From positions 62,001-126,000 of the forward strand of contig CAMXCT020005013.1 of NCBI GenBank assembly GCA_947184155.2: a stretch of 64,000 nucleotides of DNA, written 5' to 3'. Below, one piece after another: positions 1 to 64,000 of the stretch. This stretch comes from Cladocopium goreaui (taxonomy: Eukaryota; Sar; Dinophyceae; Suessiales; Symbiodiniaceae). Position numbers and translations under genes: made by a program. Every line of letters starts with the position of its first letter. Positions within the stretch are counted from its first letter, which is position 1. The notes under the pieces are model-generated. The model did not search any database, was not told the DNA's origin, and was given only the letters and a program-made list of their open reading frames with translations.

Positions 1-115
1 CTACCCCCTTTGCGCGATTGTTTTTTGGCATTTTTTGAAAGGGTTCAGTAAGGAAATCGACCATTTGAGCCTTGTTGATTTTTTTGCACTCCAGAACTTT
101 TCCAAAAGAAAAAAC

Positions 116-385
116 CACCTATGTATTCCCAAATGAATTGCCTAATTGAAAACGAATACATAAGGGAACTTTCCCTCCAAAAAATAAAACCACCTATGCA
201 TTCCCAAATGAATTGCCTAATTGAAAACGAATACATAAGGGAACTTTCCCTCCAAAAAAAAATAACCTATGTGTTCCCAAATGAATTGCCTAATTGACAA
301 CGAATACATAAGGGAACTTTCCCTCCAAAAAAAAAACACCTATGTATTCCCAAATGAATTGCCTAATTGAAAACGAATACTAAAA
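116..385. repeat. 75-bp tandem repeat, about 3.6 copies
   Basis: Units begin near 116, 191, 264 and 337. Each has a CACCTATGTATTCCCAAATG-type start, then a stretch with ATTGCCTAATTGAAAACG, then a purine/pyrimidine part with GGGAACTTTCCCTCC and an A-run of variable length. The A-run explains the small changes in period (73-75 bp). The last copy is cut off before the GGGAACTTTCCC part. The short palindrome GGGAACTTTCCC recurs in each complete unit. A minus-strand frame runs through two units, but it is only a consequence of the repeat. Confidence 0.9.
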
Positions 386-763
386 GAAAAAACGGAAAAA
401 ACGGGAAAAAAAGTTGGCGTACTTTATTACGGGGGGTGGTTTATTATTGTGAACTGGGAGTTCGCGTACTTTATTGCGGGGGGGGTTATTAACGCCATGT
501 GAACATTAATGTATGTAATATATGCAATATACTGTATGTAACGTAATGTATGTAATGTGTCCATGTACGAAATGTATGTCATGTGATAAAGTTATGAGAT
601 GTATGTCATGTGTTGGTTTAGTTCAGGAACCGTGAGCAGGTTACAGCCCCAGCTGAAAAGCAGTTATGATGCCTGGGTTGAACCACCCCAGTCCTGCTCT
701 GTCACTCTTCACTATGGGGAGGTCGACCAGGTCGACCCCATCATTTCCAATTGTTTTTCTTTC
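386..763. other. No gene seen; ATGTATGT-rich stretch
   Basis: Two similar phrases, each with a G-run and 'gcgtactttatt', lie near 417-485. From about 505 to 612 the sequence is a loose series of ATGTATGTAATG / ATGTATGTCATG words. I see no conserved protein in any frame. Confidence 0.6.
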
Positions 764-1372
764 TTTCCCCACCTGTCAGGTGAGGGTTGTTAGTTAGATT
801 TTATGTCAGCTGTCCCGCCTCACCCTTCTCCTTCCTTCTCCTCCGCCGGACCTTAACTGCAAGCGCTAGATCGCAGTGTTCCCCGCCGGACCCAACAACA
901 AGCACAGGATCAGAGCGTTCCCCGCCGGGCCTCCACCTCGAGCTCCGGATCAGTGTTCTCCGCTGGACCTCAACCACAAAGAATCTCCAAAGATATACCA
1001 GATAGAATGCCAGAAAAAATGTCAGAAGATATGCCAGATACATATGCCAGAAAGAATGTCAGAGTGAATGTCAGAACATCTGCCAGAAAGAATGCCAGAA
1101 TGAATGCCTGAAAAAATGCCAAATAGAATGTGAGAATAGATGCCGGATAGAATGCCAGAAAGAATGTCAGAATATATGCCGGAAAGTATGTCAGAATAGG
1201 TGCCAGATAGAATGTCAAATAGAATGCCAAAGTATATGCCAGAAAGATAGTCAGATATTGTCAAATAGAGTGTCAGAATAAATATGCCATATATACTTCC
1301 AGATGGTATATCAGAAACTATGTCAGAATTTAATAGTGGTTCAGGGTGGGGATCTCACTCGAAGAAAGTAAT
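764..1372 (+). repeat. Composite dispersed repeat, copy A
   Basis: The segment has the same four-part order as 16631-17310. (1) A leader CCCCACCTGTCAGGTGAGGG followed by TTGTTAG and TTTTAT (about 767-803). (2) A pyrimidine-rich run and repeated CGCCGGACC / CGCTGGACCTCAACC blocks (about 820-975). (3) A 12-bp series alternating CCAGATAGAATG, CCAGAAAGAATG and CCAGAAGATATG (about 993-1325). (4) A closing GGTGGGGAT...ACTCGAAG with AAAGTA. Part 3 is longer here than in copy B. The 12-bp series reads on the plus strand as Met-Pro-Asp/Glu-Arg/Asp repeats. I do not claim a product. Confidence 0.8.
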
Positions 1373-2121
1373 TCGAATCGGAAAAACCATGGGCAAATAA
1401 TTATGTAAATTCCTCTGCGCTTCATATTGTTTAATCACGGTTGATACCAGCACCATCTCTGAACATTGATATCTTCAGGCTGTCTTCAGGTGTACTGTAC
1501 TTTTTATATAGTAAGCCAAAGTTAGATATGAAAGGTCCAAATCATATATAATTAGTTTCGTTGGATTTTACCTTTCTGGTGATTACTGGGAATAGCATCC
1601 TGGATCAATCCTCCAGTACGAGTTCTGGCGTGATCCTACGCCATTTACTAGAACTTGCGCCAGCCGCATGGCATACCGCTTACGCCAGACATCAGCAATC
1701 TTCCGCCAGGTGGAAATCCCATTGGCACACCGACGGTCAAAGTGGATTAATTCAAGAGCAAACAACTCAAATATATCTATTTGCTATGCGTTTAATGTAC
1801 ACTTGTTAACCACAAGTTGACAATCATATGCCTGTTTGAACAGTCAGAACAGAACTATCATCTTCCGCATGGCACACCAAGTTTCATGGCATTTCCAACA
1901 TACAAACTTGGATGTGATCGACGTTACATTCCTATGGTTTCTATGATAAATTCTACTTCATGCCAATCAACCCTTTCATCCACTTCTCCATGGCACACCG
2001 CTGATCGGATCGACTTTCTTTTTTCAGGTCATCTTCTTATGCTTTTGGTTTCTTCCGCACAGCTTCCAGCCCCTTCACAAATCTCTTGGTTCTCTGCCCA
2101 AAAACCGCGCCTTAGACAGAA
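1373..2121. other. No recognisable gene
   Basis: Mixed-composition sequence. A phrase like 'catggca(c/t)accgc' recurs near 1667, 1868 and 1992 with 'cttccgc' nearby, so part of this may be a degenerate dispersed repeat. The open frames are no longer than chance would give. Confidence 0.5.
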
Positions 2122-2176
2122 TCAGCAGCACAAGCAACAACAGCAGCAGCAGCAGCAGACCAAGCAGCAGACCACT
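2122..2176 (+). repeat. CAG/CAA microsatellite
   Basis: An imperfect run of CAG and CAA triplets. It gives a Gln-rich string in one plus frame (1817-2221), but nothing around it supports a real protein. Confidence 0.9.
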
Positions 2177-2235
2177 ACAAAGCCTTTCCAAAACCTCTCC
2201 GGGCTGGGTTTTGACTTTTGACTGGCTGCAATTTT

Positions 2236-2280
2236 AACGAGGTCCGAACGAGGTGCGAACGAGGTACGAACGAGGTCCGA
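2236..2280 (+). repeat. 11-bp tandem repeat, 4 copies
   Basis: Four head-to-tail copies of AACGAGGTNCG differing at one base (C, G, A, C). Confidence 0.9.
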
Positions 2281-2374
2281 AATCATATTTTGGGAGACTG
2301 ACCTCCTAAGTCTTCTGACAAACTCTTTGGTAGCCACACGCTTTCGCATTCTTTTCAGAACAGTAAAACTCAAG

Positions 2375-2465
2375 AGCTTTCAGCGGTGGAGCAGAAGGAG
2401 ACAGAAGAGGAGACAAAGGGCGAGTAAGGGAGACAGAGGGGAGACAAAGGGACACAAGCGTGGCA
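2375..2465 (+). repeat. Purine-rich GGAGACA repeat
   Basis: A string of GGAGACAGAAGAGG, GGAGACAAAGGG and GGAGACAGAGGG words, a degenerate 12-14 bp purine series. No coding signal was seen on either strand. Confidence 0.7.
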
Positions 2466-2546
2466 AACAAGGCAAATTTGAGCGGGCACAGACTGTTTGA
2501 GACGTAGGAACTGTGATAGACGTAGGAACACGACCGCAACGACTTC

Positions 2547-3461
2547 TACTCTCCGGTAATTTAACGTAACTCTGCGTTTTCGAATTTTACAGCACTAACC
2601 TGACTATCACTTGGGTCTCCCAGACCAGCATGTTCCCCAGAGACCCTGGCCAAGGAAAACCAACTAACGTGGCTATCATTTTACAGCTCAAAGGTTACAA
2701 CATGGAAGGAAACCCACTAACGTGGCTATCATTTTACAGCACTCAGGGTTTCCAACATGGAAGGAAGCCCACTAACGTGGCTATCATTTTACAGCACTCA
2801 GGGTTTTCAACATGGAAGGAAGCCCACTAACGTGGCTATCATTTTACACCATTCAAGGTTTCCAACAAGGAAGGAAGCCCACTAACGTGGCTATCATTTT
2901 ACAGCACTCAGGGTTTTCAACATGGAAGGAAGCCCACTAACGTGGCTATCATTTTACAGCACTCAAGGTTTTCAACTTTAAAAAAACAACTAACGTGGCT
3001 ATTGGCAAAATTAGCTATTTTCTAACATAGCTATTGTAAAGTGTTCCACATTGTTTCAGCTCAACCCATAAAGTGACTTGTTTTTCCCTTTTGTTCTCTC
3101 TTGAATCTTAGGTAGCTAACGTGGCCCTTGCAGCCTGCATGGCACACATTGGTGCCAATGCCTTAAGGTTTTAATCAAACAAGTAAGCTTAAATATGACA
3201 TAGCTAGGGTCCCTGAAAAAACGGGGTACGGGCTGCATGTTCCCCATAGCTAGGTTAGCCAGTGGCGTATCCAACATGGAAGGAATCCCACTAACGTGGC
3301 TATCATCCTGTTCTCCACCGCACGTATAACATAGATTTATCAAAAGGAGGACGCAACTAACGTGGCTATCATCGGGATATTGCCATTTTACACATACCTA
3401 ACGTGGAAAAACCTATCGTTATACGCGGGAAATTTGCATCACGTTAGTTTACCAGAGTGTA
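2547..3461. mobile_element. MITE-type element with an expanded tandem interior
   Basis: The left end reads TACTCTCCGGTAATTTAACG. The right end, reversed, reads TACACTCTGGTAAACTAACG, so 16 of 20 bases agree. The right end is also very close to that of the intact MITE at 52608-52727 (CGTTAGTTTACCAGAG here, TGTTAGTTTACCAGAG there). The left end matches the lone end at 50475 (TACCCTCCGGTAAATTAACG). The interior consists largely of a 55-bp tandem array. The outermost TA at both ends would fit a TA target duplication. There is no transposase frame inside, so the element is non-autonomous. Confidence 0.65.
2664..3010 (+). repeat. 55-bp tandem array inside the element
   Basis: The word CTAACGTGGCTATC starts at 2664, 2717, 2772, 2827, 2882 and 2937, with a shorter CTAACGTGGCTAT at 2990, so spacing is 53-55 bp. 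Each unit also holds CATTTTACAGC, an ACTCAGGGTTT stretch and CAACATGGAAGGAAGCCC. Isolated copies of the key word recur near 3116 (as CTAACGTGGC), 3290 and 3356. TAACGTGGCTAT resembles TTACATAGCTAT in the MITE interiors near 55 kb. Confidence 0.85.
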
Positions 3462-5340
3462 AAATTTGCCTGCCGACCTAAATCCAGGAAAAGTATACAA
3501 TTGCCACGACTTTCATCCTTGGGAGTATAGTGGGTAAATCCACAAAGATATGACAGGTAAGCATCGTGTGCCTATGCGAAGTGCCAACAAATACATCAGT
3601 AAGTCGCTGCCCATGCCACAGAAATATGCCAGGTGAACAAACAAATGTGTGCCTATGCGAATTGCCAAACAAATGCATCAATAAGTTAAAATCCTAGGAT
3701 GTCCTAGGTGATGCCCATGTGGGCCTTTCTGCAAGGCACACCACCATCTGGCACAAGATCTTGTAAACGGCACATGTTACAACCTGGGCCCAGTACCTGG
3801 TTCCCTTACCCAACCCTCCCGGCACCGTGTGCTCTCCCACGGAGACATCATCGCAATAGCCCGCGAAGCTTCGGGGGCGAAGTGGGTTCTCATAGGGATG
3901 GATGTACACGTCCTGACGTGCGCGAAGCCGTCCAGGAATGCCATGGTCTTAGAACATCAAATTCTAAAAGCCAATAGATTCGGCAATATTTGATGACACC
4001 GAAGGGTATCCTCCATGGAACACTTTAACGCAGTGCCAGGGTACTCCCGCGATGTTGCCGCTCTTGCATGCCTGGCCATCCACTCGAATGGTCCAACGGC
4101 ACGAGGCGGTGGTGTGTGAATTTGTTCCTCGGCTCGACACCCACAGTCAGGTATACATCTCTGAAATTCCATGTGAAAATTGCTACCAATAGCCATAGCA
4201 CAAATTACCGGAGGCTATATAGACCCAAAAGCATTTTTTTGCCCCAAAAGTGGGAGAGATAATCGTAACCATCCGATGATTGACTTTCGGATATTTTTTA
4301 ATTCGAAAAAAACAATGCATGCGCATAGAAACCCTCTGTCTTTTATTGCTTGGGTGGTCACATTGATGTTGCCGTGGGGTGGGGCGGCAATTGCATTTGC
4401 ACACATACTTGATGCGCAGATCCTAAACACGCGCAAGGCATCGAAGCCAAGAACATGTAAGGCTACCTTTAAACTTGTTGTACCAACAAATGTCATAAAT
4501 TTGCATGCCATGAAGACGGCAGTTAGTTTCGATCGGATGTTCTGAAATGGACACTTTTTGTTGTTCGAAGTGACAACCATGCTATATGGAAATCATACGT
4601 TATTCATTAAATATCAAGCACTAATTGCAATACTACTGCGTACTGGTTTCAAAACAATTAGATAATTTAGTTTTTTTTTGCATTAATGTACCAGAAAATT
4701 GAGCCAGCCATGTGTGTGGATCAAAAAACATGCGCAAACAAAAGTATTAAAAAATGCGGAACCATGAGTCGAAGATTGTCGGAGTAAAAGAGCCGTAAGC
4801 GACTGTCCTGCATCGATGAATGGAGGAACGGGGGCCCAAGTGTTGCGAGTAAACAGAACCAGCGGTAAACCAAACCGCTGAAACTTTGCCAGAAAAAGCG
4901 AGCCAAAAATTGTTTGATGTTTTTTCGTTGAAACTTCTGACCTTTCCACTCAGCTTGCGCGAGAGAGATCTGTCTCGGCATCCTCTCGGAGATCTCACCA
5001 TGCAATCCACACAAAAATACTTACAAACTGGAGGCGGACATCGGATCATCGCGGAGCAGTAGGGTGAGAAAGGGAAACACTCAACAGACTCAACAAGTTG
5101 GAAAAAGTTGAAACCCTGGATTTCTCCACTGATAGACAGGGTTTCAACCGCCCAATTTTCCACCAATCCTCACAAAAACGAAGAACAAACTGTCAAACAA
5201 CCCTCACTGTCACATCCAAAAGGGAAAAAAGCTCGTGACTGAGGTTGTTGATGCTTCCAATCCATAATCCTATATTTGCCAACGTCCTCCACTTGATAGT
5301 AACATCCTACAATATCTTACGGATATTTAATAATCCACCA
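3462..5340. other. No recognisable gene
   Basis: Composition is near average with a few GC-richer patches (3720-3930 and 4030-4150). Open frames of 121-139 codons exist (4180-4545 plus; 4215-4580 and 4747-5166 minus), but that length is expected by chance in a window of this size, and none shows a motif I know. A loose repeat 'gtgcctatgcga' plus AAATGCATCA/AAATACATCA occurs near 3568-3680. Confidence 0.5.
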
Positions 5341-5354
5341 ATAAATCCTACGTA

Positions 5355-5465
5355 TATGTACATATACAAGTTATATCATATATATATATATTTATATATA
5401 TGTGTGCATCTAATTAAATAAATATATATATATATATATCTAATATATATAAATATATATATGTC
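5355..5465. repeat. AT-dinucleotide-rich microsatellite
   Basis: TATATA runs, interrupted, over about 110 bp. Nothing else is visible here. Confidence 0.9.
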
Positions 5466-5521
5466 GGTGTGTGTCAAAAAAAGTAACAGTTCAACATCCT
5501 CAACACATCCATCAGCAATAG

Positions 5522-5653
5522 GTCCTTGTAGAGTTTTTTGAACTTCAAAGTGCGGCCGTTGACCTCAGCGAAGACGGCGAAGAAGAAGAAGAAGACGACG
5601 ACAACGACAACGACGACGGGGTGGAAGTTTTAACAAAAATATTGAACAATTGA
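5522..5653 (+). other. Possible short acidic C-terminal exon, or an SSR
   Basis: The plus frame opens right after a TAG at 5519-5521 and reads 43 codons to a TGA at 5651. It runs VEFFELQSAAVDLSEDG, then a Glu run, an Asp/Asn run, then GVEVLTKILNN. The middle is a GAA/GAC/AAC microsatellite. The minus strand of the same stretch is also open for about 50 codons (Val and Phe runs, then EVNGRTLKFKKLYKDL), but it has no ATG or AG acceptor at its start. Either strand could be coding, or neither. No family was recognised. Confidence 0.15.
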
Positions 5654-6554
5654 TGAGGATATTGGGATTTAATATGATTTAATATATGGGGATGTCTGAA
5701 CATGGGGGTATACATGGGTATATCTCAATATACCCCCACTTCATAAGCTTTTGAGATCATTTTAGTCTATTATATATATATTATATTATAAGGAAAATGA
5801 TGATGAATCAGTGGACGGAATGGGTACACCATTTCAGACAAATTCGAATATTTTAAATCATTTGTGATCCCGTTTTCTTTTGGGAGTTAGGAATCATCAA
5901 CACGTGGGACTACAACCGGACATCAGGGAATTTAGATTTCAACGATGGTATGTTGAATGAACGAATATGTAAAGGCATGTAAATCCGACGTCGCTAAACA
6001 TAAGATACCTTCCAAAACATGTATAGTTGCATGTAAAAAAACACAATTCATAGCACAAAACTGGCACGTTCAACCTAAATCGTTTTTAGGCCTACCCAGC
6101 CTGGTAATGCAATGAGTATAGAAATATCCGAAATAGTCACCTACCATTCACCATGGAGAAGAGCATGACGGTACCGTGGTGAATACCCTCCGACCAAGCT
6201 GCAACTCCAGAGCTTCGACCATCCGCCCCAGCACCTTGGGCCCACAGAGACGAAGATGTCGTGCCAAAGTTGATCTAAACTGTGTGAGTTTGGCAACCCC
6301 TGAATGGATCAAAAGGTTGGACACCGGGAAATTGAAAACGCAAAACCAAATCTTATAACACACATATATATATATATATATAATCTTTGAAAAATATCGT
6401 GGCATCAGTGAAAAACGTGTATTTTCGGCATCTTCCATGACTAACCCCGATGTTTATCGGTTAAATATCCGTTTCTGTTGGTTAAATCCCCACCTTGCTT
6501 TTCGCAACCGGTATGCCTATCTGTCCATTCAATCTAAACAAACATCTGATTTAT
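5654..6554. other. No recognisable gene
   Basis: AT-rich sequence with a TATA run near 5772-5790 and another at 6363-6380. A slightly GC-richer patch at 6150-6320 has open frames on both strands (plus 6176-6358, minus 6148-6438) with no motif I know. Confidence 0.5.
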
Positions 6555-7139
6555 CTATCTATCTACCTCCCTACCCCACCCTATACCCTACCCTACCCTT
6601 CCCTACCCTTCCCTTCCCTACCCTACCTCTCTGTCTGCTCTATCTATCTATATATCTATATCTCTATATATATATATCTACCTATCTATCGATCAAAAGA
6701 TCTGTCTGTCCATCTATCTATCCATCTATCTATCTATCTACCTATCTATCTACTTATCTACTTATCTATCGATCTATCGATCTATCGATGGATCTATCGA
6801 TCTATCGATCTATCTATCGATCTATCGATCTATCTATCTATCAATCCAATCCAATCCAATCCAATCCAATCTAATCTAATCTATCTATCTATCTATCTAT
6901 CATATCTATCATATCTATCATATCTATCATATCTATCATGTCTATCATATCTATCACACCCATCATATCTCTCATATCTATCATACCTATCATACCTATC
7001 ATACCTATCATGTCCATCCTATCTATCTTGTCTATCTGATCTTTCATACCTATCATTTCCATCCTATCTATCTGTCCTACCTTTCCTATATATCTATCTA
7101 TCCTATATATCCTGTCTATCTATCTATCTATCTACCTAC

Positions 7140-7186
<47 letters not shown>

Positions 7187-7189
7187 CAG

Positions 7190-7229
<40 letters not shown>

Positions 7230-7662
7230 CTAATCGAATCCAATCCAATCCCATCTACTCTAATCTGAACTAATCTATCTATCACTATCTATCTTACCTT
7301 TTATGTTCGTATCTTGTCTTTTTCACCTATCTATCAAATCTACGTCATACCCATCAAATTTGTCATGTCTTTCATACCTATTATACCTATCACATCTACC
7401 ATATCTATCATATCAATCATGTCTATCATCTCTATCCTATCTATTCTGTCTAACCTGTCTATCCTATTTATCTAATCTACCCTATCCTATCGTATCTTAT
7501 ATCCTATCCCATCTATCTGCTTTCTATGCCTCCTTATCTATCTATCTATCTGTCTGTCTGTCTGTATGTCTGTCTGCCTGTCTATCTATCTATCTATCTA
7601 ACTATCTACCTACCCATCTGTCTATGTATCTTATCCATATGTATTTCGATCAGTTTATCTAC

Positions 7663-7695
<33 letters not shown>

Positions 7696-7730
7696 CATCT
7701 ATCGGTCTATCTATCTATTTAACTGAATCT
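6555..7730 (+). repeat. TATC microsatellite complex, about 1.2 kb
   Basis: Mostly (CTAT)n with phase changes. Sub-blocks include a CCCTA/CCCTT-rich head (6575-6625), ATCGATCT variants (6770-6835), (CAATC)n (6841-6875), a 9-bp ATCTATCAT series (6895-7010) and CTGT variants (7550-7585). The 9-bp sub-block yields repeating Tyr-Leu-Ser in the 257-codon plus frame. These frames are artefacts of stop-free repeats. Confidence 0.95.
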
Positions 7731-7774
7731 GTCTATATATATATATATATTAATATCTCTTTCTATTGATCTAT

Positions 7775-9380
7775 TTTCCTTTGTGTCTCCAATCCATGAT
7801 CTCGTTGTTGAAAGTTCCTAGGGCATACCAAACCACTGCTTTTCATATGTCTAGGGTCTCCAGTAATTAGGAAAGCCAGCTGAAGGGCATGCATTCCGGG
7901 AAGCAAACTAAGTGTAGTTCGAGATCCAGCAGAACGGAAAGTTCTTCCCAGTTCCAATCTTCAGCCCAAACATCCATAAGATTGAATTGAAGCCGTCGGG
8001 GAATCATTCCATGCAAACATCCGGCTGGTCAGTCATCCAAAATACATCAATATGTTCAAAACAACGTGTGAGCTGGCTGGCCCTCCTTCTTTCGTTAGAT
8101 CATTTTCATCACTGCAACCTCATTCACGCTCCATTGCCACCCTGACAGCGACCGGCGCCTGACTTGAAATGATAAAGTTGGTAGTCTGCCGGTATCTGAG
8201 CCATGACCCAGCCGACAAGCTGAATGTGCGGACTGGGTTTCACATCAGTGGAATGGGGCTGCAGTTGAGGTAATTGACATGTATAACCGTGGTAATTAAC
8301 GCCAAAAGTTGTGATATGACCCCTATAACCTATAACTGTGGTTACATATCCAACTGCGCCCCACAGTGGGAAAACGATTGACTTGAAATCTACGAAGTAG
8401 TTCAGTCACCACTCTGAAAAACATGAGCTGGTCAATGGGCATCATCATGAAACCCGCAGCGTTTCCGATGTAAAAACTCTTTCAAACCACCAACCAGAAA
8501 TCAGTTAGTAAATGTGTCGCATGTTTTTCCGAAGGTTCCAGCTTTCCAAAACGTGCCAAAGTTTCGAAACATTGTGGAACACGAACACCGTTTGGGGCGT
8601 AAGTCCATCAAACCATATCAAACCCATTCCCAGCTTGCCACTGCGGTTTAGTTCAGTGCTCCCACTCCAACCGTTTCCGAAACACTTGGAAAGTGAATGC
8701 CTGCTGAGCAAAAATCGCAATATCATTATTGTCCTGGTTTGATGTGCTGTGAAAAGCATGTGTTAACTTAACAAATAGAAGGGGATGCCAATGGGCCGCC
8801 AGGACCACAAATCGACTGGTTGTTTTGAAAAAATTGTTGGATGGTCATCGATCCATTTTCATATGGGTTTAGAATAATTAGATAATATAGTTCACAAAAA
8901 TGTGATATACCCTCTATGATAGGATTCCCGTTAAAACGGGTGGATACCAATCCACCATCAAAATTTCATGTTTCACTTGACGCGGGTGGGCCAGCTGATT
9001 GTATGGTGCTGTTTCATGTTTCAAACCATGCCACTTTGGTGATGCAGTTTGAATGTGGTTCAATCTAGTTTTTGCCGCTGTTTTAAGTTTTATTCACCGT
9101 GTCTCTTGGTTCATTTTGAAAAATGATATTGATGTTTTTAAACAATAGGTAAGTACTATTCCTACAATGTGAAAGTCATTGTTGCTTTCTGTTGTAGCAA
9201 TATTGCAAAACCAAGGGAAAACCATCCCCAATTCACCCAAACCAGGTGACACTAACGACAACCAAAAACGAACTCTTGTGGCATTGGCTCTACCACATTC
9301 TCCCATATCTGGTTGGTTGTTGACTCGCATGTAATTATCCTTGGTGGGTTAAGTCCCTATTGCGACACACTAGGGTCATT
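7775..9380. other. No recognisable gene
   Basis: Average composition and no long frame. Near 8900-8955 a small inverted pair (CCCGTT/AACGGG) lies beside TACCCTCTATGAT, which vaguely recalls the MITE ends seen later in the window but lacks a partner end. Confidence 0.5.
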
Positions 9381-9412
9381 GCTGCTACTACTACTACTAC
9401 TACTACTACTAT
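9381..9412 (+). repeat. CTA trinucleotide repeat
   Basis: About nine CTA units in a row after two GCT triplets. Confidence 0.95.
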
Positions 9413-9680
9413 ATTATATGCTATTATCTCTCTATCATCTCTCTTGCCGTGCTGACTTCCATGAACCACGAAAGTTATTGTTTTGATTGCTGTTTCACAT
9501 ATCATCATGTTGGACATAGCGCTTCGGTTCCTCTATACAATGGGCAACCATGGGCATTCGACCAGCCCCTCATTTCACCGACCCCCAAAATAATAATTTG
9601 TTTAAAATTGAGTTCTCAATCTAAGGGGACGCGTTCTGGTGGGAACGTGGGATGGAGGTTTCTTTTTTGCTTCGCGGAAA

Positions 9681-9825
9681 CGCTTAGAAAATGCATGGGC
9701 TTCTTAGAAGGGTGTTGCTTCTTGGAAGCAGCTACTTAGAAGTAGAGGCCTTCTTAGAAGATATATAAGTTGTTTGGTTTCTTAGGTTCCCTCTGCTTCT
9801 AAGAGCCTCTAAGTGGCCAAATTCA
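9681..9825. repeat. Cluster of CTTAGAAG / CTTCTAAG words
   Basis: At least seven copies of CTTAGAA, CTTCTTAGAAG or CTTCTAAG occur in about 145 bp, in both orientations. CTTCTTAGAAG is nearly self-complementary. The same kind of clustering, with a different word (ACGTTCTAAGTG), is found at 53442-53594. Confidence 0.6.
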
Positions 9826-10140
9826 CCTTTTCAGGTTCGAAGAAACCCCCCCGGAATCCATCCAGACTTGCATCCCCCTAGGTCAGCACCTGAAAATGTT
9901 GCGTTTATTGTTGTGGTTGCTGGTGGTTTATATGCGCTATCCATAAACCCAAACTACGCATGCACTCTGCATAAACACAAACATTCTTTTCGGGCATCAC
10001 CTTTCGTGGTAAGTGGGTAACAGCCATCTTTGAAAATAAGTAGCAGTAAAACCTACCAGCACAACGGTAATGGAAATATATGGAACTCCTTCAGATACCA
10101 GTGACGTGTTTTTTCAAACAGTAAAAAACGTGACCCCACA

Positions 10141-10195
10141 TGGATGGATGGATGAGATTTAGATTGGATCAAATTGGATTGGATTGGATTAAATC
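10141..10195 (+). repeat. GGATG / GGATT short repeat
   Basis: Starts as (GGAT)n and passes into TTGGATTGGATTGGATT. It is the complement of the (CAATC)n sub-block at 6841-6875. Confidence 0.85.
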
Positions 10196-10235
10196 GTGGA
10201 ATATCCCGAGTTATTCTAAGGACTTTGGTTGAGTC

Positions 10236-10433
10236 CCCAAAAACGTCAAGTCTCCATCTCTCCGCCGTCTCCCCGCTGCCATCCCCCGCGCCCTGCCTCT
10301 TGCGCTTCCAGGTGCCATGCGGCGCCTTTGCCCCAGCCGTTGCCCGTGTAGGCGTCATGGCGGCCGGCGGACTCGTACCTGGGTCCCACATGGGGTGCAG
10401 CCTGACTTGGGATGTTGTTGTTACATGGTACAA
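10236..10433. other. GC-rich exon-like island
   Basis: About 200 bp clearly richer in GC than its surroundings. Two frames stay open across it and share the same third codon position: plus (within 10174-10482, for example AFAPAVARVGVMAAGGLVPG) and minus (within 10053-10433, for example KRKRQGAGDGSGETAERWRL). One of them could be an exon, as dinoflagellate coding sequence is GC-rich at third positions. I recognise neither peptide, and the strand is undecided. Confidence 0.25.
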
Positions 10434-11889
10434 TTTGAGAACAAATAGCCAAACAACACATACAGTGCATGTGTGTATATAAATACCTAAAACAACGAAA
10501 GCCTAACTTTTTGCAGGATAAATATGAAAATCTCGTGCTTTCCGGGGCGCACTGCGAAAACATTGTGTTTCCAGGAAAAACATCGTGTTTTCCCAGGATG
10601 GCTCTGTAAACGTTGTTTTCACATGATTTGGCATCATTTAAGCAGACAACGTACACAAATCAACCAATCAAATCATAGTCATACCATAGTCGCATGATAT
10701 GATTGATATGATCATCGTTTGGCGTTTCTTTTGTGTTATAAGTCCTTAGGAAAAACTGCTTGAAGCGTGGTAATGGTTGTACGCCCCAAAATACCGATCT
10801 CATTGAAGGGTTGGTATGGGACTTGGATTGAAATTTTAAGCAACCCACTGAGAAAAGTTCGGGTTTATTTTGAACCCATGCTAAACCCATACTTTACCCG
10901 TGCTAACCCGTACTATTTGTTCCGGCTCAGAGGGATCCCACCTTTGCCATTTTTGATCCAGTATTTCAAAATATTCGATCATAATATGAAAATAAACATC
11001 GGCATCGGAATTATTGGTGGGTGATGTTGGCTATCCATGCTATCCAGTGGTTAAGAGGAAGCTGAGGAGACACCAAGAGTTTCCCAACCACATGTTTGTT
11101 GGGGGGTTGTTGCCAAGAATGCCGGAATATGCTGGAATAGGATGATTCTATTGATTTCTCTCTTCACCATCAAAACTGCAAATTTCAAAACATCGGGTTT
11201 TGCGAAGAAAGCACGTGTTTTGTCATTCCTACGTTTTTGCAAGTTTTTGAGTTCCAAGGTATTTATATATATATATATAGAAAAATACATATATACTGTG
11301 CAAAAAATAGTCATAGGGTGCTTGTTCCATGTTCCTAAAGCTAAACAAAATGGTAAATATGTTCGATATGAATGTGGTTGAACAAGGTGCAACATGGATT
11401 TGGGCAACAAACCGGGGAGCTACAGTGGAGTATCGACCCGATGGTGATTGGGAATACTGGAACAGAAAGGTCCTCGACTCCACATGAACTGATCGGAGGA
11501 ATTTTGAACAACTCGCACAAGGACATCAACGAATTATGGACTCAAGCGGCGCCATGTGGTTCACCCCAGTGGTTCAAAGTGAAGCCTGATAGGGCTCAAC
11601 GCACCATTTCCCAAAACATGAAAATGTGCTATTGAACAGATTAACAATAAGGGTTTTCTTGGCCCGGGCTGATCATTACCCTTGGTCCATTATATGATGG
11701 GTTTCGTTGGCCTGGTCCCACGGCAAGGGACCCCGGAGTGGGTCCCACGTGAACAGTCACTTTGTGATCTCCTTTTCCTCGGCAGTGTCCGAGGTGCAAA
11801 AAAACCATGGCCATGGGGCACATTGAACAAGTTGGCATGTTCCGTCTGTCAGTAAAAAGGAAGCTGCAACTAGAAATAAACGGCACTAA
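10434..11889. other. No recognisable gene
   Basis: Average composition with a short TATA run at 11262-11300. Frames of 119 codons or fewer carry no motif I can name. Confidence 0.5.
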
Positions 11890-11972
11890 AGTGACGACAT
11901 GGTCTTGACATGGCACATGGGCATGGAAACGACGTGATGGCGACATAGTACCGACATGGTGACGACAGGGGA
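11890..11972 (+). repeat. Short GACATGG-type degenerate array
   Basis: A run of GACGACATGG, TTGACATGG, CACATGGGCATGG, GCGACATAG and CCGACATGG words. It is the same family as the longer array at 17680-18150. The two flank the 12-16 kb gene and composite repeat copy B. Confidence 0.7.
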
Positions 11973-11984
11973 ATTACCCTGAGC

Positions 11985-12120
11985 ATCGAATATTGATTCC
12001 AATCAATAGTCTTTTATCAAGATTGATTTGGGTCTGAAATCACTTTTTTGAGATTGATTTGATTCAGGAATCAATCTGAAAGGCTACAAATTTGAAGGCA
12101 AAAATCAATCTGAAAACCAA
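11985..12120. repeat. GATTGATT words with small inverted repeats
   Basis: TTGATTCCAATCAA and TTGATTCAGGAATCAA lie close together with several ATTGATTT / AATCAATC words in both orientations. The purpose is unknown. Confidence 0.5.
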
Positions 12121-12400
12121 CCCTTTTCCAGCCCAAAATCAAAAGTTACAGACCAGCACACACCTTTTTGCTTCCTGCATCTCAAGTCAGATCAGTCTTG
12201 GTCTTTGCCAAGAAGCTTCCCTTTTTCAAGTGGCATTGCCTTTTGCAATTTCTCTCTGTACAATCCTTTGCATTAATTCCTTTTCAATGTTTTTGGAAAT
12301 AGTGCATCTTTTTCACGGTGCCTTGCATTTTTTTCCAGATGCCATGCCATGTCCAGTTTCAAATGCAAGGTAGTACCTTGTTCAAGGTATGCCCCTTCAC

Positions 12401-15400
12401 CTACCCCTGACCTTTCTCCACATTTGTGGCTGCTTCCTGCATCCCCTCTCTTGTAAACAGGAAATGCAGTAGGATTCTGTACTTGGGGGCTACCTTGGCA
12501 TTGAGTCTGATGGATGAAACACAAGGACTCACGCTTGCAGTCAGAATTGGTATTTTCCCAACAAAGTCTTCACTGGCAAAGGTCCAACGTACCCTGGGGT
12601 TCAAGAATTTTGGATGTAAATGCTGCATTGTGTGATGTTTAATGACCTTATTGAACAAGGTCCTCCCTTCTTCAAGGGCCTAAGTTGATAGAAACTCATA
12701 ATTGTCTGAGAACCCTTTTTCAAGGGACATTGCTGCCTTCCACTGAGCCTCAGTCAAAAACGCTGAAGCATCATCAAAGATGGCGACAATGTCAGACATG
12801 CATTGTGTGGCCTGGAGCATGGCATTTTCATGGGGGCTGGTAGGGTCCAAGAGCTCCTTGCAAACAGAAGAAATGCATCCAAGAAATGCATTGTTTCAGA
12901 AGCCCTCAGGTCCAGATTGGCAAATGATTCGAGGGGACGGGCATCACAAATCATGCTCATTCGCAGGTTAGTGACCCTGGTTGTGCCTTGCCTCTGATAC
13001 TCCAAGGCTTGGAACGGTGCACCCAACCTTTTGTCAGGGGCCACTGATTGGACCACACCAACACCATCATGCCAGCAGAGATAATGTATGATACCACCCA
13101 GAAGGTGCCCCAGCACCCCTTTGCAGAACAATATGTGAAGACAATCTCCCCTGACCATCTTTGGGCCAAGCCAGGGATCATGCCACTGAAGAGGCTGTGG
13201 CCACTTCCGGGGTTCTTCGTGGCCTCCTCATTGGAAACCTTTTTGAAGCCCTGCTTCCCTTTTTCAAGGGTTTTGTACCACAGGTTGGCTGGGGCTGCAT
13301 CTTTTGAAGCATTGCATTCCCAGCATGGTTTTTTGCATTTGAGAAAAACTCCTGAACCCCTTGGATGCTCCACAAGACACCCCTGCAACCTTTTGCTGAG
13401 GGTTACCCTTTTTCAAGGAAGAATGGGGAATCCTCTTTCAATGCCTTCCCTTTGGGGTCATGGGTGGGGTGGTATCCGTTTTGCAAGGCTGCAAAGCTCC
13501 ATGATATCCACTCCCACATAGTGACCCAGGGATCATCCAAGGCGCAGCTCTTGGGGAAGCCAGCAATGTACATGTGACTGCACAATGAATTCTTCTGGCT
13601 CAGGGGTGGCCCCCAGCTGTAAACCATGATGTGTCTCTGGATTGAAACTCTACACCACCCCCATGGACAAAGAGTGGTAGACAGCACTTCTTCCAAGACT
13701 TTCCCTTTTTCAAGGGGTGGTTGATGAGCCTGTCATCATCAGTCTTTTCAGCTTGGGCCCAAAAGCTCTCCAAGCAGTCCAAAGGGAAGAGTTTATCAAA
13801 GCTGCTGTTAGTAGCTAGCTTTGAAAACATGATATGGGGGAAGAAAACTTGGGCAGTTTCCACATCCTTTTTCAAGGTTTTGGGATGCTTGCATGGCACT
13901 GCAATTGGGAAGCCAGTAGGCAAGCCAATGCCTTTGCAAAAGTTTGCCATCAAGTCCCTGTGGACATTGCCTGGGTTCACCCCATGGGAGCCACACTTGG
14001 CAATTGCAACCAGCTCATGGTGCTCTGCCCCATCCAAGGTAACACATTCTGCCAGCCACCTGATGGTGGTTCCTGGCAGCTTGCCATGGCACCAAAGGGT
14101 CAGCAATGCTGTTGCCAAGGCAGTGCTGTCACATTTTTTAAAGGGCTCATCCAGAATTCCCAGCTCTTGTTCAAGCTGCCAAACCCTGAGCCTTTTAGCA
14201 ATTGCTTTTTCAAACCCTACCTGGCCCTACCTTGGAACGCTACCCTTTTAGAAGGGGTCCTTTTTTCAAGAAAGACACTTTTTCAAGGAAATACCGTTTT
14301 AGAGGGAATCCTTTCTGCAATGGCAAGGAAATCCTTTTTCAAGGTTGGTCACCAGGAAAGCCTCTGTATCTGTATACCTAGTTATGGTCTCTAAAAACAC
14401 TTTCAAGCCACAAGCTGCAGAATGCCAATGCATACACTGCTCCAAATTGTGGTGCAACATGCTGTTAAGCAGCAACACTGGTAGCAGCACTAGCAGCAGC
14501 AGCAGCAGCAGACCTTTTTTTTTTGCATGTTTCTGTGCTTTGTCCTGGCAGGCTGTTGCTGCCAACTGTACACACAAGAGCTGATGTCAACCTTGTTCAA
14601 GGAGCACAGCTATATATGTATTTTCCAAAACCACAAGGCCTTCCATGAAGGATGCCCAGCCAAGCCATGCTCCAACCTTTTTCAGGGTTGTTTACTTTTT
14701 GCTGGGCTTGCTGGGTGTCTTGCTGCCTGCTTTGCTGTTGGCCTTGTGGCTAAACTGGACCAGCTCTTTGGCCTCATCCTTTGCATCTTTGGTGCAAGCC
14801 ACAACTACCAGCAAGTGCTTTTTCAAGACTTGTGGCTTAGCCTTCTTTCCTTTCTCAAGGAGTGACTTGGTGCTTTTCAGCATCTTTGCCAACTGCTCAA
14901 GCATGGCCTGCTTGTCCTTCAAGCCTGCCTTGCTCAAGGGCTCTTCTTCACCTTTTTCAAGGCTTCAAAGTTGCTGTGGGTCCTGGTGGGCATCTCCTTG
15001 GCTGCTTTCAGCTTTTTCAAGCCTTCTTCCAAAGACAAGGGTGCATCACCGTCTTCCTCATCCTCCTCCTCCTCCTCACCCTCACCACTGGTCAAGGCTG
15101 CCAAATTTCCTTTTTTGCCTTCGGCCTTGCCCTTGCCCTTGCCTCTGCCTTTTTCAAGGCCCTTGCTTTGCCTTTTCCAAGGCTACACAGCATGAGGGAG
15201 TGCAGGTCCTTATCCAAGGCTTTCTGCCACTCATCCTCATCTTCTTCCTCCATTGGCATATTCTTGGCCAAGGTGGCAAGACTGTGCATGCCTGCCCACA
15301 TGTGCTTTCACCACATCAGAAGTATCCATAGACTCCCAGCAGCCCCAAGTACTGGGGCATTCGCTGGCGACCAGTCGTCCACTTTCCAGATGCATGTGTT

Positions 15401-15872
15401 GCTCTTGCTCTGTCCACTTGGCATCCACCTCTTTCTGTGTCAGCCAATTCTCTTTCTTTTTCAAGGAGCTTTCAGTGGAGGCACCCTTGGTGACTTGGCA
15501 AAAGGAAGCCTGGCTTTTCTTCATCACGAAGACTATGTTGGCCAAGCCTTTTTCTTTCTTACCCATCGCCTCATACTCCTTTTTCAAGGCTTCATTGCCC
15601 TTCTTTTTCAAGGCTTTCTGTTGGTTATAGGCATTGCTCTTTCCACCAAAGACATTGAGCCTTGGAGGGCCAGAGCAGCTTCCTCTTCATTTGAATGCTC
15701 CTTGGCAACTTTAGCCACCTTCTCCTTGATGCTCAAATGGTTTCCCTTTGCCCTTTTTCAAGGGCTTCAACGTTTTCAAGTTGCTTTGGTGTTCATTGTT
15801 CTTGCCCTTTTTCAAGGCTGCTGCCTTCCTGACCTTGGCAAGGCCAGAGGCCTTCCTAGCTGGCCTTTTCAT
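12401..15872 (-). pseudogene. Decayed member of a large dinoflagellate-specific protein family (possible DDE transposase-like)
   Basis: From memory I recognise the order of conserved blocks of a multi-copy, uncharacterised family in Symbiodiniaceae genomes. Start: ATG at 15872 (MKRPARKASGLAKVRKAAAL). Then a Lys/Glu block (EKVAKVAKEHSNEEEAALAL; EYEAMGKKEKGLANIVF; SGRLVASECPSTWGCWESMD, about 15.7-15.2 kb), an acidic run plus SLEEGLKKLKAAKEM (about 15.07-14.98 kb), a Lys-rich linker (14.94-14.69 kb) and a core: GNVHRDLMANFCKGIGLPTG, PLFVHGGGVEFQSRDT (about 13.67 kb), GVLWSIQGVQEFFSN (about 13.36 kb), PCWECNA (about 13.32 kb), MVRGDCLHILFCKGVLGHLL (from 13158), RVRWTFASEDFVGKI and KVAPKYRILLHFLFTRE (12.6-12.4 kb). 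Blocks lie in different frames, so there are several frameshifts. An in-frame TAG at 12680-12682 stands where I expect Trp. The HGDG and QGDHE motifs read HGGG and QGVQE, so two conserved Asp are lost. A CAG run (about 14.5 kb) and an Asp/Glu run interrupt it. The long plus-strand frame (349 codons) is a shadow. Function is unknown; resemblance to CACTA-type transposases is inference. Confidence 0.8.
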
Positions 15873-16275
15873 ATTTGTTTTCACAGATTAAAACACAACA
15901 AAGCAAATTGAACCAGAATGGCTGCAGTGAAGGTGCCTTGAAAATGGCTTCCCATATCTAATAGACTTCCCCTCCAAACAAACATAGTTTTTTCTTGGGA
16001 AACAAGTTTATAGAATACACCTATACCAAAATATATCAACAGATTGAAAAATAGAGTCCAAATGGTTAGCAATATAATTCAAATATAAAAATACAAATCG
16101 GACAAATACGCTTGGTATATTTTCTTAAAGAGCTAATTTTAAACAAGACTGCAGAATTCTGTCTATGCGCAAAACATATGTACCAAACTTATCTTAAAAC
16201 GAAAAGCAAACCCAAAAAAATCAACCATAATGCCTGGAATCACATGAACAAATAAGATCAATGGGGAAAATAGTA
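15873..16275. other. Sequence upstream of the decayed gene
   Basis: AT-rich, with no reading frame of note. I see no TATA box or spliced-leader acceptor that I could defend. It would hold the promoter or leader-acceptor of the minus-strand gene if that gene was once active. Confidence 0.3.
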
Positions 16276-16368
16276 AAAGTAAAGCGAAGTGAAACAAAGT
16301 GAAGCAAAGTGAAGAAAAGTGAAGAAAAGCATGTTTCTTCACTTATTTTCACTTTTCTTCACTTTTTT
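16276..16368. repeat. Imperfect hairpin of AAAGTGAAG / CTTCACTTT
   Basis: The left arm is a run of AAAGTGAAGCAAAGTGAAG-type words. The right arm holds CTTCACTTATTTTCACTTTTCTTCACTTT. The loop is very short (around GCATGTTT), so the arms could fold into a stem of about 30 bp. It lies about 400 bp upstream of the decayed gene's start. Confidence 0.75.
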
Positions 16369-16630
16369 ATTGTCCTTTCTTTCCTTTTGTTTTTTAGCCA
16401 ACTCATTTTTCCAATATCTTGCCATGTAGTTTCATGGAACTAAACAAAAACAAAGTGCATCCAGAAACAATTTAACGTTGCCAAGCATCACTTTTTCAAG
16501 GCATTTATTTGCTCACTTGTGGGGTCTGCAAATGGGCCAAATACAAATAACAATTTCAACGGCTGAAAAACCAGAACTAAGGATTCAAACAAGGTACCGG
16601 CGCTGATAGCGGACCCGGTGTTTTTAATGA

Positions 16631-17310
16631 TTCCCCACCTGCCAGGTGAGGGTTGTTAGATTTTATCAGAACTGTCCTCCTCCTTCTCCGCCTCCTCCTC
16701 CGCCTCCTCCTCTTCCTCCTCCTCCAGTTTCTCCTCGACCATGTCTGCATCAACTTCCACGTCCACTTCCGCCTTGCCAACTCGTCGCCAATCTCTTCGC
16801 CAACTTCCGCGCGCAGTGGGCACTGCTGGACCTCAACTGCCGGCTTCCGATCTGAGTGGGCACGGCTGGACCTCAACCGCCAGGTTCTGAGCGCAGTGGG
16901 CACCGCTGGACCTCAACTGCCGGCTTCCAATCTGAGTGGGCACGGCTGGACCTCAACCGCCAGGTTCTGAGCGCAGTGGGCACCGCTGGACCTCAACTGC
17001 CGGCTTCCAATCTGAGTGGGCACGGCTGGACCTCAACCGCCAGGTTCTGAGCGCAGTACGCACCGCTGGACCTCAACCTGGGACCTTTTAGAGCTCAGTG
17101 GGCACCGCTGGACCTCAACCTGGGACCAGATAGAATGCTAGAAGATATGCCAGATAGAACGCCAGATAGAATGTCAGATAGAATGCCAGAAGATATGCCA
17201 GATAGAATGCCAGAAGATATGCCAGATAAAACTCCAGAAGATATGCCAGAAGATTTGCCAGTAACAAAACGTATAAATGTCATGGTGGGGATGACTCGAA
17301 GTAAAGTACT
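16631..17310 (+). repeat. Composite dispersed repeat, copy B
   Basis: Second copy of the four-part repeat seen at 764-1372: leader CCCCACCTGCCAGGTGAGGG plus TTGTTAGATTTTAT, a long CT-rich run (TCCTCC), a tandem array, a 12-bp CCAGATAGAATG / CCAGAAGATATG series and the closing GGTGGGGAT...ACTCGAAG. Part 2 is expanded here: a roughly 90-bp unit pairs CAGTGGGCACCGCTGGACC with TGAGTGGGCACGGCTGGACC and repeats from about 16818 to 17070. A 61-codon plus frame (17135-17320) is built from Met-Pro-Asp-Arg / Met-Pro-Glu-Asp repeats. Confidence 0.85.
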
Positions 17311-17679
17311 TTTTATTTAAACAATTCTTCATTGATTTGTTTAAAACTGTGGCGCCGGCGGTTGGAAGTGGTTTGAAGCTGTGAAAAATGATGATAATGG
17401 TTTGCTACATCTAGATGCTTTGTGTTGTCTGGGAATGGTTGTGCTTTGCTATGCCTGTGTGTAATTGTGGTATGTCTCTGGTCATGTGGGTGGCATGCAT
17501 GTTTTGAGCCAAACCAAATCAGCTGCTTTCATGCCGGTTATGAGGGCAGAGTGCCTGTCCAAGGCTTTGAACAACAGCCCTGCATCCAGGTATGGTTTGG
17601 CAAAGTGTCTCGGACCGCCTTCAATCTGAAAAGAAGGAAGTTTCTTGATTGGAACCAATATTCGATGCTCAGGGTACAT
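17311..17679. other. No recognisable gene
   Basis: A GC-moderate stretch. A minus frame (17482-17925) runs on into the array that follows. TTGAGCCAAA at 17506-17515 matches part of the reversed dinoflagellate spliced leader but goes no further. Confidence 0.4.
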
Positions 17680-18150
17680 GGTCATGACATGGGAACGACG
17701 TGGTAATGACATGGTAGTGACCTGGTATATAATGGCATGGCGATGACATGGTGAGGAGATCCGAATGGTATGGTAACGAAATTGTAATGACGTGGTAGGG
17801 ACGCAGTGGCCAAATGGCAATGACATGGCAAGTGGGTGGTGATGAAATGGTGCTGATGAAACTAAGCAACGTGGTAATGACATGGAATAATGAAATGTCA
17901 ATGACTTGTTCAAGTGTGACGACATGATCTTGACATCGTACTAACATTGTAGCGGCATGGTACTGACATGGGGTAATATGGCAACAGAAAAACAATGACA
18001 TGGTAATGAGATGGTCATGACATGGTGTTGACATGGTAACGACGACATGGTGTCAAGATGGTAAAAACACTGGCATGACCACTCACATGGTATCGACATC
18101 GTCCTGACATGATGACCAGAGAGTAATCACACAACAAATGACATGATGAC
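17680..18150 (+). repeat. Degenerate CATGGTAATGA array
   Basis: About 35-40 copies of an 11-13 bp unit around GACATGGTAATGA, with frequent base changes (CATGGTAGTGACCTGG, GCATGGCGATGACATGG). The two minus frames across it are His/Thr/Ser-rich repeat artefacts. Confidence 0.85.
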
Positions 18151-18260
18151 GAAATGGTATTTGGCAATGAACACATCTTTGTTTCGACTGACCTCCGGCA
18201 GATCACAGGAAAAAGGTGCAGCATGGCCAAGTTGGGAATGTCGGGACGTATGAGGGACTT

Positions 18261-18500
18261 GCGCCATCTATGTGGGCATTCCCAGCCTGATTTTGGCAAA
18301 TGAGTGAGACTTGCATGGACTTGCGCTATCCATGTCCCCCAAAGGCAGCTTGATGTTGAGGGAAAAAAAATGGGCGCAAACCAGCGCAGAAGATTGCAAA
18401 AAATAGGTCATTTTTAGGGACATACATGGCGCGAACTACCTGTTTGAAAATGGAGTTGCTCCATCTATCCCCTCTATTTTCCAGTTGACATAGATGGCGC
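18261..18500. mobile_element. 240-bp element with 13-bp perfect terminal inverted repeats
   Basis: The left end GCGCCATCTATGT (18261-18273) is perfectly complementary to ACATAGATGGCGC (18488-18500). Inside are degenerate copies GCGCTATCCATGT (about 18323) and ACATGGCGCGAA (about 18421). This looks like a small non-autonomous element or a foldback of one motif. No target duplication is obvious. Confidence 0.55.
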
Positions 18501-19214
18501 ACCTCAATATTTAGGGCCATGTACTTTCAATCCGGAGTAGGCGATAAGCAATCATTTTTTAGGTTCTTAGTAAGTGCATTCATGTTTAGTTTTTTCATGT
18601 TTTTTCTTATGTGTGATGCTGTGAATGTAAGAATGTTGTTGCTATTGCTATTGTTTGTAATACAAGTGTTGGGGTTATCATTGACTTTTAAGTTTTTTGA
18701 AGTAACCCCATTGTTGGAATGTAATCATTGGATTTCAATTTTGCTGCTCCTGGTGAGTCTGAACAATTTGAAGACGCAAATTGTTGACTACAACAAGAGA
18801 CGCAGAGTAGCTTGAGTAACATCGTCGCTGCCAGGCCTGTGGAAAAATGCAGACTCCTGAGCTTTGTTACTTGAGAGTAACTTACTTGTGGATCACTTGC
18901 TTGTGTCTAACTTACTTGAACTCATTTTACTTCAGTCTATGTTCTTATTTACTTGAGTTATTGTTTTCACTTACTTGTGTCTTGATTACTTGAGCAGTAT
19001 CATACCCTTTGTTTACCTGACATGATTTGCAAACCATCAGAACCAAACCTGTTTCCAAAACAATTTTTGTCAATACCATGCAGATAACCTGGAAAATATC
19101 CAAAATTGTTTTGAATGTGAGTATTTTGTTTATCTCAAATCTTCCAAAATATACAGTTTTGAAACCTTAAAAAATATCAAAGAATCTAGAATATATATAT
19201 ATTTCAAAAAAAAA
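18501..19214. other. No recognisable gene; TTACTTG words
   Basis: A 98-codon plus frame at 18519-18815 is hydrophobic (Phe/Leu/Val-rich) but sits in AT-rich DNA and has no motif I know. From 18845 to 18990, about eight TTACTTG / TTACTTGAG words form a loose array. Confidence 0.5.
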
Positions 19215-20705
19215 CTCTATGCAGTTCATACGTAGTTTATATGCAGTTTATATGCTGTTTATATGCGGTTTTTAAAACTGCATATGAACTACATGGAAAG
19301 CGGCGGATAGAACGCCGCCTGTTTTTCCAACCCTTGCGAGTTCACTTTCCCTGTGTTTTCTCAGGTTTTTTTGCTTTCGTCCATTTTTTGGACCCTTTCA
19401 AGTCCTGCGACAAACTACTTCGTTTTTGCAATGTTTTATGTGTAAGTGTTCATTTCTTTGTATCACAAGCTTGAACCGTTCAATGACTACCATTAAAGTC
19501 CACGTGAATCCCATCAATTTAACTCAAAAAGAATGGACTAGTGGTAAATGAATTTACATAAACCTGGGACATAGAATGGTATATAGGTATAATTAATGTA
19601 GAAACCTTGTTTCCTCTTACTTTACAAAAGTACAGAACATACCATCAAGAGCGTGTCAGAAGTTGCTAGGGAAAAGTGCAGAGCGTAACATCAAGAGCGT
19701 GTCAGAAGTTCCTAGGAAAAAGCGCAGAGCGTAACATCCAGAGCGTGTCAGAAGTTCCTAAGGAAAAGTACAGAACATACCATCAAGAGCGTGTCAGAAG
19801 TTGCTAGGGAAAAGTGCAGAGCGTTACATCAAGAGCGTGTCAGAAGTTCCTAAGGAAAAGTGCAGAGCGTCACATCAAGAGCGTGTCAGAAGTTCCTAAG
19901 GAAAAGTGCAGAGCGTAACATCAAGAGCGTGTCTGAAGTTCCTAGGGAAAAGTGCAGAGCGTAACATCAAGAGCGTGTCAGAAGTTCCTAAGAAAAGTGC
20001 AGAGCGTAACATCAATAGCGTTTCAGAAGTTCCTAAGGAAAAGTGCAGAGCGTAACATCAAGAGCGTGTCAGAAGTTCCTAAGGAAAAGTGCAGAGCGTA
20101 ACATCAAGAGCGTGTCAGAAGTTCTTAAGGAAAAGTGCAGAGCGTAACATCAAGAGCGTGTCAGAAGTTCCTAAGAAAAAGCGCAGAGCGTAACATCAAG
20201 AGCGTGTCAGAAGTTCCTAGGGAAAAGTGCAGAGCGCAAAATCAAGAGCGTGTCAGAAGTTCCTAGGGAAAAGTGCAGAGCGTCACATCAAGAGCGTGTT
20301 TGGAATGAGCGTGTTCCACGCACTCTGAACAGGACATTAATACCCCACCCCACCCCCCCCCACCCGCACCCCAGGGAAAATTGCAGAGCGTAACATCAAG
20401 AGCGTGTTAGAAATGAGCATGTTCCACGCACTCTGAACAGGACGTTAATACCGCCCCCACCCCCCCCACCCCACCCCATCAAAACAGCAAGGGCGCGTGA
20501 CAAAAAGTAGAGGAGAAACAGAAAAACGCACGAAAGCAGGCGGCGTTCTACCCGCCGCCAGCCAACTACATGTAGTTTGATCAAAAGTACAATGTAGTTT
20601 ATATGCAGTTTTGAAAAAACATATAAACTGCATAAAAACTTGAAAAACTGCATGAGGAATATAGATAGAGTTTATATGAACTACATACAAACTGCACAAA
20701 AACTA
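19215..20705. mobile_element. Foldback-like element carrying a 46-bp satellite
   Basis: The left arm (about 19215-19325) and right arm (about 20545-20705) are inverted copies. Both contain several TATGCAGTTTATATG-type sub-repeats, an ACTGCATATRAACTACAT stretch, and the word GGCGGRTAGAACGCCGCCTG (reversed on the right). Arms made of short sub-repeats are typical of foldback elements. Between the arms is the 46-bp array, then a duplicated block with GTTCCACGCACTCTGAACAG followed by a C-rich run. No transposase frame is present. Confidence 0.65.
19627..20300 (+). repeat. 46-bp tandem array, about 15 units
   Basis: Each unit holds GAGCGTGTCAGAAGTTCCTA followed by AGGAAAAGTGCAGAGCGTAACATCAA. Variation is mostly at CTAAGG/CTAGGG and CGTAAC/CGTCAC. 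The first unit and one other carry AGAACATACC instead of AGAGCGTAAC. The final units degrade into a roughly 100-bp block present twice (about 20285-20362 and 20390-20470), each ending in a C-rich run. Confidence 0.9.
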
Positions 20706-21579
20706 GATTCAAATTCCATGCAAACTATCCAGACAATATAGAAAATTATTTGTATAGCACTTAGATGTATGTAGAATTTAGATGTATTTGTATTCATAAG
20801 GCATTCATGTGTTACTATACGTTTTATATAAAAAAGAGGAAATGACAAGAAGATGCATCAAATATTTTTAATTGCTTAGAACACGTTTTTCTTTAAATAT
20901 AAGCTTTATACATATGAATAAAAAAAATATATATATAATTCAAGTTAGGTTTTATAGTATGTAATTAACTCAAAGAAAAGATTATCAGAGCCGAAGTTTC
21001 TTGAGCTGTCATATTCCAGCATCTAATCCAAAAAAAACAGAGACAAAGATTTGATCTACAGTTTTAAGATCTTGGCACTACTAAACTATATCAATACATT
21101 TTTTAAATAGAAATACATATATAAATAAAATAAACAAATATATACTTCATAAACAGCATCAAACAGGTATCATACAGGGACATCAACTAAGATATTACTT
21201 GAGACAAAAAACATTCTTTGAGTCTATCCAAAGAGAACAAAGAAAGAAAACACAATCGCACAATGTGCTTAACTTTCTTGATGTATTCAAAAATCAAAAC
21301 CATAAAAAAAGAACAAATCTTCCCATTCTACATGTAAACATATCCGTTAGAAATGACTACATGCAACTATAACAAACACATCCATAGAGAAAAACATTAA
21401 AATAATCGATTTAGGTGTCATGTATATAAATAAATTTACATTGTTGACACTTTTGCCAAAACAAGATGGAAGCCACGAACCCGAATGTATTCACGTTCTT
21501 GGACTACGAGTGCAAACCTCTGCAATAGGAAAACGAACCTTTGTTTGCATGCATCGTGCGGTTCACAAAGAGACAACTA
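20706..21579. other. AT-rich stretch, no gene seen
   Basis: Strongly AT-rich with no reading frame of interest. It separates the foldback-like element from the large satellite block. Confidence 0.6.
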
Positions 21580-21722
21580 ACCAGCACAACAACATCACCA
21601 CAAGCACAACGAAATCACAACCAGCACAACAATATCACCAGCGCAATGAAATCACAACAAAATCACCAACACAACAGCATCACCAGCACAGCAACATCAC
21701 CAGCACAACGAGATCACCACCA
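21580..21722 (+). repeat. CAGCACAACAACATCACC-type short array
   Basis: Degenerate units of about 15-18 bp around ACCAGCACAACAACATCACC, nine or so copies. It is the first of four repeat families that follow one another without a gap. Confidence 0.85.
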
Positions 21723-21724
21723 CC

Positions 21725-22465
21725 TGCCACACTCCACACTTTACCCACTGCACACTCCACACTCCACACTTTACACTCCACACTCCGCACACTACACTTT
21801 ACACTCCACACTCCACACTCTACACTTTACACTCTACACTTTATACTCTACACTTAACTTGACACTCTACACTTCACACTCGACACTTTCCGTTCCGCAC
21901 TCCACACTCTACACTTTATACTCCAGGCTCCACACTTTACACTTTACACTCCTCACTCCTCACTCCACGCTCTACACTCCACACTCCACGACACTCAACA
22001 CTCTACACCCACCACACTCCTCACTCCACACTCCACACTTTACATTCCACACGCCACACTTTACACTCCACACTCGCCACTTTCCACTCCACACTCTACA
22101 GTTTACACTCCACACTTTACACTTTACACTCCTCACTCCACACTCAACACTTTACACTCCACACTCCTCACTCCACACACTACACTCCACACTCCACACT
22201 CCACACGCCACACTCCACCACGTTCTACACTCTACACACACCACACTCCTCACTCCATACTCCACACTTTACACTCCACACGCCATACTTTACTTTCCAG
22301 ACTCCACACTTTACACTCCACACTCCACACTTTGCACTCCACACTCTACACTACACTATACACTCCACACTCCACACTCTACACTTTACACTCTTACTTT
22401 TTACAATCTACACTACACATTCCACACTCTACACGCTCTACACTCCCCCCCACTCCACACTATAC
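21725..22465 (+). repeat. 7-bp array of CTCCACA / CTTTACA
   Basis: About 105 heptamers, mostly CTCCACA, CTTTACA, CTCTACA and CTCCTCA. The 7-bp period makes all three plus frames read related Thr-Leu-His-Ser / Leu-Tyr-Thr-Pro peptides. It is not the TTTAGGG-type telomere repeat: the unit lacks a CCC or GGG core. Confidence 0.9.
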
Positions 22466-25400
22466 AAAGCACTTCCCAGTACTACTTTGCACTGCAAAGC
22501 TTGCACAAACTACTTCCCAGTACTTTGTACTACACAGCTTGCACAAAGCACTTCCCAGTACTACTGTGTACTACACAGCTTGCACAAACTACTTCCCAGT
22601 ACCACTTTGTACTACAAAGCTTGCACGAAGCACTTCCCAGTACCACTTTGTACTACAAAGCTTGCACGAAACCGTTCCCAGTTCTACTGTGTACTACAAA
22701 GCTTGCACAAAGCAATTCCCAGGACTACTTTGTACTACAAGGCTTGCAAAGTCGTTCCCAGTACTACTGTGTACTACAAAGCTTGCAACAACTACTTCCC
22801 AGTACTACTTTGTACTACAAGGCTTGCAAAGTCGTTCCCAGTACTACTGTGTACTACAAAGCTTGCAACAACTACTTCCCAGTACTACTTTGTACTACAA
22901 AGCTTGCACAAAGTCGTTCCCAGTACTACTTTGTACTACAAAGCTTGCACAAAGTCTTTCCCAGTGCTACTGTGTACTACAAAGCTTGCACAAAGCACTT
23001 CCCAGTACTACTGTGTACTACAAAGCTTGCACAAACTACTTCCCAGTACTACTGTGTACTACAAAGCTCGCACAAACTACTTCCAAGTACTACTGTGTAC
23101 TACAAAGCTCGCACAAACACGTTCCCAGTACCACTGTGTACTACAAAGCTTGCACAAACTACTTCCCAGTACTACTGTGTACTACAAAGCTCGCACAAAC
23201 TACTTCCCAGTACTATTGTGTACTACAAAGCTTGCGCAAAGCACTTCCCAGTACTACTGTGTACTACAAAGCTTGCACAAAGCACTTCCCAGTACTACTG
23301 TGTACTACAAAGCTCGCACAAACACGTTCCAAGTACTACTGTGTACTACAAAGCTTGCACGAAGCACTTCCCAGTACTACTGTGTACTACAAAGCTTGCA
23401 CAAAGCACTTCCCAGTACCACTTTTTACTACAAAGCTTGCACAAAGTCGTTCCCAGTACTACTGTGTACTACAAAGCTTGCACAAAGCACTTTCCAGTAC
23501 TACTGTGTACTACAAAGCTCGCACAAAGCACTTCCCAGTACTACTTTGTACTACAAAGCTTGCACAAAGCACTTCCCAGTACTACTTTGTACTACAAAGC
23601 TTGCACAAAGCACTTCCCAGTACTACTGTGTACTACAAAGCTTGCACAAACTACTTCCCAGTACTACTGTGTACTACAAAGCTTGCAACAACTACTTCCC
23701 AGTACTACTGTGTACTACAAAGCTCGCACAAAGCACTTCCCAGTACTACTGTGTACTACAAAGCTTGCAGAAAGCACTTCCCAGTACTACTGTGTACTAC
23801 AAAACCGGCACAAACACGTTCCAGTACTACTGTGTACTACAAAGCTCGCACAAACACGTTCCCAGTACTACTGTGTACTACAAAGCTCGCACAAACTACT
23901 TCCCAGTACTACTGTGTACTACAAAACTTGCACAAACACGTTCCAGTACTACTGTGTACTACAAATCAAAGCTCGCACAAACACGTTCCCAGTACTACTG
24001 TGTACTACACAGCTTGCACAAACTACTTCCCAGTACCACTTTGTACTACAAAGCTTGCACGAAGCACTTCCCAGTACTACTGTGTACTACAAAACTTGCA
24101 CAAACACGTTCCAGTACTACTGTGTACTACATAGCTCGCACAAACACGTTCCCAGTACTACTGTGTACTGCAAAGCTCGCACAAAGCACTTCCCAGTACT
24201 ACTGTGCACTACAGAGCTTGCACAAAGCACTTCCCAGTACTACTTTGTACTACAAAGCTTGCACAAAGTCGTTCGCAGTACTACTTTGCACTACAGCACA
24301 AAGTCGTTCCCAGTACTACTGTGTACTACAAAGCTTGCACAAAGCACTTCCCAGTACTACTGTGTACTACAAAGCTTGCACAAAGCACTTCCCAGTACTA
24401 CTGTGTAATACAAAGCTCGCACAAACTACTTCCCAGTACTATTGTGTACTACAAAGCTTGCACAAAGCCGTTCCCAGTACTACTGTGTACTACAAAGCTT
24501 GCAACAACTACTTCCCAGTACTACTGTGTACTACAAAGCTTGCACAAAGCACTTCCCAGTACTACTGTGTACTACAAAGCTCGCACAAACTACTTCCCAG
24601 TACTATTGTGTACTACAAAGCTTGCACGAAGCACTTCCCAGTACTACTGTGTACTAGAAAGCTCGCACAAACACGTTCCCAGTATATACTACTGTGCACT
24701 ACAAAGCTCGCACAAACTACTTCCCAGTACTACTGTGTACTACAAAGCTTGTAGAAAGCACTTCCCAGTACTACTGTGTACTACAAAGCTTGCACAAAGC
24801 ACTTCCCAGTACCACTTTTTACTACAAAGCTTGCACAAAGTCGTTCCCAGTACTACTGTGTACTACAAAGCTTGCACGAAACCGTTCCCAGTACTACTGT
24901 GTACTACAAAGCTTGCACAAAGCACTTCCCAGTACTACTTTGTACTACAAAGCTTGCACAAAAAGTGTTCCAGTACTACTGTGTACTACAAAGCAGCAAA
25001 ACTACTTCCCCCCCCAGACTATGAGGTCACTACAAAGCTCGCACCAAAGCACTCCCCAGTACTACTGTGTACTACAAAGATGCACAAAGCACTTCCCAGG
25101 TAATACGGTGTACTACCAAAGCTGCACAAAGCACTTCCCAGTACTACTGTGTAACTACAAAGCTTGCCACAAAGTCGTTCAGTTCTACTGTGTACTACAC
25201 AGCTTGCAACAACTACTCCCAGTACTAATTTAATATAAAGCTTGCCAACAAAGTTGTTCCCAGTACTACTGTGTACTACAAAGCTTGCACAAAGTCGTTC
25301 CCAGTACTACTTTGTACTACAAAACTGGCACAAACACGTTCCCAGTACTACTTTGTACTACAAAGCTTGCACAAAGTCGTTCCCAGTACTACTGTGTACT

Positions 25401-28400
25401 ACAAAGCTCGCACGAACTACTTCCAAGTACTACTGTGCACTACAAAGCTCGCACAAAAACGTTCCCAGTACTACTGTGCACTACAAAGCTTGCACAAAGC
25501 CGTTCCCAGTACTACTGTGTACTACAAAGCTCGCACAAACTACTTCCAAGTACTACTGTGTACTACAAAGCTCGCACAAACTACTTCCCAGTACTACTGT
25601 GTACTACAAAGCTCGCACAAAGCACTTCCCAGTACTACTGTGTACTACACATGCACAAACACGTTCCAGTACTACTGTGTACTACAAAGCTCGCACAAAC
25701 ACGTTCACAGTACTACTGTGTACTACAAAGCTCGCACAAACTACTTCCCAGTACTACTGTGTACTACAAAGCTTGCAGAAAGCACTTCCCAGTACTACTG
25801 TGTACTACAAATGCACAAAGCACTTCCCAGTACTACTGTGTACTACAAAGCTTGCACAAAGCCGTTCCCAGTACTACTGTGTACTACAAAGCTCGCACAA
25901 ACTACTTCCAAGTACTACTGTGTACTACAAAGCTCGCACAAACTACTTCCCAGTACTACTGTGTACTACAAAGCTTGCAGAAAGCACTTCCCATTACTAC
26001 TGTGTACTACAAATGCACAAACACGTTCCAGTACTATGTGTACTACAAAGCTTGCACAAACTACTTCCCAGTACTACTGTGTACTACAAAGCTTGCAGAA
26101 ACACGTTCCCAGTACTACTGTGTACTACAAAGCTCGCACAAAGCACGCACAAAGCACTTCCCAGTACTACTGTGTACTTCAAAGCTTGCAGAAAGCACTT
26201 CCCAGTACTACTGTGTACTACAAATGCACAAACACGTTCCAGTACTACTGTGTACTACAAAGCTTGCACAAACTACTTCCCAGTACTACTGTGTACTACA
26301 AAGCTTGCGCAAAGCACTTCCCAGTACTACTGTGCACTACAAAGCTCGCACAAAGCACTTCCCAGTACTACTTTGTACTACAAAGCTTGCACAAAGCACT
26401 TCCTGCACAAACTACTTCCCAGTACTACTTTGTACTACACAGCTTGCACAAAGTACTTCCCAGTACTTCTGTGTACTACACAGCTTTCACAAACTACTTC
26501 CCAGTAGCACTTTGCACTACAAAGCTTGCACGAAGCACTTCCCAGTACTACTGTGTACTACAAAGCTCGCACAAAGCACTTCCCAGTACTACTGTGTACT
26601 ACAAAACTTGCACAAAGCACTTCCCAGTACTACTTTGTACTACAAGGCTTGCAAAGTCCTTCCCAGTACTACTGTGTACTACAAAGCTTGCAACAACTAC
26701 TTCCCAGTACTACTGTGTACTACAAAGCTTGCACAAAGTCGTTCGCAGTACTACTTTGTACTACAAAGCTTGCACAAAGTCGTTCCCAGTACTACTGTGT
26801 ATTACAAAGCTTGCACAAAGCACTTCCCAGTACTACTGTGTACTACAAAGCTTGCACAAAGTCGTTCGCAGTACTACTGTGTACTACAAAGCTTGCACAA
26901 AGTCGTTCCAGTACTACTGTGTACTACAAAGCTCGCACAAACTACTTCCCAGTACTACTGTGTACTACAAAACTTGCACAAACTACTTCCCAGTACTACT
27001 GTGTACTACTAAGCTCGCACAAACACGTTCCAGTACTACTGTGTACAACAAAGCTCGCACAAACACGTTCGCAGTACTACTGTGTACTACAAAGCTCGCA
27101 CAAACTACTTCCCAGTACTACTGTGTACTAAAAAGCTTGCAGAAAGCACTTCCCAGTACTACTGTGTACTACAAATGCACAAACGCGTTCCAGTACTACT
27201 GTGTACTACAAAGCTTGCACAAACTACTTCCCAGTACTACTGTGTACTACAAAGCTTGCAGAAGCACGTTCCCAGTACTACTGTGTACTACAAAGCTCGC
27301 ACAAACTACTTCCAAGTACTACTGTGTACTACAAAGCTCGCACAATCACGTTCCCAGTACTACTGTGTACTACAAAGCTTGCACAAAGTACTTCCCAGTA
27401 CTACTGTGTACTACAAAGCTTGCACAAAGTCGTTCCCAGTACTACTGTGTACTACAAAGCTTGCACAAAGCCATTCCCAATACTACTGTGTACTACAAAC
27501 CTTGCACAAAGTCGTTCCCAGTACTACCGTGTACTACAAAGCTCGCACAAACTACTTCCCAGTACTACTGTGTACTACAAAGCTCGCACAAAGCACTTCC
27601 CAGTACTACTGTGTACTACAAAGCTTGCACAAAGCACTTCCCAGTACTACTGTGTACTACAAAGTTTGCACAAAGTCGTTCCCAGTACTACTGTGTACTA
27701 CAAAGCTTGCACAAAGCACTTCCCAGTACTACTTTGTACTACAAAGCTTGCACAAAGTCGATCCCAGTACTACTGTGTACTACAAAGCTTGCACAAAGTC
27801 GTTCCCAGTACTACTTTGTACTACAAAACTGGCACAAACACGTTCCCAGTACTACTGTGTACTACAAAGCTCGCACAAACTACTTCCAAGTACTACTGTG
27901 TACTACAAAGCTCGCACAAAAACGTTCCCTGCACTACTGTGTGCTACAAAGCTTGCACAAAGTCGTTCGCACGCAGTACTACTGTGTACTACAAAGCTCG
28001 CACAAACTACTTCCCAGTACTACTGTGTACTACAAAGCTTGCACAAAGCCGTTCCCAGTACTACTGTGTACTACAAAGCTTGCACAAAGCACTTCCCAGT
28101 ACTACTGTGTACTACAAAGCTCGCACAAACACGTTCCAAGTACTACTGTGTACTACAAAGCTTGCACGAAGCACTTCCCAGTACTACTGTGTACTACAAA
28201 GCTTGCACAAAGCACTTCCCAGTACCACTTTTTACTACAAAGCTTGCACAAAGTCGTTCCCAGTACTACTGTGTACTACAAAGCTTGCACAAAGCACTTC
28301 CCAGTACTACTTTGTACTACAAAGCTTGCACAAAGCTTGCACAAAACACTTCCCAGTACTACTGTGTACTACAAAGCTTGCACAAAGCACTTCCCAGTAC

Positions 28401-29004
28401 TACTGTGTACTACAAAGCTTGCACAAAGCACTTCCCAGCACTACTGTGTACTACAAAGCTTGCACAAAGTCGTTCCCAGTACTACTGTGTACTACAAAGC
28501 TTGCAACAACTACTTCCCAGTACTACTTTGTACTACAAAGCTTACACAAAGTCGTTCCCAGTGCTACTGTGTACTACAAAGCTTCCACAAACGCGTTCCA
28601 GTACTACTGTGTACTACAAAGCTTGCACAAACTACTTCCCAGTACTACTGTGTACTGCAAAGCTTGCAGAAGCACGTTCCCAGTACTACTGTGTACTACA
28701 AAGCTCGCACAAACTACTTCCAAGTACTACTGTGTACTACAAAGCTCGCACAAAAACGTTCCCAGTACTACTGTGTACTACAAAGCTTGCACAAAGTCGT
28801 TCCCAGTACTACTGTGTACTACAAAGCTTGCACAAACTACTTCCCAGTACTACTGTGTACTACAAAGCTTGCACAAAGCCGTTCCCAGTACTACTGTGTA
28901 CTACAAAGCTTGCACAAAGCACTTCCCAGTACTACTGTGTGCTACACATGCACAAACACGTTCCAAACCACTGTGTACTACAAAGCTCGCACAAACTACT
29001 TCCC
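22466..29004 (+). repeat. 41-bp satellite, about 159 units
   Basis: Units contain TACTACAAAGCTTGCACAAA, a variable four-base slot, TTCCCAGTACTACTGTG. The spacing is exactly 41 bp where checked (23221 to 23262). Change is concentrated at three sites: CTTG/CTCG; the slot (GCAC, GTCG, CTAC, CACG or GCCG); and CTGTG/CTTTG. The plus consensus has no TAA, TAG or TGA, and 41 is not a multiple of 3, so all three plus frames stay open and read the same 41-residue cycle in different phases. This explains frames of 955 and 1,263 codons, which I do not take as genes. Each perfect unit has an AAGCTT site. Confidence 0.97.
24960..25265 (+). other. Disordered segment inside the 41-bp satellite
   Basis: Here alone the units have many one-base insertions and deletions, a CCCCCCCCC run near 25010, and spacing that drifts off 41 bp. 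Units are regular on both sides. It may be an old array edge or a low-quality assembly join. Confidence 0.6.
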
Positions 29005-30530
29005 CTATAGACACTGCGACATCCACGTAGCAAAAAACACGAGGTGTTGCAGCTTCCCCTAGAGACACTGCGACGTGCACGTAGCAAAAAGCACGAGGGT
29101 TTTGCAGCTTCCCCTATAGACACGGCGACATCTACGTAGCAAAAGACACGAGGTTTTGCAGCTTCCCCTTTGGAGACTGCGACATCCACGTAGCAAAAGA
29201 CACGAGGTTTTGCAGCTTCCCCTATAGACAATGCGACATCTACGTAGCAAAAAACACAAGGTTTTGCAGCTTCTCCTATAGACACTGCGACATCGACGCA
29301 GCAAAAGACACGAGGTTTTGCAGCTTCCCTTATAGACACTGCGACATCTACGTAGCAAAAAACACGAGGTTTTGCAGCTTCCCCTATAGACACTGCGACA
29401 TCGACGCGGCAAAAGACACGAGGTTTTGCAGCTTCCCCTATAGACACTGCGACATCTACGTAGCAAAAGACACGAGGTTTTGCAGCTTCCTCTATAGACA
29501 CTGCGACATCTACGTAGCAAAAGACACGAGGTTTTGCAGCTTCCTCTATAGACACTGCGACATCCACGTAGCAAAAAACACGAAGTTTTGCAGCTTCCCT
29601 TATAGACACGGCGACGTCCACGTAGCAAAAAGCACGATGTTTTGCAGCTTCCCCTTTGGAGACTGCGACGTCCACGTAGCAAAAAGCACGATGTTTTGCA
29701 GCTTCCCCTTTGGAGACTGCGACATCCACGTAGCAAAAAACACGAAGTGTTGCAGCTTCCCGTATAGACACTGCGACATCTACGTAGCAAAAAGCACGAT
29801 GTTTTGCAGCTTCCCCTACAGACACTGCGACATCTACGTAGCAAAAACACGAGGTTTTGCAGCTTCCTCTATAGACACGGCGACATCCACGTAGCAAAAA
29901 ACACGAGGTTTTGCAGCTTCCCCTATAGATACGGCGACATCCACGTAGCAAAAAACACGAGGTTTTGCAGCTTCCCCTATAGACACGGCGACATCCACGT
30001 GGCAAAAAACACGATGTTTTGCAGCTTCCCCTATAGAGAGTGCGACATCTACGTAGCAAAAAACACGAAGTTTTGCAGCTTCCCCTACAGACACCGTGAC
30101 ATCTACGTAACAAAAGACACGAGGTTTTGCAGCTTCCCCTATAGACACTGCGACATCGACGCAGCAAAAGACACGAGGTTTTGCAGCTTCCCTTATAGAC
30201 ACTGCGACATCTACGTAGCAAAAAACACGAGGTTTTGCAGCCTTCCCTATAGACACTGCGACATCCACGTAGCAAAAAACACGAGGTTTTGCAGCTTCCC
30301 CTATATAGACAATGCGACATCTACGTAGCAAAAAACACGATGTTTTGCACCTTCCCTTATAGACACTGCGACATCTACGTAGCAAAAAACACGATGTTTT
30401 GTAGCTTCCCCTATAGACACGGCGACATCCACGTAGCAAAAAACACGAAGTTTTGCAGCTTCCCCTATAGACACTGCGACATCTACGTAGCAAAAGACAC
30501 GAGGTTTTGCAGCTTCCCCTATAGACACCG
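29005..30530. repeat. 54-bp satellite, about 28 units
   Basis: Units read roughly CCCCTATAGACACTGCGACA, TCTACGTAGCAAAA, then ACACGAGGTTTTGCAGCTT. As 54 is divisible by 3, the unit gives an 18-residue repeat, and frames on both strands stay open (minus up to 462 codons with CYVDVAVSIGEAAKPRVF-type units; plus FCSFPYRHCDIYVAKNTR-type units). The array starts abruptly in a 41-bp unit at the shared word CTTCCC (28999-29004). Confidence 0.95.
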
Positions 30531-30535
30531 AATTA

Positions 30536-30571
30536 ACGACGCGAAAAACGACGCGAAAAACGACGCGCCGA
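30536..30571 (+). repeat. GACGCGAAAAAC repeat, 3 copies
   Basis: Three 12-bp copies directly after the last 54-bp unit, the last one changing into GACGCGCCGACC. Confidence 0.85.
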
Positions 30572-30779
30572 CCAACTGGCGGCGAACAAAGGTCCAACCC
30601 CCAGACCCCCAACTATAGCCGGGAATCCTTCGCTACGCATTCGGGAAAAAATCGAATATTTTGTTCAAAAGAGTAAATCTTTCAAATTAGAAATTTTATT
30701 TCTTTTTCGAGGCTCAGGGTAAAGTTAAAGTTAAAGCTGCGCTGATGGCCTTTTGGAGACCCTTACAGCACGAAAGTTC

Positions 30780-31080
30780 CTAGCCTGGAGTTTTGTGTGG
30801 CAGGCGCAGGACACAAGACACGTTTTCATTCGCGTGGCAGGTGCAGTATTTCGTGCACGTTGCTAAAATGCTGCAGGCGCGGGTCGAACTGAGAGGTGCT
30901 GCCGGCGGATTTTTATTGCAGGCGCGAAATTTAAGGTGGTGAACTTGGACGATCGTAACACTCGTTTTGTGAGACTGTCGGCATTTTTGGATCTGGTTCT
31001 TGGTGCTCATTGCGCATGGCAGGCGCAATACTTCGGGTGCTCTAAGCTAACTTTCTGTTTCAGGTGCAATACTTGAGAGA
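30780..31080 (+). repeat. Degenerate GGCAGGCGCA-type repeat
   Basis: Words of the form GTGGCAGGTGCAGTATTTCG, GCATGGCAGGCGCAATACTTCG and TTTCAGGTGCAATACTT recur five or six times at irregular spacing (about 30800, 30835, 30875, 30918, 31015, 31060). This looks like an old, diverged tandem or dispersed repeat. Confidence 0.5.
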
Positions 31081-31279
31081 TCTCGACGAAAAATTGGTTG
31101 AAATCTAGCAAACACATGTCTCTTGACATGTTCAACTTTCACTTTTCGTGGTGCGTGCAAAAATTGGTCAAAATACATCAGGAGATCGCTCAACCCTCTC
31201 GTCCCTTTGTAAGTCTTGGGTGGTCTCTTTGTGCGTGTTGGATCCCTGTCGTTGTGGCCTGTGTTGGCGGTGCTTCCAT

Positions 31280-31706
31280 GAAAGCTTTTGGGACATGCTC
31301 TGGAGAGGCTATTGTAAAAAGATCTTGTAAGATCCGCTAAATGTCCTTTTACGAGAAGATCTTGCGGAGATCCTGGTGAGATTCTCGCAAGAGGTCCTTG
31401 CATGAAGTCTTTGAAGATGCCTTGTGTTACTTCTATGCAAGCTCTTGCGGGACGCACACTATCTTGCAAGATCATCTGGAACGTCCTTCTATGACGGTCT
31501 TGAGAGATTCTCTTACAGGTCCTGATTTGCAAATCTTGTCAAGAGGTTTTGTCAGCAAATGTTTTGTAAGCATGGTTTCCACAAGTTCCCGCTCCAGATC
31601 GCAGCGAGGCACCGACACCTTTGCAGTGGAATCCAAAACCATTGATGCCTCGAAATGCCGCCAAGCGCCCCGACAGAGCATCATCAGACTGAATGTGGAC
31701 CCATGA
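31280..31706. other. AGATCTTGCAAGA words and a possible coding end
   Basis: From 31300 to 31560 short inverted words such as GATCTTGTAAGATC, ATCTTGCAAGATC and TCTTGCGGGA recur. The plus frame 31398-31706 ends in RSRSQRGTDTFAVESKTIDA and KCRQAPRQSIIRLNVDP, which reads like protein, but its length (102 codons) is unremarkable and the overlapping minus frame (31047-31532) is longer. I recognise neither. Confidence 0.2.
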
Positions 31707-31889
31707 ATTAATCTAGTCGTGGCTACTTAGCGGTATGAATGGCCCAGTCAGGAATCAGGCTATTGCGACATACCGAGTTACAATTGCATATATATATATA
31801 TACATATAAATATGTGCGTGTATATTTAAAGAAATGTGCTTAAAATGTATGTATAATATATATATATATATATATAGAATTGTTTGTCG

Positions 31890-32085
31890 AAACTATGTAT
31901 GTATGTATGTATCTATGTATGTATGTATGTATGCATGTATGTATGCATGTATGCATGTATGCATGTATGCATGTATGTGTGTATGTATGTATGTATGTAT
32001 GTATGTATGTATGTATGTATGTATGTATGTATGTATGTATGTATCTATGTATGTATCTATGTATGTATGTATGTATGTATGCGTG
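31890..32085 (+). repeat. ATGT tetranucleotide microsatellite
   Basis: A nearly pure (GTAT)n run with GCAT and CTAT variants, preceded and followed by TATATA runs (31784-31875, 32160-32220). The Tyr-Val-Cys-Met frames are artefacts. Confidence 0.95.
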
Positions 32086-32221
32086 TACCTATCAATCAGT
32101 CAATCAACCAGTAATCAACCAATCTATCTAATGCATTTACGTATAAATGTATGCATGTGTATATATATATACACATATGAACTGTATGTGTATATATATA
32201 TATATATATTTATTTATTTAT

Positions 32222-32864
32222 GTATGTATGTATACGTACTTGATATGTTGTATTGCTCGCTACCTACAACTCCGGGGATGCACCATCAAGGACGAAAGAA
32301 AAGAATGTATTGAAATGCACAAACCGCTTGCCGATTGGAGCTCTGTCACGGATTTTTGCTTTTGGTGGCCCCAACCAATCCCAAAAAAAGTGGTCAAATG
32401 GGACCATTTAAAACGTAAGGTGGAAGAATCACTTCGAGATTTGACACTATCAAGCAGTTTTCAAAGATTGAAACATTGAAACCACATGGGTGTGTCTGAA
32501 ATTGGTGGTTTCACGCCCGCTTTGTGGTTTTTGAAATAAGAAACCACAATGGTTAATTACAGGATGGAACGGGGTACCATATTTTCAGACAAACCCATCT
32601 AGCGATTCACTACTTCCAGTAATTGGCCAGTATGATTCCCTACTATATAATACTGGCGTGATCATTCTGCAATATGGGTGTGCAATCCAGCTGGGGACCA
32701 TGGCGCACACACACAAACATATGTAAATATATTTATGCGGTGACTCCTGTTACCATGATGATTATGATAAATATGTATGTTATGTATAAGTATATAGAAT
32801 TATATACATAATATATAATTAAAGGACCGGATAACCCCACATGTCAACTTCCTGCAACAAGCTC
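32222..32864. other. No recognisable gene
   Basis: Average composition. A 110-codon plus frame (32147-32479) begins in the microsatellite and ends in FCFWWPQPIPKKVVKWDHLK-type sequence that I do not recognise. Confidence 0.5.
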
Positions 32865-34115
32865 AAAACAGGTGTGAAAAATGGGATGGGGAAGACAGAT
32901 TGTGTGAAAGAACTGTGTGTGATAGAGCTGTGCGTGAAAGAGTTCTGTGTGAAAGTGCTGTGTGTGACAAGGAACGGTTGTGTGTGACAATGCTGTATAT
33001 GAAAGAATCGTGTGTGAAAGGCAGTGTGTGAAAGGCAGTGTGTGGAAGTTGTTGTGTTCAAGCTTGTTCCGTGTGTGTGAAAGCGTTGTGTGTGTGTGTG
33101 TTTGTGTGGAAGTTTGTGCGTTCAAGTTCGTGAAAGAGATGTGAGTGACAAAGTTGCGTGTGAAAGAACTGTGTGTTCAAGTTTGTGCGAAAGAGTTGTG
33201 TGAGCGTTGTGTGTGGAAGTGTGTATGTGTTCAAGTTGGTGTGTGAAAGAATTATGTTAAAAAGAGATGTGTGTTCAAGGTTGTGTGTGAAAGAGGTGTG
33301 TGTGAACGAGGTCTGTGTGGAAGTTTGTCTGTTCGCGTCGATGTCACAAAGTGCCACACTTGCCACGCAAAACGAAGGTTGCCACACCTGCCACGCAAAG
33401 TGAAGGTGAATGTCGCCAAGTGCCACGCCTGCCACGCAAAGTGAAGGTGGATGTCGCCAAGTGCCACGCCTGCCACGCAAAGTGCCGCGGCTTCACCGCG
33501 CGACCAACGGCGCCCAAGCGCGCCATTGGAGCCAGCCCAGTGCCCGAAGTGCCACGCCTGCCACGCAAAACGTAGGTGGATGTCGCCAACTGCCACGCCT
33601 GCCACGCAAAGTGAAGGTGGATGTCGCCAAGTGCCACGCCTGCGCCGCGGCGAAGCACGCCACCAGAGCCAGGCCCAGTGCCGTAAGTGCCACTCCTCCC
33701 ACGCAAAATGAAGGTGGATGTCGTGAAGTGCCACGCCTGCCACGCAAAGTGAAGGTGGATGTCGTGAAGTGCAGTTGTGTGTGAAAGATGGTCTGTGACA
33801 AAGTTGTGTGTGAAAGAGACTGTGTGACAAAGTTGTGTGTGTGAAAGATGGTGTGTGACAAAGCTGTTTTTGAGGAAAGATCGTGTGTGACAAAGTTGTG
33901 TGTGAAAGAGTGTGTGTGACAAAGTTGTGTGTGAAAGAGGGTGTGTGACAAAGTTGTGTGCAAAAGACGGTATGTGACAAAGTTGTGTGTCAAAGAGAGT
34001 GTGTGTGTGACAAAGTTGTGTGACTAAGTTGTGTGTGTGGCAAAGTTGTGAGTGAAAGAGAGATAAAGGGAGTGTGTTGTGTGACAAAGTTGTGTGTGAA
34101 AAGAGTGTGTGACCG
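32865..34115 (+). repeat. GTGTGTGAAAGAG / GTGTGTGACAAAG array
   Basis: Two blocks (32865-33330 and 33775-34115) of a loose 15-30 bp unit combining TGTGTGTGAAAGAG, TTGTGTGTGACAAAG and GTTCAAG. Between them sits the GC-rich 41-bp array. The His/Thr/Ser/Phe frames on the minus strand come from the repeat. Confidence 0.9.
33345..33775 (+). repeat. GC-rich 41-bp array nested in the GT-rich array
   Basis: Unit: GTGCCACGCCTGCCACGCAA, AGTGAAGGTGGATGTCGCCAA. Copies at 33420 and 33461 are exactly 41 bp apart. Two related inserts (about 33484-33555 and 33640-33690), rich in GCGCC and ending in CCCAGTGCC, split the array. It has the same unit length as the large satellite at 22.5-29 kb but no sequence likeness, so I treat that as coincidence. 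Frames on both strands are open through it. Confidence 0.85.
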
Positions 34116-34461
34116 GGAGGGGGCGGGGCCGGGATACAGAATCAAAAACAAGAACCCCACACAAAGATGTGGGGAACAAATGCGCACATACCTATATATA
34201 TATATACACACACACATAGGCACATATATATATATATGTACATAAATCATGTTTGCATATATGTTTGCAGATGAATATTTACGTATCTATATATATAAAA
34301 CGTATATGAAAAACAAAACATCGTAGATAAGTCTAAATACAAACTTTTATGTTATTTTGATATAGCACCAAAAACTATAAACATGGATATGCAATGTGAA
34401 TCAACTGTGCATATATATATTTGGTGGTTGATCAAAATTCCTGAATCCGGGAACGGCCATT
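34116..34461. other. AT-rich stretch, no gene seen
   Basis: TATATA runs at 34195-34240 and no notable reading frame. Confidence 0.6.
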
Positions 34462-35219
34462 CTTCGCGAATAAAAAATTATCTTTCGCAAATCTTTCGCG
34501 AACTCCATGTTTGTCTTCCGCGGAACCCATGTTGAGCAACAACTCCTCTTATGAAGATTCATTCAGCATCCGCCAAATCACACAAAATTATCAGGGATAA
34601 CTTCTTCATAGCCTTGTAAGCATGCAGCCAGCATCACGGAATCCCCTTCTCACGACAGGTTGTTATTGATTAGGCGATTTTTTTTTGCAAGGCTTACTGG
34701 GCCACTCCCTTCAAAATGCATTTTGACTTTCGCCCAGTCCTTCGCAGAACTTTCGCGGAACTTTCGCAAAAAATACCCCTATCCGCGGACCCCAGCCATC
34801 AGCAGGGGGCGCATCAGAGGAACCGCAAACACCAGGGGCCTTGGTGTTTGGCTCTCGCAAAACCTCATTTTTGGAAGCTTGGTTGCTGCGTTTGGAGCTT
34901 GTTTCTTGAAACTTCAGAAAGCAACGCTAGGCAGTACCAGCGGCAGGTGCAAGGATGTGCTTCAAGACCATGGTATTTGGCTGTGGCGAAGCCTCACCTT
35001 CGGAAGCTTGGTTGCTATCTATGAAGGGATAGGTAAATGTGCGGTACCATTCTCCTGCCGGACCCCGGGCCCCCGGGGGGCAGGAGGTGGTAGCCCTGAA
35101 CAAGCTGCAATGTATGCAATGATAATTATCATGATTCATAATATCCAACTTTCGCGAAACCTTCGCGAATAAGAAATTCTCTTTCGCGAGCTCGAAGAAA
35201 AACTTTCGCGAGGGTTTCC
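34462..35219. repeat. Clusters of the palindrome-like word CTTTCGCGAA
   Basis: Three clusters: 34462-34505, 34729-34785 and 35149-35219, each with several TTTCGCGAA, TTTCGCAAA or TTCGCGGAA words. The first and last also share CTTCGCGAATAANAAATTNT in the same orientation. Several words are self-complementary around TTCGCGAA. Confidence 0.65.
34843..35030 (+). repeat. Direct repeat of about 55 bp, 129 bp apart
   Basis: GGTGTTTGGCTCTCGCAAAA at 34843 and GGTATTTGGCTGTGGCGAAG at 34972, each followed by CCTCA, then GGAAGCTTGGTTGCT. The two copies lie between the second and third CTTTCGCGAA clusters. A 170-codon plus frame (34660-35172) spans both; I see no known motif in it. Confidence 0.7.
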
Positions 35220-38200
35220 AACACAACATGCACGGCTTTCGCAATTAAAACTCCTTACAAGGACCTTTAGATCAACCACCATATATATATACATACATAC
35301 ATACATGCTTGCATATAGATATATGCTTCAATTCGTAGGTTCACCCCGAAAATTGCAGGAGTCATGCCCCTGACTCCGTAAATTTCTGGCATGCCACGAT
35401 GGGGATTCATCCCGGGCTGGACGTGGAGATCTTGCGCCATTTTCCCACTGGGACACGTCGCTCCATCGATTTTCAGTTCCCAACCTCGGTGCATCGCCCT
35501 CATGCGCTATCTGATTTCAGATCATCTTAGATCACCTTGCAGTAATGTGGGTAAAACAATGATAAACCAGCCATATTTTGATGGTTTATATTACCTATTT
35601 ATCGTGATTTGGGTATTGGCTTACTATTCTTTTACCACATGCTTTACCCATAGCAGATCATTTAGACTCATTTAGATCACCTTAGGCTACGCATCATAAA
35701 TGTGTAATGATTATAACCCAAAAGACGCTCACATATGCCACGGATGCATTTGAAGCAGAACTGGTACTATATAAAGATAACTATCTGAAAGTTTAGTATA
35801 TGACCAGTTCTTGGATGTGCGTGTTTGGCTTTCAAGCTATATAATGGGATTGCATACATACCAAACTTGGAGGATCTTGACTGAGCCACTTGCAACTTGC
35901 AACAGGACCGCACGACCTATATTCTTTGAGACCAAACCAAAGGCAACATCAATGCACATGGAAGCATCAAATTATGTGGTTCTCTGGGGTTGACCATGGT
36001 GCTTTGTCCGTTTTATCACTAGGTCGCTAGATGCAAACAAACAGGCAGGCAGGCAGTGAGGCGAATAGGTGGGCTTCCTACAATCTAGATCTAACATGCA
36101 CTTGCGCTAGTCATGGCTAGTCACTGACAGTTAGTCCAATTCCATCCTATTCCCAATGAATCCTCAATGTACACCCATATGTGTTTGCTTTTGCCCGCCC
36201 ATAAACATCTATATTTCTATTCCTGGATAGGTGAAACCTGTAAACTTTAGTGTGGAAACTTCCAACCGTCACCGGATGTAACCCTCTGGAAGATCACCAA
36301 AACAATGAAGGAACTTGAAGGAACAAGCCGGCTGCAGAAATGTGATCGTAATAAAAATGGCAAATCACATAGGGAACATCATGGGAAGGAATATTGAAAT
36401 ATATATATATAAAAAACATATTTGACCTCTTAAGTCGTGACAGGTATCCATAATGGGGGCTCAGGGGTTCAACAAAGTTAAACCGACCACAGTATGGATA
36501 CAATGCGAAAAAAAAGTGGATGTATAACCAGCTATCTGATTTGGGTTTGTCCAAGGATGGTGGGCACCCCAATGTATGACATCCCAACATTGCACAATTT
36601 GTGTGGAAATTGACAATGCGAAAGCAGCCACCTAGAACGCAGCCGCCCGGAAGATTCTTGCCCAAAGACTTTGCGGCAAAATGATAAGCATGTGTCCCAA
36701 AATTTGGTCTACTTATGTTTACTTGGTCACTTGGTCGATGTTCAGCTCCAAAGCTAGCATCTAAATAGTTTAGCTCATTTAATTCCTATTCGTTATACAC
36801 AATATATATATAATATATATATTCAATATACATGCATCTTCCAAGGTAATTATGTAAAACCATTGCCTTTTCAGGAATTGTTGCTGGCGACATGCTTTGC
36901 TGCCTGTGAGAAGGTTTTGTATTTTTCTGCCTTTGCACGTGTTTGCCGGTGTTGAAACGCCGAAAACCCCCAACGAAACAGCGAAAAAATCCGACGAAAC
37001 GGCAACAAAAATCAAGAACCCAAACTGTGAAGACTGAAACGGCGGAAAAAAAACTGGAAACGGCGAGATTTTAGGCAAACGGCGACAATTATTGCTGTTC
37101 CGTATTTCGAGCGATAATTTTGCATAGGTGGATTATCCAGTTGTATATATTATGTATAATATATATATATATTATATGTATGTATTCATTTTGACTTGAA
37201 AGATGTTCCCCAAGCATCGCCCAGAACAAGCATGCAACCGATTGAAAGGACGAAGAACCCATAACCCCCTATACTTTATCGAATCGGCGGAGCCGGCGGA
37301 AAGTGCTGTGCTCCGGCAGTGAAAGGTGCAGCCAAAGGGGCGGGATGCAGAATGCGAACCATAGACGCGGAAATTGTCCTGGGAAGCTGGGGTGGAATAT
37401 CTGGGTTCATTTGAATCAATTGTCCAGGGATACTGTATGCAAATCTATTTAGAGAATCTCAGTACATGTCGCTAGCGCCGGCTGCCGCGTTCTCATCTTC
37501 AATTCCGTTGGCACACTGAGACTCTGTCAAGCAGTGCCTGACTAAATGCGCACCCCAACCCATGTCATGATAATACACATGTGTCCAGTCACTCCAGCAA
37601 CACATGAATTACAATCAACCCGCCTATACCAAGGAGTCCATCCCTTCACTTGATTCACTGACTCAAGCTGAATTCATCATTATTAATTCCCCCGACTCTG
37701 GCTTCCCGGCTTCCGATCACCCTTTCCATTGCAAATCACCAGCAACTCCTGAAGTACTGTATAAAAAAGGGAAATCCCCCTACAACTTGCTGCTTCGTAG
37801 AGTCACGTTATTTGATGGATTCTTGTGGGTGCCCAGGGAGTCGGAGTGCCATCATGTGGCATCATAAGCTACAGTACTGAGTAAAAAACAGTTGTCATCC
37901 TCACATCAGAACTGTTTTCACAGGTTTTGCAGGTCAGACGGTCAGAAATATGTGTGGGTTCTCTAGACCCGGCATGCTGTGCGTAAGAAAGCACTCAGCA
38001 AAACATTGCTAAACATATTATGTTTTCTTCATGTTGCCTCATGCGTTGGCACCTTGAAAGTAAAATACTCTATAGCCATCACTATTTATCAGCCATCTTA
38101 TCTCTTCTCAAACAACCATTTGAAAATGGTTTTTGTCGTTTTCCCATGCAACTGTCATTACTTACATTGGCCGGCGGATAGTAGTCTCAACAACGTCACC

Positions 38201-38754
38201 TCTTGAAATGGCCAACTGATGGAGCGGGGCCAACCCTCGAATTGTGATGGGTGTTCTACATATTCAATATGTTGCAATACTTTGAACTGGCATCCTCCCA
38301 ATCAACAGCCACCCGGTTGACCGCCAAGTCTCAGAATAGAAGAACCTGAGGCCGCTGTTTGCCTCAGTAAGGCAATTGTTTGTACATCCGTGAGCATTTT
38401 GAAACATTCGGAAGATCAAGATCGCAGAAAAATCAGAAAAGCTTTAACATCTCAATATGTATAATGATTGTTGGTGACAGAGCTACTGCGTTTATTCATG
38501 CTTGCATAATGCTGATATTGCGCGTAGGCACGTTGACGGCCCAGCAAACCCATGCAGTACTAAAGCGCAGGGAAACCTAGGACCTACAACTTCTATCCAA
38601 TACCAGGCAGTGCCCGGCACGCGCCGGGGCGGAAGTTTCAACAAAAAAAGAACATGACTATAGGAACCAGTTTGCTTATAGGAATTGTTGGTGAGCTGGA
38701 AAGAAATTAATTGAAATGAATGCATTGAATAAAATAGATGATTGCACCGACTTG
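35220..38754. other. 3.5 kb without a recognisable gene
   Basis: Average to AT-rich. Short features only: ATAC run at 35283-35310; a small hairpin with GATAAACCA / TGGTTTAT at 35559-35590; GGCAGGCAGGCAG at 36043; a series of CGAAAC/CGGCGAAAA words at 36955-37085; GC-rich patches at 37265-37340 and 37465-37500. The longest frames (123 codons minus at 36294-36665, 99 codons minus at 36779-37078) are of chance length. Confidence 0.5.
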
Positions 38755-40530
38755 AATTGAAATGCATGAATGCATGAATACATGAATGCATGAATGCATG
38801 AATGCATGAATGCATGAATGCATGAATGCATGAATGAATGAATGAATGAATGAATGAATGAATGAACGAATGAACGAATGAACGAATGAACGAATGAACG
38901 AATGAACGAATGAATGAATGAATGAATGAATGAACGAAATAAAACGAAAATTACATGAATGAATGCGTAAATGTGATTGGTTGATTGATTGATTGAATGA
39001 ATGAATGAATGAATGAAGGAATGAATGAATGAACGAACGAACGAATGAATGAATGAATGAATCAATGAATCAATGAATCAATGAATCAATGAACCAATGA
39101 ACCAATGAACCAATGAATCAATGAATCAATGAATCAATGAATCAATGATTCAATGAATCAATGAATCGATGAATCAATGAATCAATGAATCAATTGCAAT
39201 GAATCAATGAATCATTAAATGACATGACATGACATGACATGGCATGACATGACATGACATGACATGCCATGACATGACATGACATGAGTGATTGAATGAG
39301 CGCAATGAGTGATGGAATGAATGAAATGAGTGACTGACTGACTGACAAACTGACTGACTGACTGACTGAATGAATGAATGAATGGAAGGAAGGAAGGAAG
39401 GAATGACATGACATGACATGACATGACATGACATGACATGACATGACATGACATGACATGAGTGATTGAATGAGCGAAATGAGCGATTGAATGAATGAAA
39501 TGAGTGACTGACTGAATGAATGAATGAATGAATGAATGAACGAACGAACAAACGAATGAATGAATGAATGAGTGACTGAATGAATGAGTGAATGAGTGAA
39601 TGAGTGAATGAGTGAATGAGTGAATGAATGAATGAATGAATGAATGACTGAATGACTGAAAGAATGAATGCATGAATGAATGAATGAATGAATGAATGGA
39701 TGAATGAATGAATGAAGGAATGAATGAATGAATGAAAGAATGACATAAAGGACATAAAGGACATAATGACATGAGTGATTGAATGTGCGCAATGAATGAT
39801 TGAATGAATGAAATGGGTGACTGTTTGACTGACTGACTGACTGACTGAATGAATGAATGAATGACTGAATGACTGACTGACTGAATGAATGAATGCATGC
39901 ATGCATTGATGAATGAATGAATGAATGAATGAATGAATGAATGAATGAATGAATGAATGAATGAATGAGTGAGTGACATGAATGACATGAATGACATGAA
40001 TGACATGAATGGCATGAGTGATTGAATGAGCGCAATGAGTGAATGAATGAGTGAGTGAATGAATGAATGAATGAATGAATGAATGAATGAACGAACAAAT
40101 GAACGAATGACTGAATGAGCGAATCAATGCATGCATGCATGCATGAATGCATTAATGCATGCATGAATGATTCCATTATTTGTTTTTTGCATGAAAGAAC
40201 GAGTGACTGAATGAATGACTGACTGAATGAGTGACTAACTGACTGACTGACTGACTGACTGAATGAATGAATGAATGAATGAATGAATGAGTGAATGAGT
40301 GAAATGAGTCATTGAATGAGTGAAATGAGTGATTGAATGAGTGTAATGAGCGATTGAATGAGTGAAAGGAGCGATTGAATGACTGAACGAAACAAAAACT
40401 GATGAATGAATGAAAGGAAAAAAGAATGAATGCATGAATGAATGATTGCATGAATGCATGATTGCATGCATGCATGACGGAATGAATGCATGCATGCATG
40501 CATGCATGAAGGAATGAAAGAATGAATGAA
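38755..40530 (-). repeat. GAAT microsatellite complex, about 1.8 kb
   Basis: Mostly (GAAT)n on the plus strand, with blocks of (TGCATGAA)n, (CGAATGAA)n, (CAATGAAT)n, (GACT)n and (GAGTGAAT)n, and two pentamer blocks of (GACAT)n at about 39221-39285 and 39402-39458. The minus strand has no stop in the main unit and shows long His-Ser-Phe-Ile frames (up to 328 codons), which I regard as artefacts. Confidence 0.95.
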
Positions 40531-41066
40531 TCAATCAATGCCTGTCGGTCCAAGTCCTCGCTAAACTAGGCCTTTGCCAAAGGCCTGGTTAAACTAGGCC
40601 TTTAGGACTGAGGTTTTCTCTGTGTGATAATTTTTGAGGGCGTATTTGTGTGAAACTTAATTGGCCGAGCAAGGTCCCATCCCCAAAGATGTCCAATGCT
40701 TGAAAATTTGAGGGCGCAACTTCGAGATTTGCGAAAATAGTGACACCGTGAAAAAATCGTGAAAAGGTCATGAAGAGCTAAGCGCAAACCCCGAGAAAAG
40801 GCCGTGAAAAACCCGCAAAATCAGGTTTGTGCAAAAATTGCAGAAAGAATGGTTTTCCGATTTTGTGACCAATTTTCCTCAGAAGTGCTCCCGCTCTATG
40901 TGGCTGCTGCTGATCTTACGGTGCGGATTTTTTTTCAATTGTATGAGTTTTTTGAAGCCTTTAGTCATTTCGGTCCTTTACTCTAACGGCCGCGTTAAAC
41001 TCGTCCTTTGGACTGACTGGGAATGAATGAGTGAATGAACCAATGAATCAATGAAATTTGACGACT
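40531..41066. other. No recognisable gene; short palindromes
   Basis: AGGCCTTTGCCAAAGGCCT near 40568 is a perfect 19-bp palindrome, and AACTAGGCCTTT recurs 30 bp on. GTGAAAAAATCGTGAAAAGG-type words follow. Two short plus frames (40804-41026) lack known motifs. Confidence 0.5.
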
Positions 41067-41360
41067 CATCTTCCAAAGGTGCTTTGTCTGAGACCCTCAG
41101 TTTTTTACGAATTTTATGTGAAACCAAGCTCTCGCTACAGTTTCGTGCACATTTTTTGCTGACCGCATCTTCCAAAAGTGCTCCGAGACCGCCGTTTTTT
41201 TTTAACGTTTTTTATGTGAAATCGAGCTCTCACTAAAGTCTCGTACACATTTTGCCGACTTCATCTTCCAAAAGTGCTCCGAACCGTCCAACTTTTTTAA
41301 CATGTTCAAGTGCAAAGCGAGCTCTCGCTACAGTCCTGGGCACTTTTCGTCAGCAACTTT
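41067..41360 (+). repeat. Three tandem units of about 97 bp
   Basis: CATCTTCCAAAAGTGCT-type starts at 41067, 41166 and 41262. Each unit continues with a T-run, ATGTGAAA(C/T)CGAGCTCTC and a CTACAGTCTCGTGCACATTTT stretch. Units have diverged by roughly a fifth to a quarter. In plus frames each gives an SSSKxA-type start, but frames differ between units. Confidence 0.8.
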
Positions 41361-41545
41361 TGCAGATGGAGGCCCGCAACCGCAAAAACAGAGACCCTAC
41401 TTCGGCGACCACGGAAGCCACTTTACCCGAAAAAACACAGGGTTTCGCGCCCGAGAGTGTTTTCAAGCCTGAATTTACACCTTCCAGACCTGTTACACTA
41501 CTTGATGATGATGTGTCTGACATGATGATCTGGTTGACATGATGG
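41361..41545 (+). CDS. Candidate exon or small ORF end, unknown protein
   Basis: The plus frame (open from 41252, TGA near 41540) ends in LLQMEARNRKNRDPT, LPEKTQGFAPESVFKPEF and TLLDDDVSDMMIWLT. The mixed charged composition is more protein-like than most frames in the window, and it follows straight on from the third 97-bp unit, whose frame it shares. There is no start or splice site I can defend. The 82-codon minus frame in the same place is the alternative. I do not recognise a family. Confidence 0.25.
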
Positions 41546-41629
41546 TGAGAATGCTGCCCATGACACGGAAGTTTTCTAACTAAACTTCCTTTGATCATAT
41601 GTCAATTGCTGTTTGGGTACAGGTGCAAT

Positions 41630-41710
41630 AAATAAATATATATGTATATATATTATATATAATATGTGTATATATATATAATTATATATATATATATATT
41701 TATATTTAAC
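41630..41710. repeat. AT microsatellite
   Basis: TATATA runs with short interruptions. Confidence 0.9.
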
Positions 41711-42439
41711 CAATGGCCCTCAAAAATTGAATTTGGAAATTTGTTGTTCTATTGGATAGAGCCGCTGTTGCTTTCCGAGTTAAACTCAGAAGGTGTGTGG
41801 GACAATCCGCACCTCGATTGGTCAGTATGTGTATGAGCTGACCGTAACCCGCAAAGCTTCAAAAACTGCAATCCAGTAGCCGATTTCTTATAGAATTTCA
41901 ACCTGGGCTGTGGTCGAATCATTGTGACACTGTGCATCGCAAGACTCGCAAGATGAGGATAGATGGTGAACAGATGTGAATAGGGTGTCCCTAAATGGAT
42001 TGTGATAAACCACAACATCTTTGATTGTATAGCACCCATTAACCATCAACATGGGTTTTGAAGCACTGATTTCCTCGGAGAAAACAAATAATGTTGGGCT
42101 ATCCCCCAACTTGCTCGCCGTCACTACTGTGATGAGCACAAATCAAAGATCCCCATAGAACAGCAGAAAAACACCACGCAAATATCTTTATAGAATGAGT
42201 GTGCAGTCAATACAACATATACGACCATGTGACCATGTGCAACTTGTGTCAACCACTCCTCTGTGCAAACCACCGTAAAGCAGAGTAAGACCGGGCCATC
42301 ATGAAATCTCGATGGTTTTCTCCATTGTAATGGCGCGTACCCCGGAATGTACAGCATCTCAAAGCCTCAAAGCCACAAAATGGGGAAAAGGATGGTTCAC
42401 ATTTTTTCTTCCGGCGCACAACCAGTCTCGGGTGTCAGT
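41711..42439. other. No recognisable gene
   Basis: Average composition. Minus frames at 41749-42139 and 42124-42357 are of chance length and carry no motif I know. Confidence 0.5.
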
Positions 42440-42900
42440 GGAGCCTGGAATGCGCATTGGCATTCGGCTCGGCCCGCTCGGTGGGGTCAAGGCAGGAGGA
42501 GCCAGCCACTCGCCGCCTAGTGCGCGGGCGCCAGCCGGCGGCGGCTGCGGCAACGAGCAGCCGGATAAGCTCATGGCAATCGGCATGCCATCGGCCGCCC
42601 AGCTCGGCCGCGAGGACGAGGAGGCACTCTCCGGCCTCGGTTGGAGGAGCTCGGGTAAGCGCTACTGCGCTGACGGCGGCCAGCGCTGCGCCGTTCCTGG
42701 CGTGGGCGCTGTGTGCAGGAGCGCGGGCGCGCGTCAAGGGGCTGACTAGCGTGGCGTAGCGCAGCATCTCCCGATGTGGCGTGACGCCACGTTGAGCCGC
42801 CTCAAGTCCCGGCGGGGACCGGGGTGTGGGTGGCGGCCCAACATGGGGGACGAAGCCTGCTCGAGGATGCTCGCGCGGCACACGACGGCACCGCTGCGTG
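42440..42900. other. Largest GC-rich exon-like island
   Basis: About 450 bp of strongly GC-rich sequence in AT-rich surroundings. The plus frame (42312-42749) includes NEQPDKLMAIGMPSAAQLGR then EDEEALSGLGWRSSG, ending at GGGTAAGC (about 42653), a plausible splice donor. The minus frame (42435-42881) is also open and includes ECLLVLAAELGGRWHADCHE. Both have GC-rich third positions. Either could be an exon of an intron-rich gene. Neither is recognised. Confidence 0.3.
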
Positions 42901-44078
42901 GGCGTGTCTGCTATGGTTCAAAACCCTGGCGCCCTATAGACCACAACTTGGTTTCTATTTGGAGGTTCATCCCCTCCAACACATGGTACAACTTAACTTG
43001 ACCCGTGCCACAAAGTTAAGTTAAAAAACTTAACAGAGTTTGAAACTTGTGCCCAAAACTCCCCCTTATATATGTGCAACTGCGAGTATGAAACTTGTTG
43101 GCAACTAACAGAGATCATGAACTAGCAGAGAACTTCGACTAGTTATTAAATTTTCCATGATGTCACTAATCATTTGATCATTAATATTAATCATGAATAA
43201 TATCGCCATTAATTAATCATTTATGAAACTAATGTTCCCATGATGCCCCATTTGTAGACCCCCATCATATCAGCATCCGAGCGTCTCGCGTCCGTTGATG
43301 GCACCAGCGTCCTTGCCATCCCCTGGCCCATTTTTGCTAATGCCATAGAGGTCCAGTAGAGAGGGATCTTGCCTCCGAAGGGAATTGAAAAGCGCATTTT
43401 TTGCCAGAGAAAGTGGTGAATTAGTGGGATATCATTTGATTTTAGTGGTCTTAAGCTGTTTTAATTGGCTTGTAAGAGGTGTTGAGAGGCTTTAAGGCTG
43501 GCTGACCGTGAGTGTTAAGAAGTTTTATATAACTAAATGTTTTTTTGGTCTCAAGGGGCTCTATATGCATCTTGATTGGTTTAATTTGGTTTGAACAGGT
43601 TTGATAGTGTGTCAATTGGATTTTACCGTACCGTAATTGGTGTCCATGCTCGGGTTAAATGGTACAAACCAAGTTTCGGTGGATTGGTTCACTGGAAAAT
43701 CTACCGGAAAATTGTGTACGTTTTTAAACATCAAATGGAATTGATTTATCTAGATCTCAACATCTTCCTATTATTCTGGGATCTGTGGTTGGGCCACCCC
43801 GGAATTTCTACGATATCAAATGGGATTAGCATCTGCTGGATTGGAAAGATTTTGGACTTCTTGCATGATGGAAAAACTAACATACACTAACCACATTTAG
43901 CAGTACAATTGGGTCTTAATCGAAAGACAACATTGGCATTAATGGGGTTTTAATGGCAACATTGAAGATAGTTGGTAGGCATGGGATTAAACACATGTCC
44001 CTCAGAGTTCCTCAGGAATCAATGTTCTGAAAGAACAGGAGCTGCTCCCATGGCCTCCTAGGCCTTGACCCTAATCAG
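42901..44078. other. No recognisable gene
   Basis: Includes AAGTTAAGTTAAAAAACTTAAC (42, 43.0 kb region, about 43012-43034), and an AT-rich stretch of ATTAAT / ATCATTA words at 43150-43225. No frame above 100 codons. Confidence 0.5.
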
Positions 44079-44167
44079 ACATGGCAATGGACAATTTTTC
44101 CCCTAATTATTGAAAAGTGATGTTCCATGCTAGATGTCCATGTACAAAAGATTTCCCATTGCCATGT
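44079..44167. mobile_element. Small hairpin element, 12-bp perfect inverted repeats
   Basis: ACATGGCAATGG (44079-44090) pairs with CCATTGCCATGT (44156-44167), 89 bp in all. The left end plus six bases (ACATGGCAATGGACAATT) occurs again at 45779-45796 without its partner. Probably a tiny MITE with one whole and one broken copy. Confidence 0.5.
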
Positions 44168-45131
44168 TTGATCGAAGGAATTTATCTTCAGGATTCTGGG
44201 GCACCGAATGACTTGACCACATTTGTTGGCAAGGCGAGCATTGTTGGCTAGGTTGCGGCTAGTTGTAGATCTCCATGATTGACTCATGTTGACTGGTTCT
44301 ATCTATCAACTCTGAACACAGCTTATGGAACCAGAGCCAATGTAAGAACTCACCAACCATTGAACTTTGCGAGAATGATTTCGGGGTACGTCTTTTTGAA
44401 ACAATGATATTTTTGTGGGGTGGTGGCCATATAGGGGTAATGATAACTCGCCCGCACGGAAAAAACATGATAAACCCTTTCTTAAGAGTTTCATCTTCTT
44501 GCAGTTGTTTCAATTTGTTTCAGGGGGGAATTTTCAAATAAACAGTCCAGTTTCGCTTCCCGTGGCTTAGTGCCAGTTGAAACCTCCATCCTATAGGAGT
44601 CAGTTGGAAGCATCATAGCTTGGGTTCGAGAAAACAAAGATATTTGAAACCACCAAGCAGTTGTTGCTGAAACAACCATAAACAGCCCATCTATATCCCA
44701 TGGTCAATGTAGGTCATCCGCAGTTCCACACCTGGACATCTCCTCACAGCTAGGCGTTCCATCTTCTTCCAAGGCCTCGCAACGTGGGACCCAAAGATTT
44801 GCCCGCCTTGCGTGTGCAAATGGTGTTTATCTCATCTTTCTGTGTGATATGCTGGGTGATAACTGTTGTAAATGTTGTCAAGAATTGTTTATAACTTAAA
44901 TGGTTTCGATGCCTGATAGTCACGAATGATTAAGACATATTCAGACCATCTGATACCATCTGGTCGATGTTATTTCATAGCTCGTAATCCTATATTAATA
45001 TGGGTATCGGATTGCGGGTCAACGCCCCGACATTTTGTGTGGCCAAAATGGTCATCTCTAGCCCATTAGAGGTGTCTCGTTTTGATCCCTAGCTATTCCC
45101 CGCTAAATTCAAGCCGTGACATATATATCGA
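44168..45131. other. No recognisable gene
   Basis: Average composition and no motif recognised in either strand. Confidence 0.5.
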
Positions 45132-45252
45132 GGGTTCCTGAAATAGGGGTACCTCCAAATCATCCATTTTAATAGGATTTTCCATTATAAAATGTGATAA
45201 ACATTGATAAACCATCCATTTGGGCGTACCTCCATTTATGGAAACCCCTATA
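45132..45252. mobile_element. Second MITE family, copy 1
   Basis: The left end GGGTTCCTGAAATAGGGGTA and the reversed right end GGGTTTCCATAAATGGAGGT are similar imperfect inverted repeats. The middle has ATTTTCCATT, AAACATTGATAAACCATCCA. Copy 2 at 50263-50380 shares the middle. Confidence 0.55.
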
Positions 45253-48200
45253 TGGTCATGTCATTGCGGATCATCAAACCCCGTTCTACATTTTTTCACC
45301 AGCAACATTTGAGACCACCAAACAGGGTAGTACTGGTTCTAGGATGTATGTTAACTCTCTCCATCGCCGTCCCATGTGTTGACAGTGTCAAGTTATATTA
45401 TGTTATAGTATGTTATAGTCCCGAACTGATAAAACATAGGGTTTCTCAACCACTTCCCATCTCTCTCGAAATCGCCAGTGTCAGGAGGCATAGCAGAAGC
45501 TCCTTGGCTTGAACAGATGGGGGGTTCCATGTCGTCATGGGGATACCCCAATCGCTGGATGGTTTGTTTCATGGGAATCCTATGAACATGGCTGGATGAC
45601 TAAGTGTACCATGACTGGACGGAAACCTCCAAATCACCAAAGGAACCTGAAAACTGAAAACCGTGTAACATGTGTCAATACAAAACGCATATATAGATAT
45701 CATAGTAGAGTATAGCCGTAAGCAAAAAATGAACAATGATGGCTGTGCGATATCTGGTTTGCCCTCCGGTAATCGGAACATGGCAATGGACAATTCCAAT
45801 CCTGAGTGGGAAAATATAGGATAATGATGGATAATGATTTGAAGTAAATTTCCAGCAAGCCAAGTGAACAACCTTTTTTTTGCCGCTCTAGTTTGGCAAA
45901 TCTTAGAGCCCGTATATGAGATTCTGAAGGCTCAACACAGCGGTTCCCCCAGTGTTTCTTCTTGTTTCGCTCTGGGTGATGGGCTCCAAACACTACTTTG
46001 AAATCGGGCAACCATTTCACCCCAACCCCCATGAACTTTCAATTACTAATATAGTCGGAGTGAATGACGCCCAACGATACAACGCTACTCCCAGTGATAG
46101 TGATAGTGGCAGGTGATATCTGTTTACAAATCCTTTACCCGTGTGGTTGTTGCCTCCATATCTTTCATTGGATCATCCCGAATAGCCCAGGGGTGAAAAT
46201 AACACATGCCGAATCATTCTGACATCGAAGCCACCAACGAGTTGATATATGTTGGTATCATAAGTGTATATGTAAGATTATGTAAGTCATTGATGGTCAT
46301 TGTAATTCCTACTGGATCAGGCCTCAAGTCGTCCAAGCAATGGCCAAGCATCGACTTTTCGCATTTAGTGCCACCACATTGGCAGGCGGTCCCCAGTGCC
46401 ACTTGATCACTGACCTCAGTTCTGGGATATCATGATTGCGAGTGACCATGAGTGACCATATGCACTATGAATTTCCCCCCAGGCCAAAAAGAACAAATCC
46501 AATAAAGTATAGAAGGATTTTGATTGGTGTGTAGTGCTTATTCTTCTATTACGGGGGGAAGGGATTTTTACTTTAAAATTTTGCATGATGATTTTAGAAC
46601 AAAGCGGATTGGTTGTTGGGACAGGCGCTTTTCATGGCTTTCCCTGCCAAAGTCTCTTGAGCATTGAGGATTCCTGGAGTTCGAGTTGCTACCACCCCTC
46701 AATCGAGAATTGAGAAACTCGTCCTTAAAGCAAGCATGATATCTGTTCTGTGAGCACACATATGTATATATATATTATTTTCATTTACACGATTATATAC
46801 GCATATACCTATAACATCCTATAACTAGCCTATAACTGCTTGTGACTTTTTTCTTAACACCCCAAAAAGATACACATTTTTTTAAAAAATAGTGACAATT
46901 CACTGTTCTATCTTTTTGAGGATTACTGTGTTACTATACTTGAACTTGTGTTGCTAGAACTAAACCTGGTTGCTATGCTTGAACATACTTGAGTACTTTT
47001 GTTGTGTGTGTTGCATAAATCCCCGTTGTTGGCGCACTGCAGCTATCCCTGGCACACTCGGATGGTGAAAACAGAAACCACAAGAAATTCTATCCTCCGA
47101 AAGAAATTCAACTGGTTTGAAAGCAAACCATCTCCCAACCTTTTGGGCCACTGGATCTGGGCACCTATACATCACGAATCAGAAACAACATGAAATAGGC
47201 AAACAGGCTGTTAACAAGGCAATGTCTTTGATAATCCCACCCACTAAGTCACTAACCATCACTGGTATGGAAAAATCTTCGGCCAGGTCGTTTCTTTTTC
47301 CCCATGGGGTGCCCTGGATCCTACACCATTCCTGCACCAAGACACAGGGCATTCCAATCCCTCCATCATTTCTTGGGCAACAAGGGAAGCTGGCACCACC
47401 TGCAACTCCGGTCCGACGCCACCTGTCGAAGAGTGGGTGCTTTTTTGGGGAAGAAATAGCGGATAACCTTAGCATGGCGAACCTTAAACACTCTGCCATA
47501 ACAAATTGCCCAAAATTGTAGCTGGCTAGTTACATATTGAATATGCATCATACATATATGCATATATATATATGCATGTGTATATATATATATGCATATA
47601 CACCGGGTGGTGCCCCCCAGTTGTATCATATTAAATAAATATGTATATATATATGTGTGTGTGTTCCTTACCTAGTTATAAGATGTTTATGAGATGTTAT
47701 CACCAGCTTATGTCTCGTATGTATTACCAAACCAGATTTTAGTGGTCTGAAACAACAATTCAACCAAATTTACGTTCTTTTGACAGGTTTACTATTTATA
47801 TAACCAGTCCACTCATGGGAAACCTACAGGGTCGGGGTTCAGATGGGTTCAGATTTGCTCATACAGAACACTCTAAACAAATCCAAAAGCCTTGGCATGC
47901 CTTGGCTTAGGCTTGGAAGGTTGTTTGCTTGTTGGACATGGAAGATCCAAACATCCGGGTATAGAATAGGCATCATATCACTTCCACCGGTCATACAAAG
48001 GTATTGGATAATGGCACGCTAGCCGTTGCATTTCCAAGTTTTCGGCATACTTGGAGGGTCTAGATATTGTGACCACGTATAGAAGTAGCTGGCTTTTTGA
48101 TCTTTTCGGATTCGTGCCACATCCTGGTCTCTTCAAACTGAGAAGCTGGTCCTGCTTTAATGCGTTAATCGCTGGGGAATGCCAACACTTGGGCTTTTGC

Positions 48201-48524
48201 CACACCACAGCAATGGGGAAATCCTCATCAACCAAGGACACATGAATGCAATCCTGCAAGTTTAGGAAGTCACAAAAAGAAGCCCGGTTAGTCAGCCAAC
48301 ATCTGTGGATCGCAAACTCACTCGTGGCAATATGTGGCAATAAACACCCATGAATCTGAACAACAAACGTCCAAACTACACAGTCAAATAAAATACACAC
48401 GCATATAATATCATATAATATGCATTCATGACACTACACACAATAGATGATATCTGTATATAAATATATTATATATATACACCCAAAAAACTCACCAGTC
48501 CCCACCCGTCAGGCCTGGCTCAAA
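45253..48524. other. No firm gene; a few protein-like minus frames
   Basis: Minus frames at 47179-47499 (for example KRNDLAEDFSIPVMVSDLVG) and 47978-48400 (for example FCDFLNLQDCIHVSLVDEDF) read like protein to the eye, but frames of this length are expected by chance in 64 kb and their third positions are not GC-rich. TATATA runs occur at 46760-46775, 47560-47600 and 47640-47660. I call no gene. Confidence 0.4.
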
Positions 48525-48712
48525 TTGTCCAGTGGCATCCACAAGAACTTCCACAGGTTTTGCGGCAGAAAGGTACGCAACCAAACAACATGAAAGGTAC
48601 CACCGAGATGATGCCTGGCGTGATATGGGCGCTTAAGGGTGGTGAAGGTTTACTTAAGGATGGCGTGGGGGAGTCAGCTGGGAATGAGGATGAGGACTGC
48701 GGGTAGGATGGG
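48525..48712. other. Exon-like patch, strand undecided
   Basis: The plus frame gives GVIWALKGGEGLLKDGVGES then AGNEDEDCG. The minus frame (48520-48774) gives SAHITPGIISVVPFMLFGCV. Both use the same third codon position. No splice site or family is certain. Confidence 0.2.
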
Positions 48713-50262
48713 AGACAGTCTGGAATACAAAGGATACAAATTTTGAAACCAAAAACCAAAAACCATGTTTCCAAATGGGATGGGCCAACAATTCTTCAGC
48801 TGAATCATCGTAAATGGGTTGCCAAAAAAGGCTTCAAGGACGATCGCCCAAATACCTCACATATGGGCCACAATAAACACCGCCAATATGAAAAACTTGA
48901 AAAAACAGGGTTTCTATGGGTTTCTAGAGGGCTATTTGATACTATGTGATTTTTTGATAAAGAGGACCGGGAAGGACTTGATTCAACTGATCTTCAGACT
49001 CGTTTCGTGCATTTACGCGGGTTTCATCAAACCACAATTTCGACATGCCGCTTTGAATCCGCCCCCCTCTCCGCCAATCACAACAAGGCACCGCCATCAG
49101 ATCATACACACGGAATTTGCAACTCAACATTCACTTGAACCACTGCGGGGACGGCAAGGATGACGGAAAACCCATCGGAAGCTGCCTAGCGCGCCTTGGG
49201 GTTTCAATCAGCTGAAAGGAAACAAAACTGGACAGCAGGTTTAAAACATTTCTTTTGGCATTAAGCCATACGCCATCCTATCAATCCTCCATATAGGTCC
49301 GGGTTTCTTGTTTTCGTTTTCTTAGACTCGAACAGCACCCTTTTTTTTTCCCCGCCGTGTGGCCTAGCCTAGGATACCCCAAACTGGAAAATTCAATTCA
49401 AAGCAATCCATCCGGTTTTTAAAATTAAACATGGCCAGAACCAGAACACATTGACATCCGTGAGTACATGACTTTCCTTGTACGATCCTGTAAACAAAGG
49501 AAGGCCTGTTCTTTGATGTTCAAATCCATATAGGTTTGCCAATGGATTTCGATCAAATTCTAGTGGATAAGGTTTTAAAATACCAAAGCAATCCAAAGCA
49601 ATGATAATTGATGTATATAATTTAATTGCATTTTGAAGATTATTGAGTAATACATAATTTCATAATTTCGTGGAGGTTATCAATATTTCATAATATTTCA
49701 TCCAATGAACAGAAACAGAAACTTCTTCAGATCGAAATGGGAAAATCCCCTCGGCGATCTCCCCTCCGAAACTTCTTTTTTTCAGCAGCACGTCTCAGCT
49801 GGAGTGTTCCAATCCCAAGCCGTCAGGTCCTTGCGAGTCGAGTCTACCATGGATTGGGTTTATCATGATGGGGGGTGTAAAAATTACAAAATGATGGTTA
49901 ATATGATGTAATATGAGTTTAATATATGGAAATATGATGGGGAAGCATATGTGGATTTCAATGGCTTGATCTTGTTGAGAGATGTTGGGAGAATGTACGG
50001 TGAAGACCCGGATTTTTGCCAGCAAACTCTGCAATTTGTCCATCTCACCCAACTCAAAACCAATCAAACAGATGACCGAGATCATATTGCTACACCCAAC
50101 CTTAAGAACAAATGGGATTGACGTGAGGTAATCCATTCTTAGAAGCACCACTTTCATCACCGTACATCGCCCAGAAGTCTTGGTGAAATCACCGTACGTC
50201 ACTGAGGAACCATCCATTGGTTACCAGTTTCCCTACGAAAATTGCTATTTGAAGATATACAT
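48713..50262. other. No firm gene
   Basis: A 140-codon minus frame at 49795-50217 contains SGRCTVMKVVLLRMDYLTSI and GEMDKLQSLLAKIRVFTVHS. It is unrecognised and near chance length. The 48819-49163 plus frame is similar in standing. Confidence 0.4.
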
Positions 50263-50380
50263 GGAGGTTTCCTGAGTGGAGCTACTCCTAAAACACCATT
50301 TAAAAAGATTGATTTTCCATGGAATAAACATGAATAAACCATCCAGCTATTTACTATTCCATTTATTGAACCCCCCTAAC
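50263..50380. mobile_element. Second MITE family, copy 2
   Basis: It starts GGTTTCCTGAGTGGAGCTAC and ends with ATTCCATTTATTGAACCCCC. The middle GATTGATTTTCCATGGAATA and AAACATGAATAAACCATCCA matches copy 1 (45132-45252). The ends are more diverged than in copy 1. Confidence 0.55.
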
Positions 50381-50474
50381 AATCCTTCAATAAGGCCCCT
50401 TAGGGATGATTATCACTTACTAACCATCATTCCAGTGAGGTTGCAGTGAGGTTACTATCATTTACCCAGATAGA

Positions 50475-50505
50475 TACCCTCCGGTAAATTAACGTAGACC
50501 CTGTC
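50475..50505 (+). mobile_element. Lone end of the TACCCTC MITE family
   Basis: TACCCTCCGGTAAATTAACG with no matching right end nearby. It is closest to the left end of the element at 2547. Confidence 0.5.
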
Positions 50506-50766
50506 ATTGTTATTCATCGGGGTTGAAAAATGAGTTTCCACTAGATAAAAATGTGTTGTTTGCAGGGTACTGCTAATTTACCCAAATAGATCATGTGCGT
50601 TGACAATGGTTGACAATACTTAATGGTTAATCATATGGTGAATATCGTTATTAATCTATTACATGAATGATATGGTTATATATATAAACCCATTCACCAT
50701 CATTTCAGAATAGACCATATACCTCATTAACCGTATATTACATGATTAACCATAGGTGATATACAG

Positions 50767-50876
50767 TACCCTCTGGTAAACGTTTACATAACTATGGAAA
50801 ATCACCATCTTCAATGGGCAAATCCACTATTTCTATGGCCATGTTCAATAGCAAACTGTTAAATTACCAGAGGGTA
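50767..50876. mobile_element. TACCCTC MITE, intact copy
   Basis: The ends TACCCTCTGGTAA (50767-50779) and TTACCAGAGGGTA (50864-50876) are perfect inverted repeats. The element is 110 bp, or 106 bp flanked by a TA duplication, which would fit the Tc1/mariner-type target. The interior has CATAACTATGGAAAATCACC and CTATGGCCATGTTC, weakly complementary. Confidence 0.8.
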
Positions 50877-50879
50877 TAT

Positions 50880-51265
50880 GGTTATGATAATAATGGTTGA
50901 TAATAATGGTTGATAATAATGGTTGATAATATTGGTTATGATAATTATGGTTAAACCATGGTTAATACCCTTTGGTTGATGATGATAATGGTTATAGAAT
51001 GGTTGAAGATGGTTAACCATGGTTAATACTGGTTAAGTATTGGTCGGTGATATTCATGATATTCATTGTCATTAACCAAATGTTAATAATTAGCTAGTTG
51101 ATGAACCATTTAATCATTATATAATAATTAACCATTAGTTAGTTAGTTAATGAACCATTAATCATTTAGTTAATGAACCATTAGTTAGTTAATCAACCAG
51201 TAATAAATTAGCCATTAGTTAATGAACCATTAATTAACCATTAGTTACTGTACTCAACCAAATTA
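50880..51265. repeat. AATGGTTGATAAT and TTAACCATTAGT low-complexity stretch
   Basis: First three near-exact copies of AATAATGGTTGAT, then mixed GGTTAA / TTAACC words, then TTAGTTAATGAACCATTA words. A loose repeat with a strand switch part way. Confidence 0.7.
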
Positions 51266-51276
51266 ACCAATAATAA

Positions 51277-51438
51277 TCTCCAGTCCCTGCCCCGCCGGCC
51301 CCGCCGGCGCCGCCTTCCGCTTCCGCCAGCACGCCCAGCGCCCCCACCGGCCGTCGCGCGCGGGCGCTGCGTGGCGCAGGGGGCGTCCAGCCCACTGGGC
51401 CTGGCCCCAGGGGGACCTTCTTGAGAAACCTCCAGTGA
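51277..51438. other. GC-rich exon-like island
   Basis: About 160 bp of very GC-rich DNA inside AT-rich sequence. The plus frame is open for 53 codons from just after a TAA to TGA at 51436 (Pro/Ala-rich start, then SASASTPSAPTGRRARALRG). The minus frame is open too (SARARRPVGALGVLAEAEGG). They share the wobble position. No recognised family; strand undecided. Confidence 0.25.
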
Positions 51439-52607
51439 AACAAGAAAAAATGTGGATTAACCAACCAAAAATCATGGATTAAACCAACAAAAATCATGGA
51501 TTAATCAAAGAAAATCATGGATTAACCGGCAAGGAGTAATATAAATAATGATTTAACATGGTTTAACCACAAACAAATGGTGGTTGAGCCACCAAAAATG
51601 ACGGTTGAACGAAGAAGGGGTTGAACCGCCAGGTATATTTGGAGTGTTCATTTCTTCATGGGCGGCCAGAATGGGGATCTACGCTCTGGCAGTCTCATCT
51701 GTTCATGGACTAACCATCATTTCTTGTGACGCTGCAGTGGGGCGGCTATACTCGCTATAGTTTATCCACATGATGGTATAAGCTCTGCAAACTGGACCTA
51801 AGTAGGATAAATGAACCCTATCAAAATAATTTGCATTGGGAAATGATGCTCCTATATGTTCCCATATACTGGAAAGATCTAGAAAGTGCTGCCTGCATCA
51901 ATTTAAAGGGCTATTCTGAGCCACCTAGTTGACAAGCATCAACTCTTTGGCAACCGCAACTCAATTTCTGGCAACTGGATGCGATTCGCTAGCATTTGTT
52001 GTATATCCCAGCATATCCCACTTCTTTGAACAATCTAGCCCACTTAGCAAGTCATCACTAGTCCAAATTAATTGGTCCATCTTTGGTATAGAAATGTAAT
52101 GAAATGTATCTCTACCAGCAATCCTAGAAGCAGACCCCAATGTGATCCCAAATTGCCCGTGGGTAGCTGCCGAACCTGGCTCCTCTCGTCTTGAGTCGCC
52201 TGCTGGAAACCATAGGTCCAGTGCAATCATTAGCCCAGGTACAAGCAAAACACATTAAATGTGGCAATCACCAACCGACCAGATAAACATTAAATATATT
52301 TGTTGTTACAATCCATTTTACTATATATCATATTAAAATATAAAGTAACACATTATGTTACACACATGTTTCAACAAATCTGCAGAATGAATATATGCAC
52401 ATACGGAAATAAAATGATATATGTATTATATATATATATATTGTAATTATATTTTCTCACAATGATATATATATATATCGTACTATGGCGAAGAAAAGAA
52501 GGTAAATCAACGAAGCTACGGGACTGCTATTGAGACTGGACCTTGGGTCCAATGATCCAGTGTCATCATGGGTATCCCAATGACATCACAGTAAAATATG
52601 AAATGAG
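51439..52607. other. No firm gene
   Basis: Starts with several AAAATCATGGATTAA words (51465-51530). The minus frame 51961-52248 contains GITLGSASRIAGRDTFHYIS and KKWDMLGYTTNASESHPVAR. It reads like protein but is of chance length and unrecognised. Confidence 0.4.
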
Positions 52608-52727
52608 TACCCCCTGGTAATGACTAACAGTTTGCTATTGAAAATTGCCATAGAAATAGTGGAATTACAAGGATTTACCCATTAAAAATTGTGATTTTCC
52701 ATAGTTATGTTAGTTTACCAGAGGGTG
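52608..52727. mobile_element. TACCCTC MITE, intact copy
   Basis: TACCCCCTGGTAA (52608-52620) faces TTACCAGAGGGTG (52715-52727). The right half GATTTTCCATAGTTATGTTA matches the reversed left half of the copy at 50767. Length 120 bp. Confidence 0.75.
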
Positions 52728-53441
52728 TGTCCCAGTCAAAAGCTATTAACCGGCAAGTCGCATGTTTGTACGTAGTGACTTGGCCCAAGTTTGCCTAAAT
52801 CCCAATCATCCTCAAACATTTGCAAAGAAAAGTCAACTTGTTGCAAGCAAAATCGCAATCTTTTCTGATTCATTCGATCATTGCTATATACCCTGCTAAA
52901 CAAGTTGTTTTCAATACAGAAGCAATGAAATTACCCAACCATTACCTAGAAGATTGGCTCGCTTTCTATATCTTACATTCTTAAGGTCAACCTTGGATTA
53001 CTAAACAATGAGTTATTAATTAATTAGTTGGGTACTCCCCAAATAGTAGTAATATGTTATAATATGATACTTAAATGATACCCCCGCAATTAAACAGCAT
53101 AATTAGATGTGTATTCATCCAGGGTTGACATGTATATATCACTCGGATTCATCATCCCAGATGGGATAGAAACGTGAAGAGATTCGGGGAAACAACAACG
53201 CAATCAAACGGTTACCCCCCTTTGAACACCCAATGTCTAAACAATATGCTTAATTAAACGTCTTAGAACATGTTTATACAATGTCTATCAACTTATCACC
53301 AATATCTTAACTTATCATACGGGAGGGAAAAGCCAAATGGTACGAAATTATGTCTATGCTTCCTACGGAATTAGCTGCTGAATCCAACACTTAGAGATAA
53401 AAGATTTCACAAGCCTTTCCACTATCGTCATTGACCTAGAC
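52728..53441. other. No gene seen
   Basis: AT-rich and unstructured. Confidence 0.5.
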
Positions 53442-53594
53442 ACATTCTAAGTGTTAAATTCCCCGGTACGTTCTAAGTGATGAATCTTGATATTTGAACG
53501 TTCTAAGTGGGGTGCTTAGAACGTAGACGAATAGTCACTTAGAACGTCCAAAAAGCGTGAAATATTCAGATTTTTCCAAAATACGTTCTAACTG
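53442..53594. repeat. Six copies of ACGTTCTAAGTG in both orientations
   Basis: Plus copies at 53442 (one change), 53468, 53498 and 53583 (one change). Minus copies at 53514-53524 (shortened) and 53536-53547. The pair at 53498 and 53514 makes a tight hairpin. The spacing is uneven, so this is not a simple tandem repeat. Confidence 0.75.
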
Positions 53595-54309
53595 ATTGTC
53601 CGTCGCTATATATCCCTACCTTTGATAGGCTGGTTTACATCCCTATCTTTGATAGAAACAAAACAGGACAACATCAGTAGTTGGGGGTAAAACCCATGAG
53701 TTTGTTTGGTGCTTTGTTTCACGTTGTATCTTTTTGTTGGGGGTTCCTATTGTTGATTGTGATTATCATATATAACATATTACCATCCCTCAATTCCACT
53801 AAATCTCAAAGACCATTGGGTCTTTGGCTAAATATGTGGGGGTAGAATATCTTCTTTTCCCTTGGAGCCTCCTGAGAAAAATATAGAACCGTCAAATGCA
53901 TGTCTCAAATAGAGCAGCAAGAATTCAACAAATAGAGCAGCAAGAATTCAACAAATAGAGCAGCAAGAATTCAACCTGCTCCATGTTTCTTCAGGTAATT
54001 ACCACACGGCCAAGCCGCAACTGGGCTCTTCATGTTGAGATGAATCTTGCCAAGACTTGTCCGAAGTGAACACAGGAAACCACCATATTTGGGAGTAAAA
54101 ATAGGAACCAATGGTCTCCTGTGAAAACAAATATATTCAACCATATTTATATAACCCATTCAACATCAAACAGCATATATCAGCAGATTATCTATCTCCT
54201 TTCTGAACATTCAACATCAAACAGCATTATCTCCATATTATCTCCATATTAGAGCAGTGGTCCAAAGTCCATGATTTTCTCTTGCGAAAAAGGCGACACG
54301 TCACAGGAT
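53595..54309. other. No firm gene; short direct repeat
   Basis: AAATAGAGCAGCAAGAATTC is present three times in a row at about 53908-53972. The minus frame 53971-54159 (FTPKYGGFLCSLRTSLGKIH) is unrecognised. Confidence 0.5.
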
Positions 54310-54440
54310 TCCCATGGATCTGCCTTCCACCTCGCAGCGCGGCAGCGCCAGGTGCAAGGTGCCGGACGTGCCGGACGTGGACGTGGACGTGGACGTGGCA
54401 CTACCTCGGCGCGGTGGACGTGCCGGGGCCCCCTTTGCGG
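54310..54440. other. GC-rich exon-like island ending in GTAAGC
   Basis: A GC-rich patch with a GACGTG repeat (GGACGTGGACGTGGACGTGG) and, on the plus strand, a possible donor GCGGGTAAGCGG at about 54436. The same GGGTAAGCG follows the island at 42.6 kb. Three plus frames and one minus frame are open. One plus frame gives HYLGAVDVPGPPLR before the donor. Unrecognised. Confidence 0.25.
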
Positions 54441-55469
54441 GTAAGCGGCTTGGTGGAAATCCAAAGGAAAATCCATGGTTTTCCGAAAATGATCTGCATT
54501 TCTGGTGGGGTTTTCTGGGTTTTCTACAGCCATGTAAACGTTTACAGGAACGGAACTATGTTTAACTTGCTTTAACTACCAGACTGTAACTGATCTAAGT
54601 ATGTTAGGATTGTTTAAGCAAACAAGTTGGGCAAACAATTGTGTGTTGAAATGATTTCACCCAGAAATTGCCCAAGTTTGTTCAGACATCACAAAAATGC
54701 AAGTAAGCATACATCCTACATGGAGCATATGGGTATTGTAAAAAGGCCTGTTTTAACTCATTTAGCAAACACATTTAGATTTCCGCGGAGACAAAGGAAA
54801 CATGATTTGACGTCATTTGTGTTTTACACATATATCAGCGCAGGGATCTTTACTGTGCAAAAAAGCCGACTTATCCAACTCAAATTATTATTTTTGTTTA
54901 AGGGTTTGTGTTTTAAGCCGAACATGGTTTCATAGTAACATAAGTTGGAATTTTCCTGTCAAATATTGGAATCATCTGATTCCAGCCAGAAATTGATCGT
55001 TTCACGCTACAGTTAGTATTGGTGAATCATCCTGGGATCCTGCTGTGGTCGTGGTGCTTCTAATTGTTCTACCCAACCAAATAAATGGAATGTTGGTATG
55101 GTAGCCAACACAACTTGGGATTTCCCAAGGTCATGTATTCCTTGGATAAACGTGATATATTAATTAATCAACTAAAATGTTGATTTCACCTGGTGCCCGG
55201 CCAAAAAAAAGATCCGTACTTCAGCAACAAAATGATTTCAACCAACAAAAATACGGGTGTCTAAGGCAGCCCTGGGGTGCAGGGTTAGGGACGTTTCAAA
55301 TCCAACACCATCAACACCAGGACCAAACAATGGCAATGCACGCCTGTTTTATCCACTCGATAACACAAGCTCTGAGGATCATCCGCTCCCGCGCAGCTCT
55401 TGCTGTCCTTCAAACTGTGACCTGGGAAGTTGGCGTCGGCATCACCTGGGTTTGCCTGAAAATGGGGTA
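54441..55469. other. No firm gene
   Basis: The plus frame 55177-55494 contains SITQALRIIRSRAALAVLQT and VTWEVGVGITWVCL, a moderately GC-rich patch (55350-55460) just before a MITE. It may be an exon, unrecognised. Confidence 0.35.
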
Positions 55470-55590
55470 TACCCTCTGGAAAACGTTTACATAGCTATAG
55501 AACATCACAACCTTTAATAAGTAAATCAACTACAGTTGCGACTATATAAATGGGCCATTTTCAATAGCTATGTTGAATTACCAAAGGGTA
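55470..55590. mobile_element. TACCCTC MITE, nearly intact copy
   Basis: TACCCTCTGGAAAACG at the left, ATTACCAAAGGGTA at the right, each with one change from the perfect end. The interior has TTTACATAGCTATAGAACATC and CATTTTCAATAGCTATGTTG, which extend the inverted repeat. Confidence 0.75.
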
Positions 55591-56733
55591 CCACAAAAAA
55601 TGTAATTCGACTACAAACAAATCGAACAATGAGGATAAATCACTGAATTTAGGGGTAACTACCTCATTTAGGGGTATATCAAAAACGGGAAAATGCTCCT
55701 CCGAAACATCTTAACCCAGGAATATCATGGAATATCGTCATATCATGTCATATCCCTCTCAAATGAAATAACCTGAAGCAACTGTCGTCCAAACATACAG
55801 CACGCAATAAAACAACACGCAGTTTGGAAACTCAATTCATAGTTCCTTGACTCCCCTGGCCACTAGCGAGTATGGATAAATGGATAAACAAAGCTCCCGA
55901 AATATCCAAACAATTCCAAACAGGTCCTCCGTTCACCGGAGGGGAACGGTAATGGAACTGTGCCAAGCCGCAGGCCACACAGCTCATGACCACTCAGAGA
56001 TTTCCATATCATTTGGGACGCGACGCCTTTTCCTCGACCTGGGAAAAGTCTCCAGGTCAATGACCTCGTAAAACTTGGCCTTTATTCCTTTCAACTTTGA
56101 GGACCTGGACCTACTGACCTACTATTACTTGAGGGCCTTGGGCCTTTTGGCGATGAAATCTGCGGAAACTGCGATGATTTTGAGCGGATGATGAAAATTC
56201 AGTGGCACTTCTGATGGATTTCTGGTTTCAAATAGTAAAATTAGTAAAACAAATCCATGGGAAATCCCAGTTCTCAGGGAAAAACAACACGCTCGCCATT
56301 TCCAAACGCGCCATTTCCCAGCGCCACCCAGCGGTGAAGCCGCCACCAGTTTTTCACCTTGCAATGTCACTTTGACATGTCCTTGGACTTCCCACTATCC
56401 ATGGATTATTATAATTATGCAGCATAATGCATGATTATAGATAGTATTATTCATGATTGACTTCCCATCTTCTTCTTGCGAAAAAACAGTATTATTATTG
56501 ACCATGTATGGTAGGTTAATATTCCCATTATATAAATCCACTATGACACTATGAATCCAATTATTGTTCACACGATAATAATCATATGAAAAATTCCATG
56601 GCGATAAAACGCTTGTAACTACAAAACAGTACTACAAATTCTTGTGTTTTTTTTTAATTAATATATAACAGGATAACAACCATACTAACCATATGATTAA
56701 GCATTATATATTGTCAACCATTCTCAACAACAT
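55591..56733. other. No firm gene
   Basis: TTTAGGGGTA occurs twice near 55648 and 55671. Minus frames 55863-56060 and 56125-56370 are moderately protein-like (for example RNPSEVPLNFHHPLKIIAVS) but unrecognised and of chance length. Confidence 0.4.
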
Positions 56734-56755
56734 TACCCTCTGGTAAGTTAACCAA
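56734..56755 (+). mobile_element. Lone end of the TACCCTC MITE family
   Basis: TACCCTCTGGTAAGTTAACC without a partner end. Confidence 0.5.
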
Positions 56756-56859
56756 TCTTCCGACCCCGCTTATTGGCAAGGTGTGGCTGTGAATTTACTG
56801 CTATGGGGAAAATATCGGGAACATCTGTGCAAATGGGGAACAACATATTACTGTAATAA

Positions 56860-57404
56860 AGCCCAATCATTAACCATATGATTAACCATGATAAATTATT
56901 GACCATTAATGAATCAATAACCTCAGTAATTTGATTATACCAACTCGGTAACCAATTCATACAAATGATATTAGCCACTAATCACCACATTATTATATTG
57001 ATTAAACAGTGTTAACCGTATTAATATTATATCAACCATCTTGTCAACCATGTTTAACCATATCATTAGCCATATTAATAACCATATTATTAACAAGTAT
57101 TAACGATTATTAATTAACCATTCTCTCTCTCTCTCTCCATAGCCATCTGGTGCAGTTCAGCGAGGCTAAAGGCGGTGTATAGTCAACCATGTCATCATAT
57201 CATTATTGACCAATACTATATTAACATATATATTGACCATTATTAACCATACTATTAACCAACAATATTCTTAACTATTTTCAACCATATTATTAGCCAT
57301 ATTTTTAACCATACTATCAACATTTATCAACCATTATTGGCTATTACTAGCTATTATCAACATATATTACTATTAACCAAATATTCACCAAATATTAACC
57401 ATGA
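56860..57404. repeat. AACCATATTATTAACC low-complexity stretch
   Basis: Dozens of AACCAT, ATTAACC and TATTAACCA words with no fixed period, plus a (TC)n run at 57122-57137. Resembles 50880-51265. Confidence 0.7.
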
Positions 57405-57540
57405 TATGGGTCCAAGGGCCAAGGCACTCCACTGGTCCCTTCTCTTCGCGCCAACTCGTCCAAGATGGCTTTGGGATCGATGCCTAGCGAGGCCCAGAGC
57501 ACCAAGAGGTGGAAGATCCTCAGGACATCTCAAGGTCGGA
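57405..57540. other. Exon-like patch
   Basis: GC-richer than its surroundings, with open frames on both strands (plus MALGSMPSEAQSTKRWKILR; minus LPPLGALGLARHRSQSHLGR). CTCAAG/GTCGGA at its right edge could be a donor. No family was recognised. Confidence 0.2.
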
Positions 57541-57690
57541 ATCATGGGAAAAACACGGGAAAATCATGGGAAAATATGGGAAATCATCCCAAAATCATTG
57601 CAAAAACACCGGAAAATATGGGAAAAGTCAAAGGAACATCGGAAAAACATGGGAAAATCATGGGAAAATCGGAAAATCATGGGAACTGTA
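57540..57690 (+). repeat. ATCATGGGAAAA array
   Basis: About 12 copies of a 10-13 bp unit (ATCATGGGAAAA, AACACGGGAAAA, AATATGGGAAAA). Scattered relatives continue to about 57870. Confidence 0.85.
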
Positions 57691-57928
57691 CGTGTGTGTG
57701 TGTGTGAGTCAATCCGCGCGGTGTGAAAAACTCATGGGATAATGATAAGGATAACCGTTTTAATCAATTGGAACATAATGGGACAAAAGGGATAATAATG
57801 GAATGACTGTTAAACGATGAGATTTAGATCACGGGAAAAGAATGGGAGTTCATGGGAAAATAGTGGACTGACATCAAGTGGGTGTCGCATGAAATAAAGA
57901 GAACTAATGGGACTACATGGTGTAAACA

Positions 57929-59426
57929 TACCCTCAGGTACTACATAGGGACCTCAGGTTTTTCATTGTAGACCTTTTTTGGTGGGTCTAAGATGGACTT
58001 GCCTGGGAGTAAACGTTAGATTTCGTTAAGTGTTCAGACCCTACCCTAGGGTTCTGGATCCAGGCCTCGGCAGGTGTTTCCAGTAGCATGTTAGCTGGCT
58101 AGGAACACTTTAGACCCTCAACGGCTAAGAACAGTTTAGACCTCTGGTCCCTGGTCCCCCCATGTCCCCCCTCAGATTAAACCTCTGTTTTTTCCTCAGT
58201 AGGGGCGTCTACTCTACTTTGGGCGTCTTTTTTCTTACTGCTGCATTTTGAAGACAAACACAGTCTCAAAGTTTCTGCGTCTTGGGGGTTTGTAGGGCCC
58301 GTGTCATTTGTGGTTGGCCATGCGACCTCTCCAATCATTTCTAGCATGCCTCATTTTGATCACCCATCCGTTGGAAGCCGCTAAGGAGCCTTGGGAATCA
58401 TGTCAAAAGATTCATTTATCTGTGAAACATATGTTTTTTCATAAGATTGTATTTGAGCAGAGTCTTTCGTGAAGGGCTGGGTAGGGTCTGATGGGTCTAT
58501 GTTGATATTGCGTAGGTGTTTTGTGGGGAAAGGATGCGATAAGGGATAGGGAAATTCATTCTAGACCCAGTGAATTCCATCAGGTAAATATTTTGTCCTT
58601 TCCCTGGGGTCCAACAGATTCATTCAGTTCCATGTAGTTTCTGAAAACATTTGTGGAAATATATGGATATCTTATGATATATCCTTCTATCGGGTTTCAT
58701 GTCAAATTTTCCCTCAACTCTGATGGGTCTATGTTGATATTGCGTAGGTGTTTTCCTGGGAAAGGATGCAATAAGGGCAAGGGAAAACCATTTTAGACCC
58801 AGTGAATTACATCAGGTAAATGTGTTGTCCTTTCTCTGGGGTCCAACAGATTCATTCAGTTCCATGTAGTGTCTGAAAACATTTGCGGAAATAAATGGAT
58901 ATCTTATCATATATCCTTCTATCGGGTTTCATGTCAAATTTTCCCTCAAATCTGATGGGTCTATGTTGATATTGCGTAGGTGTTTCCTGGGGAATGGATA
59001 CAATAAGGGCTAGGGAAATCCGTTTTAGACGCAGTGAATTCCATCAGGTAAGTGAAATAGTTGTCATGATGTGGATTAAAGTAGAGTAGACGTCCCTGCT
59101 GCATGTTTGGGCATGTCGCAGCTAGAACCAGGTATTTGACTCATTTGACCCTTCCGAATTCAATCTGAAGCTTTGGAGATTTGGCTGGAAAATCTCCCTG
59201 TCCTTCACTGCGAAGGTCCAACATGATCCCATCCAGAGGGTGCGAAGGTCTAACATGATCCCAAAAGGCAAAGGTCTCACATGGTGTTACCAGTCCTTAC
59301 TTATATATAGTCAAAAGGTCTTAAGTGATCCCGGGCCAAGGTCTAAACTGATCAAAAAAACATTATAGACCTTGAAATTTTGGACCTGTAAGCAAACCAT
59401 TCCAGACCCTCTTGTACCTGAGGGTA
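57929..59426. mobile_element. 1.5-kb element with TACCCTCAGGTAC terminal inverted repeats
   Basis: TACCCTCAGGTAC (57929-57941) is perfectly complementary to GTACCTGAGGGTA (59414-59426). The pattern TACCCTCNGGTA is shared with the small MITEs, and the terminal TA may be the target duplication. Both flanks hold repeated TAGACC / GGTCTAA words pointing inward in opposite senses (left: TTTAGACCCTC, TTTAGACCTC; right: AAGGTCTAAACTGATC, AAGGTCTAACATGATC), as in subterminal binding sites of DNA transposons. The middle is a 232-bp tandem repeat. No transposase frame is visible. Confidence 0.65.
58487..59051 (+). repeat. 232-bp tandem repeat, 2.4 copies
   Basis: TCTGATGGGTCTATGTTGAT starts at 58487, 58719 and 58951, exactly 232 bp apart. 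Units also hold GGGGTCCAACAGATTCATTC and CTTCTATCGGGTTTCATGTC. Divergence between units is only a few percent, so the duplication is recent or kept uniform. Confidence 0.95.
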
Positions 59427-59744
59427 TGTGTAAACCACAATCAAACATGCTTAAATTAAAGAACAGCATAAAAGGACTTGGCTTAACCGCTCTGAAAGTA
59501 TAAGTCATGCGGTATCATCATCGCAGAAATGATTGAAGATAGGAAGTGGATGAAAATGGGCCGACTATCCATACTAGGCTAAAACGCCACAGAATATAGG
59601 CATAGCGGATCGCGAAGAAAGGCAATGTTTTCTGGCTGGACCTTGTAGCATGCAATGTCAATCTGGGATTAGTAAACCCATGTAAACCCTGACGATCAAT
59701 TGGGGGTTACCAGGGTTACCCCCCAAATTCGTATTCCAAACATA
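59427..59744. other. No gene seen
   Basis: Average composition and nothing recognised. Confidence 0.5.
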
Positions 59745-59945
59745 CTATGCCGTCTCCCTGGACTCCCTATTCACGGGGGGTTGGGATTCGATGCCTGGCT
59801 TCACAGCTGCGAGGCCCCATTCCGCCAGGGCTCAAATCTGCCGATTCCTTCACCACACCCTCCGTCCTCCTCCCTGCCGCTTCAATGCACACCTCTGTGG
59901 CTTCCTGGAACGCGTACAACGCAGAACTTGAGGTGACCGGAGTTC
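59745..59945. other. GC-rich exon-like island
   Basis: The minus frame (59767-59949) reads SSALYAFQEATEVCIEAAGR onward; the plus frame (from 59747) reads LLPAASMHTSVASWNAYNAE then LE before GTGACC. Both use the same wobble position, which is GC-rich. The minus start recalls the SSAxxAxQEAxE helix of histone H3, but the match stops at once, so I do not name it. Strand undecided. Confidence 0.25.
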
Positions 59946-59999
59946 CCATGGATACATGTCAGAAATACAAGCAATTGGATTTAAATGTTCACTTCATAT

Positions 60000-60210
60000 A
60001 TACGTGTGCATATATATATATATATATTATATGTATGTATATATATATATATACATACAGCATAATATATATATATATATACATACTGCATAAATATAAT
60101 ATAATATAATACAATGTGTCTATATACATATGCACAGCATATACGTAAGTAATATATATATATACTGCATTATGCTAATATATATATAAATAATATATCA
60201 TAACTACTCA
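60000..60210. repeat. TATA/CATA microsatellite
   Basis: (TA)n and (ATAC)n runs over 200 bp. Confidence 0.9.
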
Positions 60211-60607
60211 TTTCAAGTATCCCCAAAAAAGAGCCAAAAAGATCCAAAACAAATGTTCTGTTCCCTTGAGATTTACAGTAAGATTTGCCCGGTTCCATGG
60301 ATGGATTGTTTGGACTTCAGCCTTGTTGGCCGCACCCTGATGTGTGGACTGACTAAATCCATTTTTTTGTTCGCTGAACACAGGTTTGTGTTGATTAAAA
60401 TATGTTAAATAATGTATCCGTTGAATAAAACATGTTAAACCCATATTTTGGATTATTTGGTTGGTTAACCCCGCATTTTCGTTGGTAAATCACCTGTTGG
60501 CCACAGCCCCATCCGCCCCTTAAATTCCTCGCCCACTTTCTGAGCGCATTTGTCCGGACCCTTAGTGAGCAATCGCGACCTTGGAACGCCAAAACTTGGC
60601 AGAAAGG
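60211..60607. other. No firm gene
   Basis: Minus frames at 60208-60444 and 60395-60668 include RLLTKGPDKCAQKVGEEFKG and are unrecognised. The two overlap in different frames. Confidence 0.4.
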
Positions 60608-60814
60608 TACCCCAGGGTAAATTGGCAGTTTGATATGGAAAATCACTATTTTCAATGGGTAAATCCACTATAAATGACCAAAAAACTATGGAAAATCACT
60701 ATTTTAATAGCTAAATCATCTATAAATGACTATAAATGGTCCATATCCTATCACAGCAAGCTCCCAAAGAGCAAAACACGGGATGATGTTACTATGTTAG
60801 TTTACGGGAGGATG
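60608..60814. mobile_element. TACCCTC MITE, degenerate and partly duplicated
   Basis: The left end TACCCCAGGGTAAATT and right end TTTACGGGAGGATG are both changed. CTATGGAAAATCACTATTTT occurs in full once and, as GATATGGAAAATCACTATTTT, a second time just before it, so the interior carries a duplication. Confidence 0.55.
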
Positions 60815-62327
60815 TCAGTCAGACAGCCCATGAAATTCAAATGTTTGTCGCGTGTTTGATGTGATTTTTTGGTTTGCTTCCACAACATTTAAATGTTACT
60901 GGAACCATCTGGAACCTATGTTTGCATTTCTGTTCCTACCATCTTCCGCCAGATAGTTCTGGGCAAAATCCAACGGCTAGACCTTCCAACGCCAGAAAAA
61001 GATCGATGTAAAGGAAGAACTCCAACAACATATCCCAGGGATATCCATGAAACGGAAAAAAACGTGGCAAAGCCGATGTAAATACCCTTAATATCTCCTT
61101 ATCTTTATCCAAATAAAATGTATAAAATCTAATAAACCATCCTTAAGAATCCTAACATCTCCATTTTGATGGGTGATAAAATGAAGCCATCCCCCAAAAG
61201 ATTATGGATGCCATGCCATGGCAAGACATCCCGTCGAATCCCATCGCAAGAATGGATCATACCATTGGATATATATATATAATATATTATATATAATATA
61301 TATATAATATATATAATATAATATATATATATATATATAAAATATAAATATTGGAAATATGATGAAATATGATCAAATCCCATGTTTCATAATTTGTGTA
61401 GGTTGATGTAGATTTTAAAACTTTGAACATCATACTTCAATTGCCAGTTGACTGGTTAAATATGGTTAAATCGCATTTAATCCCTTCCCCCTCATATTCA
61501 ACGCAAGCATCCCAATGGTCCCAAAATATGTGATGTCATCCCCTAAATCCACCATTTTGGGTGGGTGGTGAAAAGGAAATGGGATTCGAATCATATCAAG
61601 TTGCTTAGGTCTTAGGTTGATCAACTGCCCATTAACTCACCAACATGCACCATGTTTTGATGCAACAAACATCCAGCCTCAGCCAGCCAAACAAAACGAG
61701 TTGGGTAAACCTAGATGTATGGAAAGAAAACCATCAACACATGAGGATTTCTTGGGATTTAACGTTAGTGAAGCAATACTAAACAATCTCCAAAATTACA
61801 TGTTTTTAACTGGTGGTATAAACCATCAAAAAATGAATATGGATGGTTTACTATTGCTTTACTAACATTTTTCAGGGCTTTTCAATCAGGCAAGAGACAC
61901 CCAGGAGCGACTCGTGTCTGGATTCTTTTGCCTCTCCTGAATGGTCTGCCACAAGCGATCTAAGCGACTGAAGCTATTGCACTCCTCGTGACCTAGGTCA
62001 GCAGGTCATGGCAGCGAGTTTTTTTTTTGGAATTCCACCAGCTAAGACTCGAGGTGTTTTTCCAATGTGTTCCATATCTATTCTCAATGATAACTGGAGG
62101 TTATTTTTGCAAGGTTATGGCGAGGTCATATTTGGGATAGCCCCAGGTAGTCATTCTTCATTCACCAACTGGGTCCCGCAATAATGATCTTTTCAGAAGG
62201 GAAACCAGATCCGTTGTCCAGGCTGTGACTGGCTGGAATAGGGGTACACAAATGTAGCCCTACTCCAGCAGTTCAAAAAGTCGCCTGAAGATATTTACCT
62301 TTGGCGAGAATCACCATGTTGAATAGG
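60815..62327. other. No firm gene
   Basis: A TATA microsatellite at 61268-61345. A small hairpin with TAAACCATC / GATGGTTTA at 61829-61858 recalls the second MITE family. Frames are of chance length. Confidence 0.5.
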
Positions 62328-62398
62328 TACAGTAAACCATCAGATAACATATATAAAATGGACCATTTTCCATAGCTATGTTAAATTATCAGAGTCTA
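62328..62398. mobile_element. TACCCTC MITE, shortened copy
   Basis: The right half CATTTTCCATAGCTATGTTA then AATTATCAGAGTC is clear. The left end is reduced to TACAGTAAACC. Confidence 0.5.
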
Positions 62399-62819
62399 AG
62401 ACCAAACCCAAACCCTTCCCCCCATGAGTCACGACCAAGACATCTGCAAGACGATCTGGGAATCAGGAATCCAACCCGATCCAACCAAAAGACATAGGGG
62501 ATGTTCTTGTTCTTCCATTTCTTCACACAATGAGGAAAAAACCGGACATGAGAAAAACAACGACTCACGAGCACATAGATCCATCCGTTTTTTCAGCTAT
62601 CTCCACAGGGCTCTGAAAACAGGCGAAGGGGACGGTTTAAATTGTGTTGTGATTTTTGTCGACTTCTTGAAGCTTGCTTCACAGGGATTCCTAAAATCAG
62701 CTATAGATGGCCAGGCTATACCAATCCCCAATACATAGACTTGCTTAATGTACAAACATCCAAGAGAGAGAGATATATAGCGAAAGAAAAAAACAAAACT
62801 ATGTACACAACGCAATCAT
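62399..62819. other. No firm gene
   Basis: A 104-codon plus frame with an ATG (62424-62738, starting MSHDQDICKTIWESGIQPDP) is the longest ATG-started frame in this part. Its composition is mixed and I recognise no motif. The opposite strand is open too (62597-62815). Confidence 0.25.
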
Positions 62820-63085
62820 ACATATTAATACATACCATTACATATACATAGCATTACATGTATCTATCTATATCTATTTGTATCTATCTATATCTAGACC
62901 CAGATATCTGTACCTATCTATATCTATATCTATCCCTATAAATATATATATATATACTATTATATCTAATATATATATATATATATTAATATATAAAATC
63001 TAAAATCTATCATTTATCTATTTTTATCTCTATCTACACACACCCACATATATATATATTATTGATATTGATATATGACAATAGA
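62820..63085. repeat. ATAC / TATCTA / TA microsatellites
   Basis: ATACATATTAATACAT, (TATCTA)n and (TA)n runs in succession. Confidence 0.9.
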
Positions 63086-63114
63086 TCTATTTTACAGATC
63101 TAAAACACACTGCT

Positions 63115-63325
63115 TGCATCCGGCACTTCTCCACTTCTCCAAGTGACATTGCACCGATGTCGGCACGTGCGCCGTGGGTGTCCCGCGCGCCCGTTGTGGT
63201 GGGACGGCGTTGAGTGCCACGAGGCCAGAACCGCAGGCAGCGCCAACCAACAGACGCGAGGTGTGCATGGCGCCAAGCGAGCGGCTGAGCCAAGCTGCAG
63301 CGTGATGGTTTTGTCCCCGGGACGT
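63115..63325. other. GC-rich exon-like island
   Basis: About 200 bp of GC-rich DNA right after the microsatellite. The minus frame 63087-63293 has GARADIGAMSLGEVEKCRMQ; the plus frame 63143-63391 has ECHEARTAGSANQQTRGVHG. The strand is undecided and no family is recognised. Confidence 0.25.
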
Positions 63326-64000
63326 TGGGTGAAGGGATGTAAACTACGCTTAAAAAACATTATTTGCATGAATTTCCGCAATAGGCAATAGGTATAGAGA
63401 ATTTTGGCCAATTTTGGGATAGCCAACTTTGGATGAGAGAGTTGCAACCCGGCCGAAAGCTGTATCACTCCTTGTATATCTCAGAAACGATCCAAAAGAC
63501 ACCCTCATGAACATCCACCTGCCCGCTGGCAGAATCAAAGCTGCCACTTCAAAAACACCATTTCTCTTGTGTAACGTCTACAAATGCTGGAGCATCTTAG
63601 GTACCTGCCCAATAATAGCTGGTTAGGTGATAATTACTGTATGTATCTGTATGTAGTATCACTACCCATAGCATGCCCACATACAACCATATATCCCCCC
63701 TTATTGTAAGCAATTGACGTACTAAACTAGCGACCCAAGCTATCCCACGGGTTAAAAAAATGTTCCTGACTGGTGGCATGCTGTCCAATTTTTCTAGGTG
63801 TCAGACTTGCATTTGAAGCCTCTGGCATCGCACCTGGTCAGCGGTCTGTCATTTGAATTCGTGAATAGTTGATTTTTCCTCAGTTGGGGGGACATCATGA
63901 ACAAGTGACAAATATTGGGAGTATAGTTGGGAACAGCTTACAACAAAAAAAATATTTGGTATTCATGAACAGCTCACAATTACTGTACTGTAACAGTATT
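63326..64000. other. No firm gene
   Basis: Average composition. Minus frames 63350-63547 and 63597-63788 are short and unrecognised. Confidence 0.5.

Follow-up and report, generated by a model that had tools for sequence, protein, structure and literature searches.

A probable relic of a dinoflagellate DNA transposon family with a CMCT-like putative transposase and hairpin arrays on the coding strand

A broken element bounded by inverted repeats

The window analysed here is the whole 64,000-nt stretch of DNA (G000:C5010:62001-126000), and it holds a broken and internally deleted element enclosed by a pair of terminal inverted repeats (TIRs) and a duplicated TA (Table 1). Counting the TA on each side, the two TIR arms span 39 nt and are 90% complementary, and the terminal pattern occurs in the window exactly twice, at 11977 and 17674 in opposite orientations, against an expectation of 0.00 from 100 window shuffles. 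The subterminal ATTGAT/ATCAAT repeats likely represent transposase binding sites. Remnants of three open reading frames (ORF4, ORF3, and the first part of ORF1) lie on one strand, while a tblastn search of the element with the ORFs of relatives did not find the remainder of the ORF1-2 region, the place of which is occupied by minisatellites.

The original prediction, made from the letters alone, had described positions 12401..15872 as a broken gene of a dinoflagellate family and a possible transposase relic. The broken gene was borne out, but the unit itself is larger and runs from 11977 to 17674 with both ends included. Its readings of the sequence were also correct: Gly and Val codons stand where two Asp are expected, a TAG lies in frame, and the gene changes frame several times, its pieces being spread over three minus-strand frames. 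The proposal of a dead transposase gained support, as both Asp are gone from this copy, its frame is broken, and the greater part of ORF1-2 is missing. Having lost both Asp and the frame, the copy makes no transposase, although with both TIRs still present another copy might still mobilise it. We regard the element as very probably a dead member of a DNA transposon family that moves by cut-and-paste, with part of its interior deleted.

Table 1 Features of the element in the window (positions are those of the window).
Feature	Position	Strand	Basis
Whole element, 5,698 bp, broken and internally deleted	11977..17674	genes on minus	TIR pair; relatives with sharp ends
Target duplication TA, left copy	11975..11976	.	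flank comparison
Target duplication TA, right copy	17675..17676	.	flank comparison
Left TIR, 37 bp, begins CCCTGAGCATCGAATATTGAT	11977..12013	+	TIR pair
Right TIR, 37 bp	17638..17674	-	TIR pair
Subterminal ATTGAT/ATCAAT repeats, n = 6	11992..12109	.	repeat count
ORF4 remnant, putative transposase, frameshifted	12416..14205	-	tblastn with intact relative, E 1.7e-147
First catalytic Asp position, here Gly, GGT (HGGG)	13657..13659	-	codon read
Second catalytic Asp position, here Val, GTT (QGVQE)	13355..13357	-	codon read
C(2)C motif retained (PCWEC)	13314..13328	-	translation
In-frame TAG	12680..12682	-	codon read
H(3)H motif retained (HHTMQHL)	12617..12637	-	translation
Putative last catalytic Glu retained (ASEDFVG)	12557..12577	-	alignment with relatives
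ORF3 remnant, Lys-rich protein	14707..15893	-	tblastn E 1.4e-65
Minisatellites, 80/40-bp and 24/12-bp units, at the place of ORF1-2 in full elements	16799..17250	.	
ORF1 remnant, first part only	17512..17622	-	tblastn E 1.5e-5
18 hairpin cores CTTGAAAAAG; starts (+ coordinates) 12221, 12715, 13259, 13408, 13705, 13867, 14278, 14334, 14818, 14952, 15012, 15149, 15456, 15579, 15603, 15753, 15807, 16491	12221..16500	-	all 18 oriented alike; none reversed, none outside the element in the window

Family size, termini, and target duplications

The dinoflagellate spliced-leader 21-mer had 172 matches in the 1.17-Gb genome and none for its backward control, which identifies the genome as that of a dinoflagellate, the origin that the original prediction had given for the gene. 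The family is large, as also predicted: a 208-aa ORF4 piece used as query gave 150 scored matches out of 412 candidates, and a second search with an intact ORF4 relative returned 69 listed matches, in 53 of which the frame stays open, free of stops, over 600 aa or more. Viral and prokaryote contigs searched for relatives yielded 20 and 52 pattern matches, respectively, and none was confirmed.

In six 10-kb stretches around relatives, the copies are almost the same (98.8-99.8% identity between compared pairs), are probably recent given this identity, and end sharply at a common terminus, CAGGG, beyond which the flanks differ and are unrelated. Genome-wide, the terminal pattern (≤2 mismatches) had 349 matches, compared to 5 for the backward pattern, and among the terminus matches listed many pair about 9 kb apart, with several pairs enclosing family genes. 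Both ends were compared for 20 paired-end elements chosen from this list: 18 of the 20 are flanked by a 2-bp target duplication and none by a 3-bp identity. The duplicated dinucleotides are of six kinds (TA 7, AA 4, GA 2, TT 2, AT 2, TC 1), and the two elements without matching 2 bp are C766, with an N on the left, and C335, with GA vs. TA. Full-length copies thus have the terminal repeats that the original prediction had proposed to look for, together with 2-bp target duplications, and so does the copy in the window. One relative, C1185, shares its flanks with the window copy and is 94.5% identical to it over 3.9 kb, so that the two are not independent and reflect one insertion that was duplicated.

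These observations bear on what kind of locus this is. A host gene in decay that happens to lie near inverted repeats would be in keeping with a large family unannotated in the libraries searched, but the TIRs and TA duplication enclose the locus exactly, ORF1 and ORF3 remnants follow the order of full elements, and elsewhere in the genome the gene is bounded by these ends too, leaving this explanation with hardly any probability. Among other element types, a Helitron is contradicted by the inverted repeats and target duplications. One copy (L040, G000:C976:19161-29160) retains the CAGGG terminus and starts abruptly 3.8 kb upstream as a truncated copy, with no left terminus among the terminus matches listed; the 5′-truncating retroelement at which it hinted is contradicted by the paired TIRs and 2-bp duplications.

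Gene content and the ORF4 signature

Full elements are about 9 kb long and combine CCCTG...CAGGG inverted-repeat ends and ATTGAT subterminal repeats with ORF1-4 on one strand. In two full elements from different subfamilies, C391 (9,024 bp) and C2 (9,178 bp), the four ORFs all lie on the same strand, with identities between the two of 32%, 28%, 32%, and 45% for ORF1 to ORF4 over 275, 121, 322, and 333 aligned residues; ORF4 is frameshifted in the C391 copy. ORF2 had no useful match in Pfam, PDB, or NCBIfam, and neither did ORF1 and ORF3 of the C2 element in Pfam or NCBIfam. The C-terminal half of ORF2 in one element (L086, 5756-6994, minus) contains DWHHTL and FDD, which we take to be motifs of a HAD-type phosphatase-like domain. 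Between the two ORF pairs lies an AT-rich palindrome (L086 4658-4745, L087 4263-4339, L088 4352-4464) that matches miRNA-like Rfam models below threshold and in L088 does so on both strands. Across these three elements, the Rfam scan gave 14 matches up to E = 1, mostly to miRNA-like models on AT-rich palindromes, of which none reached the gathering score.

The conserved residues of ORF4 follow the order D-(101)-D-(19)-C(2)C ... H(3)H-(19)-E, which in an intact relative (L011, numbered from Met) corresponds to D183, D284 (+101), C303 (+19), C306, H539, H543, and E562 (19 after H543). In an alignment of 15 hand-picked loci, near-duplicates included and with L013, L018, and L044 (second Asp = Gly) left out, D, D, and C(2)C are present in all 15 rows, and H(3)H and E in all 13 rows that reach them. 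A wider count covered 35 places, comprising all collected loci of at least 3 kb, with motif patterns written for this ORF4 family. The first-Asp motif was found in 34 of these, with Asp in 33 and Gly in the window copy only, and the second in 31, with Asp in 27, Gly in two (C4063 and C1680, both with open frames), and Val in two (the window copy and C1185). Conservation of the two Asp across the family, another expectation of the original prediction, was hence confirmed where the motifs could be found.

The CMCT clade of transposases is defined, in PMC12730594, by C(2)C and H(3-4)H motifs between the second D and the last E, and by 2-5 bp target duplications. By this layout, the last catalytic acid of ORF4 is probably the Glu of SEDFVG, kept in the window copy, and probably does not lie in the GD-LH-KG-LLG helix, which the original prediction had listed after the Cys-x-x-Cys. 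ORF4 itself had no match in Pfam, NCBIfam, or PDB sequences, nor did five ORF4 pieces from the window in Pfam. Transposase_21 (PF02992) gave no hmmscan hit, and a genome-wide search with this profile found none, a search in which its controls were also unmatched. The class of ORF4 is hence read from motif layout, by which it looks like a RAG1/CACTA-type transposase.

Comparisons of coding sequences show that ORF4 is under purifying selection between subfamilies, with dN/dS of 0.13 (L022/L034, dS 1.7) and 0.19 (L039/L086, dS 2.3). Three further distant pairs had saturated dS, and four near-identical pairs gave 0.12, 0.16, 0.79, and 1.87, from few changes. In the reading that we propose, ORF4 encodes an RNase H-like DDE transposase that belongs to the CMCT clade and has a C2-H2 zinc site; it would bind the subterminal repeats, cut at the CCCTG ends, and join the cut ends to a target opened with a 2-bp stagger. 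Speaking against this reading are the negative database searches, ends that depart from the usual CA..TG, the two open-framed copies with Gly at the second Asp, and the scattered dN/dS values of the near-identical pairs. ORF4 could instead be an accessory or passenger protein, with ORF1, 2, or 3 as the transposase and the CMCT-like order due to convergence or chance, as the three other conserved ORFs and the missing sequence-database support for ORF4 would allow. Against this, conservation between the two subfamilies is highest in ORF4 (45% vs. 28-32% in the other three ORFs), which keeps all seven signature residues, and we consider a passenger role improbable. With ORF4 as the likely transposase, a large dinoflagellate protein family unannotated in the libraries searched can be assigned to a TIR transposon family, for which ends, target duplication, and likely catalytic residues are now supplied, making repeat annotation and corrected gene counts possible. 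No hint of domestication, which the original prediction had also raised, emerged from these comparisons. In the open-access PMC literature, as far as search listings show, no description of the transposon family or of its hairpins (see below) was found.

Relationship to known transposons

CACTA/EnSpm elements proper resemble this family in transposase layout, in subterminal repeats, a known feature of CACTA elements, and in DNA termini starting with C. They differ in that the family has a 2-bp instead of a 3-bp duplication, CCCTG instead of CAC ends, and no match to Transposase_21; its ends and 2-bp duplication place it outside CACTA proper. The CACTA/EnSpm-type layout originally suggested thus holds at the level of the CMCT clade, which includes CACTA/EnSpm, and not for CACTA in the strict sense. 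The lack of a Pfam match, the four ORFs (one presumably HAD-like), and the hairpin arrays on the coding strand further set the family apart from CMCT elements. Transib elements make 5-bp target duplications, compared to 2 bp here.

In mouse RAG1, the corresponding residues are D600, D708 (+108), C727 (+19), C730, H937, H942, and E962 (+20) according to PMC4914335, so that spacings of 101, 19, and 19 in ORF4 compare with a nearly equal 108, 19, and 20, whereas ORF4 has no detectable sequence similarity to PDB chains. By the description in PMC12730594, the family shares with CMCT elements the D, D, and E with C(2)C and H(3)H, the TIRs, and a 2-bp duplication, but ends in CCCTG..CAGGG in place of the usual CA..TG, termini that are found in most cases and so are not strictly defining. 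Within the same source, PlavakaA has a 2-bp duplication and the same motif set, while Plavaka ends are TGT..ACA or CATCA..TGATG. The introners of Symbiodinium and Amoebophrya are likewise TIR-bearing dinoflagellate DNA elements, but, according to PMC9860276 and PMC7789003, they are short, sit in introns, and in S. microadriaticum have 4-bp duplications, in contrast to the 9-kb gene-bearing elements and 2-bp duplications of this family.

Hairpin arrays on the coding strand

On the gene strand, the 10-nt core CTTGAAAAAG forms a mini-hairpin, CTT-GAAA-AAG, and all its occurrences in the window lie in the element and in one orientation (Table 1), as do the 15 occurrences of CTTTTTCAAGG. Over nine sequences, the subfamily-specific hairpin cores number 231 sense vs. 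4 antisense, with up to 59 exact cores per copy (sense/antisense: C391 59/0, window 18/0, C2 32/1, C291 41/1, C3813 41/1, C2112 13/1, L026 10/0, L034 11/0, L022 6/0; C1185, L020, L023, L025, L031, L037, and L038 were left out of this test). Loops vary by subfamily: GAAA in C391 and the window copy, G[A/C/G]CAA in C2, C291, and C3813, GGAAA in L022 and L034, and in C2112 a range of GNRA loops (GAAA, GCAA, GGAA, GAGA, GGGA) plus some GAAG. Hairpins with stems of at least 5 bp show the same asymmetry and outnumber those of shuffled sequences, both for GNRA loops (sense/antisense, shuffle mean: C391 41/0, 0.60; C2112 27/1, 0.87; C1185 9/3, 0.57; window 7/0, 0.47) and for GVCAA loops (C2 22/0, 0.07; C291 26/1, 0.10; C3813 33/1, 0.10). 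Outside the elements, 76,061 nt contained 7 GNRA and 1 GVCAA hairpins on both strands together, with three of the seven GNRA hairpins in satellite DNA. L031 and L038 have neither GNRA nor GVCAA hairpins; loop enrichment was absent from L037 and L038 and confined to GGA triloops (3) in L031.

The arrays follow the gene-bearing parts of the element. In C391, cores number 6.5-16.9 per kb within ORF1-2 and ORF3-4 and in the gap that separates the members of each pair; they thin out to 0.5 per kb in the 2-kb stretch dividing the two pairs and to 2.7 per kb at the 3′ end, and the first 135 bases have none. Such a distribution would be in keeping with two transcripts. Across the four intact ORF4s that were analysed, cores use only the two frames that avoid TGA. 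LEKG was rejected as a selected peptide, since cores use two frames and also lie in the spaces separating ORFs. Genome-wide, CCTTGAAAAAGG and CCTTGACAAAAGG had 1,697 and 873 matches compared to 398 and 109 for their controls, and the 100 matches listed for each comprise strand-uniform clusters, several at known copies, as well as singletons. In otherwise sense-only arrays, a lone antisense core lies mid-element at ~4.5-4.7 kb in G000:C2:1078127, C169:691286, and C291:503499. A different dense repeat around CCCTTAGCAAAAGGG, with 24-25 copies of its 9-mers, lies beside the family copy L025 (G000:C5796).

Covariation and possible role of the hairpins

Pairing of the three bases beyond the core on each side was compared to 5,000 re-pairings of the flanks. 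None of these reached the observed pairing in C391, C2, C291, C3813, and C2112, and few did in L026 (61/5,000), L034 (200/5,000), and L022 (31/5,000); in the dead window copy, 565/5,000 did and the pairing was not significant. Sliding one flank by one or two bases abolished the excess in the five large elements. Among homologous hairpins in three element pairs, which overlap and are not independent, sites with both flanking bases changed retained Watson-Crick pairing in 16/21 cases at positions 1-2, 3/11 at position 3, and 4/37 at positions 4-5. Folding-energy z-scores in 100-nt windows, with a background of two stretches of which one is mostly satellite DNA, were mixed, showed no clear sense-strand bias, and did not support the hairpins (mean sense/antisense: C391 -1.25/-1.18, C2 -0.86/-0.47, C291 -0.16/-0.09, C2112 -1.02/-0.65, C3813 -0.33/-1.10, window -0.46/-0.05).

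The hairpin pattern, its strand bias, and covariation are direct observations. Their loops are GNRA-like, their stems vary yet remain complementary, they keep to one strand and to the gene-bearing parts, and in the dead copy they have decayed; on these grounds the hairpins look like RNA hairpins kept by selection, which presupposes that they are transcribed and fold as RNA. The mixed folding energies and the lack of GNRA/GVCAA arrays in L031, L037, and L038 count against such selection. Alternatively, the arrays might stem from a DNA-level process inside the elements, either very small palindromes that move about or template switching by which quasi-palindromes are made perfect. The z-scores, not clearly sense-biased, are in line with such a process, as is the coincidence in the alignment of some cores with residues present in other subfamilies. 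However, stems differ between cores, which are thus not copies of one unit, loops remain GNRA-like yet vary by subfamily, and the 231 to 4 strand bias and the depletion of cores between the two ORF pairs of C391 also speak against it, so that we rate a DNA-level origin as rather doubtful.

If the hairpins are indeed selected RNA structures, a loop-binding protein would most simply account for that selection. The up to 59 hairpins per element, with their subfamily GNRA-type loop, could then form a cis-acting RNA code of putative docking sites for an RNA-binding protein, a proposal that we see as evenly poised between right and wrong. The binder, perhaps a product of the subfamily's own ORF1-3, would recognise, protect, or export the element's own RNA, with LEKG/LKKG and LTKG/LDKR arising as incidental peptides. 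The boxB hairpins of phages lambda and P22, in which tetra- or pentaloops of GNRA-like type, GACAA among them, cap short stems of the transcript, offer a likeness in their loops and short stems, on the gene strand in this family. They differ in that the element hairpins number up to dozens per element, lie inside and between coding frames of a eukaryotic transposon, and have no known binding protein. To our knowledge, no comparable hairpin signal has been seen in any DNA transposon. Should the arrays be RNA signals, a DNA transposon would here be labelling its transcripts by a novel means, and a so far undescribed RNA-binding system would be implied.

Other repeats in the window

Beyond the element, the window contains several tandem repeats. 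A degenerate 11-bp ACATGGTAATG repeat (17676-18043) forms the right flank of the element and is common to the C1185 copy. Further along lie a 46-bp repeat with ~15 copies that are 92% alike (19626-20299), and a 41-bp repeat with ~159 copies and a strong GC skew (22464-29004), directly after which lies a 54-bp repeat (28999-30500).
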